The position numbers and the translations under genes are program-made. DNA of 64,000 nt, from NCBI RefSeq assembly GCF_000407365.1, contig NZ_ASVU01000001.1:62001-126000 (forward strand), in the 5' to 3' direction. Below the pieces are notes generated by a model, which was not told where the DNA came from, did no database searches, and saw nothing but the letters and a program-made list of their open reading frames with translations. Source of the DNA: Enterococcus asini ATCC 700915. GTDB lineage: Bacteria > Bacillota > Bacilli > Lactobacillales > Enterococcaceae. Below, piece by piece: positions 1-64,000 of this stretch (its first letter is position 1; the number at the start of each line of letters is the position of its first letter).

Positions 1-210
1 CAAAAAGCCATAGCCTTCTTGTCCCACGATATCCAAGACGCCTTCCATATAGTAAAAACCTTGTTTCTCTGCTTGGGCGCGAATCACTGCCAAGGAAAGC
101 TCTTTTTTGTTCATCTGGCTGTAATAAGGAATCTTGAAATCCCGGGCGTAGCGATAGATTTCTTTTAAGGTCTTATGTTCCAGCTCAGACATTGTCAGAT
201 AATCACTCAT
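1..210 (-). CDS. rho: Transcription termination factor Rho, N-terminal part (gene runs off the left edge)
   Basis: Reading the minus strand from the ATG at 208-210 gives MSDYLTMSELEHKTLKEIYR and then a stretch containing KIPYYSQMNKKEL. This is the Rho N-terminal helical domain, followed by the start of the RNA-binding domain (GVLDIVGQEGYGFL). Only about 70 codons are in the window. The product is the hexameric ATP-dependent RNA helicase that ends transcription. The start lies 18 bases after the murA stop, so the two are probably co-transcribed. The order fba...murA-rho is the one known from Bacillus-type genomes. Identification rests on the N-terminus only; the ATPase domain is outside the window. 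Confidence 0.88.
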   Translation of the reverse strand, partial: MSDYLTMSELEHKTLKEIYRYARDFKIPYYSQMNKKELSLAVIRAQAEKQGFYYMEGVLDIVGQEGYGFL

Positions 211-228
211 GGCCGATCCCTTCTTTGA

Positions 229-1488
229 TCATTCTTCCACCATCTCAATGTCGCCGCCGAGAGCTTGGATTTTCTCAATAATGTGATCATAGCCCCGTAG
301 GATGAATTCCACATTGGTAATCGTCGTCGTGCCTTCTGCCATCAATCCGGCAATCACTAGCGCCGCCCCGGCCCTCAAATCACTAGCCACGACTTCCGCT
401 CCGTGGAGTTTGGTGGGACCGTTGACGATAATCATATTACCTTCAATCTGCGCATCCGCACCCATTCGCACCATTTCCGGGATATGGTTCACTCGCTTGG
501 CATAAATCGTATCGATCACATCCGAAGTTCCCTTGGCTTTCATTAACAAAGGCGTAATCGGCTGTTGGAGATCCGTGGCAAAACCTGGATAAGGATAGGT
601 TTTGACGATTACAGGATTGAGCTCTTTAACTGGGAAGACTTCGATGCTGTCTTCTTTGACTTCCATAGGCACGCCTAGTTCTTCTAGCTTCGCAATATAG
701 CTTTCCAAATGCTCATAGATCACATTGTTGACTTTAATGCCTTCGCCGACAGCCGCAGCCATAGCCAAATACGTTCCCGCCTCGATGCGGTCCGGGATAA
801 TGGAATGCCGGCAACCGTGGAGTTTTTCTACTCCTTCGATTCGAATTTCATTGGTACCAGCTCCGCGAATCTTCGCCCCCATGTTGTTCAACAAAGTGGC
901 CACATCGATGATTTCAGGTTCCCGGGCGGCATTTTCGATAATCGTCTTGCCTTCTGCTTTTACCGCCGCCAACATGATATTAATCGTGGCGCCAATGGAT
1001 ACCATATCCAAGAAAATCCGTTCCCCGTGCAACTTCTTATCCGGCGTCCGCAAATACATGGCTCCGTGTTCATTGGTCACTTTTGCTCCTAGCATTTCAA
1101 AGCCTTTAATATGTAAATCAATCGGGCGTGGTCCTAAATAACAGCCCCCAGGTAAGCCCACGACTGCCTCGCCAAAGCGTCCCAAAAGTGCTCCCATAAA
1201 ATAATAGGAAGCTCGTAAACTATTGATTTTGCCACTAGGCATGGGAATCGAAACCAATTCTGTGGAATCGATTTCCAGCGTGTTGTTTTGGAAAGTCGTC
1301 TTTACCCCCATGATTTCTAGAATATCCATTAAGGAATGTACGTCTTGAATGTCTGGTACGCCTTCTAAGATTACGGGAGAATCCGCTAAAATGGCAGCCG
1401 GAATTAAAGCTACCGCACTATTTTTTGCACCACTAATGGTTACTTCCCCTTTTAGAGGACGGCCACCGTGAATTTTTATTTTTTTCAT
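229..1488 (-). CDS. murA: UDP-N-acetylglucosamine 1-carboxyvinyltransferase (MurA2/MurAB/MurZ type)
   Basis: The 419-residue protein has the full family length. It transfers enolpyruvate from PEP to UDP-GlcNAc, the first committed step of peptidoglycan synthesis in the cytosol. The substrate-binding Lys-Asn pair is at residues 22-23 (GAKNSA), and the loop [14 protein letters not shown] carries the PEP-binding, fosfomycin-sensitive Cys at residue 116. Low-GC Gram-positives usually have two murA copies. The copy lying immediately upstream of rho and downstream of fba is the murAB/murZ paralogue, so I assign this one by synteny. thiD lies upstream behind a terminator. Confidence 0.95.
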
Positions 1489-1605
1489 CTATCTTCACCT
1501 TAAATGTTATTTTTATTAGCTAAATTTTGTATATCTCTTCCGATTTTAACACAAAGGACTGCTTTTCTAAATAAGAATCTCTGTTTCCTTTCATAAAGCC
1601 ACGGC

Positions 1606-1636
1606 AAAAACCGCCATCTCTTAAGAAATGGCGGCC
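1606..1636 (-). terminator. Intrinsic terminator after thiD
   Basis: On the minus strand a perfect 9-bp GC-rich stem (CCGCCATTTC / GAGATGGCGG, loop TTAA) is followed by TTTTTG. It lies between thiD and murA and should separate the two transcripts. Confidence 0.8.
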
Positions 1637-1660
1637 TTTGTCAGCTTTTAATAAGAATAG

Positions 1661-2452
1661 CTAGTCGTTCGGATAAAAAGCCCAGAAATGATGGGTCGGT
1701 CCGTGCCCTGCTCCAAGAGGTAAAGCTTGCTGAATCGCTTGGGTGATATAGTCTTTTGCCTGCTGCACCGCTTCAGGTAAACGCGCCCCTAAGGCCAGCT
1801 GGGCACAAATCGCTGAAGACAAGGTGCAGCCTGTACCATGGGTGTTCTTCGTATCGATTCGTGGGGCCTCATAAGAAAATAGTGTTTCTCCGTCAAATAA
1901 GAGGTCTGTGGCATCTGCTACTCGATGGCCTCCCTTCACTAAAACCGCCGCCCCGGTAGCCTGATGAATTAGCCGAGCCGCTTGTTCCATTTCAGCCAAC
2001 GTGGTGATTTGCATATCCGCGATTTTTTCGGCCTCGGGAATATTGGGCGTAATCAAAGTAGCTAGGGGCAAAACTTTCTCAATCAAGGTTGCGATGGCTT
2101 CTTCCTCCATCAGGGCGCTGCCATTTTTGGCATACATCACCGGGTCTAAGACAATGTTTGGTACTTGCCATTTTGTAAGACTTGCGGCCACTGCCTCCAT
2201 GGTTTCTTTGCAAGACAACATGCCGATTTTCACTCCATCGGGAAAGATATCCTCACAAACTGCGGTGATCTGCTCTTGGATAATCTCCGGAGTCATATCT
2301 TGATAGCTAATGACCCGTACGGTATTTTCTGCCACCACAGAAGTAATGGCCGACATACCAAAAACTCCGTGAGCTGAAAAAGTCTTCAAATCTGCTTGAA
2401 TCCCCGCTCCGCCACTGCAATCAGAACCGGCAATCGTTAATGCTGTTTTCAT
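1661..2452 (-). CDS. thiD: Hydroxymethylpyrimidine/phosphomethylpyrimidine kinase
   Basis: The 263-residue protein is a ribokinase-fold kinase that phosphorylates HMP and HMP-P for thiamine diphosphate synthesis. The N-terminus MKTALTIAGSDCSGGAGIQAD binds the pyrimidine. Near residues 205-215, NTHGTGCTLSSA is the anion hole with the catalytic Cys/Gly region typical of ThiD/PdxK. A TPP riboswitch with its own terminator lies directly upstream, which favours ThiD over a pyridoxal kinase role. No thiE, thiM or thiamine transporter gene is next to it, so it appears to serve HMP salvage as a single-gene unit. Confidence 0.93.
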   Translation of the reverse strand: MKTALTIAGSDCSGGAGIQADLKTFSAHGVFGMSAITSVVAENTVRVISYQDMTPEIIQEQITAVCEDIFPDGVKIGMLSCKETMEAVAASLTKWQVPNIVLDPVMYAKNGSALMEEEAIATLIEKVLPLATLITPNIPEAEKIADMQITTLAEMEQAARLIHQATGAAVLVKGGHRVADATDLLFDGETLFSYEAPRIDTKNTHGTGCTLSSAICAQLALGARLPEAVQQAKDYITQAIQQALPLGAGHGPTHHFWAFYPND

Positions 2453-2499
2453 TGTTACTCCTCCTTGTTTGTGTTTTTTCCGGTGTCTTTTCCAAAAGA

Positions 2500-2527
2500 A
2501 AAGACACCTCCAAGTTAAGGAGATGTC
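2500..2527 (-). terminator. Terminator of the TPP riboswitch expression platform
   Basis: On the minus strand AGACATCTCC-TTAACTT-GGAGGTGTCT forms a 10-bp stem (one G-U) followed by a T-rich run. It lies between the TPP aptamer and the thiD ribosome binding site, so thiD is probably controlled by premature termination. Confidence 0.78.
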
Positions 2528-2549
2528 TGAATGGACGATGGTTCACAAA

Positions 2550-2690
2550 AGGACCATGTGCTTCAAGACGTTGCTCCCTACGCTGGTTTTAGCCAACAGG
2601 TTCAAAGGGTCAGGTTTTACCTTCTCAACGCCAATGCGTCCCCCTGCAAACATATTTCTTAGGGCAAGCATACCCTATTTCCCTTGTTCT
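2550..2690 (-). promoter_or_regulatory. TPP (THI-box) riboswitch controlling thiD
   Basis: Minus-strand sequence contains the conserved THI elements in order. A GGGGGACGC...GGCGTTGAGA segment (the CUGAGA-like internal loop) comes first. Then come ACCCTTTGAACCTG and, after a short linker, CCAGCGTAGGGAGCAAC closing the helix (conserved core about 2569-2645). Known biology: thiamine diphosphate binding switches off downstream thiamine genes. Here thiD is the only gene downstream. The exact 5' end of the aptamer is approximate. Confidence 0.93.
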
Positions 2691-2720
2691 GACAAGCTAC
2701 CTTGATTCATCTGTGGTCAC

Positions 2721-3797
2721 TTATTGACCATAGCAGACCTTACAAGGCTTTAGTCCCAAAGATTTTACCAAAGCCAGATTGGACTTGGTGAAATCCCCCG
2801 GTCCATGCGCATGGCTATGATACTTTTCCCCACTGCGAGTGATGTAGACGACTTTTTCTACATCAGGATTGGTGGTAGTAGCAGCACTAGTATCCGTCTC
2901 TGCTTGAGAATCTGAGCTTTTGGTGGTACTGCTATCATTTTTTGCATATTCTGGTGCTACGACACTGGTGCCATCTGCATAATTTAACGTGACACCTTCT
3001 TGCACATTAAAGATATACACATTGAAGCTGATCTGATCATCCCCAATGGACTGGGCTTCCAAGTGAACGCCTCGTGCCAAAAGCTCCTCCTCTCGAAAAA
3101 TCGGCGTCACCCGATAACGGACATAGTGTTCGGGACTTTGCTCTAGAAAACTTTTGATGTCCATTTCATAAAGTAACATCCCGGGGCTGTTTAATTGCCG
3201 GGTACCGGTGATTAAATTTTTCCAATTGGCATTTTCCCCGGATAAAGCAAAACCAATCAGATGGGAGCGATTGTAGAGATAGCCCCCTTTGATTTCTTTA
3301 TTGTGCCAGCCGGTGGGCGTCACACTGGAGATATCTCCCCGTTTTTCCGTAGGCATCAAGCTTTGATTAAGTAACGCATCGGCTTCCGTAGCACGGTTTA
3401 ACTGATCCAGATCTCCGTAGTGCTCCCAGGCACCTTTACTTGTATCGAGCTCTGCACTGGTAAATAAGGGCACATTGTCATTGAGCTCAATGGTTTGCTC
3501 CCCGCCGGAATAGTCCTTCGTTGCCAAATCCAGATTCAGCGCTTCTGCTTTAGCCTTAATAATCTCATCGGAAGGACTCACCGTGGTGCTCTCAGTGGTG
3601 GATGTCGCAGTCGTCTCCGTGGAAGAATGATCCGAGGAAACAGTCTGACTCACCTCTGTGGATGGACTACTCGACGCATGCGAGTCTTTTTCTGGGGTAG
3701 TTTGACAGCCGGTTAAGCCGATTAATGCCATGACTCCTAAAAAGAGACTCAGCTTTTTAGCGGTGCCTCGTAGTTTTTGTCTGCTAGTTTGTTTCAT
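2721..3797 (-). CDS. Lipoprotein DNA/RNA non-specific endonuclease with C-terminal Cys/His module
   Basis: The 358-residue protein begins with a lipoprotein signal (LIGLTGC, Cys about residue 31), then a Ser/Thr/Glu-rich linker (about 35-80). The nuclease domain follows: GGYLYNRSHLIGFALSG holds the catalytic histidine motif of the EndA/NucA family (DRGH-type, here NRSH). NANWKNLITGTRQLN carries the metal-binding Asn. The last 45 residues (VYITRSGEKYHSHAHGPG...PCKVCYGQ) form a small domain with two His and a CxxC, found at the end of some Gram-positive secreted nucleases. It is likely surface-anchored and degrades extracellular nucleic acid. It is monocistronic, with no competence genes nearby. 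Confidence 0.85.
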   Translation of the reverse strand: MKQTSRQKLRGTAKKLSLFLGVMALIGLTGCQTTPEKDSHASSSPSTEVSQTVSSDHSSTETTATSTTESTTVSPSDEIIKAKAEALNLDLATKDYSGGEQTIELNDNVPLFTSAELDTSKGAWEHYGDLDQLNRATEADALLNQSLMPTEKRGDISSVTPTGWHNKEIKGGYLYNRSHLIGFALSGENANWKNLITGTRQLNSPGMLLYEMDIKSFLEQSPEHYVRYRVTPIFREEELLARGVHLEAQSIGDDQISFNVYIFNVQEGVTLNYADGTSVVAPEYAKNDSSTTKSSDSQAETDTSAATTTNPDVEKVVYITRSGEKYHSHAHGPGDFTKSNLALVKSLGLKPCKVCYGQ

Positions 3798-3884
3798 TAT
3801 TACCTACTCCTAAAGTTTGTCTCTCCAAACTATACTACAAATTGCCACTAGAAAGAAGTCGCAAGGAAGATCGACCCCAGACAC

Positions 3885-3972
3885 AAAAAAGAAACCGCCG
3901 CGTCAGGAAATCCGGTAGCTTTTTTCTGCTACTTGAAAACCGGATATCCTTCCTCAACGGATTCTTTCTTGT
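3885..3972 (-). terminator. Long imperfect hairpin / terminator after the HTH-membrane regulator
   Basis: Complementary arms around CCGGTAGC...GCTAC...CCGG are extended by CCGCGTCAGGAA / GAGGAAGGAT-like arms. On the minus strand they precede TTTCTTTTTTG. It lies just past the stop of the gene at 3988-4968. Confidence 0.55.
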
Positions 3973-3987
3973 GGGATTTAATTTCAA

Positions 3988-4968
3988 TCAGTTGTTCTTT
4001 TGAAACAACTTGACCACAGCGATCACGGCGCCATAGAGCACCCCTGCCACCGGCCAAATCACCCAGCTCGTGTGCCAGTTATTGGTCAAAAAGCTGTAGC
4101 CAAGATACAAAGCGATGACAACCGGCCAATAAATTGCCGCAATGCCATTGGTCCGATTCGCTTCTTGCTTCATTTGTCTGCTGTAGTCGCCTTCTTGCAA
4201 AAGCTTCAACATGCTTTCCCAACGAATGGCATTGATAATAAAAATCGCTACCCCAATGGCTTCAATTACCAAAAGTGTCGCCAAACCGATCACGATGTAT
4301 ACTTCATTTTCGGTAAACGAGCTGAGTAATAAAGGCAAGACCCCTAAGATACACAGACTAGTGGCGATGATATTGTTCCGCGTGTAGGTGCCATGATACG
4401 CTTTTTGCCGCTCCCTCACCATGCCTGTCACACCGTATTCCGTCTCAAAAATCTCCTCATCTAAGAAATGAAAAGCCTCGGTCTGAGAACCGCTGTAAAT
4501 GAAGATTGCCACGGCTGGCGTGATGATAAGTAGTAACAACAAGAGCCCTGTGATTCCTGCTATCATTTCAGACAAAGTGTGTGGATATTGACTACTAATG
4601 CCCCCAAGCACAATCAAAGGGATCGGTGCTAGCATACACAAAACCGTGGCCAATGCGATTAGTTTTGATGTCTTATCTTTCAGACGTAGAAACTGGTGGG
4701 CTTCTGCTAAGGTTACTTTACGACCAGCGACTTCCTCTGTATCCACAAATTCCGGTTCTTCGATTTCATCTTTAAATAGGTAATCCGTGCTCACGCCAAA
4801 CAATTCCGATAAACGAATCACTTTATTGATATCGGGAATCGATTGGGCGCTTTCCCATTTGGAGACCGATTGCCGGGAGACATTCATTAATTCCGCCAAC
4901 TCTTCTTGGGTCCAACCGTTCTTCTTACGCTCTCGAATAATCTTATCTGCTAAAATCATGTTGCTCAC
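3988..4968 (-). CDS. XRE-family HTH regulator fused to six-helix membrane domain
   Basis: The 326-residue protein starts with a Cro/CI helix-turn-helix. In residues 9-60, WTQEELAELMNVSRQSVSKWESAQSIP is the classical recognition region. After a linker, hydrophobic segments near residues 101-121, 138-158, 198-218, 222-245, 272-292 and 300-320 indicate a polytopic membrane portion. Membrane-tethered XRE proteins of this layout are common in Firmicutes but rarely characterised. The gene stands alone, so no target is evident. An upstream dyad of spaced CTAGT/ACTAG-like words near 5015-5045 might be autoregulatory, but this is weak. Confidence 0.8.
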   Translation of the reverse strand: MSNMILADKIIRERKKNGWTQEELAELMNVSRQSVSKWESAQSIPDINKVIRLSELFGVSTDYLFKDEIEEPEFVDTEEVAGRKVTLAEAHQFLRLKDKTSKLIALATVLCMLAPIPLIVLGGISSQYPHTLSEMIAGITGLLLLLLIITPAVAIFIYSGSQTEAFHFLDEEIFETEYGVTGMVRERQKAYHGTYTRNNIIATSLCILGVLPLLLSSFTENEVYIVIGLATLLVIEAIGVAIFIINAIRWESMLKLLQEGDYSRQMKQEANRTNGIAAIYWPVVIALYLGYSFLTNNWHTSWVIWPVAGVLYGAVIAVVKLFQKNN

Positions 4969-5172
4969 CTCTTTATTGGATTTTGTACACTTCCTACTAT
5001 TAAAATACAGTAGAACTCAGTTACCTACTAGAAATTCCTAGTTGTTTTTTGTCAACTGGCGGTTGCATTGGCTTTACAATCGTGTATTTTAAAGGAAAAA
5101 GTTTCGTTACTAGTTTTTTCACTATTTTAAGAATAACATGTTGGAAGATGAAAAGGCGAGTAAAAGAAAGCA

Positions 5173-5212
5173 CAAAAAAACTCCCATCGCCGAAACGATA
5201 GGAGTTTTCTCA
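5173..5212 (-). terminator. Intrinsic terminator after fba
   Basis: On the minus strand AACTCCTATCG-TTTCGG-CGATGGGAGTT is followed by seven Ts. The stem is 11 bp with one wobble, immediately after the fba stop. Confidence 0.88.
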
Positions 5213-5221
5213 AAGTCTGAA

Positions 5222-6091
5222 TTATGCTTTGTTAGCAGAACCGAACCAGTCGATGTGTTCTTCAGCGTCTTTGATGATGGCAGCTTTACCAGGTGCCAAC
5301 AATTTACGAGGGTCGAAACCTTTACCTTCATGGTCTTTACCAGCTTCGATGTATTCACGAGTTGCTTTAGCAAATGACAATTGGAATTCAGTATTAACGT
5401 TAACTTTAGAAATCCCCATGGAGATTGCTTTTTCGATTTGTTCTTGAGGGATACCAGATCCGCCGTGCAATACCAATGGCACATCTTCGCCGACAGCAGC
5501 TGCAATTTCTTGCAAGTGGTCAAAAGCAAGACCTTGCCAGTTTTCAGGGTAAACACCGTGGATGTTCCCAATCCCACATGCTAGAGAGTCGATTCCGGTA
5601 GCAACCATTTGTACGCATTCGTTGATATCAGCTAATTCGCCAGCACCGATGATGCCGTCTTCTTCCCCACCGATTGAACCAACTTCACATTCAACAGCGA
5701 TGCCTTTTGCATGTGCTTTTTCAACAACGTCTTTAGCCAATTTCAAGTTTTCTTCAAATGGCAAGTGAGAGCCATCGAACATAACGGAAGAATAACCAAC
5801 TTCGATACATTCCAAAGCTGCTTCATAGTCACCATGGTCCAAGTGCAATGCAACAGGAACAGTGATACCCATTGAGTCGATCAAGTTGTTTACAAGGTCA
5901 ACGATTACTTTGTAGCCGCCCATGTATTTTGCAGCACCCATAGAAGTTTGGATAAGCACTGGTGCTTTTTTCGCTTCTGCTGCAGTTAACAAAGCTTGTG
6001 TCCATTCCAAGTTGTTTGTGTTGTACCCGCCAATTGCGTAACCGCCTTTACGAGCTGCTTTCAGAAATTCTACTGATGATACTACTGGCAT
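5222..6091 (-). CDS. fba: Class II fructose-1,6-bisphosphate aldolase
   Basis: The 289-residue zinc enzyme cleaves fructose-1,6-bisphosphate into DHAP and GAP in central glycolysis. LHLDHG at residues 82-87 contains the Zn ligand His and the catalytic Asp. GSIGGEEDG is the family signature around residues 140-150. PLVLHGGSGIP and VNVNTEFQ complete the phosphate-binding and Zn sites. The start has a strong AGGAGG site (minus strand, about 6100-6105). The gene is monocistronic, ended by the terminator at 5173-5212. It lies in the conserved fba...murA-rho neighbourhood. Confidence 0.97.
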   Translation of the reverse strand: MPVVSSVEFLKAARKGGYAIGGYNTNNLEWTQALLTAAEAKKAPVLIQTSMGAAKYMGGYKVIVDLVNNLIDSMGITVPVALHLDHGDYEAALECIEVGYSSVMFDGSHLPFEENLKLAKDVVEKAHAKGIAVECEVGSIGGEEDGIIGAGELADINECVQMVATGIDSLACGIGNIHGVYPENWQGLAFDHLQEIAAAVGEDVPLVLHGGSGIPQEQIEKAISMGISKVNVNTEFQLSFAKATREYIEAGKDHEGKGFDPRKLLAPGKAAIIKDAEEHIDWFGSANKA

Positions 6092-6306
6092 GATAAATTT
6101 CCTCCTAAATTGAGTCCTAATTTGTTAGGCTGTTGCCTAACCAACGCTTATATTTTAGCAAACTTATGGCTTAAGCGCTAGTAATACCGCCCTTTTCTTG
6201 GGATATTTCCATTAAATAGCAGAAACATCCGTTCTTTTTCAGAAACTTTCCAGATTTGACTAGAAAGAAAACGCTCATCATTGAGTATAAATAACTAAAC
6301 TTTTTC

Positions 6307-7113
6307 TCATTCAGGTTGTTTTCCCAAAGTAGACAAGATACCCCCGTCCACGTATAGAATATGTCCGTTAATAAAATCAGATGCCCGGGAAGATAAAAAA
6401 ACAGCTGGTCCTTTCAAATCCCCAGTTTCCCCCCAGCGATCCGCCGGCGTCCGATCCCGAATAAAGGCATCAAAAGGATGACGACTGCCATCTGGCTGTG
6501 TCTCCCGCAGCGGCGCGGTTTGAGGAGTGGCGATGTAGCCCGGCCCAATGCCATTACACTGGATATTGGCCCCGCCAAATTCGGCACAGATATTTTTAGT
6601 CAACATCTTCAAGCCCCCTTTAGCCGCCGCATAGCCTGCCACCGTCTCTCGCCCTAGCTCACTCATCATGGAGCAGATATTGATGATTTTTCCTTGACCT
6701 TGAGCAATCATTCCCGGTAAAACTGCCTTTGCTGCGATAAATGGCCCGGTAAGATCCACGTCGACCACTTGACGAAAATCCGCCGCACTCATTTCCAACA
6801 TGGGAATGCGTTTGATGATTCCTGCATTGTTCACCAAAATATTGATTGGTCCTAAATCTGCGGTAATGCTTTTTACCATTTGGGCTACCGCAGCTTCATC
6901 GGTGACATCACAAACATACCCAGAAGCCGGAATCCCCGCTTTCGCATAATTTTCCAAGCCACGCTCTCTGGAACGTTCACTGGAGCTATTAAATGCTACT
7001 TTTGCCCCAGCTTCGTGTAACGCGCTGGCGATTTCAAAACCAATCCCGTGGGAGCCACCTGTGACCAGCGCCACTTGACCGTCTAAACGAAAGTCATTCA
7101 TTGAAAAAGTCAT
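6307..7113 (-). CDS. KduD/gluconate 5-dehydrogenase-like short-chain dehydrogenase
   Basis: The 268-residue SDR has a Rossmann fold with TGGSHGIG (residues 18-25) for NAD(P), NNAG near residue 95, and the catalytic Ser / YAAAK pattern (AGYAAAKGG). The closest families by motif are gluconate 5-dehydrogenase and KduD/DhuD, which reduce or oxidise keto-deoxy-uronates derived from pectin or glycosaminoglycans. If so, it could work with the uronate locus at 50-63 kb although it sits 45 kb away, next to fba. It is monocistronic. A weak cre-like site (7176-7191) lies upstream, consistent with carbon control. Exact substrate is uncertain. Confidence 0.8.
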   Translation of the reverse strand: MTFSMNDFRLDGQVALVTGGSHGIGFEIASALHEAGAKVAFNSSSERSRERGLENYAKAGIPASGYVCDVTDEAAVAQMVKSITADLGPINILVNNAGIIKRIPMLEMSAADFRQVVDVDLTGPFIAAKAVLPGMIAQGQGKIINICSMMSELGRETVAGYAAAKGGLKMLTKNICAEFGGANIQCNGIGPGYIATPQTAPLRETQPDGSRHPFDAFIRDRTPADRWGETGDLKGPAVFLSSRASDFINGHILYVDGGILSTLGKQPE

Positions 7114-7175
7114 AGTTTCTCTCTCCTTTACTCATCTTACTTCTATCCTACCTTATTTCCCGGAAAAAACGCGAA

Positions 7176-7191
7176 CTTTTCAGCGTTTTCC
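7176..7191 (-). promoter_or_regulatory. Possible catabolite-responsive element upstream of the KduD-like gene
   Basis: Minus-strand GGAAAACGCTGAAA matches the cre consensus TGWAARCGYTWNCW at about 11 of 14 positions and lies about 65 bases before the start codon. Weak support. Confidence 0.35.
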
Positions 7192-7255
7192 TTGGAATTT
7201 GCCGCACTGGGTTCAAAAAAGAGGCCCCGTCTATCTTCTACTGCTCTTCCTTTGG

Positions 7256-7261
7256 TATAAT
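7256..7261 (+). promoter_or_regulatory. -10 box for the folate operon
   Basis: A perfect TATAAT lies 37 bases before the folB ATG, with AAGGAGG between them. No good -35 hexamer is seen at 17 bases upstream. Confidence 0.5.
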
Positions 7262-7297
7262 AAGCCCAATATCAAGTCAATTTAAGGAGGAAATCAG

Positions 7298-7666
7298 ATG
7301 GATTGCATTCGGATTAACAATCAGAAATTTTTCACCAAAAATGGTGTGTTGCCGGAAGAAAAAATTCTCGGGCAACAGTTAGAAGTGGATATTGAGCTAC
7401 GACTAGATCTCTCAACAGCCGGTAAAACAGACGATGTGGCAGATACCGTCAATTATGCGGCAGTCAATGAAAAAATCTCTCAAACCATTACTACCCGCTC
7501 CTTTAACCTTATCGAAGCGGTAGCCTCCGCTATTTTAGATGATATTGAAGCGGACTTTGGAGCACAGCTAGACAGTGCCCTCGTTCGGGTTCGGAAATAC
7601 GGTGTGCCCATGCCTGGCGCTTTCGACAATGTGGAAGTCCAGCTAGAAAGAAGGTTCGCCGAATGA
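7298..7666 (+). CDS. folB: Dihydroneopterin aldolase
   Basis: The 122-residue enzyme converts 7,8-dihydroneopterin to 6-hydroxymethyl-dihydropterin in folate synthesis. Recognisable are the N-terminal DCIRINNQKF (family DxIxlxglxf), LPEEKILGQQLEVDIEL, and DTVNYAAVNEKI containing the Tyr and pterin-binding Asn. RKYGVPMPGAFDNVEV is the C-terminal KP-type motif. An AAGGAGG site sits at proper spacing. It is the first gene of a five-gene operon and overlaps folK by four bases (ATGA). Confidence 0.95.
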   Translation: MDCIRINNQKFFTKNGVLPEEKILGQQLEVDIELRLDLSTAGKTDDVADTVNYAAVNEKISQTITTRSFNLIEAVASAILDDIEADFGAQLDSALVRVRKYGVPMPGAFDNVEVQLERRFAE

Positions 7667-8148
7667 TTGGTTATTTAGCATTAGGGAGCAATCAAGGGAA
7701 TTCCTTAGCCAATCTAAAAGCTGCTAGAGCGGCTTTAGAGGCACTCCCAGAAGTCCAGGTCGTGGCCTCTTCGTCCTTGTATGAAACCGATCCGTATGGT
7801 CCAGTGGCCCAAGATGATTTTCTCAACGCCGTGATTCGGATTGAGACTACATTGGAACCGGGCTTTTTACTGGGAAAGATTCACCAGATTGAAGCCGACT
7901 TAGGCCGGGTGCGCACGATTCATTGGGGTCCCCGCACGATTGATATCGACATTTTGCTGCTGGATGATGTCAAACTCACGACGCCTCGCTTGACGATTCC
8001 TCATGTGGAAATCACCAAACGAGCCTTCGTCCTGATTCCTTTGCAAGATGTCTACCAAGAAAAGACGTTACAAGGAAAAAGTTTATCGGAATGGATCGAA
8101 GCAACCGGGGATGAAAAGACCGTAAGACTAAGTGAAAAGGTGTGGTAA
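7663..8148 (+). CDS. folK: 2-amino-4-hydroxy-6-hydroxymethyldihydropteridine pyrophosphokinase
   Basis: The 161-residue enzyme transfers pyrophosphate from ATP to hydroxymethyl-dihydropterin. LALGSNQGN (residues 5-13) is the family N-terminal motif. The signature RTIHWGPRTIDIDILLLDD (residues 85-103) carries the two Mg-binding Asp residues, and TIPHVEITKRAFVLIPL closes the active site. It overlaps folB by four bases and ends at the folE ribosome binding site. Confidence 0.96.
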   Translation: MIGYLALGSNQGNSLANLKAARAALEALPEVQVVASSSLYETDPYGPVAQDDFLNAVIRIETTLEPGFLLGKIHQIEADLGRVRTIHWGPRTIDIDILLLDDVKLTTPRLTIPHVEITKRAFVLIPLQDVYQEKTLQGKSLSEWIEATGDEKTVRLSEKVW

Positions 8149-8150
8149 TC

Positions 8151-8714
8151 TTGGAAGAAAACAAACAACGAATGATCGAAAATGCTGTCAGAGACATCTT
8201 AACCGCGGTGGGGGAAGATCCCAATCGTCCGGGATTAGTAGAGACTCCGGCCCGGGTGGCTCGTATGTATGCAGAGGTCTTCAGTGGTTTAAACACAATC
8301 TTTGACGACTATAAGCTGTTTGAGTCCACCAGTCAAACCGAGATGGTGGTGGTTAAGGATATTCATTTTTACTCCATGTGTGAACACCACCTACTGCCCT
8401 TCTTTGGACTGGTTCACATCGCTTATATCCCGGCAGAAGACAAAGTCATTGGATTATCGAAACTCCCTCGCTTGGTGGAACACTGTGCTCGTCGGCCCTC
8501 CGTGCAAGAAAACTTAACGGAGATGATTGGCCAAGAATTAGCCGCCCATATTCCTTTAAAAGGTGTGGCGGTCGTCATTGAAGCCGAACACTTGTGTATG
8601 GCCATGCGAGGCGTGCGCAGTCCCCAAAGTCGCACGAAAACGTTCTATTATAGTGGTTGCTTCCAAAGCGATCGTGATTTGAAAACTGACTTCTTACAAG
8701 CCATTCAAGGATAA
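8151..8714 (+). CDS. folE: GTP cyclohydrolase I
   Basis: The 187-residue protein forms dihydroneopterin triphosphate from GTP, the pathway entry step. The Zn-binding Cys and His are in SMCEHHLLPFFG, and the C-terminal signature is EAEHLCMAMRGVRSPQSRTKT, with the second Zn Cys. I choose the TTG at 8151 because AAGGTG sits about 8 bases before it; a GTG at 8142 is an in-frame alternative but is too close to that site. The order folB-folK-folE with the cyclohydrolase in the middle is usual for enterococci and lactococci. Confidence 0.94.
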   Translation: MEENKQRMIENAVRDILTAVGEDPNRPGLVETPARVARMYAEVFSGLNTIFDDYKLFESTSQTEMVVVKDIHFYSMCEHHLLPFFGLVHIAYIPAEDKVIGLSKLPRLVEHCARRPSVQENLTEMIGQELAAHIPLKGVAVVIEAEHLCMAMRGVRSPQSRTKTFYYSGCFQSDRDLKTDFLQAIQG

Positions 8715-8726
8715 GGAGGCTGTTTG

Positions 8727-9338
8727 ATGGAACTAATCGTCGGCACTTGGAACCAAGGAAAATTAAATGAGATGCAAGAAGCTCTAGCCCTTGTTCCGTC
8801 AGATGTGCATCTTGTGGGCATCCAAGAGTACCTAACCAACCCGATTGCACCTAGTGAAAGTGGCACAACCTACTACGACAACGCCTTGGAAAAAGCGCAC
8901 TTTTACAGTGATTTACTCCAAAAACCAGTTCTAGCGGATGATGGTGGTTTGGCCCTCGCCGCTTTTCCAGAACTTTTAGGCGTCCACACTAGTCGTTTTT
9001 TCAAAAGTCACTCCGGTCCGGAGAAAAACCAAGAACTCTTGGCTCTCTATGATACTCCGGAGCTACAAAATCCTGCTAAACGCCAGCTTACTCTCCACGC
9101 TTGCTTAGTTTATGTGAGCCCAGCTGGGAACATTCTCAGTGCCAGTGCCGCTTTAACCGGCCAATTAGTCGCTCCAACAGGACATGGTGGCTATGGCTTT
9201 GATCCGATTTTTTATGTGCCCAGTCTTGGGAAAACTCTGGCCCAATTACCAACGAGTCAGCGCAATGCCTTAAGTCCTCGAGTTCAGGCATTGCAAGAGT
9301 TAATCCCGCAAATAAAGGAGGTATCTGAAAATGATTGA
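8727..9338 (+). CDS. rdgB: RdgB/HAM1-type non-canonical purine NTP pyrophosphatase
   Basis: The 203-residue protein hydrolyses dITP/XTP/ITP to monophosphates, keeping deaminated purines out of DNA. ELIVGTWNQGKLNEM is the substrate-binding N-terminus (family TxNxgKxxE). ESGTTYYDNALEKA and LADDGGLAL hold the metal-binding Glu and Asp, and GGYGFDPIFYVP is the C-terminal signature. Start chosen at ATG 8727, 7 bases after AAGGAGG. Its presence inside a folate operon is unusual functionally. An alternative idea is that it also acts on dihydroneopterin triphosphate (no separate folQ Nudix is present), but this is inference. Confidence 0.88.
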   Translation: MELIVGTWNQGKLNEMQEALALVPSDVHLVGIQEYLTNPIAPSESGTTYYDNALEKAHFYSDLLQKPVLADDGGLALAAFPELLGVHTSRFFKSHSGPEKNQELLALYDTPELQNPAKRQLTLHACLVYVSPAGNILSASAALTGQLVAPTGHGGYGFDPIFYVPSLGKTLAQLPTSQRNALSPRVQALQELIPQIKEVSEND

Positions 9339-10143
9339 TTTTCGTAAAAAAGACCAAGTCATGGGGATTCTCAATGTTACCCCGGATTCTTTTTCCGATG
9401 GCGGACAGCATTATACTTTAGAAGATGCCTTAAGCCACGCCGAGCTTTTAATCAAAGAAGATGCCGCTATATTGGACATTGGGGGGCAATCCACCCGCCC
9501 CGGCTATCAAGAAGTCACTCCGGAAATCGAAGCCCAACGGATTTTGCCAGTCATTCGCGAATTAGTAAAACGCACAGATGTCCCGATTTCCGTGGATACT
9601 TATTTTCCAGAAGTCGCGGCAGCCGCCATTGAAGCCGGTACAAAGATAATCAATGATATTAAAGGCCTGGACAGCCCGGTGATGTTGGAAGTGCTGGCAG
9701 CAGCTCCTCAGGTAGGCATCGTCATCATGCACTCCCGCCCTCGCCGCAAAGAGCTTTCGGTTAAAGAAGACATTCAAGCCTTTTATCTGGAACAATTTGA
9801 GCGTTGCAAAGAGCACAATATCGCCCCAGAACGCCTGTGCTTTGATCCTGGTATCGGCTTTGGCAAGACCCCGGAAGAAAACATCCAAATCTTACAGCAG
9901 CCGGCCGATTTTCGGTTCCGTGACTTCCCTTTACTCTACGGTGTGTCCCGGAAGCGTACGATTCAGCATTTAATCGGGGATAGCTCTCCTGAGGAACGAG
10001 ATTACGCCAGCGTTACTGCCTCTTTATTTGCCGCTCAAGCCGGGGTAGAAATTGTGCGCGTCCACGAGGTTAAAGGCATGGTGGATGCTTTAACGGTTTG
10101 GCACAGATTAAGCCATAAAAAAACCAGAACGTCTCTTAAATAG
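9331..10143 (+). CDS. folP: Dihydropteroate synthase
   Basis: The 270-residue TIM barrel condenses hydroxymethyl-dihydropterin pyrophosphate with p-aminobenzoate and is the sulfonamide target. MGILNVTPDSFSDGG (residues 11-25) and DIGGQSTRPG (residues 50-59) are the two family signatures. VSRKRT and VRVHEVKG form the phosphate site. It overlaps rdgB by eight bases. Its last codons (TRTSLK, stop) are encoded inside the stem-loop of the operon terminator. Confidence 0.96.
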   Translation: MIDFRKKDQVMGILNVTPDSFSDGGQHYTLEDALSHAELLIKEDAAILDIGGQSTRPGYQEVTPEIEAQRILPVIRELVKRTDVPISVDTYFPEVAAAAIEAGTKIINDIKGLDSPVMLEVLAAAPQVGIVIMHSRPRRKELSVKEDIQAFYLEQFERCKEHNIAPERLCFDPGIGFGKTPEENIQILQQPADFRFRDFPLLYGVSRKRTIQHLIGDSSPEERDYASVTASLFAAQAGVEIVRVHEVKGMVDALTVWHRLSHKKTRTSLK

Positions 10144-10159
10144 ACGTTCTGGTTTTTTA
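10117..10159. terminator. Bidirectional terminator between folP and the MazG-like gene
   Basis: AAACCAGAACGTCT-CTTAAAT-AGACGTTCTGGTTT is a perfect 14-bp stem with A-run before and T-run after, so it can stop transcription from both convergent genes. The folP stop codon lies at 10141-10143 inside it. Confidence 0.92.
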
Positions 10160-10471
10160 CTCTGCTTTCGATGCTTCTGGTGCGGGGTATTTCACGGCGT
10201 TTTTGACTAACTTTTCGGCAATGATTTCGTCGATGTCAAAGCCTAAGTTGTCCGCTAACATATAGGCATAAATCAGCACATCAGCGATTTCTTCTTTCAG
10301 GTGTTCCCGGTCTTGGTTGCCTTCAGCCGATGTCTTCCACTGATAGATTTCCAATAATTCACTGGCTTCTAGGGACAAAGACAAAGCGAGATCCTTTTCA
10401 TTGTGAAATGGACGCCAATTGCGCTCGTCCCGAAATTGATTGATTTTTTCCATACTGGTGGTCATGTACAT
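10157..10471 (-). CDS. MazG-like nucleotide pyrophosphohydrolase
   Basis: The 104-residue all-alpha protein has the size of single-domain MazG/RS21-C6 (dCTPase-type) enzymes. SLEASELLEIYQW holds the first ExxE metal pair, and KEEIADVLIYAYMLAD the ExxD pair. These enzymes hydrolyse (d)NTPs to monophosphates. An ATG two codons inside (10465) is also possible, given the upstream AGGAAAGGAAG. It is a single gene converging on the folate operon. Confidence 0.85.
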   Translation of the reverse strand: MYMTTSMEKINQFRDERNWRPFHNEKDLALSLSLEASELLEIYQWKTSAEGNQDREHLKEEIADVLIYAYMLADNLGFDIDEIIAEKLVKNAVKYPAPEASKAE

Positions 10472-10541
10472 TCTTCCTTTCCTAGGACCAAATTTTTCCC
10501 TTGGTCCACGCAGGATTATTCTAGCACACTTTTCTCCTACG

Positions 10542-10582
10542 AAAAAAGCTCAGGTCCTAGTTCTACTAGCAACCTGAGCTTA
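10542..10582 (-). terminator. Intrinsic terminator after ilvE
   Basis: On the minus strand AAGCTCAGGTTGCTAG...CTAGGACCTGAGCTT is followed by TTTTTCG, just beyond the ilvE stop. Confidence 0.85.
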
Positions 10583-10585
10583 CTT

Positions 10586-11608
10586 TTATTTCACAGGGAT
10601 AATTCGAATCCATCCCTCTGGTGCTTCCACATCCCCAAATTGAATGCCGATTAATTCATCGTACAATCGCTGTGTCACCGGTCCAACTTCAGTCTCGCTG
10701 TAAAAAACATGGAGATCATCCCCGTTTTGAATGCCACCAATTGGGCTAATAGCCGCCGCGGTACCACACGCCCCGGCTTCCACAAATCGATCCAGCTCAG
10801 CAATCGGGCAATCTCCTTCAATCACCGTCATTCCCAGACGCTCTTTACTCAGATACAGCAAGGAATACTTGGTGATACTCGGCAAAATAGAAGGCGAAAT
10901 CGGTGTTACAAATTCATTATTTGCGGTAATTCCAAAGAAGTTGGCCGATCCTACTTCTTCGATTTTCGTGTGAGTTTCCGGATCTAAGTAGATACAATCA
11001 GAGAAGTTCCGCTCCTTGGCTTCTGCTCCCGGCAATAAGCTCGCCGCATAGTTGCCTCCGACCTTCGCTGCCCCGGTACCTTTTGGCGCTGCTCGGTCGT
11101 AATCGGAGACAATGAAGTTAGTTGGTGTCAGGCCACCTTTGAAATAGGCGCCCACAGGCATACAAAAGACCACAAAGAGGTATTCATTGGCCGGGTGCAC
11201 CCCGATATTTTCCCCTACACCGATTAATAAGGGCCGCAAGTACAGGGTTGCCCCAGTGCCATAGGGAGGGACATACTCTTCATTGGCCTTGACGGTTTCC
11301 GTGACCCCTTTTAAAAACAACTCTTCCGGCACTGCCGGCATCAGCAGACGCCGAGCGCTGCGATTCATCCGTTGGCTATTTTGCTCCGGGCGGAAAAGAT
11401 TGATATTGCCATCTTTTCGGCGGTAAGCTTTAAGACCTTCAAAACACTGTTGGCCATAGTGAAGCGCGGGAGAACCTTCGTGAATATGTAATACATTGTC
11501 CTCCGATAAAACTCCTTCATCCCAGGCACCATCTTGCCAATGAGCGATAAAGCGATAGGGCGTTTTAATGTACGAAAAGCCCAATTCTTCCCATTTGATA
11601 TCCACCAT
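10586..11608 (-). CDS. ilvE: Branched-chain amino acid aminotransferase
   Basis: The 340-residue protein is a fold-type IV PLP enzyme that interconverts Leu/Ile/Val and their keto acids. HYGQQCFEGLKAYR is the N-terminal signature, and PKGTGAAKVGGNYAAS carries the PLP-binding Lys. EVGSANFFGI and ACGTAAAISPIG bind the cofactor phosphate. The length matches the larger IlvE type II form. Single gene, no ilv biosynthetic genes around, so a role in branched-chain acid catabolism or membrane lipid precursors is plausible. Confidence 0.95.
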   Translation of the reverse strand: MVDIKWEELGFSYIKTPYRFIAHWQDGAWDEGVLSEDNVLHIHEGSPALHYGQQCFEGLKAYRRKDGNINLFRPEQNSQRMNRSARRLLMPAVPEELFLKGVTETVKANEEYVPPYGTGATLYLRPLLIGVGENIGVHPANEYLFVVFCMPVGAYFKGGLTPTNFIVSDYDRAAPKGTGAAKVGGNYAASLLPGAEAKERNFSDCIYLDPETHTKIEEVGSANFFGITANNEFVTPISPSILPSITKYSLLYLSKERLGMTVIEGDCPIAELDRFVEAGACGTAAAISPIGGIQNGDDLHVFYSETEVGPVTQRLYDELIGIQFGDVEAPEGWIRIIPVK

Positions 11609-11708
11609 CCGATTCCCTCCAATCTATTTCTCCTATCGTACTACACTTCTGTTTGCTTGTCATGAAAATATTTCAAAAATTTTCAGATTATTCCTTAGAA
11701 AAATCCGA

Positions 11709-12251
11709 TTACTTTTCCCTTTGTTTCTCATAACAAAGATAGGTTAAACCGTTCTTGGCATAGGAATTCGTTTGTGTCAGCAAAATCTCCCACTTCCCCG
11801 GCTGAAACAATGGTACGCCGGAACCGAGAATACGGGGAATCACCGCTATGATGTATTCATCAATCAAATTTGCCTCAATCAAAGGTGCCACAATGGAACT
11901 ACCACCGACAATCCAAATCACCCCACCAGCCTGAGCTTGTAATTTTTCCACAAGGGCTACCACATCTCCCTTAACAAAATGTCGCCGCCCTACTGTTTTT
12001 TCCGGAGCGGAAGTGAAGATGTAAGATTCTACATCTTCATAAGGGTAAACCTCTGGGGACAGCTCAGTAATCACCTGTTCATAAGTTTTCCGACCTAAAA
12101 GTACCGTGTCCACTTGGGCATAAAATTTTTCATAGCTATCATCGACTTCCGTCTGGGGCCGGTCGGTTTCCAGCCAAGCCACAGAACCATCGGCTTTGGC
12201 AATGTAACCATCCAGACTCATGGCGATAAACAAACTCACTTTCCGCTTCAT
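11709..12251 (-). CDS. RibD C-terminal/dihydrofolate reductase-fold reductase
   Basis: The 180-residue protein starts MKRKVSLFIAMSLDGYIAKADG, typical of stand-alone RibD-C proteins (YyaP/YwjB type). VLLGRKTYEQV and IWIVGGSSIVAPLI are the NADPH-binding motifs. These proteins have a DHFR-like fold, but their substrates are mostly unknown. It lies 11 bases after the upstream TMEM175-family gene (12263-12646) and was probably transcribed with it before that gene lost its 5' end. Confidence 0.82.
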   Translation of the reverse strand: MKRKVSLFIAMSLDGYIAKADGSVAWLETDRPQTEVDDSYEKFYAQVDTVLLGRKTYEQVITELSPEVYPYEDVESYIFTSAPEKTVGRRHFVKGDVVALVEKLQAQAGGVIWIVGGSSIVAPLIEANLIDEYIIAVIPRILGSGVPLFQPGKWEILLTQTNSYAKNGLTYLCYEKQREK

Positions 12252-12262
12252 CTTTTTTCCTC

Positions 12263-12646
12263 CTAAGCTTTTTTTAGTTTGATACTTTTATACGGCACAA
12301 CCCACAATAAAAGCGACAAGCCATCGATAATTATGACCAGCTCCGGTCGAATCAACCAACCAATGACAAGGGCCAAGCAGTTAATTGCCACCGTTACGCC
12401 GGTTTTCCGCATAAAAGCATGGATGTGTTCTTTGACTTCTCGGTCATTCACCGCAATGAGCGCCCAACACAATAGGAAATAAGTAAAGTCTGCCAATAAG
12501 ATCACGCCACCATAAAAAACTTGCGCTCCTAACGCACTGGGGAAATCACTGACCCAAGACGTGGCAAAAGGAAACAGACTTAAAGCCAAAATCAAGAGAT
12601 TATTCGCCCACAGCGTCCACCCACCGATTTTTTTGACTCCGTGCAA
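12263..12646 (-). pseudogene. TMEM175/DUF1211-family potassium channel gene, 5' end removed at an IS256 end
   Basis: The surviving 127 codons (GWTLWANNLLILALSLFPFATSW... onward) match the middle and C-terminus of the bacterial TMEM175 (DUF1211) family of about 200 residues. This family begins with an RxxxFSD motif in TM1. That motif and TM1-2 are missing. The coding sequence runs exactly into the left inverted repeat of the IS256 element at 12647. The only start left is a TTG (12644-12646) at the junction with no ribosome binding site. Four hydrophobic segments remain. I infer a non-functional remnant. Confidence 0.8.
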
Positions 12647-13769
12647 GATAGCGTAAAATATTTTGTGTAAATAGAAATTTAGGGTAGAAAAAGAGAAAGT
12701 CCATTCTGTAAAATTAAAGTTACGACACCGAAATTTTATAGGAGGACTTTCTCATGACTAATTTTACTACAGAAATTATGCAAACACTACTCAATAAAGG
12801 CGATTTAGATGAATTATTTCGGGATCATTTAGAACGAGCGATTAATTCACTTCTACAAGCAGAGCTAACTGCTTTTTTAGACTACGAAAAATATGATCGA
12901 AATGGATTCAATTCAGGAAATTCCCGTAACGGGAATTATTCACGTACATTTAAAACAGAATATGGAGAGCTAAATTTAACTATTCCTAGAGATCGGAATG
13001 GCGAATTTTCTCAACAAACACTCCCAGCATATAAGAGAACCAATGATTCGTTAGAAACGACCGTTATCCAATTATTTCAAAAAGGCATTACGATGGCTGA
13101 AATTTCCGAATTAATTGAAAAAATGTATGGGCATCACTATACGCCACAAACGATCTCCAACATGAGTAAACTCGTGTCTGAAGACGTTTTAGCATTTAAA
13201 GAAAGAACGTTAGAAGCCAGTTATTCCGTTATCTTTATGGATGCGACACATATTCCTTTGAAGAGACAAACCGTTTCAAAAGAAGCCGTGTACATTACGA
13301 TTGGTATCCGATTGGATGGAACCAAAGAAGTTCTTGGGTTCACTATCGCCCCAACGGAATCCGCGTATATTTGGAAAGAGGTTCTTCAAGATCTTAAAAA
13401 CCGTGGGTTAGAAGAGGTTTTATTAGTGGTAACCGATGGTTTAAGTGGTATCGAAGAAAGTATCCATAGTGTGTATCCGAATGCACAATTTCAACAATGC
13501 TGTGTACATGTATCTAGAAATATCGCACATAAAGTGCGTATTCGAGATCGAAAAGAAATTTGTGAGGAGTTCAAAGCGGTTTACCAAGCAACGTCTAAAG
13601 AAGAGGCATTGGCTCAAGTGGACTTTATGGTCAAAAAATGGGGAAAGCAGTATCCAAGAGTTGTCAATCTGCTCTTGAATCCTGCCATAGTCACATTTTA
13701 TAATTTTCCTCCCACTATCAGACGAACCATCTATTCAACGAACTTAATCGAAGGATTTAATAAACAATT

Positions 13770-13774
13770 AAAAC
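13770..13774. repeat. Target-site duplication AAAAC, left copy (right copy 15451-15455)
   Basis: AAAAC occurs directly outside both ends of the 13775-15450 element. Deleting the element plus one copy restores the IS256 transposase frame, which proves the insertion point. Confidence 0.95.
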
Positions 13775-15450
13775 CCTGAATAATTCATAGCTCTAAATTT
13801 AAGCTATTTTTTTGAACAAAGTGCCTATATTTAAATTAGGCAGATACATTCTCCCAAAATAATGTGTTTTCGAACAGGATATATACGGAAGAAGGCTATA
13901 ATAAAAATTATTTGTCTATTTAAGGGCAGACTGACCCCTTGGAAAAATAGGTTAAAAATTTTTACGATAACTAGCCTAAATCCATTGCCTAGATCGCCGT
14001 AGGCGTTCAAAAACCTTATAAAATTCAGTTTGATACACATGATAACTCGACAGTTTGAGATAGACTTGTCTACCTGTTTTAACGAGTTTTCCGGCAACTT
14101 TAAGCAATGTCAATCGTATAGAATGAATCGTCATCCCCCGATTCACTTGTTCAAATCCAATGGTCTTTAAAAAATTGACGAGGTTGTAAGCCAGGACACT
14201 GATCATCATTCTGACATGATTTTCCAGGAAACGCGGACTATCTGTTTTGTCAAAATAAAAGCCTGATTTCGCTTCTTTGATGAAATTTTCCATTGTTCCA
14301 CGCTTGCCGTAAAGAGAGAATATGACTTCAGGCGAGACATTATCGGATAGATTCGTCACAATGAATGCGTGGTGAAAAAGAAGCTCTCCTGCTTCACGGA
14401 TTGATCGAATACAAACGCGACGGGGTTTTGACCAGGATTGTGCTTGATAAGGGAGTGAAAAATACTGTATTTCTCGGTCTTCCCATTTTTTATTATCCCC
14501 ATAAAGAACAGAGTGTTCAGCTAACTGACTTAACCTCCGATTGCTCTTTAATCGGATAACGTACTGGCTTTCAGTTGCTTCACAAGATTCATACACCTCT
14601 GGTGTGGCGAAGCCGCTGTCACCCCGAACCAATATCTCGGTATGAGGTAACGTGCTCTTGTAGTGGTGTAACAGCGGGTCGATAAAGGCTTTTACCCCTT
14701 TAGACGTGTACTGATTGCCTGAACGCAGTTCAGCTTTTAGGAAATCTCCGGTCAATCCGTCAAATGCAACTAATGGGTGATAGCCGTAGGTTTGATAATG
14801 GGCATTATAATCTGTTTGTTCTTGGCGTCCAAAGGTATCCGAATGTGTGGAATCGACATCAATGATTAACTCGGTGTCATTGCGAATCAAACGCGCTTTA
14901 TCAATCAGCGACTGATTTAATGCTTGGAGTTGATCCATGTTCTCCTCGGTGAAACGATCTAAAAACCGTGAGATTGACGATTGTGAGGCCAACTCTTTTT
15001 TACCGAGTACAGCTTGAAAGACTGGATCCTGTCTTAATAGATTAGCTGATGAGTCTGCCGAGTACCCAGCAATTAACTGCATAATGAGTTGTTCTAATAT
15101 CGCTAAGTTATCATGTGTGAAGTAAACACGTTTGTCTTTAATATGGAGCCACTGTTTAGCTACGTGTGAAAAGTCGAAGGTATTCATCACCTCTTGAACT
15201 AAGACCAAACCCGAATCACTCGATAAGCGACCACCTGTATGTGAAATAGTCAAATTTGAATTGAATTTTACCTGGTTTTTGTGTAAGCTAGTCATGAGAA
15301 GAACTCCTTTCTTATGGTTGGTTTCGACACCTTTACCATATCAGAATGGGGTTCTTTTTGCATCACTTAACAGGTGAAAATGAAAAAGAAAATGAAGACT
15401 GCCGTTAGGCAGTTTCAGACGGTTTGAAGTCAAAGTATGAATTATTCAGG
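13775..15450 (-). mobile_element. Intact IS1380-family insertion sequence (1676 bp)
   Basis: The ends are 15-bp perfect inverted repeats CCTGAATAATTCATA (13775-13789) and its complement (15436-15450), flanked by the 5-bp direct repeat AAAAC. Its single gene (13976-15295, minus) is full length. Position 13790-13975 is non-coding left-end sequence. The element lies inside, and opposite in orientation to, the IS256 transposase gene, so it arrived later. Confidence 0.95.
13976..15295 (-). CDS. IS1380-family transposase
   Basis: The 439-residue DDE transposase has the normal family length. ELIIDVDSTHSDTFG holds the first catalytic Asp, ILVRGDSGFATPE the second, and GTMENFIKEAKSGFYFDKT the catalytic Glu with the Y-(2)-R/K-like surroundings of the IS4/IS1380 clan. 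The N-terminal SNLTISHTGGRLSSDSGL is also typical. Start ATG at 15293-15295 follows a GAAAGGAG site. No frameshift or internal stop is present, so it may be active. Confidence 0.95.
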   Translation of the reverse strand: MTSLHKNQVKFNSNLTISHTGGRLSSDSGLVLVQEVMNTFDFSHVAKQWLHIKDKRVYFTHDNLAILEQLIMQLIAGYSADSSANLLRQDPVFQAVLGKKELASQSSISRFLDRFTEENMDQLQALNQSLIDKARLIRNDTELIIDVDSTHSDTFGRQEQTDYNAHYQTYGYHPLVAFDGLTGDFLKAELRSGNQYTSKGVKAFIDPLLHHYKSTLPHTEILVRGDSGFATPEVYESCEATESQYVIRLKSNRRLSQLAEHSVLYGDNKKWEDREIQYFSLPYQAQSWSKPRRVCIRSIREAGELLFHHAFIVTNLSDNVSPEVIFSLYGKRGTMENFIKEAKSGFYFDKTDSPRFLENHVRMMISVLAYNLVNFLKTIGFEQVNRGMTIHSIRLTLLKVAGKLVKTGRQVYLKLSSYHVYQTEFYKVFERLRRSRQWI

Positions 15451-15650
15451 AAAACGGTATACTCGAAGAAAAGAACAATTTCCAAATGAAGACTCTTTAG
15501 AAAGATTTTTAGTGTCGCAATTTAATCAATATAACCAAAAATTTTTAGGCAGGATTCACAAAGGATTTAAAGAAATTCAGGATACATTAGAGTCAATGAT
15601 TTAACTGTAATTAACGGAATGGATTTTCCATTTACACATAATTCTTGACG

Positions 15651-15920
15651 CTACCAATTATAGAGATAATACTCCATTTTTTGTCGTTTATTATCATCAA
15701 TATACTCTTTGTTGAACTTAAATGTCATCACTAATTGACCATCTTCATCTGAATAAGTTTTACCTACTGCAGAAAACGGTCTTAAATCTTTTGTTTCTTC
15801 AATTGTTAGCTCTCTTTTCAACTCTTTTTGTTTCTGAACATAGGTGTAAACTCCCCAACTAGAAATTAGAATGGCTCCTATTATTCCTATACCAATCTTT
15901 GCACGTTTACTTAGTCCCAC
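15651..15920 (-). pseudogene. Small N-terminally anchored membrane protein, 3' end cut by IS256
   Basis: Eighty-nine codons remain. A basic N-terminus and one hydrophobic helix (residues 8-26, AKIGIGIIGAILISSWGVYT) are followed by a soluble, charged region (ELTIEETKDLRPFSAVGKTY...). The last codons TGG TAG are formed by IS256 terminal bases, so the natural C-terminus is lost. I do not recognise the family. The pattern (one helix, YSDEDGQL-type domain) resembles small putative membrane-anchored exported proteins. It probably belonged to the accessory island. Confidence 0.65.
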
Positions 15921-15954
15921 AAAATCAATCCTTTCTCACTCTCATTCGATGCAA

Positions 15955-16078
15955 AAAATCAACGTTTTTTCTGCACAAAAATAAGACCACTGAATCAACT
16001 TCTGAAATGTTGATACAATCGTCTTTTTTATGTAAATTATTTTTTTAATTTGGTATCGGTAAAAAACGTTGATTTATT
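15955..16078. repeat. Nested inverted repeats between the serine recombinase and the truncated membrane gene
   Basis: Arms AAATCAACGTTTTTTC (about 15957-15972) and TAAAAAACGTTGATTT (about 16061-16076) are near-perfect complements about 90 bp apart. Between them is a second dyad ATCAAC-N9-GTTGAT. Such layered dyads can be recombinase or repressor sites; function unknown. Confidence 0.55.
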
Positions 16079-16139
16079 GCCGGTTAATTACCAACTTATA
16101 CTACTAAATTCTATCGTTTGTCCATTGAAATGACAAGTC

Positions 16140-16709
16140 TCATTTTCTGGACAAGCCTGCTTTTTTAGCAATGTTATAAACAGTTTTTTCGGATACTCCA
16201 CATTTTACTGCAATTTCTTTCAAAGATAGCTGATTTTCTTGATACAAAACAATAATTCTTTTGCGTTTATTTTTCTTAATCGGTGGTCTACCCAACTGTT
16301 TATCCGAGTTAGCTAACGCCTCTTTTGTTCGTAAACTAATACTTTCTGCTTCAAATTCTGCTATACCTGCTAAAACAGTGAAGAATAGTCGTCCGCTCGC
16401 TGTTCTGGTATCAATGGATTCTTGAATACTTTTCAGATATATCTCTTTCTCATTCAGTTCAGACATAAGATTTACCAATTGCCTAGATGACCTGCTTAAC
16501 CGAGCTAAATTATAAATTAGTAAGGTATCTCCTTTTTCTAAACGTTTCAATGCTTTGTCAAGTTCTGTTCGATGTTCCTTTCTTCCACTAATCTGCTCAG
16601 AAAATAATTCATCGAGTTCAAACTTTTCCAATGCCTTTCTCTGCACTTCCAGTCCTAAGTCCTGCGTATTTTTGCTAGTGCGAATATAGCCAATCGTTTT
16701 ATTTTTCAT
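16140..16709 (-). CDS. Serine recombinase (resolvase/invertase family)
   Basis: The 189-residue protein has the N-terminal catalytic domain GYIRTSKNTQDLGLE with the nucleophilic Ser at residue 12. LIYNLARLSRSSRQLV (around 65-80) and the core helix LAGIAEFEAESISLRTKEAL follow. A C-terminal helix-turn-helix (LSLKEIAVKCGVSEKTVYNIAKKA) is present. The length matches Tn3-type resolvases and Hin-type invertases. No partner transposase of Tn3 type is present, so it is more likely a plasmid or island resolvase/invertase. A 10-bp word CGTTTGTCCA occurs on both sides (16115 and 16874), but too short to call a res site. Confidence 0.9.
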   Translation of the reverse strand: MKNKTIGYIRTSKNTQDLGLEVQRKALEKFELDELFSEQISGRKEHRTELDKALKRLEKGDTLLIYNLARLSRSSRQLVNLMSELNEKEIYLKSIQESIDTRTASGRLFFTVLAGIAEFEAESISLRTKEALANSDKQLGRPPIKKNKRKRIIVLYQENQLSLKEIAVKCGVSEKTVYNIAKKAGLSRK

Positions 16710-17052
16710 TCGAGGTTTCCTCCTTTCTTTTCCTTAGTTTAATAATTTCTTTTTAAATACAAAAATACCCTGACTAGTGGGAAATAGACAGGGTAAATGA
16801 AAAAACATTTAAAACCATAGAGGCGATTCAAATGGTTCTCGTCAAGGTAACTTAATTATCACATAAAAAATAACGTTTGTCCAGCAGATTAATCCTTACT
16901 TTACTTTTCTATTATTTCCCAATTTTCTTAATAAGAATAGTCTATATGAACCTATATATCAACATTTATAGTGTATTAAAAAATTTATATCAACTCCATT
17001 ATATGCTATAATAACATATGTATTAAAAAACAAAAAAAGGAGGTCGTTTTTC
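16710..17052. other. AT-rich intergenic region between the recombinase and the LRR gene
   Basis: No coding sequence seen. It holds a hairpin TACCCTG...CAGGGTA (about 16768-16796), the CGTTTGTCCA word at 16874, and near its right end a good promoter for the LRR gene. Confidence 0.5.
16984..17012 (+). promoter_or_regulatory. Promoter of the LRR surface-protein gene
   Basis: TTTATA (16984-16989), a 17-base spacer and a perfect TATAAT (17007-17012) lie 40 bases before the ATG, followed by AAAGGAGG. Confidence 0.6.
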
Positions 17053-17454
17053 ATGACAGATGGAGCTTCACAAGGACTTTTTGTAATCGTAGCGGTGGTA
17101 ATTTTTGGTATTTTTGTATTGATTAGTTATATATTATTTAAAGATACGTTGAAACCTACATTATCAGGAATTTTTACTGACAGTTTAGAGCAATCTCAAG
17201 ATAATTTAATTGGAAATATCACTGAAGAAAATCCTACTGAATCTGTTTACTTTAAAACACTCACTTATGGTAATGAAACCTTTATATATGATTATACTGG
17301 CGAAGAAACTGAGATAACAATTCCAAAAGAAATAGATGGTAAAAAAATAACCTACATTTCTAGCACAACATTCTCGGATACTAAAGTGATGTTAGGATGA
17401 TTTCATGGACACGATTTGGTAGAATCTAACTACTAAGAAAAGGACGTGTCCACG

Positions 17455-17718
17455 ATGGCAAAAGCCAAGAAAAAATTTGATGAAGACTTTAAGAAGATGA
17501 TCTTAGATTTAAACCAGTCTGGCCAATCGGTCGAGGAACTGGCAGCGCAATATGGTATCGCTACACAAACGATTTATCGTTGGAAGAAGCTTTATACAAA
17601 GAATGAAGCAACCGGCATGACTAAGGCAGAAATCCTAGCAATGAAAAAGGAAATGGCCCGCATGCAGGAGGAAAACACTATCCTAAAAAAGGCTTTAACC
17701 ATATTCGCTCAAAAGTAA
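17455..17718 (+). CDS. IS3-family transposase OrfA (helix-turn-helix subunit)
   Basis: The 87-residue protein has the IS3 OrfA HTH (FDEDFKKMILDLNQSGQSVE, then LAAQYGIATQTIYRWKKLY) and a C-terminal leucine-zipper-like helix (MKKEMARMQEENTILKKAL). Start taken at ATG 17455; a GTG at 17446 is an alternative. The heptamer A AAA AAG at 17685-17691 is in the correct phase for a -1 programmed frameshift into orfB, whose frame is open upstream of its own ATG. A fused OrfAB transposase is therefore expected. Confidence 0.92.
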   Translation: MAKAKKKFDEDFKKMILDLNQSGQSVEELAAQYGIATQTIYRWKKLYTKNEATGMTKAEILAMKKEMARMQEENTILKKALTIFAQK

Positions 17719-17720
17719 AA

Positions 17721-18596
17721 ATGAGTGATGTCTTCGAATTTATTCAATCAAATGTTCATGATCATGACGTAAAACAAATGTGTACCGTTTTGGAAGCACC
17801 GAAATCCAGCTACTATGACTGGAAGAAAAAGAAGCCTTCCAAGCGCCAATCAGAAAACAAACGCTTAAACCGCTTGATTTCAGGAATCTACTTTGAAAAC
17901 AAGGGTATCTATGGTGCGCCCAAAATTCATAAGATTCTTGTTGGCCGTGGCGAGACCTTGTCCCTAAAGAAAGTACAAATACTGATGAGAAAATTAGGCT
18001 TGCGTTCAATCACCCTCAAGAAGTACAAGCCTGGCAAACAAGCAAAAGTTAAAAGTGAAGGACGTAAAAACCTGTTAAACCAAGATTTTACCACTACGTC
18101 GATCAATCAAAAATGGGTGACAGACATTACCTATATTCATACCCTAAAAGATGGCTGGACCTATCTTTCCACCATCCAAGATCTTCACACAAAGAAAATC
18201 ATCGGTTGGAAGTTTGGCAAGCAGATGACGAAAGAACTGGTTATCGAAACCCTTGACCATGCGCTCTTAAACCACACGCCCTCCGAGAACTTGATCATCC
18301 ACTCAGACTTGGGTTCTCAGTACACTAGCGAAGCCTATGAGGCAAAGTTGAAAGAATTGAACATTCGGCACTCCTTTAGTCGTAAAGGCTGTCCGTATGA
18401 CAATGCCGGTATCGAATCGTTTCACGCCTCACTCAAAAAAGAAGAAGTCTATCCATCAAAAGCGTATGAAAACTTTGAAGCTGCTCATTTAGCGTTATTT
18501 CAATACATTGAAGGATTTTACAATCGCAAGCGAATCCATAGTAGTATTAATTATTTAACACCAAATCAGATGGAAGAGTTGGCATTGCAAGCTTAG
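17721..18596 (+). CDS. IS3-family transposase OrfB (DDE integrase)
   Basis: The 291-residue protein has an N-terminal HTH_21-like segment (RLISGIYFENKGIYGAPKIH) and an rve integrase core. WVTDITYIHT carries the first Asp, IIHSDLGSQYTS the second, and GCPYDNAGIESFHASLKKEEV the Glu. FYNRKRIHSSINYLTPNQME ends the protein as in the IS3/IS150 groups. It is intact and in the -1 frame relative to orfA. Confidence 0.95.
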   Translation: MSDVFEFIQSNVHDHDVKQMCTVLEAPKSSYYDWKKKKPSKRQSENKRLNRLISGIYFENKGIYGAPKIHKILVGRGETLSLKKVQILMRKLGLRSITLKKYKPGKQAKVKSEGRKNLLNQDFTTTSINQKWVTDITYIHTLKDGWTYLSTIQDLHTKKIIGWKFGKQMTKELVIETLDHALLNHTPSENLIIHSDLGSQYTSEAYEAKLKELNIRHSFSRKGCPYDNAGIESFHASLKKEEVYPSKAYENFEAAHLALFQYIEGFYNRKRIHSSINYLTPNQMEELALQA

Positions 18597-18624
18597 TTCC
18601 TAGCTACCACCTACATTTTTTTTG

Positions 18625-18728
18625 CGAGATTTCCACAGGGCTTCAACTTCATCGCTTCGATCAGCGGTCAAACGGTTTTGGTTTGACGGCTGGTCGAAAC
18701 GATGAGATACTAACCCGCTGGAATCTCG
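18625..18728. repeat. Large imperfect palindrome at the right end of the IS3 element
   Basis: The core stem pairs CATCGCTTCGATCAGC...GTCAAAC with GTTTGAC...GCTGGTCGAAACGATG (18650-18704, loop GGTTTTG). Outer arms CGAGATTTCCA / GGAATCTCG extend it to about 104 bases. It lies between orfB and the terminal repeat and probably acts as a terminator or end structure. Confidence 0.75.
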
Positions 18729-19272
18729 AAAAAATTCTCACAAATCGTGTCCGAGGTATTGACTCAAATCCAAAAGTTACAAAAGTAAATTTTGAAAAAG
18801 GATTTGATGGTTCTCAAATATTTAAAAGCAATTTCTTAGAAGGTTCAAAAATAAAGGAATTATATTTACCTGATGGTGCTACAGTATTGGATAATCTTTT
18901 TGGTCTGAATGCTACGAATTTAGAAAAAGTAACGTTACCAAATACTTTAAAAGAGATAAAAGACTCTGTATTTACTAATACTAAAATTACTGAGGTATAC
19001 ATTCCTGAAGGTGTAACTTTTTTAGGCTATAATGCTTTTACCAATAAGAATTTAGTTCAAACATTTTATCTACCAAACACCTTGTCTAGATATGATGCAA
19101 CTACAACAAACCATAACATGGAGAATACTTTTGTAATTGGTCAATATACAGAAATCTCAACTAAATATGGAGAAGGTCTTTATATCGAACAATTCGGAAA
19201 TAATTTTAAAATTATTCGTCAGTAAGCGAAATGCTTAATCTAAATTTAACTATGTTCATTCAGTAAAATATT

Positions 19273-19304
19273 AATCCTTAACAAATTTTGTTAAGGATTT
19301 TTTT
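19273..19304 (+). terminator. Intrinsic terminator after the LRR gene
   Basis: AATCCTTAACA-AATT-TTGTTAAGGATT is followed by TTTTTATC, 47 bases past the stop. Confidence 0.88.
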
Positions 19305-19387
19305 ATCACACACTTTTTTTATAGTTAAATATATTTACACACAACGTTCAAATTTCCATCCCCTACTTTTAGATGATAAAATAGTAA

Positions 19388-19780
19388 ATGGATAGTTATG
19401 AAAAGGGATAGTTACGAGATGGATACTTTTTAAATCAGGGATACTTTACTAAATTATGAACCCCTTCATAATCCTTACATTTATTAATTTTCATACCCTA
19501 CCTAAACCCTCCATCAACCCTAAAAAAGAGGTTTTTCCAAAAAAATAGATGACAACAAAATGAGAACTTTTGTGATAACTTTTTGAAAACTATGCCAATT
19601 TTGATGTGAATTCGGAGAAATTACAATGGAAACCTCCGTGAATTTTCAAAAACAGCTGCCCATGAAGAATTTTAAAAAATTTCTATGTGAATCACACCTC
19701 TTACAGATGGATAGAAATGAGAATGGATAGTTATGAGTGTAGGGTTACTAATGGATAGTTTCGAGAATAGATACTTTTAA
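19388..19780 (+). repeat. Iteron-like array, 8 copies of RTGGATASTTWTGAG-type repeats
   Basis: Copies start at 19388, 19405, 19419, 19438, 19707, 19723, 19751 and 19767. Each is a variant of ATGGATAGTTATGAG or ATGGATACTTTTAA. They form two groups of four in direct orientation, with 14-28 base spacing within a group. The array occupies the otherwise gene-free 19226-19815 stretch, which is very AT-rich. Four related copies lie at 21350-21459 on the far side of the next two genes. The layout resembles plasmid replication iterons or a multi-site operator. Confidence 0.8.
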
Positions 19781-19815
19781 AAAATTAACAGATAAAAATA
19801 TAGGAGGGAGTGTAT

Positions 19816-20730
19816 ATGACCACACTTTTTGTCAACAAACGAGCAATTGACTCTGAGGAATTAGTAGACATCATTACCCAATCAAACGGAATATATGAGA
19901 ACACCTTGATTAAGCTCTTGCAATGCAATCGCATCAGCTTAGAAGCACGATTAAAGACCTTAAAAAAGAATAAAATCATTTCTAAAGGAAAATTAAATAA
20001 ACATTTTTATTATGTTGATAAATATGACTTGAAACATATGAAGGATTTAGACTTGCAGTCAATGGTCGTTCAATATTTGGTTTCAATTGGCTTGTATACC
20101 AATAAAATTCAAGTAATTGATTCCCTAGATAAAAATAAACAGCTCTATCTTTCAGTATTTGCTTCAGGTAAATATAACTATAAAAATGATAAATCTATAA
20201 AAAAACTTGCAAATAACCGGTTCAATCAATTATCTTCTGAAGAAGATAGAAAGTATTTTAGTCAATTTATCATCAACGAATTGACTAAATTCCCAATTAG
20301 AGTAGCTTCTTTTTCAGATATGCTAGAAAAACGCTACTATACAACTTCTATAGATACTGTAGATATATTAGCTATTCCTAATAAAGAGTATATCCCTGCC
20401 ATACAATCCAACTTAGCAGATGTCTCATTTAGAAACTTGGAAAATAATACCACACTTATTCGGGATGATATTTTGATTTATCTGAATGATTCTAATACCC
20501 TTGGTTATTTTGTGAAGGAAAATAATCAATATACATTACGAGCAATTTATTCTGTAGTTGACTTCTTTTATTATTTAACCCTGAACAAGAATTCTAAAGA
20601 TTCCATTTATCTCTCTAATGACAAAGCAGATTATGATAATGCAGATGTCTTGTATTTTCAGAGTTATTTGAATAAGGAAAAGTATAATACTATTCAATTA
20701 AAACGAGTCAAGCAAAAAGCACAATCTTAA
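19816..20730 (+). CDS. Winged-helix DNA-binding-like protein of unknown function
   Basis: The 304-residue protein has an N-terminal region that looks like a winged helix: EELVDIITQSNGIYENTLIK, RISLEARLKTLKKNKIISKG, then KHFYYVDKYDLK as the wing. The rest is a mixed alpha/beta region with no motif I recognise; it has no membrane segment or signal peptide. Start at ATG 19816 is 8 bases after AGGAGG. Eight iteron-like repeats lie directly upstream and a shared terminator lies downstream. Candidates are a plasmid-type replication initiator, a repressor that binds the repeats, or an AbiEi-like regulator. I cannot choose, and no family is claimed. Confidence 0.6.
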   Translation: MTTLFVNKRAIDSEELVDIITQSNGIYENTLIKLLQCNRISLEARLKTLKKNKIISKGKLNKHFYYVDKYDLKHMKDLDLQSMVVQYLVSIGLYTNKIQVIDSLDKNKQLYLSVFASGKYNYKNDKSIKKLANNRFNQLSSEEDRKYFSQFIINELTKFPIRVASFSDMLEKRYYTTSIDTVDILAIPNKEYIPAIQSNLADVSFRNLENNTTLIRDDILIYLNDSNTLGYFVKENNQYTLRAIYSVVDFFYYLTLNKNSKDSIYLSNDKADYDNADVLYFQSYLNKEKYNTIQLKRVKQKAQS

Positions 20731-20745
20731 ATGATTGTGCTTTTA
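20713..20745. terminator. Bidirectional terminator between the winged-helix gene and the mini recombinase
   Basis: AAAAGCACAATC-TTAAAT-GATTGTGCTTTT is a perfect 12-bp stem between convergent genes; the stop of the plus-strand gene lies in the loop. Confidence 0.88.
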
Positions 20746-20746
20746 C

Positions 20747-21322
20747 TTACTTAAACGGGTCAAAATCTTCAAGTTTAGCTTTTATATCTTCTTCTTCAAT
20801 TCCTGCGTATCGCAAAGTTACTGCTTGGCTACTATGATTTAAAATCTTCATCAGGGTAACAATATCACCCTTATTCTGTTTTAGAAAGAAATAAGAGAAT
20901 GTTTTTCTAAGTGTATGTGTGCCAATATAATCTAACCCTAGATTATCTGCAACTTTCTGTAGGATTTTATAATACTGATGACTGGCTAACTGTCTACTAC
21001 TATCTGTTGGACTTGGAAATAGCCACTCAGATTCCGCACTATGTTCTGTATTTAAATAATCAATAATGTTTGATGTTAATGATTTCAGATGAAGAGTTCT
21101 TTTTTTACCAGTCTTTATTTCAACAATTTCTGTCTGTATCTTATTTTTCACATCAGATACCTTTAAGTTCAGAATATCTGAAATCCGTAACCCTGTCTTT
21201 ATTCCAATTGCCATAATCAAAAAATCTCTTTTTCCGTGTTTGCCCTTTTGTAATTCTTCTCCAAATTGAATTAGCGTTTCTTTATTTTTTATCGGTTTGA
21301 CATTAATCTTTTTTTGTCCCAT
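20747..21322 (-). CDS. Short tyrosine recombinase (catalytic domain only)
   Basis: The 191-residue protein lacks the N-terminal SAM-like arm of full integrases but has the complete catalytic set. Arg is in IGIKTGLRISDILNL, Lys in IKTGKKRTLHL, His-x-x-Arg in GTHTLRKTFSYF, His in LNHSSQAVTLRYAG with Tyr as the nucleophile. Such short recombinases occur on Gram-positive plasmids and phages, often as dimer resolvases. The start follows AGGTAATTT-type sequence and is preceded by four copies of the repeat also found upstream of the winged-helix gene. Confidence 0.88.
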   Translation of the reverse strand: MGQKKINVKPIKNKETLIQFGEELQKGKHGKRDFLIMAIGIKTGLRISDILNLKVSDVKNKIQTEIVEIKTGKKRTLHLKSLTSNIIDYLNTEHSAESEWLFPSPTDSSRQLASHQYYKILQKVADNLGLDYIGTHTLRKTFSYFFLKQNKGDIVTLMKILNHSSQAVTLRYAGIEEEDIKAKLEDFDPFK

Positions 21323-21340
21323 AAATTACCTCCCAAATAT

Positions 21341-21460
21341 GCACTATTTATGGATACTTATAGTGCATTTCAATATAAAAGTATCCATTTCCTTATAAAT
21401 CAAAAATAAAACATTGATAGAATAGGATTCATGATGGATACTAATTATAAAAGTATCCCT
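21341..21460. repeat. Iteron-like repeats and dyads upstream of the short recombinase (4 copies)
   Basis: ATGGATACTTATA (21350), inverted AAAAGTATCCAT (21377-21388), ATGGATACTAATT (21434) and inverted AAAAGTATCCC (21449-21459). The first copy sits in a GCACTAT...ATAGTGC dyad (21341-21365). The last two form an inverted pair. They match the repeat family at 19388-19780, linking the two genes into one regulated module. Confidence 0.78.
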
Positions 21461-21539
21461 GCTAGGGTCCTTTATAGCATCATAAACAGGAGGTTGCAAA
21501 TTTGTAGAACACACAATCACAAGTGATTAAATATATGAA

Positions 21540-21576
21540 AATCAAAAGGAGAACACTATTTAAGCATGTTCTCCTG
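21540..21576 (-). terminator. Terminator after the full-length tyrosine recombinase
   Basis: Minus strand AGGAGAACA-TGCTTAAATAG-TGTTCTCCT is followed by TTTGATTTT, 16 bases after the stop at 21592. Confidence 0.8.
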
Positions 21577-21591
21577 AATTTGACTACTAAT

Positions 21592-22527
21592 TTAAAGTAT
21601 ACTACCCAAAGGACTTGTCTTTACCGCTTTATCTACTAATTGTTCATCCGTGATACTACTGATATAAATTTTCGTTGTATCTAGTTTGGAATGCCCCAAC
21701 ATCTTACTTATTGTAAAAATATCTTGACCCATCTGCAAATTTTTTACCGTCCAATAATGCCTTAGCGTATGGGGACTGCATCTAACAGTTGCCCTAACGC
21801 CTGCCCTCTTACCTGTTTCTTTCAATATCAATTCAATATTAGTCACCGTTTTAATTTTTCTTCCTGTTTTCCCTAAAATTAGCTGTTCATCTAATTTCCT
21901 TGTTTTGCCATGATAATTTCTAAGTGTATAAAAATGTTTATCTCGAATTCTTCTATATCGAGTAATAAAATAATTCAATTCAGATGAAATTGGAACTACT
22001 CGCCATTTATTGCCCTTTCCTAATATTCGGATATAGTTTTCAGCTAAATCTGTATCCTTTAAATTTAATAGTTCAGATACACGGATACCTGTGTCTGCTA
22101 AAAGAGCAATAATACACTTATTTCTTGCTCCTAAATAGGTATCAAATTTCCACACATTTAGCATATCCTTTACTTCTTTATCATTGAATGTAGTTAATAA
22201 CGGCTTTGTTTCCTTTAATAACCTTATCGTTTCCAGAGGACTAACTTTGACTACTTTCTCAGCTACTAAATAGTTCCAGAAAGCTTTGTGAGTTTTTAAA
22301 ATTGCATTTATATAACTACTTTTTAATTGGCAATCCAATAAAAAACTGATGAACAACTTATAATGAATTTTTGAAACATCTTCAATTAAAATCGGTGAAC
22401 TAATTTCTTTTCTGTAATAGTCTATAAATTTTCGATGATGTTGTTCATAAGACTCAATCGTTCTTTTTGAATAATTTTCCAATTTCAATTCTAACAAGTA
22501 TTCCTTTACTAATCGTTCATAGTGCAT
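21592..22527 (-). CDS. Tyrosine recombinase/integrase
   Basis: The 311-residue protein has an N-terminal core-binding domain (YSKRTIESYEQHHRKFIDYY, then INAILKTHKAFWNYL). The catalytic domain has Arg in LLADTGIRVSELLNL, Lys in LGKGNKWRVVPIS, His-x-x-Arg in SPHTLRHYWT, and LGHSKLDTTKIY with the Tyr nucleophile. It is likely the integrase that placed the island beside eno. Its ATG (22525-22527) directly follows the T-run of a terminator hairpin. The only Shine-Dalgarno-like bases (GAGAGGGG) are inside that hairpin, so expression is expected to be very low unless the structure is opened. Confidence 0.9.
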   Translation of the reverse strand: MHYERLVKEYLLELKLENYSKRTIESYEQHHRKFIDYYRKEISSPILIEDVSKIHYKLFISFLLDCQLKSSYINAILKTHKAFWNYLVAEKVVKVSPLETIRLLKETKPLLTTFNDKEVKDMLNVWKFDTYLGARNKCIIALLADTGIRVSELLNLKDTDLAENYIRILGKGNKWRVVPISSELNYFITRYRRIRDKHFYTLRNYHGKTRKLDEQLILGKTGRKIKTVTNIELILKETGKRAGVRATVRCSPHTLRHYWTVKNLQMGQDIFTISKMLGHSKLDTTKIYISSITDEQLVDKAVKTSPLGSIL

Positions 22528-22571
22528 AAAAAAATGCCCCTCTCATGTCATTAGTTGACATAAGAAAGGCA
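22528..22571 (-). terminator. Terminator hairpin between eno and the integrase start codon
   Basis: Minus strand GTGCCTTTCTTATGTCA-ACTAA-TGACATGAGAGGGGCA pairs over about 16 positions (several G-U) and is followed by seven Ts that touch the integrase ATG. It is the only terminator found downstream of eno, so it probably ends the glycolytic transcript and insulates the integrase. Confidence 0.85.
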
Positions 22572-22666
22572 CTTAGCAATAATACTAGAACATAAAAGTA
22601 GAAACACTTTTTATACTAATTTTATCATGTCTGAAAAATTGGTATAGTTACTTTTTTATTCGCAGA

Positions 22667-24070
<1,404 letters not shown>

Positions 24071-24086
24071 TCATAAGACTTTCAGA

Positions 24087-24842
24087 TTATTTAACAGCTG
24101 AAAGCAATGCTAAGAATGAGTCTGGTTGCAAGCTTGCGCCGCCTACCAAAGCACCATCCACGTTTTCTTTTGCCATGTATTCGGCAATGTTTTCTGGTTT
24201 CACAGAACCGCCGTATTGGATCCGAACTTTTTCTGCTACTTCGTTACCGTATAATTTTTCAACTGTTTTACGGACAACGCCACAGATTTCGTCTGCGATG
24301 TTAGCGTCAGCTGATTTACCAGTACCGATTGCCCAGATAGGTTCGTAAGCAATAACCATGCTAGAAACTTGTTCAGCAGACAAGTCTTTCAAGTCTGCAG
24401 TGATTTGGCCTTCGATCCATTCTGCTGTTTTACCAGCTTCATAGGTTTCCAAGGTTTCACCACAGCACAAGATTGGTGTCATGCCGTTTGCGAAGATTGC
24501 TTTCGCTTTTTTGTTGATTTCTTCGTCTGTTTCATGGAAGTATTCCCGGCGTTCAGAGTGGCCGATGATTACGTATTCGATGCCCATGTCAGCCAAAGCT
24601 GCTGGAGAAGTTTCCCCAGTGTAGGCACCTTCGTTTTCCCAGAAGCAGTTTTGAGCTGCTAATTGCAGTTCAGAATCTTTCCGTTTGCAGTTCATTGGTG
24701 CTAAGAACAATGCAGGAGAACCGATAACGGAGTCTACTACATCTTTTGAAGGAATTGCATCCTTCACTGCCAAAGTAAATTCTTTTGCTTCAGCCAAAGT
24801 TTTGTTCATCTTCCAGTTACCTGCGATGATTGGTTTGCGCAT
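24087..24842 (-). CDS. tpiA: Triosephosphate isomerase
   Basis: The 251-residue TIM barrel interconverts DHAP and [15 protein letters not shown] (residues 7-18) has the catalytic Lys, [12 protein letters not shown] the catalytic His, and [13 protein letters not shown] the catalytic Glu plus flexible loop 6. [12 protein letters not shown] binds phosphate. It sits between pgk and eno in the glycolytic operon, 67 bases after pgk. Confidence 0.98.
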
Positions 24843-24909
24843 GTTATTCGCTCCTCTTTTTAAAAACTGATTGGTTCAGCCCCAAAAATGAGGCCGAACG
24901 AATTAGCGA

Positions 24910-26100
24910 TTATTTGTCGTTGATTGCAGCTAGTCCTGGTAAGGTTTTACCTTCTAACAATTCCAATGAAGCACCGCCACCAGTAGAGATGTGAGTGAAT
25001 TTGTCAGCAAAGCCTAATTGTTCAGCTGCTGCTGCAGAGTCCCCACCACCGATAATGGTTGTTGCGCCTTCAAGGTTCGCGATTGCTTCACAAACACCGA
25101 TTGTACCGTTAGCAAAATTAGACATTTCGAACACACCCATAGGTCCGTTCCAAACGACAGTTTTCGCACCAGCCAATGTTTCAGCAAACAAAGCAACAGA
25201 TGCAGGGCCGATGTCTAGAGCCATTACATCGCCTTCGATTTCGCCTTCGATAGTTTCAGTTGGTACATCGTTGGAGAATTCAGCCGCACAAACGTTGTCG
25301 ATTGGCAAGACTAATTTATCCCCAGCTTCTGCGATTAATTCTTTTGCTAAGTCAATCTTGTCAGTTTCAACTAATGATTTACCGATTTTCATGCCTTTTG
25401 CAGCATAGAAAGTGTAAGTCATCCCGCCACCGATCATGATTTTGTCAGCTTTTGGAATCAAGTTTTTGATAACGCCGATCTTGTCAGATACTTTGGCGCC
25501 ACCTAGAATTGCGATCATTGGACGTTTAGGATCTTCCACTGCTTCGCCGATGAATTTGATTTCTTTTTCCATCAAGAAGCCCGCAACAGTTGGGATACCA
25601 GTTGAAGCAATCCCTACGTTAGAAGCGTGTGCCCGGTGAGCAGTCCCGAATGCATCGTTTACGAAGACATCCCCAAGAGAAGCCCAGTATTTGCCCAATT
25701 CAGGATCGTTTTTGCTTTCTTTTTTGCCGTCAACGTCTTCGAAACGAGTGTTTTCGAATACTAATACGTCGCCGTCTTTCATGTTCGCAATGGCTGCTTC
25801 TAATTCAGCACCCCGCGTTTCAGGAACGAAAGTAACTTCTTTCCCTAGTAATTCTCCCAAACGTTTTGCTACAGGAGCCAAAGATTTACCAGCTTTGTCT
25901 TCTTCGGTTTTTACCCGGCCTAAGTGAGAGAACAAGATTGCTTTACCGTCGTGATCGATTACGTATTGAATCGTAGGTAAAGCCGCTTTGATCCGAGTGT
26001 CGTCGCCAATCACGCCATCTTTCAAAGGCACGTTAAAGTCAACGCGGACCAAGACTTTTTTATCTTTTAAATCGATATCTTCAATGGTTTTCTTTGCCAT
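24910..26100 (-). CDS. pgk: Phosphoglycerate kinase
   Basis: The 396-residue two-domain kinase makes ATP from 1,3-bisphosphoglycerate. [14 protein letters not shown] and the N-domain basic patch bind 3-phosphoglycerate. GGAKVSDKI and [13 protein letters not shown] form the nucleotide site, and [16 protein letters not shown] the hinge. The start [12 protein letters not shown] (26098-26100) follows GGAGGTAAGAAC. The longer in-frame reading to 26172 would run through the gap-pgk terminator stem and is rejected. Confidence 0.97.
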
Positions 26101-26131
26101 GTTCTTACCTCCATGTATTGAGTTTTCATAG

Positions 26132-26166
26132 AAAAAAGCGGGGAAGCGATGCGCTTCCCCGCTTCC
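26132..26166 (-). terminator. Strong terminator-like hairpin between gap and pgk
   Basis: Minus strand AAGCGGGGAAGCG-CAT-CGCTTCCCCGCTT, a perfect 13-bp GC-rich stem, is followed by TTTTC. It lies 38 bases past the gap stop and 32 bases before the pgk start. It may cause partial termination or protect the cggR-gap mRNA 3' end, making gap more abundant than the distal genes. Confidence 0.88.
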
Positions 26167-26203
26167 AGTCAAACTATTGAATGTCGCTTTTTAAGAGTTA
26201 ATC

Positions 26204-27205
26204 TTAAAGTTTTGCGAAGTATTCAAGAGTACGGATCAATTGTGCAGTGTAAGACATTTCGTTGTCGTACCAAGCAACAGTTTTAACCAATTGTTTGTCG
26301 CCAACTGTCATAACTTTTGTTTGAGTTTCGTCAAACAATGAACCGTAAGTCATGCCTACGATATCAGAAGAAACGATTGGGTCAACGTTGTAGCCGTAAG
26401 ATTCGTTAGATGCAGCTTTCATAGCAGCATTTACTTCGTCAGCAGTTACTTGTTTGTCCAATACAGTAACCAATTCAGTTAATGAACCAGTTGGTACAGG
26501 AACACGTTGAGCAGCTCCGTCAAGTTTGCCGTTCAATTCAGGGATAACTTGGCCGATTGCTTTAGCAGCACCAGTTGTGTTAGGCACGATGTTGATCGCA
26601 GCAGCACGGGCACGACGCATGTCACCTTTAGGATGTGGAGCATCCAAAGTGTTTTGGTCACCAGTGTAAGCGTGGATTGTAGTCATCAAGCCTTCAACGA
26701 TACCGAATTGGTCGTTCAAAACTTTAGCCATTGGAGCTAGACAGTTAGTAGTACAAGAAGCACCAGAGATAACTGTTTCTTTACCAGTTAAGATTTCATG
26801 GTTAACGTTGTAAACGATTGTTGGAACGTCAGCGCTACCTGGAGCTGAGATAACCACGCGTTTAGCGCCGGCTTTCAAGTGCAATTCAGCTTTTTCTTTA
26901 GTAGTGAAGAAACCAGTACATTCCAAAACGATATCTACGCCTAGTTCGCCCCATGGTAATTCTTCAGGGTTGCGGTTAGCCAAAACTTTTACTTCTTTAC
27001 CATTTACTGTGAAAGAACCTTCGTTAACTTCTACAGTACCGTTGAAACGACCTTGAGTAGAATCATATTTCAACAAGTCAGCCAACATTTTTGCGTCTGT
27101 CAAGTCGTTGATTGCAACTACTTCGATTCCATCCACATCTTGGATACGACGGAATGCTAAACGTCCGATACGTCCAAAACCATTAATACCTACTTTAACT
27201 GTCAT
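26204..27205 (-). CDS. gap: Glyceraldehyde-3-phosphate dehydrogenase (glycolytic, NAD)
   Basis: The 333-residue enzyme has the NAD-binding [15 protein letters not shown] and the catalytic Cys at residue 151 in [12 protein letters not shown]. The catalytic His follows in [10 protein letters not shown], and [11 protein letters not shown] is at the C-terminus. Start taken at 27205 (MTVKVGING) behind AGGAGGA; the reading to 27232 is an unsupported extension. It follows cggR by 41 bases, as in other Firmicutes, and is repressed by CggR in the absence of fructose-1,6-bisphosphate (known for the family). Confidence 0.98.
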
Positions 27206-27245
27206 TTGAGATTTCCTCCTTATGAAAATCAAAAATATTTTTATT

Positions 27246-28283
27246 TTAAAGGGTTGCCCCTTTTAAAATCTCATTTGCTGCAGCTTCATCTGTAATGAGC
27301 CACGTTTGTTTTGGTGCGTTCTTCATATAGGCTTTGATTGCTTTGGCTTTACTCTTGCCTCCTGCAACCGCCAAAATCACTGGAACATCTTGTAACTCGT
27401 TTAATTCAATTCCGATTTTTGGCACCTTATAAATCACTTCACCATTTTCATTGAAAAAGTACCCGAATGATTCCGCCACGGCATTTTTTTGCTTAAGCAT
27501 CAAGATTTCTTCCTCCGACATCTTGCGCCGTGCTGCCATGTGCAGTGCCCGCCCGATACTGTGAATTACACAGTTGGCGTGACTGATCAGGTTTAAGACC
27601 TCCAAAATCGAAGGCTCTTGCAACAGAGAGCGATAGGTTGCCGGGCTTAACTGCTCCGGTACATACAACGCTCGATAGTCGCCATTAGCTCGCATGGCCA
27701 TTACGGAACTTACCGAATTGGCTTGCAAGTTGACTGCTTCCCCGATACCACCTCGGGCTGGGACAAACAGATTATGACGCTTTTCGCTTTCCAAATTGGT
27801 CAAGCGCTCTGCTACGATAGCCATGGTAGTTCCACCCATTGCAGCAATAATATTATTGCCCTCAGGTAACAAAAAATCCAAAGCCTCATTGAGATAATCA
27901 CCGAATTCTTCGATGATCTTTCGCTGACGATCGCTATCTCCCGTGGAAATCACACAACGGGCAATACCAAAATGGTCGGCCAACCGCTTTTCTAAACGAT
28001 GCATTCCAAACAATTGATCCATCATTTTACCTAAGCCATTGTAAGCAGCTTCCCCTTTTTCAGTAAGGGTCATCCCACTTTTACTGACTTCGATCAATTG
28101 CAGTTTTTTTAACTGGTCTGTTTCCGATCGTAAAATCCGTTCGGTCATCTCCATACTCTCTGCCAAATTCCGCCGGCCGATGGGTTGCATCCAGTAGATG
28201 TTTTGCAAAATTTTAAAGCGTTCTTGCAAAACGGCGAGGATATCGGGGGCGACCGCTTCAATCAATTTTAATTCATCAAGCAT
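27246..28283 (-). CDS. cggR: Central glycolytic genes regulator CggR
   Basis: The 345-residue SorC-family repressor has an N-terminal winged HTH ([23 protein letters not shown]). The effector domain includes [16 protein letters not shown] and [13 protein letters not shown], the sugar-phosphate binding loops, with [13 protein letters not shown]. It represses the glycolytic operon it heads, and fructose-1,6-bisphosphate relieves this. The operator-like sequence at 28299-28335 is directly upstream. ATG follows GGAGGAGTGGCAC. Confidence 0.95.
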
Positions 28284-28298
28284 GTGCCACTCCTCCGT

Positions 28299-28335
28299 GG
28301 GACCTTAATAGTCCAACATAGACCTAAATCGACCC
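28299..28335 (-). promoter_or_regulatory. Putative CggR operator
   Basis: The minus strand reads GGGTC-GATTTA-GGTC then TATGTT then GGAC-TATTAAG-GTCCC. Repeated GGTC/GGAC half-sites spaced by about one helical turn resemble known CggR operators and lie just before cggR. Confidence 0.6.
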
Positions 28336-28471
28336 ATTCACCACAAAAAAAATTAACTTGCGGGAAGAAATCAACGACCTCACATGGGTAATCATACCAT
28401 CTCTGGCATATGGTTGCAACCGATAGGCCTTCTTTTTTTGCTTTTCCGGCGGGACAAATTCATTGGATAAC

Positions 28472-28508
28472 ATAAAAAAATACGGCAGTTTCCCGCCGTA
28501 TTTTTTGT
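28472..28508. terminator. Bidirectional terminator downstream of rpoN
   Basis: AAAAAAATACGGC-AGTTTCCC-GCCGTATTTTTTG: a 7-8 bp stem with A-run and T-run. It overlaps the last bases downstream of the rpoN stop. Confidence 0.82.
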
Positions 28509-28516
28509 AAGGCACT

Positions 28517-29833
28517 TTAATCAAAACGTTTCCTTTTAGATGAGCTTGGGATCTTCAAGGCTTCTCGGTATTTTGCCACCGTGCGCCGGGAAATCTCAAA
28601 TGATTTGGCTTTCAATAATTCCACCAATTTCTGATCGGAATAAGGCTTTTGTTTGTTTTCACCGGCTACAATTTCCGCCAAAGCTTGTTTAATGGTGTCG
28701 GCAGAGATATCATCCCCGGCACTTTGAGGGCCAACCTTTTGACTAAAGAAGCTCTTCAACTCAAAGACACCCATAGGAGTTTCCATGTATTTGCCATTCA
28801 CCGCCCGACTAACGGTAGACTCGTGAATCTCCAACTCTTCTGCAATGTCTTTCAAAATCAAGGGTTTTAAAGGCCGGTGTTCGTCAAAGAAAAAGTCCCG
28901 TTGGTGTTGCAAGATGGCCTCGGCTACTCGAAGAATCGTGTCCCCTCTTTGCTGCATCGTCTTTTGCAACCATTGGAAGTCCTGTTTCTTCCCTTCTAAA
29001 TACTTTAAGACTTCCGGGTCTTTGCTTTGGGTCATCTGATCGAAGTAGTTTTGTTGGAACTTGATTTCCGGCATTCCCCGACGATTGGAGCTGACTTGCA
29101 AGTGATCCCCGCTGATTTTTACTTGGACATCGGGAATAATGTACAAACCATCCGTGGTCCCAAAACTAGCCCCCGGTGTTGGGGTCAAGGTTTGAATGTA
29201 ATCAAAGACTGCTTGAATCTCCGTGACAGGGACATTTAGCTTCTTGGCGATTTCCGGCCATTTGCGACCAGCCAACTGATCGAAGTGTTCTTCCAATACT
29301 AAGTAGGCAATCGCCGGCGCACTGTCATCTCGTTCCGTTTGCAACATTAAGCATTCTTGCAAATTCCGCGCGCCGACTCCCGCTGGATCCAATTGCTGAA
29401 TCAAAGTTAACGCATCGAGCATTTGAATTTGATTGGCCCCGGTTTTTTCACAGGCTTCTTCTAACGTAATCGTCAAAAAACCATTTAAATCGATGGATTC
29501 CACCAAAAATAAAACCAGAGTCCGCAAGTAAGTATCCCGGTAATTAATGTGGATTTGATCGATCAAATGTTCGAACAAAGAAATCCGCGTATCGGGAATT
29601 TGATTTAAATAATTGATTTCTTCCCCATTACTGGTCTTCGGTTTCGAATAATTTAAGGTATAGTTCGCGTCGGTAACTTCAATCAAAGGATTTTCTAAAG
29701 CTTCATTCTCGACGAAGTTCACCAATTCTTCCATAGAATATTGCAAAACTTGGATTGATTGCTGTAATTTCTGCGTCAAAACCAGTTTTTGGGTCTGTTT
29801 TTGTGCTTGTGAAAAATTTTGTTGAAATTTCAT
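28517..29833 (-). CDS. rpoN: RNA polymerase sigma-54 factor
   Basis: The 438-residue protein has the Gln-rich activator-contact N-terminus (FQQNFSQAQKQTQKLVLTQK), a central core-binding part, and an HTH (EELEIHESTVSRAVNGKY). The RpoN box is near the C-terminus (ISRRTVAKYREALKIP). It directs transcription from -24/-12 promoters with an AAA+ activator. In enterococci and Listeria these are mainly mannose-class PTS operons. Start at 29833 follows GAGGAAATTTT. No activator or PTS target is in the window. Confidence 0.95.
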   Translation of the reverse strand: MKFQQNFSQAQKQTQKLVLTQKLQQSIQVLQYSMEELVNFVENEALENPLIEVTDANYTLNYSKPKTSNGEEINYLNQIPDTRISLFEHLIDQIHINYRDTYLRTLVLFLVESIDLNGFLTITLEEACEKTGANQIQMLDALTLIQQLDPAGVGARNLQECLMLQTERDDSAPAIAYLVLEEHFDQLAGRKWPEIAKKLNVPVTEIQAVFDYIQTLTPTPGASFGTTDGLYIIPDVQVKISGDHLQVSSNRRGMPEIKFQQNYFDQMTQSKDPEVLKYLEGKKQDFQWLQKTMQQRGDTILRVAEAILQHQRDFFFDEHRPLKPLILKDIAEELEIHESTVSRAVNGKYMETPMGVFELKSFFSQKVGPQSAGDDISADTIKQALAEIVAGENKQKPYSDQKLVELLKAKSFEISRRTVAKYREALKIPSSSKRKRFD

Positions 29834-29891
29834 AAAATTTCCTCTTGTCTTTTTTCCAATTATTAGGTACACTATTAAATGTTCCGATTGA

Positions 29892-29963
29892 GCGCTCTTA
29901 GTGTAGTGGATATCACGTAAGATTCCGGTTCTTGAGACAGGGGTTCGATTCCCTTAGAGCGCG
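29892..29963 (+). tRNA. tRNA-Arg (anticodon CCG)
   Basis: The acceptor arms GCGCTCT / AGAGCGC pair perfectly. The D-arm is GTG...CAC with GTAGTGGATAT loop. The anticodon arm TAAGA-TTCCGGT-TCTTG gives anticodon CCG, and the T-arm AGGGG-TTCGATT-CCCTT is canonical. 72 nt plus discriminator G; CCA is not encoded. A terminator follows directly. Confidence 0.93.
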
Positions 29964-29967
29964 TTGT

Positions 29968-29999
29968 TGACATCTCGTTTTACGAGGTGTCTTTTTTTG
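29968..29999 (+). terminator. Terminator after tRNA-Arg
   Basis: GACATCTCG-TTTTA-CGAGGTGTC followed by TTTTTTTG, 5 bases after the tRNA. Confidence 0.9.
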
Positions 30000-30143
30000 T
30001 GCCTCAGTGACTTTTCAAAGAAATCTCTCGGACACAAATAGCCTACCAACCTTTTTATCGTAGCATAATTTAGGGCAATTTTCACCCTAAGATTGGCTGG
30101 TAGGCCTACTACTGGATTCTTTAAAAATGAAAATCGATTTGTA

Positions 30144-31256
30144 TCAGTAGCCGATTTCCTTTGAACCACTCAAGCGTTCGTAAAACATCCGCCGCTGTCC
30201 AAACAACAGCAGAAGTCCATTGATGAGTACCAATCCGAGAAAGACCCCACAGCCCCCTAGGACCATCAGATAAAATTCCACGTGCTTGCCTTCCTCATTT
30301 TGCATCTGCCGCAAAACAGCCGGCAATAAAAAGTCCCACACTCCAAATGTGACACCAAACAATAAGAACTGGCGCCATAGCAAAGCAAGAAAGCCTAAGC
30401 GCTCTCCCTTACGATTCACCAGACGAATCTTCACCAAGTGTTTGCCAATGGTCCCCCCGTGCCAAATAAAGGGCACCAATACAAAGTAGAGGAAAACACC
30501 GATTAAGTAGATGCCATAGTGCTCCCGGCTAAGGTCAGGGGCAAAGTACGCCACCGCTTGAAAAGCCAGAGAAAACAGCGTAAGATCCACCAATAAAGCA
30601 ATCAAACGCCGCCAAAAACCGGCCTTATCCCGCTCACTACCGGCAGCGGTATTCAGCTCGTCTATAGACGGCAACAATCGCGCAAACACCGGCTCCAAGG
30701 CATAGCCCAATACCCCACCCGTAGTATTTAAAATCAAATCGTCCACATCAAACAAACGATAGGAACGAGGATAAATGAAATACAAACCGGTTAATTGAGT
30801 TAATTCAAAAAATAAGGACAGAGCAAAGCTGGCCAGAATCACTTTTTTTAGTGACACTTTCCAAATATAGCGCAAGTAAAAACCAAACGGCAAGGTCAGC
30901 ATTAAATTGAAAAAAGGTTGCAAAAAGACGCCTTGCTTCAAAGCTGGCAAATACGTGCCGAATTCCCACGGTCGCCAGACAGTTCCCGAAAGAAAGTCCC
31001 GCAATGCGGTAAAAGGCACTAGGTTGTATCGAATAGTCGTAAGCTTGGCCACCTGATCTGGATCCGGCAAAGGCAAAATCACTAAGAAATAGGCACACAA
31101 TAAATAAAAGCTAAAACTAAATAAAATCACTACTTTTCGTTTGGAAATCGAGCCGAATTTTCGGTATTGCCAAACCCCATAAGGAACCACCGCCAACGCA
31201 GCCAAAAAAGGAAACAGCAATAGCGCCGTTAAAATTGGTGTCGTATACGCACTCAT
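30144..31256 (-). CDS. VanZ-RDD fusion membrane protein
   Basis: The 370-residue polytopic protein has an N-terminal VanZ-like domain: RYNLVPFTALRDFL, PFGFYLRYIWKVSLKK, FFELTQLTG, RLFDVDDLILNTTGGVLGY. A C-terminal RDD domain (AGFWRRLIALLVDLTLF, then WHGGTIGKHLVKIRLV) follows. VanZ relatives are linked to low-level teicoplanin and lipoglycopeptide tolerance and envelope functions; RDD domains may be transporters. The fusion is common in enterococci. No vancomycin-resistance genes are nearby. Confidence 0.88.
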   Translation of the reverse strand: MSAYTTPILTALLLFPFLAALAVVPYGVWQYRKFGSISKRKVVILFSFSFYLLCAYFLVILPLPDPDQVAKLTTIRYNLVPFTALRDFLSGTVWRPWEFGTYLPALKQGVFLQPFFNLMLTLPFGFYLRYIWKVSLKKVILASFALSLFFELTQLTGLYFIYPRSYRLFDVDDLILNTTGGVLGYALEPVFARLLPSIDELNTAAGSERDKAGFWRRLIALLVDLTLFSLAFQAVAYFAPDLSREHYGIYLIGVFLYFVLVPFIWHGGTIGKHLVKIRLVNRKGERLGFLALLWRQFLLFGVTFGVWDFLLPAVLRQMQNEEGKHVEFYLMVLGGCGVFLGLVLINGLLLLFGQRRMFYERLSGSKEIGY

Positions 31257-31382
31257 TTTTTCATCCCCTCCATTACTTATCCACTGGCTGCTTTTAGAAG
31301 TAGCACAGCAAAACTCATTCTAGCGAGAATCCCCTAAGAAGGCAACTCAGCCACCCTACTGCCACTGTCACACTATTACAGA

Positions 31383-31721
31383 TTAGCCTTTTTTATCCGG
31401 CTGATTGATGACGACTACCGTACTTAAGCAGGCCAGGGCTGCTGTTACATACATCACCGGAGTGGACAAAAGGCCCATTTGAAACAAAACCAACACAAAA
31501 GTGACAAACAGACAAGCCCCGCCCACGACTTTTCCTAGACGTGTTTGTGCTTGTAGGTTTTCCGGATCACCTTTCCTATTGCCCGCAATCATTCGTAACC
31601 ACTTTCCCCGCATAAATTGAACACTCATCACGACCAAGGCAAGAATCACTCCGACGAACAATCCCAGTTCAGCCACTTTCTCCACCTCATTTTCTTTCAA
31701 GTGTTTTGAATTCCCTTTCAT
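31383..31721 (-). CDS. Small membrane protein of unknown function
   Basis: The product has 112 residues from the ATG at 31719-31721, chosen because AAGGTG lies just upstream; a reading from 31748 is longer but lacks a site. Three hydrophobic helices are predicted near residues 18-36, 65-83 and 87-105. A WLRMIAGNRKGD-type loop after the first helix recalls DUF3784-like proteins. It is uncharacterised and monocistronic, between rpoE and the VanZ-RDD gene. Confidence 0.6.
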   Translation of the reverse strand: MKGNSKHLKENEVEKVAELGLFVGVILALVVMSVQFMRGKWLRMIAGNRKGDPENLQAQTRLGKVVGGACLFVTFVLVLFQMGLLSTPVMYVTAALACLSTVVVINQPDKKG

Positions 31722-31747
31722 TTTACACCTTACAAAAAGAATCGACA

Positions 31748-31793
31748 AAAAAACCTAGAACCACGGCACACGCCACAGGTTCTAGGTTTTAAA
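31748..31793 (-). terminator. Terminator after rpoE
   Basis: Minus strand AAAACCTAGAACC-TGTGGCGTGTGCCGT-GGTTCTAGGTTTTTTTG, with an 11-bp stem. Confidence 0.88.
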
Positions 31794-31799
31794 GCAAGC

Positions 31800-32411
31800 T
31801 TACTCTTCTTCTTCGTCGTCGAAGCTATCGTCATCATCGTCAATGATAGACAAGTCTTCTTCAATGCCACCAGGAACTTCTACTTCATCGTCCGTTGGTT
31901 CGTCGGCGCCGATTTCTTGCAAATCAGAATTGTATTCTGCAATTTCTTCATCGTCATCGTCGTCATCATCGTCATCGTAGAGTTCTTTATCATCCTCGGC
32001 ATCAGCCAAGTCAGTGTCTTCAGGATCGTCATCGTTGTAGTCGATGGCATCTTCGTCATCATTGATAAATGCATTGACCCGTTTGCGCTTGCGCTTTCTA
32101 GGAGTCGCTTCTTCTTCATCCTCGTCTAGACCGTGGTTCAACTCTTCATCGATGGAATCGATGGCATACCAAGAACGTAGGCCCCAGCGGTTTTCCCCCA
32201 AGGAGATGAAACTGCCGTCGATGTTCAAATCAGTATAAAACTGGGACAATGAATCCCGAATTTCGCTGTCAGATTTTCCTAAGTACGTTTGAATCTGATT
32301 TACTAGATCGGAAAAATCCATCACATCCGCTTTTTGCTCTAAGATCGCGTGAGCCACTTCGATCATGGATAGCTCGTTTTTATTCAAGCCTTCAAATACT
32401 TTAATTTCCAA
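31800..32411 (-). CDS. rpoE: DNA-directed RNA polymerase delta subunit
   Basis: The 203-residue protein has a folded N-terminal HARE-HTH domain ([20 protein letters not shown] ... NRWGLRSWY, residues 10-85). An Asp/Glu-rich disordered tail with long acidic runs follows. It is a Gram-positive-specific RNAP subunit that lowers non-specific DNA and RNA binding and tunes promoter selectivity. The acidic tail is coded by gac/gat/gaa repeats, which explains low-complexity shadow readings in other frames. Confidence 0.95.
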
Positions 32412-32487
32412 ATTAGGACACGTCCTTTCACAGTCTACCCCTTATCATACAAAAACGGACCAAAAAAAGCAATTTTATTTCGCAAAA

Positions 32488-32922
32488 TTATGCGGTGAAA
32501 TCCAGATTGATTTGATAATTGCCAATTTGTTCGTCTGCCATGTACAAGTCGTATTCGATCACGATTTTCCCGGAAGCCGGGCGATCTTTCAAGCTCACCC
32601 GCAAATTTTTCGTATAAGTAGAAAAAAGCATGGTGCCATACGGAGTGTTGTAGGATGTGTTGACCATTTCCCGGTAAATAAACTTCAAGCGCATGCGCAT
32701 ATCCCCAGAGCGAGTCAATTGCACTGCTCCGTCTGGCATGATTTTAATGGTCACGGGAATTTTCTGTCCGTCTTCTTGCACCTCTTGGTAGCGAATATAC
32801 AGTGTATCGCCGATGGTCACTAGCTGACCGGCTAATTCAAAATAAAAATCTTCCGTGGTTTGTTGTTGCGTAACTTTGGTAGCCAGTTTAATCGACACTG
32901 GCAAACCATTTTTTAGTTCCAT
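32488..32922 (-). CDS. DUF1934 (YwiB-like) beta-barrel protein
   Basis: The 144-residue protein consists of alternating beta strands (VSIKLATKVTQQQ, DFYFELAGQLVTIGDTLYIRY, YGTMLFSTYTKNLRV, GKIVIEYDLYMADEQIG) matching the small calycin-like DUF1934 family. The function is unknown. In many Firmicutes this family sits near argS and rpoE, as it does here beside rpoE. Start chosen at 32922 behind AAAGGAGTCCGGGGA. Confidence 0.8.
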   Translation of the reverse strand: MELKNGLPVSIKLATKVTQQQTTEDFYFELAGQLVTIGDTLYIRYQEVQEDGQKIPVTIKIMPDGAVQLTRSGDMRMRLKFIYREMVNTSYNTPYGTMLFSTYTKNLRVSLKDRPASGKIVIEYDLYMADEQIGNYQINLDFTA

Positions 32923-33103
32923 TCCCCGGACTCCTTTCCTTTGTGGCACCCTTTGACAAGAGATTGCCCCGACATTTTTCTTTATTGTTCAATGATTTTC
33001 AGATTTTGTCAAACAATCTCTTTTCCATAGAGGTTAATAAGTTATTTATTTCACCATTTCGTATATAATAAAGGTGCCTCATAAGTAATAAAGGAGTTTT
33101 TTT

Positions 33104-33919
33104 ATGAAATCGATCCACATACTGAATCAACCACTTTACCAAACTCAGGAATTTTTTACGCCCTTTGCTTTAACAGACGTCTTAATCGAAGACTCTGGGC
33201 AACAGGAGCAACCTTACCTGCACTTTTGGCAATTGTCCCAAGGGATGATTTTAGGCATGAAAGATACCCGACTGCCTCAGCTACAAGCTGCTTTGGCCAC
33301 CTTGCCAGCTACCGGCTACACCCCCGTAGTCCGCAATTCCGGTGGTCTGGGCGTCGTGGCGGATGCGGGAATTTTAAACGTCTCTCTCATTTTGCCTTTG
33401 ACGAATCAGAAGCTATCCACGGATGAAGCCTACGAAAAAATGTATCATTTGATTCAACAAGCCTTTCCTGAAGTGACGATTACTACAGGGGAAGTAGCGA
33501 CTTCTTATTGTCCTGGAGAGTTCGACTTAAGCATTGAAGGACAAAAAATCGCCGGGATCGCCCAACGCCGGATTAAAAATGGTGTGGTGATTATGCTGTA
33601 CTTAAGCGTCAATGGAGATCAACCAGGCCGAGGCGTTTTGGTTCGTAATTTTTATCAAGCGGGTTTAAAAGAAGCTTTTGGAACCCAAGGCTATCCCCCA
33701 GTGGACCCGACTAGCATGGCGAATCTAGCCGACTTTCTGCCGGGGATGACCCCAAAAGAAGTCATCAAACGCCTAAGTGCTGTCTTCCCCAAAGCCAAAC
33801 ACCTGGACTCACGGGATTGGCTGAATCAACTAGCAGACACCAGTCGCTACGAAAGTCGTCTGGCCAGCATGGCGCAACGCAATCAAATCATAAAGGAGCA
33901 AAAAAATGATTCCTTATAG
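33104..33919 (+). CDS. lipL: Octanoyl-[GcvH]:protein N-octanoyltransferase (LipL-like)
   Basis: The 271-residue BPL/LplA/LipB-fold protein moves an octanoyl or lipoyl group between carrier proteins. RNSGGLGVVADAGILNVSL is the conserved RRxxGG-type loop. SYCPGEFDLSIEGQKIAGIAQRR contains the Cys nucleophile characteristic of LipL/LipM amidotransferases rather than ATP-dependent ligases. A TATAAT at 33064-33069 and a GGAG site precede it. It overlaps the next gene by 14 bases. Confidence 0.82.
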   Translation: MKSIHILNQPLYQTQEFFTPFALTDVLIEDSGQQEQPYLHFWQLSQGMILGMKDTRLPQLQAALATLPATGYTPVVRNSGGLGVVADAGILNVSLILPLTNQKLSTDEAYEKMYHLIQQAFPEVTITTGEVATSYCPGEFDLSIEGQKIAGIAQRRIKNGVVIMLYLSVNGDQPGRGVLVRNFYQAGLKEAFGTQGYPPVDPTSMANLADFLPGMTPKEVIKRLSAVFPKAKHLDSRDWLNQLADTSRYESRLASMAQRNQIIKEQKNDSL

Positions 33920-35261
33920 AGAACAATTACTACCTTTAGAAAAAGTCTTTCGGGACCCGGTGCACAATTACATTCACGTGCAGCATCAAGTCATCTTGGA
34001 CTTGATCAATTCCAAAGAGTTCCAACGTTTACGCCGAATTAAGCAACTAGGAACGAACTCCTTTACTTTCCATGGAGCCGAGCACAGTCGCTTTGCCCAT
34101 TCTTTGGGGGTTTACGAAATTGCTCGCCGAATTTGCGACATCTTCGCTCGCAATTATTCCGTGGAAAAAATCGGCCCCGGCGGTTGGGATGACCAAGAAC
34201 GTCTGGTGACCTTGTGTGCCGCTCTTTTACATGATGTGGGCCACGGACCTTTTTCCCACACTTTCGAGCATATCTTCCATACGGATCACGAAGCCATCAC
34301 CGTGGAGATCATCACCAGCCCTGAAACAGAAGTCTTTCAAATTTTGAATCGGGTGGCCCCTGGCTTTCCGGAACAAGTGGCTAGCGTGATTACCCATGAC
34401 TACCCTAATCCTCAAGTGGTGCAGATGATTTCCAGCCAAATCGATGCCGATCGCATGGACTACCTTTTGCGAGATGCTTACTTCACGGGGACGGAATACG
34501 GTACTTTCGATTTGACCCGAATCTTACGGGTGATTCGCCCTTATGCCGGGGGGATTGCTTTTAGTTACAGTGGCATGCACGCAGTGGAAGATTACATCGT
34601 CAGCCGCTATCAAATGTACGTGCAAGTTTATTTCCACAAAGTCTCTCGTGGCATGGAAGTCATGTTAGAGCATTTACTTGACCGGGCCCATGAATTGTAC
34701 CGGGAAACACCGGAAATCTTCGCCTTGCATTCTCAATTATTGATTCCCTTTTTAGCGGAAGAATTTACTCTAGAAGACTACTTGAAATTAGACGATGGGG
34801 TTTTGACTACTTACTTCATTCAGTGGGCAGACGAGCAAGATCTCTTGCTTAGCGATTTGGCGAAGCGTTGGCTCTATCGCAAACCACTAAAATCCGCTAC
34901 TTTCGATGAAGAGCACCAATGGCCTTTAATCGAAACACTACAAGATTTAGTGGAGGAAGTCGGCTTTGATCCGAATTACTACACCGCGGTGAACTCAAGC
35001 TACGATTTGCCTTACGATTTTTATCGGCCAAAATCCGGGGTACATCGGACGCAAATTGAATTGCAACAAAACGACGGTAGCTTAGTGGAACTATCCAAGG
35101 TCAGCCAGCTAGTCGCCGCTATCGCCGGTCAAAAAACCGGGGATCATCGCTTCTATTTCCCAAAAGAAATGGTTGACCCCACTTCTTCCAACAATTATGA
35201 TTTGTTTAGCGAAACCTATCAAGCCTTCGCCGCCCATATTCACAATGGTGCCTTGGTTTAA
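33906..35261 (+). CDS. HD-domain phosphohydrolase (EF1143/YwfO-like dNTPase)
   Basis: The 451-residue protein has FRDPVHNYIHV at the N-terminus, FTFHGAEHSRFAHSLGVYEIA with the first His, LLHDVGHGPFSHTFEHIF with the HD metal pair, and SSQIDADRMDYLLRDA with the closing Asp. It matches the family whose Enterococcus faecalis member (EF1143) is an allosteric dNTP triphosphohydrolase. It is translationally coupled to lipL by a 14-base overlap, a conserved arrangement. Confidence 0.92.
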   Translation: MIPYREQLLPLEKVFRDPVHNYIHVQHQVILDLINSKEFQRLRRIKQLGTNSFTFHGAEHSRFAHSLGVYEIARRICDIFARNYSVEKIGPGGWDDQERLVTLCAALLHDVGHGPFSHTFEHIFHTDHEAITVEIITSPETEVFQILNRVAPGFPEQVASVITHDYPNPQVVQMISSQIDADRMDYLLRDAYFTGTEYGTFDLTRILRVIRPYAGGIAFSYSGMHAVEDYIVSRYQMYVQVYFHKVSRGMEVMLEHLLDRAHELYRETPEIFALHSQLLIPFLAEEFTLEDYLKLDDGVLTTYFIQWADEQDLLLSDLAKRWLYRKPLKSATFDEEHQWPLIETLQDLVEEVGFDPNYYTAVNSSYDLPYDFYRPKSGVHRTQIELQQNDGSLVELSKVSQLVAAIAGQKTGDHRFYFPKEMVDPTSSNNYDLFSETYQAFAAHIHNGALV

Positions 35262-35306
35262 CTTGGCAAAGGCCATCTCGCAATAAAAAAAAGGAGTTAC
35301 CTTTAC

Positions 35307-36119
35307 ATGTCCATTCGACTTATTGCCATCGACATCGATGGTACCTTGGTGAATTCTGAACGCAAACTAACGGAGCGGGTGAAAAACACTTTAATCGCCG
35401 CTCGGGATAAAGGCGTGAAGATTGTTTTGTGTACCGGCCGACCACTTCCTGGCGTGCAACCGGAATTAGAAGCATTAGGCCTGGTTACCGATGAAGATTA
35501 CGTGATCACTTATAATGGCTCTTTAGTCCAAAACGTCGGTACGAAAGAAGAAATTTTTTCCGCTCATTTGAGCCAAGACGATTATTTGGATGTCAGCTAC
35601 ATGGCACAAAAACTAGGCGTGCACTTGCACGTTTCCAGCAGTGACGCAATTTACACCGCTCACCGGGACATCAGCCCTTACACTGTGCACGAGTCTTGGT
35701 TGGTGCACATGCCGATTAAATTCCGTTCAGCGGATGAAATGATCACGGAGCCTGTGGAAATGATCAAAATGATGATGATCGATGAACCAGCGATTTTGGA
35801 TGCGGCGATTGCGCAAATCCCGGCTGATTTCAAAGAGCGCTATACGGTGGTCAAAAGTGCACCGTTCTACTTGGAAGTCCTTCATCCAGGTGCTAGTAAA
35901 GGTGTTGGCTTGGCTCAACTAGCTAGCCATTTGGAATTGACCTCGGATGAAGTCATGGCCATTGGCGACAACGAAAACGACTTGACTATGTTGGAATACG
36001 CCGGCATTGGCGTAGCCATGAAAAATGCGATTCCTATTGTAAAAGAAGTCGCTGATGTGGAGACCGCCTCAAACGACGAAGACGGCGTAGCTTTGGTTGT
36101 GGAGCAATACGTCTTGTAA
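35307..36119 (+). CDS. Cof-type HAD phosphatase (YidA-like)
   Basis: The 270-residue protein has the HAD motif I DIDGTLVNSERKL (nucleophile Asp 9, acid/base Asp 11), motif II CTGRP, motif III Lys in HPGASKGVGL, and motif IV GDNENDLTML. The type IIB cap lies between. These enzymes dephosphorylate sugar phosphates and FMN-like substrates. AAAGGAG precedes the start. Confidence 0.92.
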   Translation: MSIRLIAIDIDGTLVNSERKLTERVKNTLIAARDKGVKIVLCTGRPLPGVQPELEALGLVTDEDYVITYNGSLVQNVGTKEEIFSAHLSQDDYLDVSYMAQKLGVHLHVSSSDAIYTAHRDISPYTVHESWLVHMPIKFRSADEMITEPVEMIKMMMIDEPAILDAAIAQIPADFKERYTVVKSAPFYLEVLHPGASKGVGLAQLASHLELTSDEVMAIGDNENDLTMLEYAGIGVAMKNAIPIVKEVADVETASNDEDGVALVVEQYVL

Positions 36120-36123
36120 TGTA

Positions 36124-36179
36124 AACTAAAAAAGCCACTACTTCTTGGGATTCACCAAAGGAAGTCGTGGCTTTTTGCT
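36124..36179. terminator. Bidirectional terminator between the HAD and Nudix genes
   Basis: AAAAAAGCCACTACTTCTT...AAGGAAGTCGTGGCTTTTT; 12-bp stem with one mismatch, T-runs on both strands. Confidence 0.85.
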
Positions 36180-36182
36180 TTT

Positions 36183-36647
36183 TTATTTGGCTGATTGCTG
36201 TTTTAACCATTGTTCCACGGCCCATCGATGACTGCCCCGCTTTAAAAGCTGTAACGCTTTTTGGGGCGTGTGCCATTCAATCGTATTCGTGGTTTCTGTT
36301 GGCTCAGCCACTTTTTCATAGCTAGTAACTTCATAAAAATACCCCGGATGCTCGAAATAGGTATCCCGATGCCGGGAGTAAAAGTACTCCACGGCTTCTC
36401 CAAAGTAAGTCCCTAAGACGACTACGAAACCGACTTCTTCTAACATCTCCCGTTCAATGGCTTGTCGATGATTCTCCCCGGCTTCAATCTCCCCACCAGG
36501 CAAAAAATACGCGCCATTTGGTGCTTGCACCAAAACAATTGTTTGTCGATCTTTTTCAGGAATCACCACGTATGCACCGTATCGTGCGCGATAGGGTTTC
36601 CCCGCTTCTTTTTCACCAAATTTTGGTACCACACCAACATCCCCCAA
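36183..36647 (-). CDS. Nudix hydrolase
   Basis: The 154-residue protein has the complete Nudix box (about residues 50-72): GGEIEAGENHRQAIEREMLEEVGF, that is Gx5Ex7REUxEExGU, with the usual preceding FLPGG. The N-terminal RARYGAYVVIPEKDRQ strand pattern fits MutT/ADP-ribose-type members. Substrate unknown. Confidence 0.9.
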   Translation of the reverse strand: MGDVGVVPKFGEKEAGKPYRARYGAYVVIPEKDRQTIVLVQAPNGAYFLPGGEIEAGENHRQAIEREMLEEVGFVVVLGTYFGEAVEYFYSRHRDTYFEHPGYFYEVTSYEKVAEPTETTNTIEWHTPQKALQLLKRGSHRWAVEQWLKQQSAK

Positions 36648-36790
36648 CCATTGCTTTTCTCCATATTTTACCGAAGTGAGGGCGTTTGCACAAGGAAAAG
36701 CCGATTTCTTATCATCCTTTCTCCCCTATGGTAAGATGAAGGTAATGCGCTAGTAGGATTTGATTGCGCTAATTGAAAGGATGATGACAG

Positions 36791-37165
36791 ATGAAAATGG
36801 CCCATACCTGTGTCCGGGTCAAAGACTTGGAAGCTTCTTTGAACTTTTACCAAGAAGCCTTTGATTTTGTAGAAACACGCCGGCGGGACTTCCCGGAAAA
36901 CAAATTCACCCTGGTGTACCTCTCTTTACCAGGAGATGACTATGAACTGGAACTGACTTACAACTACGACCACCCAGGGTATGATCTAGGGGATGGCTAT
37001 GGTCATATTGCCATTGCAGTACCCGATTTAGAAGCATTGCATGAAAAACACCAAGGGGCTGGTTTTACCGTAACGGATCTGAAAGGTCTTCCTGGCACAA
37101 GCCCTTCTTATTACTTTATCGTCGACCCAGATGGCTACAAGATCGAAGTAATTCGGGAAAAATAA
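36791..37165 (+). CDS. gloA: Lactoylglutathione lyase (glyoxalase I-type VOC protein)
   Basis: The 124-residue VOC protein starts MKMAHTCVRVKDLEASLNFY with the metal His. The second ligand set is YELELTYNYDHPGYDLGDGYGHIAIAV and the C-terminal Glu is in DPDGYKIEVI. The four ligands H/E/H/E are present. It detoxifies methylglyoxal as the hemithioacetal. It lies 12 bases upstream of the peptidase C26 gene. Confidence 0.88.
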   Translation: MKMAHTCVRVKDLEASLNFYQEAFDFVETRRRDFPENKFTLVYLSLPGDDYELELTYNYDHPGYDLGDGYGHIAIAVPDLEALHEKHQGAGFTVTDLKGLPGTSPSYYFIVDPDGYKIEVIREK

Positions 37166-37183
37166 ACACAAGGAGCGATGTAC

Positions 37184-37891
37184 GTGAAGCCACGGATTGG
37201 AATTGCCGGTAGTCAACGCACTATGGTCGAAGGAGAAACTCATTGGCTCAGTTACACCCCGCGAAATTTCGTCACGGGAATCACTCGTGCAGGCGGCCTG
37301 CCCTTTGTCTTACCCGTGGGTGAACCGGAAGATGCCCCAGCCTACATGGCAAATGTGGACAAGCTCTTACTTGCCGGTGGTCAAGACGTGGATCCTCGAC
37401 TCTATCACGCACTGCCCCAAGCACAGCTCAAGGCCCTAGATGTCCCACGGGATCATTTCGAACTGGCATTGATTGCGGCAGCCCTCGAACAAGGCAAGCC
37501 GATTTTCGCGATTTGTCGCGGGATGCAGTTGTTGAATGTGGCTTTAGGCGGGAGCTTAGTACAAGACTTGTCCTTACGAGAAGAAAACACTTTGAAACAT
37601 GATCAATTTCCCACACCTTTTGCTCAGCCCACACATCCGGTGATGATCAATGAGGATAGTCTACTGCGTACTCTTTTGCCAGCCAGCTATCAAGTCAATT
37701 CTTTCCACCATCAAACCATCCATCGCCTAGGCAGTGGCTTAACCGTTACAGCTACGGCACCAGATGGGGTAATTGAAGGCATTGAAGACCAAAACCGGCG
37801 ACTGTTGGGCGTCCAGTGGCATCCGGAACTAGCTTGTGAGACCATTGCTACAGAGCAAGGTTTGTTTGATTATTTTGTTCACTCTTTGTAA
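37184..37891 (+). CDS. Class I glutamine amidotransferase-like hydrolase (peptidase C26 / PuuD-type)
   Basis: The 235-residue protein has the nucleophile elbow FAICRGMQLLNVALGG with catalytic Cys, plus QWHPE with the catalytic His and Glu. NSFHHQTI is the C26 signature, and LLLAGGQDVDP binds substrate. Family members cleave gamma-glutamyl-GABA or gamma-glutamyl peptides. Start chosen as GTG 37184, 8 bases after AAGGAG; the ATG at 37178 is too close to that site. Confidence 0.87.
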   Translation: MKPRIGIAGSQRTMVEGETHWLSYTPRNFVTGITRAGGLPFVLPVGEPEDAPAYMANVDKLLLAGGQDVDPRLYHALPQAQLKALDVPRDHFELALIAAALEQGKPIFAICRGMQLLNVALGGSLVQDLSLREENTLKHDQFPTPFAQPTHPVMINEDSLLRTLLPASYQVNSFHHQTIHRLGSGLTVTATAPDGVIEGIEDQNRRLLGVQWHPELACETIATEQGLFDYFVHSL

Positions 37892-37893
37892 CT

Positions 37894-37941
37894 AAAAAAT
37901 GCCAAGGTCCTCTCCCAATGGAGGAAACCTTGGCATTTTTT
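37894..37941. terminator. Bidirectional terminator
   Basis: AAAAATGCCAAGGTCCTC-TCCCAATG-GAGGAAACCTTGGCATTTTTTT between convergent genes (C26 hydrolase and the ABC exporter). Confidence 0.92.
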
Positions 37942-39194
37942 TATTTTTGTTCGCTACGGAAAAGCGTCCAAGACTGTTTCAAAGCCGCCCAAACCCCATT
38001 GTCGTTGTAAACCAAGACATTGGATTTGTACAAACCGGCCGAAAGAAACATCATCCCCAAAGTCACCACAAGTAAGATGACCACAGACACAATCCCATTG
38101 CCAATCGTCGCCGTATCGGAAGCTAAGCGCACCGGCATAGAGAAACTCGAAAAGAACGGAATGTAAGACGTGACCTTCAAGACTGCACTGTGAGGATCCA
38201 TTAATCCTAAAAGATAAGCGATAAAGTAGCCCGCCATGGACAAGTACGTCACCGGCACGATGGCTTTGGCTGTATCTTCTGCTTTGTTGACCAATGAACC
38301 ACAGAGCGCCGCCAATACAGAATAAATCAAAATCCCTAGTAAGACGAAAATCACGGTGAAGATTAAGAAAGGCCCAAAGACTTTTTCAATGGACAAGTCC
38401 CCAATCACACTTTGAACCATTTCCATATCTTTAAACTTCTGCCAGCCAAAGACAATCATCAATCCGTAAATCACCATTTGCGTCAAGGCCACCAACAGAA
38501 CCCCTACTAATTTCCCATAATAATGAGTCTGGGCTTTGGTACTGGAAAGAATGATTTCCATGATCCGGGTGCCTTTTTCCGAGGCAATCTCCTGAGCGAT
38601 GATACTAGCATAGGTCATGATAAACACCAAGAGCAAAATCGTCGCCACCATGGCCACCATGCTTTGGATATTGCTGTAATCATCCTTGTCTTCCATCTTG
38701 CCCGCTGCATCGAAGCTCACCTTTTGGGTGGTAAAGCTAGCCGGCTCATCTAGCTGTGTCACTTTTTCAGGACTTAAGCCCAGGGTTTGCGCCCGAAGAC
38801 TTCGTTGCATGCTGTTGAGCATCTGCTGTAAGGTCATCTGTAAGGTCGTCCCCACGGAAGACTCCGCGTAAATCGTCCCTTTGACTTGTTCTTCCTCCAA
38901 AGCTAAGACTAGATAAGCATCAATGTCTTCTTTTTCCAGTTGCTTTTCTCCAGCAGCCTCACTTTTCAAAGTGACAAACTGGTACTCCTCATTGTCCAAC
39001 TGAGTAAAACTTTCTGCCACCTGAGCATTTTCACTAAAAACCCCGATTTTATTTAAATCACTGTCTCCGGCTAAATTATTGATAAACCAGAAAAAGACGC
39101 CAAACAAAAAGGGAGCCAAAATCAAAATCGCAAAGCTCGCGGATTTGACATTTTTCTTGTATACATCTCCGGCAATCACCCAAAATTTACTCAT
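37941..39194 (-). CDS. ABC-2 type exporter permease (NatB-like)
   Basis: The 417-residue membrane protein has TM1 near residues 20-40, a large extracytoplasmic loop to about 185, and then five helices. The sequence YASIIAQEIASEKGTRIMEIILSS (about 200-223) is the typical NatB/YhaP motif. The C-terminus is on the inside. It forms an exporter with the ATPase encoded just upstream, overlapping by 8 bases. Substrate could be Na+, a peptide or a lipid; not predictable. Confidence 0.88.
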   Translation of the reverse strand: MSKFWVIAGDVYKKNVKSASFAILILAPFLFGVFFWFINNLAGDSDLNKIGVFSENAQVAESFTQLDNEEYQFVTLKSEAAGEKQLEKEDIDAYLVLALEEEQVKGTIYAESSVGTTLQMTLQQMLNSMQRSLRAQTLGLSPEKVTQLDEPASFTTQKVSFDAAGKMEDKDDYSNIQSMVAMVATILLLVFIMTYASIIAQEIASEKGTRIMEIILSSTKAQTHYYGKLVGVLLVALTQMVIYGLMIVFGWQKFKDMEMVQSVIGDLSIEKVFGPFLIFTVIFVLLGILIYSVLAALCGSLVNKAEDTAKAIVPVTYLSMAGYFIAYLLGLMDPHSAVLKVTSYIPFFSSFSMPVRLASDTATIGNGIVSVVILLVVTLGMMFLSAGLYKSNVLVYNDNGVWAALKQSWTLFRSEQK

Positions 39195-40086
39195 GATGCT
39201 TCCCCGCTTTCATCTTAAAAATTTCTTCCAAAGTCGGCGGCTGCTGATTAAACATGGGAATATAGCCATCTTGCGTTGCTCGCATAAAGATTTCTTCTCC
39301 GGCTTTGGAATCTGAAAGGGTCAATTCCAAGCTGCCGTCTTCTCTCGTTGACACTTGTTTGACACCCGCTACCGCTTCTAATTCAGCCTCAGGAAGCCCG
39401 GCATCTAAAAAGAGTTTCGTACGACCGAAAGATTCCCGGATATCGTGAACCTTCCCTTTTAAGACCGTCTGACCATTGTTTAACATGATTAAGTGGTCAC
39501 AAATTTTTTCCACATTGTCCATGTTGTGAGAAGAAAAGATAACGCAAGAACCTTGTCGCTTCAATTGAAGGATGCCGTCTTTTAATAGCTCGGCATTCAC
39601 AGGATCCAATCCACTGAAAGGCTCGTCCAAAATAACCAATTTTGGCTCATGAATCAAGGTCGCGATCAACTGGACTTTTTGTTGATTCCCTTTTGATAAG
39701 GATTTTACTTTGTCAGTTTTCTTGCCTTTGACTTGAAATTTTTCCATCCATTCATCGATCTTTGGTAAGATTTCTTTTCGTGTCTTGCCTCGTAATTCGG
39801 CAAAAAAGACCAGCTGCTCTTCAATGCTGACTTTCGGATAGAGGCCCCGTTCTTCCGGTAAATAGCCAATCAAATTGTATTCCTTAGCGCTAATCGGTTG
39901 TCCATTCCACAAAACCGTTCCTTGATCCGGCTTCAAAAAATCCATAATCAGCCGGAAAGTAGTGGTTTTCCCTGCACCATTTTGACCAATCAGCCCCATG
40001 ATGCTCCCGTCTTGGATCTCAAAGGAAAGATCTGCTACCGCTCGATAGTCCCCAAAAGATTTCTCCAAGTGCTCCACTTGTAACAT
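39187..40086 (-). CDS. ABC transporter ATP-binding protein (NatA-like)
   Basis: The 299-residue ATPase has Walker A GQNGAGKTTTF (around 35-45), signature SLSKGNQQKVQLI, Walker B KLVILDEPFSGLDP, and a switch His in IFSSHNMD. A C-terminal extension of about 80 residues is usual in this class. Operon with the permease downstream; a GGGGAGTG site precedes the ATG. Confidence 0.93.
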   Translation of the reverse strand: MLQVEHLEKSFGDYRAVADLSFEIQDGSIMGLIGQNGAGKTTTFRLIMDFLKPDQGTVLWNGQPISAKEYNLIGYLPEERGLYPKVSIEEQLVFFAELRGKTRKEILPKIDEWMEKFQVKGKKTDKVKSLSKGNQQKVQLIATLIHEPKLVILDEPFSGLDPVNAELLKDGILQLKRQGSCVIFSSHNMDNVEKICDHLIMLNNGQTVLKGKVHDIRESFGRTKLFLDAGLPEAELEAVAGVKQVSTREDGSLELTLSDSKAGEEIFMRATQDGYIPMFNQQPPTLEEIFKMKAGKHHE

Positions 40087-40215
40087 GCTAACACTCCCCT
40101 TTTTTCAAATAAGCACTCCCCCACAAAAATGTGTTATGAAAAGTACTCCCTTATTGTAGCAAATATCCCTAGTTTAAGGCAAAATTGACTGAAAATTTTT
40201 TCTGCCCATGTTTTG

Positions 40216-40250
40216 GCAAACAAAAAAAGCCGAGCCTTAGCCCAGCTTTT
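40216..40250 (-). terminator. Terminator of the ECF sigma operon (copy 1 of a duplicated terminator)
   Basis: Minus strand AGCTGGGCTAAGGCTCGGCT followed by TTTTTTTG. The 35-base block GCAAACAAAAAAAGCCGAGC... recurs almost unchanged at 41644-41677, on the other side of the sigma operon. Confidence 0.85.
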
Positions 40251-40280
40251 CTCAATTTTTTTCTCAGACACAAATCGCGA

Positions 40281-40988
40281 TTATTTGACACTGAGTAAAC
40301 GCCAAATCAAATAGACCAACAAGAGGAAAAAAGGGATGTTGATCCACCAAACAGCGGTAGCGCCGATTTTATTAAGAACGCGATCAATCCGGCTGTTTCG
40401 TTGGACGTGATTGCTCTTGGGCACTGCGGCAAAAGCGGAAATCTGCTCCTTAATCCGGCAAAACTCCTGATAATCTTGCTCACTTAAGGCCTCAATAAAA
40501 ACATGGGCTTCCGACTGAAAATCGACAAAGTAGCAAGTAAACCTTTGTCTGTGGAATTTTTCATCAAAGTAATTTCGTTGATATTTTTCCACAAAGATGG
40601 ACTGGAGACTGCTATAAGGATAGCTGAAATACTGATTGTCTTCCAAGAAATCAACGACTACTAAAAAAAGAATTTGCCGATTGGTAAAGACCATCAGACG
40701 GTTGCCTCGGGTATCGTGAAACTTCTCCACATACTCCCGAGCGGCTTTGGAGCGCGCGTAAGCCAGCCCGTTGATTCCTGTATTCATCAAAGCGGTATTA
40801 TCGGTATTGTTCAGTGGCAAATACGCCAAAATCGGTTCGTCTGCCGGCAATTGGGGCGTTAGCTTGGCCTTGATTTCTTGCATCAATATATAATATTTGC
40901 TTCTTTGATAAAGGCTCTGCACTTGTGCTTCATCCATCAGCTTACCCAAGCGCTGATTTTCCTGATAAACAACTTCTTTAAAACCCAA
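40281..40988 (-). CDS. C-terminally anchored PH-like protein coupled to the ECF sigma factor
   Basis: The 235-residue protein starts at TTG 40988, 8 bases after AAAGGAG, and overlaps the sigma stop by 11 bases. A basic/helical N-terminus is followed by a bacterial PH-type beta domain (about 60-175). It includes GNRLMVFTNRQILFLVVVDF and FSYPYSSLQSIFVEKY, as in YokE/SHOCT-associated PH proteins. One C-terminal membrane helix follows (INIPFFLLLVYLIWRLL). I do not know a named family. Its coupling to the sigma gene makes it a candidate anti-sigma or membrane-sensing partner, by inference only. Confidence 0.68.
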   Translation of the reverse strand: MGFKEVVYQENQRLGKLMDEAQVQSLYQRSKYYILMQEIKAKLTPQLPADEPILAYLPLNNTDNTALMNTGINGLAYARSKAAREYVEKFHDTRGNRLMVFTNRQILFLVVVDFLEDNQYFSYPYSSLQSIFVEKYQRNYFDEKFHRQRFTCYFVDFQSEAHVFIEALSEQDYQEFCRIKEQISAFAAVPKSNHVQRNSRIDRVLNKIGATAVWWINIPFFLLLVYLIWRLLSVK

Positions 40989-41523
40989 AAGAATCACTCC
41001 TTTCTGCAAATTTCTGTCTCAATTTACTCCGTCCTCGGGAGAGCCGATTGTAGACCTGGGACTGTTCAAAAGATAAAGTCTTGGCGATATCCTTTGGGGA
41101 AACTTGATAAAAATAATAAAGAAGAAAAATTTGCTGATCTTCTTGGCTTAAGCAATCTACCAATTCAAGAAAAGTCTCTTGGGCTAAGGGATCATCCTCT
41201 TGATCTGCAAGTTTATTTAATTTTTCCCCATCATCCTCATGGTAGTCTCTAGCCAGCTTTCGTTTTTGATCGATTGCTTTACTGCGAGCAATCATCAACA
41301 GCCAGGTAATAAAAGAAGCCTTTTTGGGGTCAAAATCACCAATTTTTTCCCAGATTGTATAAAAAATCGTATTTTCCACCGCTTCCCATTCACTCTGCTC
41401 ATGGCTTTCACATAAAATAGCGTGAACCGTCCGAATAATGGCCTCCCCATACTCGGTAATCAAATGTTCCAAAGCCTCGAAATTACGCGCTTTGAGTTCT
41501 TCAATCAATTCCCTATCCAACAT
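40978..41523 (-). CDS. ECF-type RNA polymerase sigma factor
   Basis: The 181-residue protein has sigma region 2 (FEALEHLITEYGEAIIRTVH ... DFDPKKASFITWLLMIARSKAID, residues 14-90). Region 4 follows (LSQEDQQIFLLYYFYQVSPKDIAKTL ... EQSQVYNRLSRGRSKLRQKF, residues 125-175). Regions 1 and 3 are absent, as in extracytoplasmic-function factors. No RsiV/RsiW-like anti-sigma gene is present; the coupled downstream gene encodes a C-tail-anchored protein instead. A target promoter cannot be given. Confidence 0.92.
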   Translation of the reverse strand: MLDRELIEELKARNFEALEHLITEYGEAIIRTVHAILCESHEQSEWEAVENTIFYTIWEKIGDFDPKKASFITWLLMIARSKAIDQKRKLARDYHEDDGEKLNKLADQEDDPLAQETFLELVDCLSQEDQQIFLLYYFYQVSPKDIAKTLSFEQSQVYNRLSRGRSKLRQKFAERSDSFGF

Positions 41524-41643
41524 GACACCTCCCCTAAAAAAGACCCCTTTTTCATCCTTACACTTATTATACGAAGACAGATGGCTTTTTCTATCCAGTT
41601 ACTCTATTTTCTTGAATTAGGGTTATTCCGTCAGTTGTTATTA

Positions 41644-41680
41644 GCAAACAAAAAAGCCGAGCCTTAGCTCAGCTTTTTTC
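41644..41680 (-). terminator. Terminator after the coiled-coil protein gene (copy 2 of a duplicated terminator)
   Basis: Minus strand AGCTGAGCTAAGGCTCGGCT followed by TTTTTTG; nearly the same 34 bases as at 40216-40250. Confidence 0.87.
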
Positions 41681-41692
41681 CTTACTTATTTA

Positions 41693-42301
41693 TTACACTG
41701 CATCGTTTGCTCTTTCAAAGGGAGAGGGTTCTTTCCAAGCATCTAGCTGAATCGGTTGCGTCAGTGTCGCTAACTCCCCTTTCAATTGTCTGATGCGCTC
41801 CAATTTGCCGGAAATAGCATCCAATTGATCTGGAAGCGTCAAACTTTGTTTCGCAAAATTTTCCAATTGATTGTGCACATGTTCCACGAATACCCCTTGA
41901 TTTTCCGCCTGAGTATTCATGGTAACTTCTAAATCTTGGCGCCATTCCAACATTCCGCTGAATTCTGCCGCCATCTTTTCTTGCAGTTGTAGCAAGTCCT
42001 GGTTCATTTGATCCACTAGGGCTTTTTCTTCCCTCAAGCTTTGGCTGATGCCGTCTTTAAAACTCTGGGTTTCTTGAGCTGTAAAGTCTTGGCATTCCCG
42101 TAATAAATCCCGCCGCAGATTGTTCACACTGTCGCTTACTAAAGTAACTTGTTTTTCTTGTGCCCGCTTAGCTTCTTGTAGCCGTTGGGTTAATTCCATG
42201 ATTTTTTTCTGATTGTGGTAATGACTGATAACTACAATCAACACCGCCAACATCCCTAAGCCAAAAGCTAAGGTAGCAAGTCCGTATTCTCCCAAAATCA
42301 A
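41693..42301 (-). CDS. N-terminally anchored coiled-coil protein
   Basis: The 202-residue protein has one membrane helix at residues 6-27 (GLATLAFGLGMLAVLIVVIS). A long, Gln/Glu/Leu-rich region to about residue 180 has heptad-like spacing (MELTQRLQEAKRAQEKQVTL, LLQLQEKMAAEFSGMLEW, LEQFAK-type). It resembles the stalk of RmuC-like proteins but lacks the RmuC nuclease domain. Function unknown; monocistronic. Confidence 0.7.
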   Translation of the reverse strand: MILGEYGLATLAFGLGMLAVLIVVISHYHNQKKIMELTQRLQEAKRAQEKQVTLVSDSVNNLRRDLLRECQDFTAQETQSFKDGISQSLREEKALVDQMNQDLLQLQEKMAAEFSGMLEWRQDLEVTMNTQAENQGVFVEHVHNQLENFAKQSLTLPDQLDAISGKLERIRQLKGELATLTQPIQLDAWKEPSPFERANDAV

Positions 42302-42520
42302 TCCTCCTGAAATTCATATTTGCGCTTATTATAACAAAACCCTTTTGGTGTAGCTATCTCTTTTTAGAACTTTTTCCCCTTAAACAAGGACCTTTTAGCC
42401 AAATGAGAGGGAAATAACCCCTTCCTCATCAAAGTCAAAGCAGACCTTCCAGAAAACCGCCCACCTTACACGCCTCCAAAAAAATAACAATCGTCAACTT
42501 TTCTCATGAAATTCTGCCAC

Positions 42521-42558
42521 CAAAAGAGAAGTCCACCAAAAGGGCGGACTTCTCATTA
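42521..42558 (-). terminator. Terminator after uvrC
   Basis: Minus strand GAGAAGTCCGCC-CTTTT-GGTGGACTTCTC followed by TTTTGG. Confidence 0.82.
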
Positions 42559-42575
42559 GTTAACGCTAAACCTGT

Positions 42576-44402
42576 TTATTCTTTTTGACTGTCTTGGGCT
42601 TTTTGGTCAGCCTTAGAAGACTTTTTATCCTCTGGTGCCAATACTTCTTTCACCGCTTCGGCCACAGGTAGTGGAATCCCTAACTGATGAATTTCCTCTA
42701 GCGTGGCCTGTTGGATGTTTTTCAAAGATTTAAACTCTTTTAGCAAAAGCTTTTTACGCTTCGGCCCCAGACCCGGTACACCATCCAGTTTAGAAGAAAA
42801 GCTGTTTTTACTCCGTAGTTGACGGTGGAAGGTAATGGCAAAGCGATGGACTTCATCTTGAATACGTTGCAGTAAGAAGAATTCCGGGGAATTGCGCTCC
42901 AAGTCAATCACGTCTAGGTCCGGTCCGAACAACAGCTCGCTCGTCTTGTGCTTGTCGTTTTTCGCCAAACCGGCAATCGGAATATCCAGGCCCAGCTGAT
43001 TTTCCAAGACGTCTCGAGCCACATCCACTTGTCCTTTGCCCCCATCGATTACGATTAGGTCAGGAAAAGCCAAACCTTCCTTCAAAACCCGGGAGTAACG
43101 ACGGTAGATAACTTCCCGCATGGACGCATAGTCATCTGGCCCTTTGACCGTTTTAATCTTGTATTTCCGGTATTCGTTTTTCGCCGGGCGACCATCGATA
43201 AAGACCACCATGGCGGACACGGGGTCCGATCCTTGAATATTCGAGTTATCAAAGGATTCGATGCGGACTGGCGTCGGGATATTCATAGCATTCCCCAGTT
43301 TTTCCACGGCCCCAATCGTTCGTTCTTCCTTGCGCTGAATCAACTGGAACTTCTCTTGTAGGGCTACTCGGGCGTTTTTCCCGGCCAAGTCCACTAGCTT
43401 CTTCTTTTCTCCCCGTTTTGGTTGCAAGACTTTCGTATCCAACAAAGCCTCCACAGACTCTTGGTCGATGTCGTCGGGAATCAGCACCTCTTTAGGAATA
43501 AAGTGCTGATTTTCTTGGTAAAACTGACCGATATACGTCAAGAAATCCTCGGGAGCTTCATTATAGAAAGGAAACAGCGACACGTCTCGTTCAATAAGTT
43601 TTCCTTGGCGAACGAAGAAAACTTGGACACACATCCAGCCTTTGTCCACCGCATAGCCAAAGACATCCCGGTCCATTTGATCCGCTTGGGTCATCTTTTG
43701 TCTGGTCATTACGGTTTCAATGGCGCGAATTTGGTCACGATATTCCGCCGCCTGCTCGAAGTTCATCTCCGCCGCAGCAGTTTCCATCTTTTGAGTCAGC
43801 TCCGCTTGAATCTCACTGTGCCCACCATTTAAAAACTGTTTGATTTCCTTCACCATCTTAGGATAGGTATCTTTAGGAATCTGGAAGACACAGGGGGCCA
43901 AGCACTGGCCCATGTGGTAGTATAGACAAACTTCTTTGGGCAAAACCTTGCACTTTCGTAAAGGAAACAAGCGGTCCAAAAGTTTCTTGGTCTCATTCGC
44001 CGCCCCAACATCGGGATACGGTCCAAAGTAATAAGCCTTGTCTTTCAAGACTTTCCGGGTAATCAATAAGCGCGGATATTCCTCGTTGGTGATTTTGATG
44101 AAAGGATAGGTTTTGTCGTCTTTCAACATGATGTTGTATTTTGGATCATTCTTCTTAATCAAGTTGATTTCCAATAACAACGCTTCGATATTGGACTCGG
44201 TGACAATGTATTCAAAATCGACAATTTCCGAAACTAAGCGTTCCGTCTTCGTATCATGACTACCGGTAAAATAAGAGCGTACTCGATTCTTTAAGATCTT
44301 GGCTTTCCCCACATAAATAATCGTTCCGTTTTTATCCTTCATCAGATAGCAACCCGGCTGATCCGGCAAGAGTGCCAGTTTGTTTTTTATGCGTTCGTTC
44401 AC
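42576..44402 (-). CDS. uvrC: UvrABC system protein C (excinuclease subunit)
   Basis: The 608-residue protein makes both incisions in nucleotide excision repair. The N-terminal GIY-YIG domain is [19 protein letters not shown] with KNRVRSYF. A Cys cluster [22 protein letters not shown] comes next, and a UVR motif at about 200-235 ([13 protein letters not shown]). The RNase H-like domain ([19 protein letters not shown]) and a C-terminal HhH pair ([16 protein letters not shown]) follow. Start is GTG 44402 behind AAAGGAGG; the longer frame to 44459 runs through a hairpin. Confidence 0.96.
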
Positions 44403-44435
44403 CAGAGGACCTCCTTTCACGTAAGAGCACAAACA

Positions 44436-44482
44436 CCCAGCCCGGCCTCTTCTTCTCAAAAGAAGAAAAAACCGGGCTCAGG
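44436..44482. repeat. Hairpin between trxA and uvrC
   Basis: AGCCCGG...TCTTCTTCT-CAAA-AGAAGAA...CCGGGCT. It is strong but, on the minus strand, not followed by a T-run, so it is more likely a processing or stability element than a full terminator. Confidence 0.6.
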
Positions 44483-44518
44483 CATTGCTATGCTGCTAGT
44501 CAACTAGCAGATTTCATT

Positions 44519-44833
44519 TTATAAGTAAGGTTTGATCAGTTGTTCCAATTGTTCTTTTGTATGAACACCGACAACCTTTTCCACTACTTGGCCGTCTTTT
44601 TTCAACAACAAAGTAGGGATGGACATGATCCCAAATTGACTTGGGGTTTCAGGATTTTCATCCACGTCCATTTTGACGATTTTTAATTCGTCTTCTTCGT
44701 ACTCATTGCCTAATTGGTCTAAAATCGGGGCTTGCATACGACAAGGTCCACACCAAGTTGCCCAAAAGTCGATGAGTACCAATCCATTGTCTGTTTCTGT
44801 AGAAAATGTAGTATCTGTTATTGCTTTTGACAT
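44519..44833 (-). CDS. trxA: Thioredoxin
   Basis: The 104-residue protein has the redox motif WCGPC (residues 28-32) in LIDFWATWCGPCRMQAP and the cis-Pro loop in MSIPTLLL. It reduces protein disulfides in the cytosol. It lies between mutS2 and uvrC; an AGGTTTTTTC site precedes it. Confidence 0.97.
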   Translation of the reverse strand: MSKAITDTTFSTETDNGLVLIDFWATWCGPCRMQAPILDQLGNEYEEDELKIVKMDVDENPETPSQFGIMSIPTLLLKKDGQVVEKVVGVHTKEQLEQLIKPYL

Positions 44834-44947
44834 GAAAAAACCTCCAATTCATTTCTAAAGCGATTATAACACGCATTGTATAGATTGAAAATTTTATTGC
44901 TTACGTTTTGTAAGATTTCCAAAAGAAGTTCAAAATCCTCAAAAACG

Positions 44948-47311
44948 TTATTTAAACTTGACGATGGTAGCGCCATTCCCCCCTTGATTTGCCGGTGCAA
45001 AGGCGAAGCTCGCCACACTGCGATGGTTCTTTAAATACTCCGTGATACCTTGACGCAGTGCCCCGGTACCTTTTCCGTGGACGATGGTCACTTGTGGATA
45101 TCCCGCTAGAATCGCCGCATCCAAGTATTGATCGACTTCATTCAAGGCTTCTTCGTACCGCTTGCCTCTAAGGTCTAGTTGGGTAGCGACATGGGAGTCA
45201 CTCCCTGAACGCAAAGTGTTAACAATTCGACTTTGGGGTTCTTTGACCGGTGCCACAGACTGCAAGTCGGCCTCTGGCAAGGTCATCTTCAAAATCCCCA
45301 GTTGCACTTGCCACTGGTCTTGGCCAATTTTCTTAATTAACGTCCCCCGTTGTCCGTAAGAAGTCACCAAGACTTCATCCCCGGCTTTGAGTTTCTTCGC
45401 TTCTTTGGCTTTTTTCAAGACCTTATTCTTTTGCAAGTGCTCTTCTTGGTGCAAATCACTTAACCGACTTTTGGCATCAATCAGTTCGTGCTCTTTCACC
45501 TTCGTCTGGCCCCCAGAAAGTTGCAAGTTACGCAAGTCCCGGATGATGCCTTCTGCTTCTTCTTGTGCTTCTGCCACTAACTGATTGGCCTTGTGCTTGG
45601 CTTTGCTCATTTCTTTTTCTCGTTCATCAAAGAAATAGGTATACGCCTCTTCCAAGTCCTTGTGCAGTTTTTCGGCTTCTTTCACATGATGTCGCAGTTC
45701 CAAGTATTCCGTTTCCGTCATTTTACGGCGGTTTTCAAGGTCGGCAATCATTTCGTTTAAGTCTTGGCTTTCCCCATCGATAATCGCTTTAGCGGAATCG
45801 ATGATCTGAGGGTTTAAGCCCAGACGTTTGGAGATTTCAAAGGCATTGGACCGCCCAGGCACACCGATTAATAAGCGGAATGTGGGACTCAAGGTATCCA
45901 CGTCAAACTCCATGGAAGCATTGATCGTGTTCGGACGATTGTAGCCGTAAACTTTTAGTTCTGGATAATGGGTGGTAGCCATTACATAAGCCGAACGAGC
46001 TCCCACTTCATCCAAGATGGCAATGGCCAAGGCCGCCCCTTCTTGGGGATCGGTACCAGCGCCTAATTCGTCAAAAAGAATCAAGCTTTGATCATCCACT
46101 TTGTCCAAAATCGATACGATATTCGTCATATGAGAAGAGAAAGTAGAGAGATTTTGCTCAATGGACTGTTCATCCCCGATATCCGCAAAAACTTCCCGGA
46201 AAATCCCCATGGTACTCTCTTCTGCTACAGGTAGCGGCAAGCCGGACTGCCCCATTAATTGCAAAAGTCCCAGTGTTTTCAAAGTAATCGTCTTCCCACC
46301 GGTATTTGGCCCGGTGATGACGACCGCTTGATAGTCCTTGCCAATCAAAATGTCATTGGCCACGACTTTTTCTTGATCAATCAAGGGATGGCGAGCGGAG
46401 AAGAAGGCCACGTGGTTTTCCGGACTGATTTGTGGCACCACGCATTTTAATTCTTTTCCGAAGCGGGCCTTGCCGTTAATAAAGTCCAAATGCCCGATAA
46501 CGGTGGCATTGTGCAAGATGTCTCTGCGGTGAGGTACCAAAGCGGCGGAAAGTTCTGCCAAAATCCGTTCAATCTCACTGCGTTCCGCAATCTGATGGCT
46601 ACGCAGCCGATTGTTCGAGTCAACGATTTGTTTTGGTTCAATAAACAATGTCTGGCCGGACGCACTTTGATCGTGTACCACCCCACCGAAGACTCCCCGG
46701 TACTCTTGTTTCACTGGAATCACGTAGCGGTCGTTTCGCATGGTAACGATGGTGTCGCTTAAATACTTGGCATTGCCGCCACGGATCAAGCCATCCAACT
46801 GTTCTCTGATCGTCTGTTCGCTACGGCGGATATTGTTGCGGATGGTTCGCAATTCTGGTGAGGCATCGTCCGTTACCCGACCATCTTCGTCAATAGCCGT
46901 CTTTAATTGGCGGGTAAGCTCTGGTAGATTGACCAATTGCTTTTGCCATTGATACAGACGCAAAAGTTCGATCTCACTATCTGCTAAATCCTCAAAAAAG
47001 CGCTCCACTTCACTAGTGGTGGTCAGCACCCGCGTGACTTGAGCCAACTCGCTGCCATTTAAATCGGCCCCGATTTCGATACGTTTCATCTGCGGTCGGA
47101 TGTTTTCAATCTTGGGAATGGGGATGCCCCCGCGAAGGCGTTGAATCTTCAAGCCATCTTCTGTTTCCGCTAACCACTGACTCACCGTCTCGTGGTCTGC
47201 TGTGGGAACTAAAGTCGCTAGGATTTCTTTCCCCGGTTCTGTCACCAAATGATTGGCGATTTTATTTTTAACTGCCGCAAACTCTAAAGTTTGTAAAATT
47301 CGTTCGTTCAT
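44948..47311 (-). CDS. mutS2: Endonuclease MutS2 (ribosome-rescue/anti-recombination ATPase)
   Basis: The 787-residue protein lacks the mismatch-binding domain of MutS. It has the lever and clamp core and an ATPase with Walker A GPNTGGKTITLK and Walker B LILFDELGAGTDPQEG. A KOW-like segment follows (KAGDEVLVTSYGQRGTLIKK). The C-terminal Smr domain (QLDLRGKRYEEAL, IVHGKGTGALR) ends the protein. It suppresses recombination and, in B. subtilis, acts on collided ribosomes. It follows cvpA and zapA, the usual order. Confidence 0.95.
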   Translation of the reverse strand: MNERILQTLEFAAVKNKIANHLVTEPGKEILATLVPTADHETVSQWLAETEDGLKIQRLRGGIPIPKIENIRPQMKRIEIGADLNGSELAQVTRVLTTTSEVERFFEDLADSEIELLRLYQWQKQLVNLPELTRQLKTAIDEDGRVTDDASPELRTIRNNIRRSEQTIREQLDGLIRGGNAKYLSDTIVTMRNDRYVIPVKQEYRGVFGGVVHDQSASGQTLFIEPKQIVDSNNRLRSHQIAERSEIERILAELSAALVPHRRDILHNATVIGHLDFINGKARFGKELKCVVPQISPENHVAFFSARHPLIDQEKVVANDILIGKDYQAVVITGPNTGGKTITLKTLGLLQLMGQSGLPLPVAEESTMGIFREVFADIGDEQSIEQNLSTFSSHMTNIVSILDKVDDQSLILFDELGAGTDPQEGAALAIAILDEVGARSAYVMATTHYPELKVYGYNRPNTINASMEFDVDTLSPTFRLLIGVPGRSNAFEISKRLGLNPQIIDSAKAIIDGESQDLNEMIADLENRRKMTETEYLELRHHVKEAEKLHKDLEEAYTYFFDEREKEMSKAKHKANQLVAEAQEEAEGIIRDLRNLQLSGGQTKVKEHELIDAKSRLSDLHQEEHLQKNKVLKKAKEAKKLKAGDEVLVTSYGQRGTLIKKIGQDQWQVQLGILKMTLPEADLQSVAPVKEPQSRIVNTLRSGSDSHVATQLDLRGKRYEEALNEVDQYLDAAILAGYPQVTIVHGKGTGALRQGITEYLKNHRSVASFAFAPANQGGNGATIVKFK

Positions 47312-47410
47312 ATTCCTTCACCTACCTGTTTGATTTCGTGAAAAAAGGGCCCGGAACAAAGCCTGCCGCCAAAAACTGTCAGCGCATCTGTCCCGTCCCT
47401 ATTAGTAAAA

Positions 47411-47959
47411 CTATGAAAGGATATTTGTAATCCAGATTTTTTCAAAGAAATTGCTAAATATTGGGGAGTGTTCCACAATGGCTTTGGCCACTCCGCTGTT
47501 GCGAAAAAGGTTTTGCACCGTGGCCAGAGGAATCATGGACAACACGTACAACAACATGAAAATCACCAAATAAGTAGTCACTAGACTCAATAAACCACTA
47601 ATAAGCCAGTCTTTGTCCTCGGTTATGCGCTTAAAGCGTAGATTGTACAGAAAAATTCCGAGAAATTTCACCACTAACCAGCCGATAAACAAAATGATCA
47701 AAAAAGCCACTGCGGCGTAATACGCCTTGTCCAAATCCAAGGACTGTTCTTGGGTGAAGAAGACCATCTTCGAATCCTGACTCACGGATAGATAGGGGAT
47801 ATACAACTCGATTTTCTTCGCTAACTCTTGATAATTCGCCCAGGCAACAAAAAAGGCCAGCAAATACCCGCCAGAATACGCCAATTGCAAGGGTGCTCCT
47901 CGTCTACCCCCGACATAAAAGGCGATTGCCAGAAGCAAAAAAATAACTAAACCAAACAT
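47411..47959 (-). CDS. cvpA: CvpA-family membrane protein
   Basis: The 182-residue protein has four predicted helices: residues 2-18, 28-45, 80-105 and 125-150. The amphipathic C-terminal half is typical of CvpA (colicin V production) proteins. The gene between zapA and mutS2 is the conserved Firmicutes location. Molecular function is unclear; it is linked to envelope homeostasis. Confidence 0.85.
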   Translation of the reverse strand: MFGLVIFLLLAIAFYVGGRRGAPLQLAYSGGYLLAFFVAWANYQELAKKIELYIPYLSVSQDSKMVFFTQEQSLDLDKAYYAAVAFLIILFIGWLVVKFLGIFLYNLRFKRITEDKDWLISGLLSLVTTYLVIFMLLYVLSMIPLATVQNLFRNSGVAKAIVEHSPIFSNFFEKIWITNILS

Positions 47960-47997
47960 ACAACGTTCCTTTCTCGCATCCGCTACTGCTCAAATGC

Positions 47998-48441
47998 TCA
48001 AGTATCTTGCGGTACTCGTCCTTTGATTTCTTGCTTCCGATGCTCGTTTAAAATCTGTTGCGCTTCTAAATGATTGTGAATCACCACATCACTGCGACCG
48101 GTTTGTTCCAAGACTTGCTTGGCTTCGGTTTCGATTGCTTCAATGCGCTTCAAGCGATTGGCTAGCTCGTTAGCCTTTTGCGCTTGTGCTTTTAATTCCC
48201 GATTTTTCTTTTGCAGTTTCAACAATTCTTCTTGTTTTTTTAATTGATCGCTAATGGCATTGATAGCCAAAAGAATTGCTGCTTCTTCTGTATTGATTGA
48301 GGCAGACAGTCCTTTGATTTCTTTCAACTGATCGTTTACCAGCTTCGTCACCATATCCATGTGTTGACTTGATTCATGGCCAATGATGGTATAGGTCTGA
48401 TTATTGATGACTGCCTTGTATCTTTTTTTTGCTGCAGGCAT
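47998..48441 (-). CDS. zapA: Cell division protein ZapA
   Basis: The 147-residue protein has the N-terminal ZapA beta-hairpin (KRYKAVINNQTYTIIGHESSQH), then a long helix or coiled coil (LLAINAISDQLKKQEELLKL). The FtsZ-bundling protein is longer than B. subtilis ZapA because of a C-terminal helical tail. Start at 48441 follows GAGGGGGACAGGTC; upstream in-frame codons to 48483 are unsupported. Confidence 0.88.
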   Translation of the reverse strand: MPAAKKRYKAVINNQTYTIIGHESSQHMDMVTKLVNDQLKEIKGLSASINTEEAAILLAINAISDQLKKQEELLKLQKKNRELKAQAQKANELANRLKRIEAIETEAKQVLEQTGRSDVVIHNHLEAQQILNEHRKQEIKGRVPQDT

Positions 48442-48643
48442 GACCTGTCCCCCTCGTTTCCTGTCAAAGTACCTGTTCCCCATTTTCTGTGGGAAAACTC
48501 CTAACCATTATAGGATAAAACCGCCAGAATTTCCACGTTTATCTCATTGTCTACAAGATTCTTAGAAATTTCTGGGGGCAATTTTTTCTTCCTAGCAGAA
48601 ACTATGCTACACTAGTCCTGAAATCCCAGAAAGGAAGAGATTC

Positions 48644-49585
48644 ATGTCCCAAACCGTCCTTACGATCCCCTTAGCCAAACAAGCCCCTCTTAAAGAACAT
48701 TACCAGCAATTTTTCGTTCCTAACAAAAGTCCCTATGTGGTCTTTGCCGCCAAAAAAAATGGCGTGATGATTACCGCCTATACCTCGGGCAAAGTGATGT
48801 TTCAAGGCAATCAAGCAGAAACCGAAGCGCACCAGTGGCAGTCGCTAGCCTCGGGGACAGTTCCCGGAAAAAAAGCTACTAACAAGAAGGCTGGGCCAAA
48901 AACCGGCCTACTCCCATCAGGCTTTGCCAATTGGAGTGTGATTGGTTCCGATGAAGTGGGCAACGGCAGTTACTTTGGTCCATTGGTTGTCTGTGCCGTC
49001 TATGCAGCAAAAGAACACTTAACAGCCTTGCAAAAACTCGGTGTCAAAGATTCCAAGATGCTGACAGATGTGCAAATCAAACAGTTGGCCCCACAAATCG
49101 AAAAACTAGTTCCCGCTCAAAAACTAGTGGTCACCCCGGCTAAGTATAATCAAGTCCAGCCTCGCTACAATGCAGTGCACATGAAAGTTGCCTTGCACAA
49201 TCAAGCTCTTTATCTCCTATTGCAAAAAATCGCTCCAACAAAACCTGAAGGCATCTTAATCGACCAGTTCACCCCGGAAGCCAACTATCGTAAATACTTG
49301 CAAGGTGAACAACATCCCGTAACGGACAACCTTTATTTCATCACCAAAGGAGAGCAGTATCATCTGGCAGTGGCTGCGGCTTCTATTTTGTGCCGAGCCG
49401 CCTTTTTAGAAGCTTTAGCAGAAGGCAGCCGAGAAGTCGGCCTGCAGTTACCTTCTGGTGCCGGGGCCAAATCCGACCAAGTAGCCGCTGAGCTTTTGAA
49501 AAAAGGCGGGCTATCCCTTTTAGGGAACTATGCGAAATTGCACTTTGCCAATACAAAAAAAGCTCAGGACCTAGCCAAACGTTAG
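48644..49585 (+). CDS. rnhC: Ribonuclease HIII
   Basis: The 313-residue protein has an N-terminal TBP-like domain (residues 1-90) and an RNase H core with GSDEVGNGSYFGPLVV (the D-E pair) and LGVKDSKMLTD. The DEDD acid in LIDQFTPEANY and a C-terminal helix complete it. It cleaves the RNA of RNA-DNA hybrids. It is divergent from zapA, the same conserved neighbourhood. Confidence 0.95.
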   Translation: MSQTVLTIPLAKQAPLKEHYQQFFVPNKSPYVVFAAKKNGVMITAYTSGKVMFQGNQAETEAHQWQSLASGTVPGKKATNKKAGPKTGLLPSGFANWSVIGSDEVGNGSYFGPLVVCAVYAAKEHLTALQKLGVKDSKMLTDVQIKQLAPQIEKLVPAQKLVVTPAKYNQVQPRYNAVHMKVALHNQALYLLLQKIAPTKPEGILIDQFTPEANYRKYLQGEQHPVTDNLYFITKGEQYHLAVAAASILCRAAFLEALAEGSREVGLQLPSGAGAKSDQVAAELLKKGGLSLLGNYAKLHFANTKKAQDLAKR

Positions 49586-49600
49586 CTAGACCTGAGAGAA
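49556..49600 (+). terminator. Hairpin overlapping the rnhC 3' end
   Basis: AGCTCAGGACCTAGC...GCTAGACCTGAG followed by AGAAAAAGG rather than Ts; probably attenuation or mRNA 3'-end protection rather than a strong terminator. Confidence 0.5.
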
Positions 49601-49612
49601 AAAGGAGTGTTT

Positions 49613-49996
49613 ATGATGAAAATCGAACACGTAGCACTTTGGGTCAATGACCTAGAAGCAATCAAAGAGTTTTACCAGACCTATTTTTTGGCTAGCGCCA
49701 ACCAATGCTACCACAATCCTAAGACCGGCTTTAGCTCGTACTTTCTAACCTTTGCCACCGGTGCTCGCTTGGAATTATGCCACAAGGAAAACTTGCCCAA
49801 AGTTCAAGCCGAACGCTTAGGCTATGGTCACTTGGCTTTAAGCGTTGGCGGAAAAGATGCCGTAGATGAACTGACCCAACGCTTGGTGGCTGCGGGCTAT
49901 CCCTTACACAGTGGGCCTCGGACTACTGGCGACGGCTATTACGAATCTTTAATGAGCGATCCCGAAGGTAACTTAATCGAGTTAACCACGGATTAA
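49613..49996 (+). CDS. VOC-family protein (glyoxalase/bleomycin-resistance fold)
   Basis: The 127-residue protein has IEHVALWVNDLEAIKEFYQTYF with the first metal His, LGYGHLALSVGG with the second, and YESLMSDPEGNLIEL with the C-terminal Glu. It resembles the YwkD/YaeR-like subgroup rather than true GloA. Substrate unknown. Start chosen at 49613, 7 bases after GGAG. Co-oriented with rnhC, 27 bases after it. Confidence 0.85.
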   Translation: MMKIEHVALWVNDLEAIKEFYQTYFLASANQCYHNPKTGFSSYFLTFATGARLELCHKENLPKVQAERLGYGHLALSVGGKDAVDELTQRLVAAGYPLHSGPRTTGDGYYESLMSDPEGNLIELTTD

Positions 49997-50011
49997 ACAA
50001 AAAAAGAATCT

Positions 50012-50057
50012 CACAAAAAACGACCGAACCTGCTCATGAGCAAGTTCGGTCGTTTGC
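50012..50057. terminator. Bidirectional terminator before the uronate locus
   Basis: AAAAAACGACCGAACCTGCT-CATG-AGCAAGTTCGGTCGTTT: a 17-bp stem between the VOC gene and the YesL-like gene. Confidence 0.92.
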
Positions 50058-50720
50058 TTATTCCTTGCGTCCTCCGGCAAAGGAAAGATTCAAATACATA
50101 ATGCCGGCAAATAGACTTGTGGTAATCACAAAGCCAAATTGCGGTTTCAGTAACATTACCGCGAAGATTGCGGCAAAGAGTACCAAGTTCAAAAGACTCG
50201 CGTACCATTTCTTCAACGCCATGTAAAAGGCCAAGCGTAGCACATCCTTCATGGTTGCTTGGGGATTGCGCACTTGGTAATACCAAGCATTGATGCTCAC
50301 GGCTAATCCGATAATCATCAAAATCAAGAAGAGCGGAATCAACCACTGTCCTCCGGGAAGTTTGGCAAAGACATACACGTCTGCTAGACAAACCACACTA
50401 GCACCCCAACCAATCAAGCCATAAAGAAAACCACGTAGGCCAAACTGACGGTATTTCCGGAAGAATTCTTTCACCGGCTCCACGTCCTTGTGTTCTTTGA
50501 AGACATCAATCATGCCGAACAAAGCTACAAAACCGGGACCGACAAACAAAAGACTAAGAGCAAAGAAGAGCACGTTGCGCACATCGATGGCCAAGGAAAT
50601 CGTTGCGAAGAAAAATGGTAAGTTTACCAAACTAAAACACAGCGTTCCCATTAATAGGATATAAGCCCAACGAAAGAGTTTCATATAGATATTCGTATCA
50701 AAGCGTTGTTTTGCAAACAT
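50058..50720 (-). CDS. YesL-family (DUF624) membrane protein
   Basis: The 220-residue protein has about five membrane helices and the DUF624 pattern (MKLFRWAYILLMGTLCFSLVNLPFFF, then GPGFVALFGMIDVFKEHKD). YesL-like proteins are encoded next to ABC importers for rhamnogalacturonan, arabinogalactan and glycosaminoglycan oligosaccharides, but have no proven role. It is the last gene of the transporter operon, 17 bases after the second permease. Confidence 0.85.
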   Translation of the reverse strand: MFAKQRFDTNIYMKLFRWAYILLMGTLCFSLVNLPFFFATISLAIDVRNVLFFALSLLFVGPGFVALFGMIDVFKEHKDVEPVKEFFRKYRQFGLRGFLYGLIGWGASVVCLADVYVFAKLPGGQWLIPLFLILMIIGLAVSINAWYYQVRNPQATMKDVLRLAFYMALKKWYASLLNLVLFAAIFAVMLLKPQFGFVITTSLFAGIMYLNLSFAGGRKE

Positions 50721-50737
50721 GCTCGTTCCTCATTTCT

Positions 50738-51607
50738 CTAGTTCTTCATACCGGAAGTCGCGATTCCTTCCACGAAGTATTTTTGCATGGACAAGAAGAC
50801 GATAGCGACTGGCAAGATGGAAACCACGGATGCTGCCATGATCAAAGCATACTCGGCATCAAATAGTCCCACAAACATTTTCAAACCTAATTGAATCGTT
50901 TTGTTTTCAGTAGAGGTCAAGTAGATAAATGGCCCCATGTAGTCGTTCCAAGTGTTAACAAAAGTGATGATCGTCAAGCTGGCCAAAGCTGGTTTCGTCA
51001 ATGGCAAGATGATACGACGGTAAATCCCCCACTCGGATAAACCATCCATCCGGGCACTTTCACACAAGGAGTCAGGAATACTGCTGTAGTACTGTTTCAA
51101 CAAGAATACCCCAAAGGCGCTAAAGGCTTGCAACAAGACCAAAGACCACAACGTATCGGTTAAGTGCAATTGACGCATCATGATAAATTGGGGAATCATG
51201 TAAGATTGCCAAGGAATGGCGATGGTACCGATGTAAGCTAAGAATAACACATCCCGGCCTTTAAAGTGCATTTTTGAGAAGCCGTATGCAGCAAAACTTG
51301 AAGTCAACAATTGGATCAAAGTGATTAGAACACTTAAAAAGGCAGTGTTCTTGAAGAAGGTCATCAAAGGAATCCGATCCCAGATCACGGAATAGTTTTC
51401 TGGATGCCAAGATTTCGGAATCCATTGAATGGGAATACTGAAGACTTCGTTGTTCGTCTTAAATGAAGCGGATAACATCCAGATGAATGGTACTAAAGTA
51501 ATCAGCGCCAACAGCGTTAAAAGAGCAATCAAGAGGATACTACCCATGGTGAGTTTTTGCTTCTTTTTTGTTTTAACACTTTCTTTTTTTGAAACGGTTG
51601 CTTCCAT
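50738..51607 (-). CDS. ABC sugar permease, MalG/LplC type
   Basis: The 289-residue protein has six membrane helices and the EAA loop near residue 180 (SIPDSLCESARMDGLSEWGIYR) that docks the ATPase. The C-terminal VEGIATSGMKN is common to the CUT1 family. It pairs with the 51620-52522 permease for oligosaccharide import. No ATPase gene is in the cluster, so a shared MsmK-like ATPase encoded elsewhere is assumed. Confidence 0.92.
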   Translation of the reverse strand: MEATVSKKESVKTKKKQKLTMGSILLIALLTLLALITLVPFIWMLSASFKTNNEVFSIPIQWIPKSWHPENYSVIWDRIPLMTFFKNTAFLSVLITLIQLLTSSFAAYGFSKMHFKGRDVLFLAYIGTIAIPWQSYMIPQFIMMRQLHLTDTLWSLVLLQAFSAFGVFLLKQYYSSIPDSLCESARMDGLSEWGIYRRIILPLTKPALASLTIITFVNTWNDYMGPFIYLTSTENKTIQLGLKMFVGLFDAEYALIMAASVVSILPVAIVFLSMQKYFVEGIATSGMKN

Positions 51608-51619
51608 GTCTTTTTCCTC

Positions 51620-52522
51620 CTACACGCGTTCTTGACGTTGATTCCATTTGAATTGGATCACCGTAATTGATAAAACAATGACAAAGAGTACCATCGCAAT
51701 TGCGGAGGCATAGCCAAAGTTAAATTTCACAAACGCTTCGTTATAGATTTGGTAAACCAATACGTTGGTAGCCCGACCTGGACCACCGGCGGTCATTACT
51801 TGCACCAAGTCAAAGATTTTGAAACAGTTAATGACTAGCATGATCGTGACAAAGAATGTTGTTGGGCGCAAAGATGGTACGGTAACGTTTAGGAATTGTT
51901 TCCATTTACCAGCTCCGTCCATGGATGCTGCTTCGTACAATTCTTTTGGCACACTTTGCAAACCTGCCAAATACAAAATCATGTAGTAACCCATGCCCCG
52001 CCATACGCTGACGATGACAATGGCGGTCAAAGCCCAATCGGAACTAGAAGTCCAGCCTGGTGGGTTTTCGATGAAAAGTTTCAAGAATTGGTTAATCGGA
52101 CCCATGGTTGGGTGGAATAACATGTTCCAAACTACGGCGATTGCTACTAAAGACGTAACATAAGGGAAGAAAAAGGCAGTCCGGAAGAACTTCATGCCCC
52201 GAATCTTCTTATTGAGTAAAATGGCTAAACCTAAAGAACAGATCAAAGTCAATGGTACCACGCCAATGGTATAAAGGAACGTATTCTTCAATGAAATCCA
52301 GAAGGTATCATCGTTTAACATTTTTGAGAAGTTTTTCAAGCCCACAAATTCTGGTGTTCCAAAAGAATCCCATTTCATAAAGGCTAAGATTAGTGAGAAG
52401 ATAACGGGAATCAACGTAAATAAGAAGAACCCGATGAAGTTTGGTGCGATAAATGAGAGTGCTGTTAAGGTGTTTTTGCGGCGTAGTTTATGAGCCGCTT
52501 TGCTTTTTCCAGTAATTTCCAT
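51620..52522 (-). CDS. ABC sugar permease, MalF/LplB type
   Basis: The 300-residue protein has the CUT1 permease fold: six helices, FIAPNFIGFFLFTLIPVIFSL as the first, and the EAA loop LQSVPKELYEAASMDGAGKW around residues 188-207. PGRATNVLVYQIYNEAF is also family-typical. It lies downstream of the binding-protein gene, separated by a terminator-like hairpin. Confidence 0.92.
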   Translation of the reverse strand: MEITGKSKAAHKLRRKNTLTALSFIAPNFIGFFLFTLIPVIFSLILAFMKWDSFGTPEFVGLKNFSKMLNDDTFWISLKNTFLYTIGVVPLTLICSLGLAILLNKKIRGMKFFRTAFFFPYVTSLVAIAVVWNMLFHPTMGPINQFLKLFIENPPGWTSSSDWALTAIVIVSVWRGMGYYMILYLAGLQSVPKELYEAASMDGAGKWKQFLNVTVPSLRPTTFFVTIMLVINCFKIFDLVQVMTAGGPGRATNVLVYQIYNEAFVKFNFGYASAIAMVLFVIVLSITVIQFKWNQRQERV

Positions 52523-52696
52523 ATTTGTATCCTGCTATGTACAGCAGGGCCCCCTCCCGTGATAATTGCAAGGTCATCCTACAGTTAACCTTTAAAAGTA
52601 GCTTTTAAAGAATAGGCCTTGTTACTTGTGCTAACTAATAGACCACTATCGTAGGTACAGTATTCAGTTGCGTTGCAGAATCAAATACCTGATAAA

Positions 52697-52736
52697 AAGA
52701 GTCCGGCGAGGTTTTACGAGGAAAACCTCGCCGTAT
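52697..52736 (-). terminator. Perfect hairpin between the binding-protein and permease genes
   Basis: Minus strand CGGCGAGGTTTTCC / CGTAAAACCTCGCCG, then GACTCTTTTT. It probably lets most transcripts stop after the binding-protein gene, giving more binding protein than permease, as in maltose-type operons. Confidence 0.78.
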
Positions 52737-52747
52737 GACTACTCTTC

Positions 52748-54031
52748 TTATTCTGTTTCAGATTTTACGCGTTTTTCCATGTTGGCGATACCTTCTTTAG
52801 GTGTTTCATCTCCAACCAAGATTAGTTCGTGTTCTTCTTGCAATACTTTGTCGATTGCTGGACCATTTTCATCCACTGGGAATTCGATGGCGATTGTTTC
52901 TGGGTTAAAGGCAGCTTTTGAGATTTCATCTGTTGGCATACCTTTTCTTGAGAAGTACATTTCGTCGATTGCATCTGTCTTGTAAGAAGGTACAACACCG
53001 ACTTCAGCCAAGACTTTCGCGCCTTCTTCCCCAGCACAGAAGTCTAGGAATTTTTGTGCGACATCTTTGTGTTCAGCGTTTTTGTTGATTGCATAAGCAG
53101 TTGGTGAACCAAATGTTACAGATTTACCAGCTTCTTTTTGTGGCATAGAAGTGATACCCCAGTCAGTTACATCCGTTTTGCCAGCGTCGATGTTGGTCAA
53201 CAAAGCACCCATGTACCAAGTTCCCATTGGCATCATTGCAGCTTTTGAACCTTCGAATTGAGATTGGTACGTTACTTTTGTTGATTTCGCAGTACCAAAG
53301 TCCATTTGAGATTTGTCGTCTTGCATGCGCAATACGCGATCGTAGTAGTCTTCCATGAAGCCATAGTCTGGGTCGATCAAGTTCGCATCGTTTTGAGCGG
53401 CTGCGATTGCTTGAGTAGTAGAACGCCAAGTGTGTTGGTAAGTACCGTAAACTTGTTCGTCAGGCTTAGAAAGTTTCTTCGCCATTTCTTCGTATTCATC
53501 CCAAGTTGGGTTGTTTGGATAGTCGATGCCAGCATCGTCAAACATTTTCTTGTTGTAGTACAATACCCAGAAGTCTGTCCGGTATGGTTGTGCGTAAGTT
53601 TTGCCGTCTACTTCGTACATGTCGTAGCTTGCTTTGGCAGGATCGATATCAATGTCTTTAATGTGGTCAGTCAAATCAAGCAATTGACCACGTAATGCGT
53701 AGTTGGAGTAAGACAACAGATTTTTCATAGTCAAGACATCTGTTGTATCGCCGGATGATAGCATGGTAGTTAATTTTGTATCGTAGTCGTCTGAGGCAAT
53801 GTCCACAGGTTCTACGGTAACACCAGGATTTTCGGCTTCAAAAGCACGGAACAATTTTTCAAACTCAGGGGTGGTGTCATAGTTCCAAGTAGTGACTTTT
53901 AAAGTAACGTCGCCATCTTTTTCTTTGCTGCTGTCGCTTTTGTCATCACTGCTGTTGTTGCCGCAAGCTGCCATTGTCATACTCAACCCTAATAAGGCAG
54001 TTGCTGCTAATCCTTTTTTCCAAAGTTTCAT
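52748..54031 (-). CDS. Extracellular solute-binding lipoprotein (CUT1 family)
   Basis: The 427-residue protein starts with a lipoprotein signal ending LSMTMAACGNN (Cys about residue 23), then a Ser/Asp-rich linker. The mature part is a family 1 substrate-binding fold (VTLKVTTWNYDTTPEFEKLFRAFE; PYRTDFWVLYYNKKMFDDAGIDYP; FGSPTAYAINKNAEHKDVAQKFLDF). It captures oligosaccharides at the membrane for the two permeases. Uronate-containing oligosaccharides are suggested by the adjacent GH88 gene. Confidence 0.93.
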   Translation of the reverse strand: MKLWKKGLAATALLGLSMTMAACGNNSSDDKSDSSKEKDGDVTLKVTTWNYDTTPEFEKLFRAFEAENPGVTVEPVDIASDDYDTKLTTMLSSGDTTDVLTMKNLLSYSNYALRGQLLDLTDHIKDIDIDPAKASYDMYEVDGKTYAQPYRTDFWVLYYNKKMFDDAGIDYPNNPTWDEYEEMAKKLSKPDEQVYGTYQHTWRSTTQAIAAAQNDANLIDPDYGFMEDYYDRVLRMQDDKSQMDFGTAKSTKVTYQSQFEGSKAAMMPMGTWYMGALLTNIDAGKTDVTDWGITSMPQKEAGKSVTFGSPTAYAINKNAEHKDVAQKFLDFCAGEEGAKVLAEVGVVPSYKTDAIDEMYFSRKGMPTDEISKAAFNPETIAIEFPVDENGPAIDKVLQEEHELILVGDETPKEGIANMEKRVKSETE

Positions 54032-54078
54032 TGTAAACCCTCCAATTTTTGTATTCTAATTCAGAGTCGCCTCTGTAA

Positions 54079-55224
54079 TTACCAATAAAGATACCAACTA
54101 ATTGCCAATCGGGTTAGCGCTTCTAAGTAGTAGTAGTCGCCCCAGATCATGCATTCGTCTACGCCTTTGCCACCTTTTTTGTCGTAAACCCCATGCAGGA
54201 GAATCCCGTTTGAATCAGGACCTGCTGTGTAGTTTTCCGCCAAGGAGGCCATGATTGCTACGGCAGTTTCTTGATAGAAATCATGTTTTTCATTGCTTAG
54301 AGGCAATTGACGAGATAATTCCAACAACCCGCAAGCCGCAATAGCCGCTGCTGAGCTGTCTCGTTCTTCGCCACTGCCGTCTTGGAAGACTAGATCCCAG
54401 TAGCTGACTTTGTCTTGTGGCAATTCTTTAATGAAGTAATCCGCTACTTTTTGCGCTGTTTCTAAAAAGCTAACATCCCCAGTGTGCAAGTAGCTCAATG
54501 TAAAGCCATAAATCCCCCAAGCCTGTCCTCGTGCCCAACAAGAATCATCGGAAAAGCCTTGTTGTGTTTTCCCACCGATTGGCTCCCCTGTTTCGGTATC
54601 GAAGTAATACGTATGGAACGTGGTGTCATTGTCCCGTACGATGTATTTTTGCGTTTGTTTTGCGTGATTGTAAGCCGCTTCTTTGTATTTCGCATCTCCG
54701 GTCATTTCGGAAGCGAAATACAAGAGTGGCAAGTTCATCAAGCAGTCGATGATCATCCGGCCCCGTTGTTCTGGATCGTCCAGATTGCCCCACGCTTGAA
54801 TGATTTGCGCTTTTGGTGAATAACGTTCCATTAAAAGGTCGGCGGCTTTAATCGCCATTTCCTTGGAAGCGGGTGTGTGGTTAATGCGGTAATCCGCCAC
54901 CGCCGTTAAGCTGTATAAAAAGCCGATATCATGAGTTTCCAAAGCAATTTTTTCATCCAAACGGTGTTGGAAAGACTGCATTTGGCGAGCCAATACTTCG
55001 TCAAACTCTGTGGATTGCGTTAATTCTTTGCCTAAAAATAGCATCCCTGGCCAAAAACTAGCGGTCCAGTCGATGTTTTCTTCTGGTTGGTAGACTTGAT
55101 TTTCACTGGCTGCTGGTGGTACCAAATCGCGAAATGTCTCCAAGTTTCCTCTCACTTTGTCCAAAGCAAACTCGATTTGCCCAGGCAACCAAGCTAAGCT
55201 TTTTTCCGTGGTCATAACATCCAT
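54079..55224 (-). CDS. ugl: Glycoside hydrolase family 88 unsaturated glucuronyl hydrolase
   Basis: The 381-residue (alpha/alpha)6-barrel protein removes the 4,5-unsaturated uronic acid left by polysaccharide lyases. DWTASFWPGMLFLG, LETHDIGFLYSL (Asp of the UGL pair) and MIIDCLMNLPLLYFAS (catalytic Asp) are visible. HTYYFDTETGEPIGGKTQQG and GFSDDSCWARGQAWGIYG are the family motifs. No signal peptide, so it acts in the cytosol. It follows the DUF2264 gene by eight bases. Confidence 0.9.
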   Translation of the reverse strand: MDVMTTEKSLAWLPGQIEFALDKVRGNLETFRDLVPPAASENQVYQPEENIDWTASFWPGMLFLGKELTQSTEFDEVLARQMQSFQHRLDEKIALETHDIGFLYSLTAVADYRINHTPASKEMAIKAADLLMERYSPKAQIIQAWGNLDDPEQRGRMIIDCLMNLPLLYFASEMTGDAKYKEAAYNHAKQTQKYIVRDNDTTFHTYYFDTETGEPIGGKTQQGFSDDSCWARGQAWGIYGFTLSYLHTGDVSFLETAQKVADYFIKELPQDKVSYWDLVFQDGSGEERDSSAAAIAACGLLELSRQLPLSNEKHDFYQETAVAIMASLAENYTAGPDSNGILLHGVYDKKGGKGVDECMIWGDYYYLEALTRLAISWYLYW

Positions 55225-55232
55225 TTTTTCTC

Positions 55233-57032
55233 CTACTTTCCTACTTGTACGTGTTGATTTCCTTGGTGAATGGTCACTTGATCTCCTTGGACCATCACTG
55301 TCGGTTGTTCCACTGTTTCACCAGGCATCAGCCCAGTTACCAGGGAAACTAAGATATGTTTGCCTTTTGCCAAACTTGCTTTAGCAAAGGGTAATACCGT
55401 TAATGGATAGAGCAAATTCGTATTTGGTTCTGGTCGCACAATGCCGGCTTCCGTGAACCCGTATATCCCCTTGATGCCGGAAGTCCCCACCGAGTTGACT
55501 ACTTCGGCGGTTAGCCCCGTAGCTTGAGGTAAGACTTTTTCTTCTAAAGGAGTGGAAAAGCCACCCTCATAGACCACTAAGTCCCGGTCATTCGTGATTT
55601 CATGGACCCGCACGTGGCAGCCTTCTAAGGGAACGATTGTGGAGCGAATCCGCACATCTCGGTATGGTCGCCACTCGTGAATCACCCGGTCGGCTAAGAT
55701 TTCGTAGCTGGCGTCTAAGTCCTTCGTGCGAAAATCTTGATCGTCTTCCGAAACCGCTAAACAGTTGTCATAGGCACCTTCGTAGTACCAGTGATGATCT
55801 TTAGGAACACTGTTACCAAATTGGGAAGAATAGACAAACTTGCTGTATTTCGCGCTGGCAAAACTTTGATAATTGATGTATTGACCTGCGGGATACATGA
55901 GCAAGTGGCTATAGTCTTCATTGTAAGCGTAGTAATTTTTGCTTTCAGGAAGTGACAGCCGGCGCTTAGGAACCGTCAAGGGCAATACTTCTGCTTGCCA
56001 GTAAGGATGATCTTTTGGAACTCCTAACAAGACGAAACTCTTAAAGGCCCAGTAAGGAGAGCCTGGTGCGTTGTAGCCTTCTGCCATGACCAGATTTTGG
56101 TAATGATAGCCTACCGATAGTAGACCGTCCGCAGTAAAGATGTCTTGCTGCATCCAGTTGTGCAAGTGGCGGCTGATTAAGCCTTTGATTTCCCCCCAAG
56201 GCAAGGCTTCCACATTGGCAAAAACCAAAGCGCTGAAAAAGGAAACTTGCGCAAAGCGATAGGTCAAGCTTCGACCAAAGGCCACGGCCTCCCCGTCAGC
56301 AGCAAACCAGTATTTAAAGGTTTGAGCAAATTCTGTCGCTCGCTCTTTAATGACCTCAGAGCGCGGATTAGCCGGCTCAAAGGTGCTATAGAGTAAGCCG
56401 TAATAATGAATGGCAAATGAGACATAGTAGTCAATTTGCGTCTCCACTCCGTCACAGTACCAGCCTTTGCCTTGGTAACACCGATCGATGGCGGCTAGAT
56501 CTTGATCCACCATTTCAGTAGAATAGCTGCGGCCCATGTGCTTCATGGCGGTGTTGACTAAGACTCTAAAGAAATGCCAGTTATTATCTGGAATCCGATG
56601 GTCATTGATTTGCATTAACCATGCGTGCAGGTTGTCTTGTTGCGCTTGGGTTAGTTGATCCCAAGTTTGTTCTTTATTTAATAGTAGAAACGTACTTAAG
56701 GAAGCCATTTCCACAAACAGCTGATCGAAGTCCACCGTGTCGCCCCAGTAGGCTTCACTCTCAGGATCCGTACCGGCAATGATGCCTGCCAAGTAGCTAG
56801 CAGTTAACTCATGGCTACCTTGAGTGATAAAAGGTCCTAAGCCCCAAAGCGGTCGTAGGAAAGCTTCGACTTCTCGCACTTGGCGTAAATACACAGAACC
56901 ATGAGTTCCTAAATCCAAGTGCCCCGGCTTGCCGGCAAAGAAAGGCGTTAAGGGTGCGAGTAAATCTTGAAACCCGCTAGCCACATCTTCGTATGATTCA
57001 AATGGATTTTGGCGAATCCGAGGATTCATCAT
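55233..57032 (-). CDS. DUF2264 protein, copy A (possible GH154-type uronidase)
   Basis: The 599-residue protein has no signal peptide. An (alpha/alpha) N-terminal part includes EAFLRPLWGLGPFI, YWGDTVDFDQLFVEMASL and DNNWHFFRVLVNTAMKH. GRSLTYRFAQVSFFSALVF and MAEGYNAPGSPYWAFKSFVLLG follow. A beta-rich C-terminal part then carries VRVHEI, SVGTSGIKGIYG and EPNTNLLYPLTVLP. As I recall, DUF2264 overlaps CAZy GH154, which has beta-glucuronidase members; this should be verified. It is closely related to copy B at 61284-63119. It lies two bases after the lipoprotein gene. Confidence 0.85.
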   Translation of the reverse strand: MMNPRIRQNPFESYEDVASGFQDLLAPLTPFFAGKPGHLDLGTHGSVYLRQVREVEAFLRPLWGLGPFITQGSHELTASYLAGIIAGTDPESEAYWGDTVDFDQLFVEMASLSTFLLLNKEQTWDQLTQAQQDNLHAWLMQINDHRIPDNNWHFFRVLVNTAMKHMGRSYSTEMVDQDLAAIDRCYQGKGWYCDGVETQIDYYVSFAIHYYGLLYSTFEPANPRSEVIKERATEFAQTFKYWFAADGEAVAFGRSLTYRFAQVSFFSALVFANVEALPWGEIKGLISRHLHNWMQQDIFTADGLLSVGYHYQNLVMAEGYNAPGSPYWAFKSFVLLGVPKDHPYWQAEVLPLTVPKRRLSLPESKNYYAYNEDYSHLLMYPAGQYINYQSFASAKYSKFVYSSQFGNSVPKDHHWYYEGAYDNCLAVSEDDQDFRTKDLDASYEILADRVIHEWRPYRDVRIRSTIVPLEGCHVRVHEITNDRDLVVYEGGFSTPLEEKVLPQATGLTAEVVNSVGTSGIKGIYGFTEAGIVRPEPNTNLLYPLTVLPFAKASLAKGKHILVSLVTGLMPGETVEQPTVMVQGDQVTIHQGNQHVQVGK

Positions 57033-57034
57033 GC

Positions 57035-57421
57035 TTATTCATTCCTTTCGATTAACATGCCCTTGATAATGCCGTAGTACTCACCGTAGACGGTCACCCG
57101 ATCACCAAGAGAAAGTGGCGCTTCCTGTTCATTGAATACTTGATACTGGCTATTGCCACTTTGTAAGACGAAGCGATCGCCCTTGGTAATTTTTTTACCA
57201 CCATCGGTTTTCGTAATCTCGCCTTCAATTTGAATATATTCATTTAAAGGTACCTCTCCGGCTTGCAGCTCTTCATCGGAATAGGCCTTCGTCTGGGACT
57301 TCAAATTCGTAATCGCTTCTTTACTAAAATCATTCACCGTTTCGCTTTCGGGCTTGTCATTGCCACAAGCCCCTAAGGTCAGCAGGCTGAAAGCTAGTAA
57401 TATCAGCATTTTCTTCTTCAT
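57035..57421 (-). CDS. Small OB-fold-like lipoprotein
   Basis: The 128-residue protein has a lipoprotein signal (LLTLGACGND, Cys about residue 19), a charged helical segment, and a C-terminal beta domain. The latter (YIQIEGEITKTDGGKKI, DRFVLQSGNSQYQVFNE, LSLGDRVTVYGEYYGI) looks like the tRNA_anti-like OB fold in other Firmicute lipoproteins. It heads the minus-strand operon with DUF2264-A and GH88, which is unusual for such a protein. Ligand unknown. Confidence 0.7.
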   Translation of the reverse strand: MKKKMLILLAFSLLTLGACGNDKPESETVNDFSKEAITNLKSQTKAYSDEELQAGEVPLNEYIQIEGEITKTDGGKKITKGDRFVLQSGNSQYQVFNEQEAPLSLGDRVTVYGEYYGIIKGMLIERNE

Positions 57422-57436
57422 TTTGCTTCCCTCTTT

Positions 57437-57450
57437 GTAAAACGCTTTCT
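57437..57450 (-). promoter_or_regulatory. Catabolite-responsive element upstream of the lipoprotein/DUF2264/GH88 operon
   Basis: GTAAAACGCTTTCT matches the cre consensus TGWAARCGYTWNCW at 12 of 14 positions and lies 16 bases from the operon start, so CcpA repression is plausible. A second cre-like ATTAAGCGCTTTTA is at 57522-57535 on the LacI side. Confidence 0.6.
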
Positions 57451-57486
57451 TGATATCTAGATATTACATTTTTTTTAGGAAAATAA

Positions 57487-58675
<1,189 letters not shown>

Positions 58676-58678
<3 letters not shown>

Positions 58679-60301
58679 GTTTGCTAAGCTCAGCTTCACG
58701 GAAATGGTCCCTTGCTGTGCCAGTTGGTACTGGGCTTGAACCAAGTATGCTTCTTGCTCTTGCCCATGATGGTCTTGATAAACCACTCGTTTTACTTCCG
58801 GTGCTTCGGTTTCAAAATCAAGGGTGCAAGCAGTTTTTGTCCCTTGCAAACGCACTTTATTCTTTTGAATAAGTGGTTTTACCGGGGTAATAAAGTTTTC
58901 CAAAACAACATTTGTATCTTGGCTAAATTGAAAAGCATCCAGTAACGTCACTTCTTTGTCGGCTACAGTGAAGGTTCGTTCAAACTCTTCCACCTGACTG
59001 CCAGGATAAAAATGACTTAAAGTAAAGCTCAGCTGGTTTTCTCCTTTTATCGCCAAGGGCGCTTCCTTTGACTCCTGTTGCCAAACTCCGTTAATTTGCG
59101 GGATGGAATGACTTTGAGCTTGATTGACAAAAAAGTCATAACGAGTTGCCTCTTGGAAATACTCCTTGGTGTATTCCCCCGCCCCGAGATCCGTTAAGAA
59201 CAACTGCTCACTGGTGCCATAGACAAAATGCCCCACATCTAAATGATTGTGGCTTTCGTAATTATGACCACCTTTTGCGGCAAAAACTTGCCCTTGGTCT
59301 TTTTTCACCCACCACTGGGCATCGGCAAAATAGTGATCAATAGCAGCAGAATCCGTCACCGGTTGCCCGTGATACCTCAAGTTCCACTCAAGCTGAGCAT
59401 AACGATAGCAGTGATCAAAATCCAAAGAACTCTCAGGAACTGGGGGCACCGCTACGCCAAAATACTCCTGACAAAAGGCCACAAGCCCACTGGCGAGCGC
59501 CACTTGGGAATAGTCGGAAAATGGCAGATAAGCCCCGTCGCCTAAGGACACATAGTAAGGAAAGGCTGCAATCTGCTTTACCTTCTCCCGTTTTAGAAAA
59601 TGATCGTCCCCTGTGACCTTACGCAATTTTTCACAGTAATAAAGGAAATAGCCGAAGCCATAGCTCCAATAGCCAACTCCTTCCACACAAGCGCCATCTT
59701 CTCCAAAACCGCTAAGATAGCTTTCCAGGCTTTTTTCAAGACGCTTAAGCAGGCGCTTGCGCCGCGGACTTGCTGGCATCACGGCTAAAATCACCATCCC
59801 GATACTGCCACCCACGACCGCACTCCAGTTGTTGTCTTTTTCCTCCCATTCCCAGTTATGTGCTTCAAAAGGCCGAAAAATCCGCCGTTCCAACTCTTGC
59901 AACATCCGCTCCTGGGTTAAGAAGGAAAATTCTGTGCCCATTTTTTCGTAACAAGCGGCGATGGTTTGGGCAGTTCCAGCGGCAAATAAGTCCAACCAGC
60001 AGTCGCTGCCTTGCCCGAAAGTACCTTCTACAATGGGCAAATGAGCTGGCAAAGCCCAGGTGTATTCATTGCAGACTTCCCAGATGACTTGCTCTAAAAG
60101 TTCCTTCGTTTCCTGGGCGGGCTGCAACTCATAGGCCAATGCCAAAACTGCTAGTTGCCGTCGCCGAGCAAAGTAACGCTCTTCAAAATGCAGGCGATTG
60201 CCACTAGTCAAATACTCCTGATACCCCGCAAGCGGCAAATAAGGAATCTCACCGCTTGCGACATATTCTTTTGCAGCTGCTAAAATCTCTGCTTTTAGCA
60301 T
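58676..60301 (-). CDS. Heparinase II/III-family polysaccharide lyase (cytoplasmic)
   Basis: The 541-residue protein has an (alpha/alpha) toroid N-terminal half (NWSAVVGGSIGMVILAVMPA, GACVEGVGYWSYGFGYFLYY) and a beta-sandwich C-terminal half. The heparinase II/III signature GGHNYESHNHLDVGHFVYG is at about residue 345. Members eliminate at uronic acids to leave unsaturated ends, the substrate of GH88. No signal peptide is seen, so it would cut imported oligosaccharides. It follows the discoidin-like gene by 12 bases. Exact polymer (heparan, hyaluronan, alginate-like) cannot be told. Confidence 0.85.
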
Positions 60302-60313
60302 GATTGCCTCCTT

Positions 60314-61147
60314 TTACACGTTTTTACCAAAAACTTCAATCTGGGTCAAAGCAGGAAACGGTGACTCGTCTTCGGCTTGAATCAATTCGCAGAAAGTCAC
60401 GGAGGTTACCTTGCGTTTGGCAATGTCAAAAACTTGCCGCGTCGGTGTTTTTTCGGTTTGGAAGACTTCTTTCGTCCCATCAGAAAAAGTCAATGAAACT
60501 TGGGTCCAGTAGCTATCGTGAGGGAAATCCGCCCGCAGTGTAAAGGCTACTTGGTCGATTTCGATTTCTCGACCAAAATCAATGGTCAATGCCGCGTCTA
60601 AGTTTTGATTGATGCCCCAAGATTGATAAGGATACGAACCGTGAGACAAGTTTGCATAGACCCCATCAATGGCATTGCAAGCAAAGAAAGTCGCGTCATT
60701 CCGCGTTTCCACATTGGCATGAGCGTGAGGATAGGCCCCATGGAATTCTTTCCCGTCATGAGGGTTTAGCGCCCAGTTGCGGTAGCTTTGGATTTCTTCT
60801 TTCGTAGCTACACGGGCACTTAAATAGTGACGCTCACTCATAAAACGACCATCTGCCCGGGATTCAATGGCGTTGTCCGACATGGAAATTGGATAAATCC
60901 ATTCTTGGTTTGGCACATAAACCAAACTTGCATCCAGTGTTTCATCGAATTTTACCACCAAGTATTGCTTTGGTTGATCCAAAGTCAAGCGGATTTGGTC
61001 GCCATCTTCATAGGTAAAATGCCGTGCAGCCAAGTCTACAAAGTCTTCTCCTGTGGCAAGCATTGGCACTTCTTTGGTATCGCTCTCAATTTTTGCAACC
61101 TTTTGCTCTCCTGCTTGATTCACGATCTGTAACTGCAATTTTGTCAT
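60314..61147 (-). CDS. Discoidin (F5/8 type C)-like protein without signal peptide
   Basis: The 277-residue protein consists of two beta-rich parts. The N-terminal 100 residues include a KQYLVVKFDETLDASLVYVP strand pattern. The C-terminal galactose-binding-like jelly roll reads ATFFACNAIDGVYANLSHGSYPYQSWGINQ, DAALTIDFGREIEIDQVAFTLRADFPHDSYW, FPALTQIEVFG. Such domains usually sit on secreted glycosidases as binding modules. Here it is a stand-alone protein with no signal, transcribed with the lyase gene. Its role is unknown; a small catalytic or chaperone-like sugar-handling protein is conceivable. Confidence 0.7.
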   Translation of the reverse strand: MTKLQLQIVNQAGEQKVAKIESDTKEVPMLATGEDFVDLAARHFTYEDGDQIRLTLDQPKQYLVVKFDETLDASLVYVPNQEWIYPISMSDNAIESRADGRFMSERHYLSARVATKEEIQSYRNWALNPHDGKEFHGAYPHAHANVETRNDATFFACNAIDGVYANLSHGSYPYQSWGINQNLDAALTIDFGREIEIDQVAFTLRADFPHDSYWTQVSLTFSDGTKEVFQTEKTPTRQVFDIAKRKVTSVTFCELIQAEDESPFPALTQIEVFGKNV

Positions 61148-61234
61148 GTTCAAACCAACTTTCTTTTTTTTACTTTGATATACCCCATATTATACCTAGT
61201 TTCAGTCAAAAAAACAGGAAAAACATTTATATTT

Positions 61235-61252
61235 TTTACTAAATAAAGTAAA
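61235..61252. promoter_or_regulatory. Putative LacI-family operator, site 2
   Basis: TTTACT-AAATAA-AGTAAA is a perfect 6+6 arm palindrome in the 136-base region between the divergent discoidin/lyase operon and DUF2264-B. It matches site 1 at 57496-57513 in arms and spacing. Confidence 0.6.
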
Positions 61253-61283
61253 ATAGACAAAAGTAATGAAAGGAAGCGTTTGT

Positions 61284-63119
61284 ATGAATGTGGTAAAAGA
61301 GAATCCTTTGAAAACCAGACAAGATTTGGAACAGGCCCTTTTGGATCTGGTTCAGCCGGTGTATCGCTTAATGGCGGCCCAAGAAAAACAAGGTCGGGTG
61401 CACTTAGGCGATAGTGGCACGGTATACGACCAGCCCCGGCAAGAAATTGAGGGCTTTTTACGCACCTTATGGGGATTAGGCCCACTCTTTCATCATCCAG
61501 AAAAAATTACAGCCTATCCCACACTCTTTAACCAAACCAAAAGCGGGATTCTCGCCGGAACAAATCCCGATAGTCCTTTTTACTGGGGTGAATTGCAAGA
61601 CTATGACCAACTCTTCGTGGAAATGGGCGCTTTGGCAACCTTCTTGATTTTAACCAAGGAATCTTGCTACGACAGTTTCACCAAGACTGAACAAAAACAG
61701 CTTTGCCAATGGCTCAATCAGATTAACCAACACACAATTCCCCCTACCAACTGGTTGTTTTTCCGAATTTTGGTCAATAGCTTTTTTGAAATCGTGAACT
61801 ATCCTTTTCCCGCAGAACAATTGGAGAATGATTTAGCAGAAATTCAGCACTATTACTTAGCAGATGGCTGGTACTTCGACGGCTACGAAAACCAAATCGA
61901 CTACTACATTCCATTTGGCATGCAGTATTACGGCCTCTTGTATGCCCAACTGACCAGTCACAAGGAAAGCCCGTATGCAAAAATCTTTCGCAAGCGTGCT
62001 ACTGTATTTGCCACAACCTTTAAAGACTGGTTCAGTAAAAACGGAGCTGCACTTCCCTTTGGCCGGAGCTTGACCTACCGCTTCGCCCAGTCTGCCTTCT
62101 TTGCCGCCGCGGCTTTTGCCAAGCAAGATTTTACCGGATTCTCTCAAGCAGAAGGCAAATACTTGCTTTTGAACAATATGCGTCAATGGTTCCAACAACC
62201 GATTTTTACCACGGATGGGCTTTTATCCATTGGCTATGCCTATCCAAATCTGGTTATGGCAGAAGGCTACAATGCGCCAGGTTCTCCTTACTGGGCTTTT
62301 AAAAACTTTATTCTCCTGGCTCTACCAGAAGACGACGCCTTTTGGCAACTACCGGAAACTTGTCCAACCTTTCCAAAACAAGTGTTCAATCCCCACAGTC
62401 GCATGCTCCTAGTACACAGCGATGACGGTCAGGAATTACAGGCCTTTACCACTGGGCAGCATTCCCACGAACACGCCCACGGCCAGGCCAAATATGAAAA
62501 GTACGTCTACTCCACCACCTTTGGCTTCAGCGTCCCGAAAGGCAGTGTTTTACCAAAACAAGGCGCTTTCGACAGTACCTTAGCCCTGTCGGAACAAGAA
62601 ACAAACTATCAAACAGCCTTTGGTTTTAAAGAATACCGCATTCACGATGACTATGTTTACAATTTGTGGCAGCCCTGGTCCAACGTCACCATTAAAACCT
62701 TTGTGATTCCTTGCTACCCGTGGCACATTCGTATCCACCAAATCGAAACCCAGCGCTCGCTGCATTTACTGGCTGGTAGTTTCTCCGCACCAAAGGATGG
62801 CCAGGTGACCAATGGAAAACAACTGGCCTACGCCGAAACTTCCGTAGGTACTACGGGGATCAAGCTTTTCACGCCAGGCAGTTGTGAAGTCACCCAACCG
62901 GAACCAAATACCAACTTGCTCTACCCGCAAACCCACCTGCCTCAAGGACACTTTGAAGTCGCTCCCGGCAAGGAAACCATAATCTTAGCCTGCCTCGGTC
63001 ATGCTAGAAAGAACTTTTCTGACACCCCAACCATCGAGGTAGCTTTCAAAGGCAAGAAAGTCAGCTACTGGCTCGCTGGCAAAGAGCACACCGTTACATT
63101 AGCTGAATCAATGGAATAA
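61284..63119 (+). CDS. DUF2264 protein, copy B
   Basis: The 611-residue paralogue of the 55233-57032 protein has GFLRTLWGLGPLF, GILAGTNPDSPFYWGEL, DYDQLFVEMGALATFLILTK, TNWLFFRILVNSFFE and PFGRSLTYRFAQSAFF. VMAEGYNAPGSPYWAFKNFI, TSVGTTGIKLF and EPNTNLLYPQTHLP also occur. The two share architecture throughout but differ in many positions, so they probably differ in substrate. No signal peptide. Start at ATG 61284 behind AAAGGAA; the ATG at 61266 lies inside that site. Confidence 0.85.
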   Translation: MNVVKENPLKTRQDLEQALLDLVQPVYRLMAAQEKQGRVHLGDSGTVYDQPRQEIEGFLRTLWGLGPLFHHPEKITAYPTLFNQTKSGILAGTNPDSPFYWGELQDYDQLFVEMGALATFLILTKESCYDSFTKTEQKQLCQWLNQINQHTIPPTNWLFFRILVNSFFEIVNYPFPAEQLENDLAEIQHYYLADGWYFDGYENQIDYYIPFGMQYYGLLYAQLTSHKESPYAKIFRKRATVFATTFKDWFSKNGAALPFGRSLTYRFAQSAFFAAAAFAKQDFTGFSQAEGKYLLLNNMRQWFQQPIFTTDGLLSIGYAYPNLVMAEGYNAPGSPYWAFKNFILLALPEDDAFWQLPETCPTFPKQVFNPHSRMLLVHSDDGQELQAFTTGQHSHEHAHGQAKYEKYVYSTTFGFSVPKGSVLPKQGAFDSTLALSEQETNYQTAFGFKEYRIHDDYVYNLWQPWSNVTIKTFVIPCYPWHIRIHQIETQRSLHLLAGSFSAPKDGQVTNGKQLAYAETSVGTTGIKLFTPGSCEVTQPEPNTNLLYPQTHLPQGHFEVAPGKETIILACLGHARKNFSDTPTIEVAFKGKKVSYWLAGKEHTVTLAESME

Positions 63120-63123
63120 TCGG

Positions 63124-63175
63124 CAAAAAAAGCGTCGCAACAAGTAATGAGTACTCGTTGCGACGCTCTTTTATT
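63124..63175. terminator. Bidirectional terminator between DUF2264-B and the pyruvate oxidoreductase gene
   Basis: AAAAAAAGCGTCGCAAC...GTTGCGACGCTCTTTTATTTT; perfect 11-bp core stem. Confidence 0.9.
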
Positions 63176-64000
63176 TTATTTCTTCAAGCTGGCCAAATCG
63201 CTGTAAACTTTGGTTCTTTCTTCCAATTCATCAGCTGTTTGTTCCAACATTTCGTCCACTTCTTCGCCGGATTCTTTGATATTCCGCAAAGCAGAGAAAC
63301 GAACTTGGGTTTCCATAAAGTCGGTCATCTTATCGAAGTCGGCTTTCTTGAAGTCCATCCGCATTGGGTCTTTGCCTTTTTCACGAAGGCGTGGATCGTA
63401 GCGGTACAATTGCCAGTAACCAGATTCTACAGCGGCTTTGGCATTTTCCGCAGATTTGCTCATGCCACCTTTGATACCGTGGTTGATACATGGGGTGTAC
63501 CCAATAATCAAGGAAGGTCCAGGATAAGCCTCAGCTTCCACAATGGCTTTCATCGCTTGGGCCGGATTCGCTTCAAGGGAAATTTGCGCTACATAGACAT
63601 CTTGATAGGCAATTGCCATCATCCCAAGGTCTTTCTTCTTCGTCTTCTTCCCGCCAGCGGCAAATTTCGCAATAGCAGAAGATGGTGTTGCTTTGGACAT
63701 TTGGCCCCCGGTATTCGCATAAAGCTCGTTATCCATAACGAAGATGTTCACATCGGCACCAGTTGCTAAGACATGATCGATACCAGAGTACCCGATATCG
63801 TAAGCCCAACCGTCCCCACCGACGATCCATTGACTTGGTTTGGCAAACATGTCTTCATGAACGAGCAAACCTTGTAAAGCAGGATCTGTTTCTCCTTGCA
63901 AAGCAGCGATTGCTTTGGTTGCCCGTTGTTGCGTACCATCGCCTTCATGAACATGTTCCAACCAATCTTGCAATAGTTCTTGCGTTGCGATGCTACCTTT
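63176..64000 (-). CDS. nifJ: Pyruvate:ferredoxin (flavodoxin) oxidoreductase, C-terminal part (runs off the right edge)
   Basis: The C-terminal about 275 codons of a roughly 1170-residue enzyme are present. GGDGWAYDIGYSGIDHVLA with DVNIFVMDNELYANTGGQMS form the thiamine-diphosphate/Mg binding domain. SLIIGYTPCINHGIKGGMSKS has a conserved Cys of the C-terminal region. The enzyme splits pyruvate to acetyl-CoA, CO2 and reduced ferredoxin or flavodoxin and is oxygen-sensitive. The frame stays open to the edge, so the start lies outside. It is separated from the uronate locus by a terminator. Confidence 0.93.
   Translation of the reverse strand, partial: KGSIATQELLQDWLEHVHEGDGTQQRATKAIAALQGETDPALQGLLVHEDMFAKPSQWIVGGDGWAYDIGYSGIDHVLATGADVNIFVMDNELYANTGGQMSKATPSSAIAKFAAGGKKTKKKDLGMMAIAYQDVYVAQISLEANPAQAMKAIVEAEAYPGPSLIIGYTPCINHGIKGGMSKSAENAKAAVESGYWQLYRYDPRLREKGKDPMRMDFKKADFDKMTDFMETQVRFSALRNIKESGEEVDEMLEQTADELEERTKVYSDLASLKK

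Follow-up and report, generated by a model that had tools for sequence, protein, structure and literature searches.

Two classes of short repeat sites around an orphan gene and a small tyrosine recombinase in a putative family of integrative islands

Two convergent genes in a 64-kb stretch of the Enterococcus asini genome (the window) are surrounded by about 12 copies of a short repeat, which raises the question of whether these copies serve replication, regulation or recombination. A preliminary description had proposed either a replicon or a regulated mobile unit, with the repeats as iterons of a plasmid origin. A search for the pattern KGGATASWW found 11 exact sites and one copy with a single deviating base (at about 19768) within 19388-21459, with eight direct copies before the first gene and four, some inverted, before the second, exactly as had been reported. 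The segment 19380-21470 holds 11 of these sites, whereas 2000 dinucleotide shuffles of it averaged 0.34 and never exceeded 4; the whole window contains 17 (shuffle mean 6.1, largest value 13). The GGATAS repeats at c0/c1 are real and lie above chance. The genes and sites are as follows.

19816..20730, plus strand: c0, an open reading frame for a 304-aa orphan protein.
20747..21322, minus strand: c1, a 191-aa tyrosine recombinase without N-terminal domain (open reading frame and Pfam).
19389, 19405, 19420, 19438, 19708, 19724 and 19752, plus strand: KGGATASWW sites before c0 (pattern search).
21351 (plus), 21387 (minus), 21435 (plus) and 21459 (minus): KGGATASWW sites before c1 (pattern search).
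19388..19450, plus strand: distal cluster of four direct GGATAS copies (pattern search).
19706..19783, plus strand: proximal GGATAS cluster, upstream of the c0 ribosome-binding site (pattern search).
21351..21387, no strand: inverted pair R1 in the c1 leader, with wide spacing (site comparison).
21435..21459, no strand: inverted pair R2 in the c1 leader, with narrow spacing (GGATACT..AAGTATCC), the proposed crossover site.

The preliminary description had staked its reading on the presence of the repeats at homologous loci, and they are present there. However, what it had taken for a single repeat type consists of two classes: direct sites before c0, some of them GAG-suffixed, and inverted pairs before c1. 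In 17 c0 leaders (excluding G493, whose leader is interrupted by an IS, and the remnants G004, G007 and G029; showing G034 and G482, which lack a close c1, apart; and anchoring the G494 leader at an upstream start, as in the box and array analyses below, since its listed c0 frame begins later), we counted 96 GGATA-type sites, 94 of which point in the direction of c0 and 46 of which carry the GAG suffix. The 18 c1 leaders contain 70 such sites, 35 on each strand; none has the GAG suffix and 64 are of the GGATAC type. Exactly four sites, forming a wide and a narrow inverted pair, precede c1 in 17 of the 18 loci, the remaining one (G636) having two. Between the c0 and c1 starts, a mostly coding background, only 9 sites were found in 24,774 bp when G031, G057 and intervals of at least 3.5 kb were excluded.

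Nor do the two genes form an isolated module, as had been supposed. The unit reaches a serine recombinase and a split leucine-rich repeat (LRR) gene on the left and an integrase by the enolase gene on the right.

15651..15920, minus strand: 89-aa remnant of an island gene that encodes 362 aa in G054; the IS256-like copy ending at 15655 truncates it.
16140..16709, minus strand: c2, the island serine recombinase (Pfam Resolvase, E 2e-36; relatives in islands).
17053..19222, plus strand: c3, the split gene of a BspA-type LRR protein (LRR_5, E 1.2e-13, right piece).
17387-18772: IS3-like element splitting c3 (borders from locus comparison).
21496..21511, plus strand: GCAAATTTGTAGAACA, the right border of the conserved core, beyond which other islands diverge (locus comparison).
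21592..22527, minus strand: c7, the XerC-like tyrosine integrase of the island (Phage_integrase, E 3.4e-26).
22665..22790, minus strand: 3' end of the enolase gene, the proposed right attachment site, repeated at the far ends of islands.

Positions 15656-17208 are 94.5% identical to the island in G054, and island sequence stops at 15655, at the end of what we take to be an IS256-like element in two parts (12647-13774 and 15451-15655) that are separated by another IS. The genome contains eight identical full copies of the IS3-like element, including the one within c3, and G005 has an unsplit c3 relative. A second copy of the module was found in the same genome (G000:C1:669716). It is located at rpsI, has a different integrase and encodes a c0 that is 99% identical. 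Its island sequence begins at the equivalent of window position 19001, next to DNA with about 70% similarity to a portion of the IS3-like element, and an identical copy of this element lies approximately 0.9 kb further left. Because IS elements removed or broke its left part, the window copy is, judging from these comparisons, a remnant in which c0 and c1 with their sites, as well as the serine recombinase and the integrase, are retained.

It might also be a decayed remnant without function in this genome, a reading which is compatible with the others as far as intact islands are concerned. The loss of the left part at the IS256-like element, the IS-split LRR gene, the truncation of the second copy beside an IS and our failure to find the primase-like gene of related islands (c4, see below) anywhere in this genome all fit such decay. 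On the other hand, c0 and c1 are open in both copies, and dN/dS between the copies is 0.07 for c0 and 0.13 for c1. We regard loss of function as rather unlikely. The two copies may have arrived separately, in which case this selection may predate the decay.

Comparison of the loci suggested that the module is the right-hand part, and one conserved end, of a family of mobile integrative chromosomal islands whose hosts appear to include Enterococcaceae and at least one related family. The common order is cargo, c4, c6 (a small HTH-like protein), small genes, c2, c3, c0, (cargo), c1, right border, (cargo), integrase and housekeeping gene, where the bracketed cargo positions are occupied only sometimes. 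Most islands seen whole carry the primase-like gene. We did not detect c3 in G046a, G046b, G036 and G057, or c4 in G036 and G046b, both of which keep c0 and c1.

Several integrases serve these islands. The integrase at eno is XerC-like (window, G005, G046b and G057), the one at rpsI has 387 aa (the second copy in the same genome, G036 and G051), and a related protein of 388-394 aa occurs at rplT (G046a, G014, G494 and G518). A fourth integrase of 325 aa is found in G027, G054 and G479, where the insertion gene is presumably a metal-sulphur-assembly-like gene. Of the 13 islands tested, 8 (G005, G046b, G027, G054, G046a, G036, G014 and G560) lie between direct repeats of 109 bp or more, thus combining a site-specific integrase with repeats at the 3' end of a housekeeping gene, by which integrative islands are recognized. 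At eno, the enolase 3'-end segment is duplicated at the far island end with 90% identity over 126 bp in G046b and 91% over 126 bp in G005; no left copy of it was found in the window. Flanking repeats were also not found for the second copy, or for G482, G034 and G518 within left stretches limited to 5 kb for the first two and 2 kb for G518. Repeat-to-repeat distances range from 5.9 kb (G046b) to 33 kb (G027), with six islands measuring 17 to 24 kb; the G027 value comes from partly masked sequence with a repeat of only 76% identity.

Two scans of ten proteins each were used to characterize the cargo. G005 carries a type III restriction-modification system (relatives of these genes are present in G034), and G054 a Gabija pair, an EcoRI-type methylase and a GmrSD/HNH protein. 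G036 yielded a type I restriction subunit and G518 a P-type ATPase, and three other scanned proteins had no match. By these matches, several of the islands carry anti-phage genes. Neither relaxase nor type IV secretion genes were detected among the proteins scanned, which are part of the island genes, and nine island proteins scanned against PHROGs included no packaging or helper-interference gene. The element type itself is a variant of known integrative islands. In the literature searched, which misses most subscription journals, no description of c0 or of the module was found.

Among the literature compared, the nearest islands are the McRImecD islands of Macrococcus, which are 18 and 16 kb long, have a 388-aa tyrosine integrase at the 3' end of rpsI and lack conjugation and packaging genes (PMC5341023). 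One of them, which is flanked by direct repeats on both sides, is excised in circular form, and McRImecD-1 has no pri, rep, pif or terS gene (PMC5341023). No c0/c1 module is mentioned for these islands in the portions of that report considered here (PMC5341023). Phage-inducible chromosomal islands and other phage satellites share with the present family an integrase, a primase-like gene, small size and defence cargo, although no packaging gene was among the nine proteins compared with PHROGs. The phage-plasmids pWBG758 and pTAB7B are circular replicons with a relative of the primase-like gene, and pWBG758 also has a c1-like recombinase; however, both contain virion genes, and neither yielded a c0 relative. 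The regulated mobile unit or plasmid-like island of the preliminary description is thus supported by the integrases, by the repeats flanking 8 of 13 islands and by a primase-like gene with relatives on circular phage-plasmids.

To return to the two genes, c1 had been called a tyrosine recombinase with a catalytic domain only, and Pfam bears this out, matching Phage_integrase alone (residues 17-174, E 4.5e-24); c1 also matches phrog_216 (E 1.6e-45). The domain looks intact by this match and by eye, with the R, K, H-x-x-R, H and Y residues that we take to be the catalytic motif. In 13 of the 105 genomes surveyed from the window's family, a close c1 subfamily (E at most 1e-50) is represented, at 15 places altogether and always about 3 kb or less from c0. 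A putative inverted core site and putative accessory sites adjoin c1, as two pairs in 17 of 18 loci. A similar arrangement is known from TnpI-irs (Tn4430 and Tn5401) and TnpS/TnpT-rst, in which a tyrosine recombinase is likewise encoded near a site of inverted pairs. According to the parts of a published account considered here, rst consists of two inverted pairs and irs of IR1-IR2 plus DR1-DR2, the analysed sites include promoters, and further copies of a binding site lie close to the ends of Tn5401 (PMC7157771). Unlike these systems of Tn3-family transposons, c1 has 191 aa without an N-terminal domain, and no Tn3 transposase was noticed in the comparison of the islands.

Given the two inverted site pairs in its leader and a c1-like recombinase on the circular phage-plasmid pWBG758, it is reasonable to regard c1 as a putative dimer resolvase. 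DNA inversion by c1 was considered and is unsupported, c0 and c1 being convergent in 17 of the 18 loci having both, as they are in the window, where the preliminary description had correctly placed them. In the exceptional G560, c0 and c3 are enclosed by two IS copies of opposite orientation, which reads as an IS-linked rearrangement. Among plasmids, a c1-like recombinase was found on pWBG758, and for c0 only one 54-residue stretch, on a Lacticaseibacillus plasmid. No GGATAS cluster was seen by eye upstream of the c1 relatives on an E. faecium plasmid and on pWBG758 (a Geobacillus relative was left out owing to its short upstream sequence).

If c1 resembles TnpI, all GGATAS copies might be its binding sites, and c0 would be either a passenger or a protein recognising only the phased array described below. 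The published TnpI irs does have IR and DR subsites, and TnpI modulates expression, as far as the material considered shows (PMC7157771). Moreover, G034 and G482, which have a diverged c0-like gene without a close c1, also lack GGATAS clusters (one degenerate GGGATAAAA in G034 and no site in G482), yet by eye they hold different short tandem motifs where the phased array sits elsewhere. This observation rests on two loci, apparently of one lineage, and the c0 of G034 is only 28% identical, so its target could have changed. GAG-suffixed direct sites are confined to c0 leaders (46/96 vs 0/70), which speaks against the assignment of all sites to c1, and we consider this assignment improbable.

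Pairwise dN/dS values are below 0.3 in all six pairs compared (c0, 0.07-0.26; c1, 0.06-0.26, the c1 pair with G005 comprising two changes), and both genes look to be under purifying selection. In four more distant pairs c0 has values of 0.16-0.26, compared with 0.06-0.07 for c1, a faster change that might be expected of a protein tracking its own DNA targets. In G036, c1 is 85% but c0 only 46% identical, and this pairing of a close c1 with a distant c0 would speak against a tight partnership.

Reading of the sequence suggested a winged-helix-like N-terminus for c0. Searches of Pfam, NCBIfam, PHROGs, PADLOC and PDB gave no significant match for the protein; at E up to 1 it has no Pfam match to Rep_3, RepA_N or Replic_Relax, and none of these three families was found in its own genome either. 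In profile-profile comparison (hhalign), a profile of 19 c0 sequences had probabilities of 0.1% for Rep_3 (18 sequences), 0.9% for RepA_N (7 sequences) and 0.1% for Replic_Relax (only 2 sequences), and seven island families used as controls reached at most 0.4%. The lack of a known Rep motif, noted earlier, holds for these three families in both kinds of search. A Frataxin-like Pfam match (best E 0.0061, the window protein being below the cut-off) was judged to be chance, and two PDB chains at E 0.16 and 0.26 are at chance level. An AlphaFold model from five sequences was unusable (pLDDT 33.6).

In the genomes of the window's family c0 was found in 19 of 105, fragments counted. In a sample of 398 genomes from the class it turned up twice, in each case in the window's own genus. 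It was also found in G560 and G636, which belong to another family of the same order and were located via the primase-like gene. The window's family was taken as Enterococcaceae on the strength of its named relatives, Enterococcus italicus, E. casseliflavus and Enterococcus sp. CU12B. Viral contigs and phage records contained no c0.

The c0 leader contains further elements, including two phased arrays that had been missed.

19353..19382, plus strand: candidate c0 promoter, TTTCCA-18-TAAAAT, with TG ahead of the second hexamer.
19462..19525, plus strand: phased CCCTACAT-like array, units at 19462, 19473, 19496, 19507 and 19518 (at most 2 mismatches; spacing 11-23-11-11).
19562..19593, plus strand: phased GATAACTTT-like units at 19562, 19574 and 19585 (at most 2 mismatches; spacing 12-11).
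19625..19637, plus strand: conserved box AATGGAAACCTCC of the c0 leader (aligned leaders).

The CCCTACAT-like spacing of 11, 22 or 23, 11 and 11 bp is kept in 15 of 17 loci, regular spacing being absent from G036 and G636. The 17 leaders contain 100 CCCTACAT-like units, compared with 24.5 expected (200 mononucleotide shuffles, maximum 38), and whole leaders hold 100 GATAACTTT-like units at 11-12 bp, compared with 31.8 in shuffles (maximum 46). No DnaA box recurs in the c0 leader (a single near-match was seen in 1 of 17), and no Rfam match was found in 15600-22700. Iteron plasmids have directly repeated sites beside the initiator gene, a layout matched here by the GGATAS and CCCTACAT arrays together. 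Of the earlier proposal, the direct repeats beside c0 remain but a plain GGATAS iteron array does not; the CCCTACAT array would be a better iteron candidate. Phased direct units before an orphan gene fit the leader of an initiator, and an elaborate regulatory leader is equally possible. Most likely, c0 is an initiator or a regulator that would work on its own leader.

The primase-like gene helps to weigh these two roles. For the c4 protein (about 620 aa), the scans gave phrog_25531 (E 2.7e-100), a family of unknown function, and a weak match to the DnaG zinc ribbon that stays below the cut-off (E 0.0018). LDFD and R-x-FFG motifs, which we assume to be primase-like, are common to eight c4 relatives. 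The PDB sequence search gave no match, and an AlphaFold model from three sequences was unusable (pLDDT 34.8). Relatives are encoded on the phage-plasmids pTAB7B and pWBG758 and on plasmid pDX2B; c0/c1 were not found on pTAB7B and pDX2B. In Lactobacillales, c4 is present in 18 of 295 genomes, 15 of which were inspected. It is accompanied by c0 in eight (G005, G027, G051, G031, G014, G034, G560 and G636), and in seven there is no c0/c1 in about 20 kb around it: five have islands (G032, G011, G570, G567 and G541) and two have apparent prophages by eye (G568 and G580). With 7 of 15 genomes showing c4 but no c0 in this stretch, the primase-like gene need not have c0 as its partner; by this distribution, c0 is an addition to it. 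The leader of the primase operon is conserved and palindromic and could be an alternative origin.

It is possible, if somewhat doubtful, that c0 is a transcriptional regulator only, which would bind GGATAS before c0 and c1 and silence the island until induction, replication being left to the primase-like protein and its own leader with the conserved palindromes. Related sites do precede both convergent genes, and the distal cluster lies directly downstream of a -10-like box of the candidate c0 promoter that is kept in most of the 17 aligned leaders. Promoter-like sequences adjoin this cluster and overlap R1 and R2, with none at the proximal cluster, and such matches barely exceed chance (19 vs 15.0, sd 4.5). 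The occurrence of the primase-like gene without c0 agrees with this role as well. However, a long leader with a phased CCCTACAT array exceeds what an autorepressor needs, the site class differs between the c0 and c1 leaders, and the small G046b island has c0 and c1 without the primase-like gene. The alternatives weighed here are not mutually exclusive, so our confidences in them need not sum to one.

Our preferred reading, in which we have about even confidence, is that the locus is a control-and-maintenance module of an integrative island family. The integrase would excise the island as a circle, as the flanking repeats suggest, and the primase-like protein would help this circle to replicate. 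Judging from its architecture, c1 may act on the two inverted pairs of its leader to resolve dimers or co-integrates, like TnpI-irs or TnpS-rst. In the weakest step, c0 might bind its own leader and set its own expression, and would probably fire or license replication from the phased CCCTACAT/GATAACTTT region. In support we list the second copy at rpsI, the flanking repeats, the shared core order, the exchangeable integrases, the closeness of the c1 subfamily to c0, the separated site classes, the phased CCCTACAT array, the phage-plasmid relatives, the cargo, the low dN/dS values and the placement of the promoter-like sequences. We count against it that c0 and c1 can part, that c4 occurs without c0 and the reverse (G036 and G046b), that G036 and G636 lack the regular CCCTACAT spacing, that c0 has no homology to the three initiator families compared, that there is no recurrent DnaA box, that the primase operon leader could be the origin and that the promoter-like matches barely exceed chance.

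A bolder version, which we consider unlikely, is that c0 founds an undescribed family of replication initiators firing at a leader with a helically phased CCCTACAT array. The islands would then be integrative plasmids shuttling anti-phage defences between chromosome and circle, with c1 and the paired inverted sites keeping the circle monomeric. If c0 is an initiator, it would add to the known replication starts of small replicons a protein without relatives in the searched libraries. For the Enterococcaceae, one island type couples a recurring core of recombinases, an orphan DNA-binding-like protein and a patterned leader to exchanged integrases and defence cargo, and its sharp GCAAATTTGTAGAACA border offers a concrete place to study the swapping of integration modules.

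A conserved noncoding leader with TTGATATATCAA-like palindromes precedes the primase operon, which includes c6, a small HTH-like gene (8 loci aligned). This c6 leader is a second candidate origin or operator.

L017 14761-15221: example of the c6 leader, noncoding and palindromic

A diverged sister island type was observed in two other genomes, G034 (L028) and G482 (L093), with c0-like (resembling the window's 304-aa orphan), c4-like (primase-like), serine recombinase and LRR genes. Close homologs of the tyrosine recombinase c1 are absent from these sister islands, and the protein adjoining c0 (787–790 aa) had no match in Pfam or PADLOC when the 790-aa form was considered.

In G005, whose island lies at eno, the 3' end of enolase occurs a third time, approximately 2.1 kb beyond the left repeat of the island on its outer side; this gene may thus have taken a second insertion, either in tandem or in the past.

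G005:C1:838000-897999 (L017, L035, L036), reverse-complement positions 31255-31360, 33393-33518 and 51996-52121: enolase 3' end copies

Insertion sequences and a sharp core border were located in the window:

12647-15655: IS256-like copy, broken up by another IS
13976-15295: 439-aa transposase of the inserted IS
17387-18772: IS3-like element, splitting the LRR gene
21496-21511: GCAAATTTGTAGAACA, sharp border of the conserved core

Eight identical full copies of the IS3-like element plus one 97% copy were found in the genome, a sign of recent spread; besides the copy in the LRR gene, another is located ~0.9 kb to the left of where the genome's second island remnant begins. Beyond the GCAAATTTGTAGAACA border, integrase and cargo modules differ from island to island, and this border is a putative exchange point for such modules.
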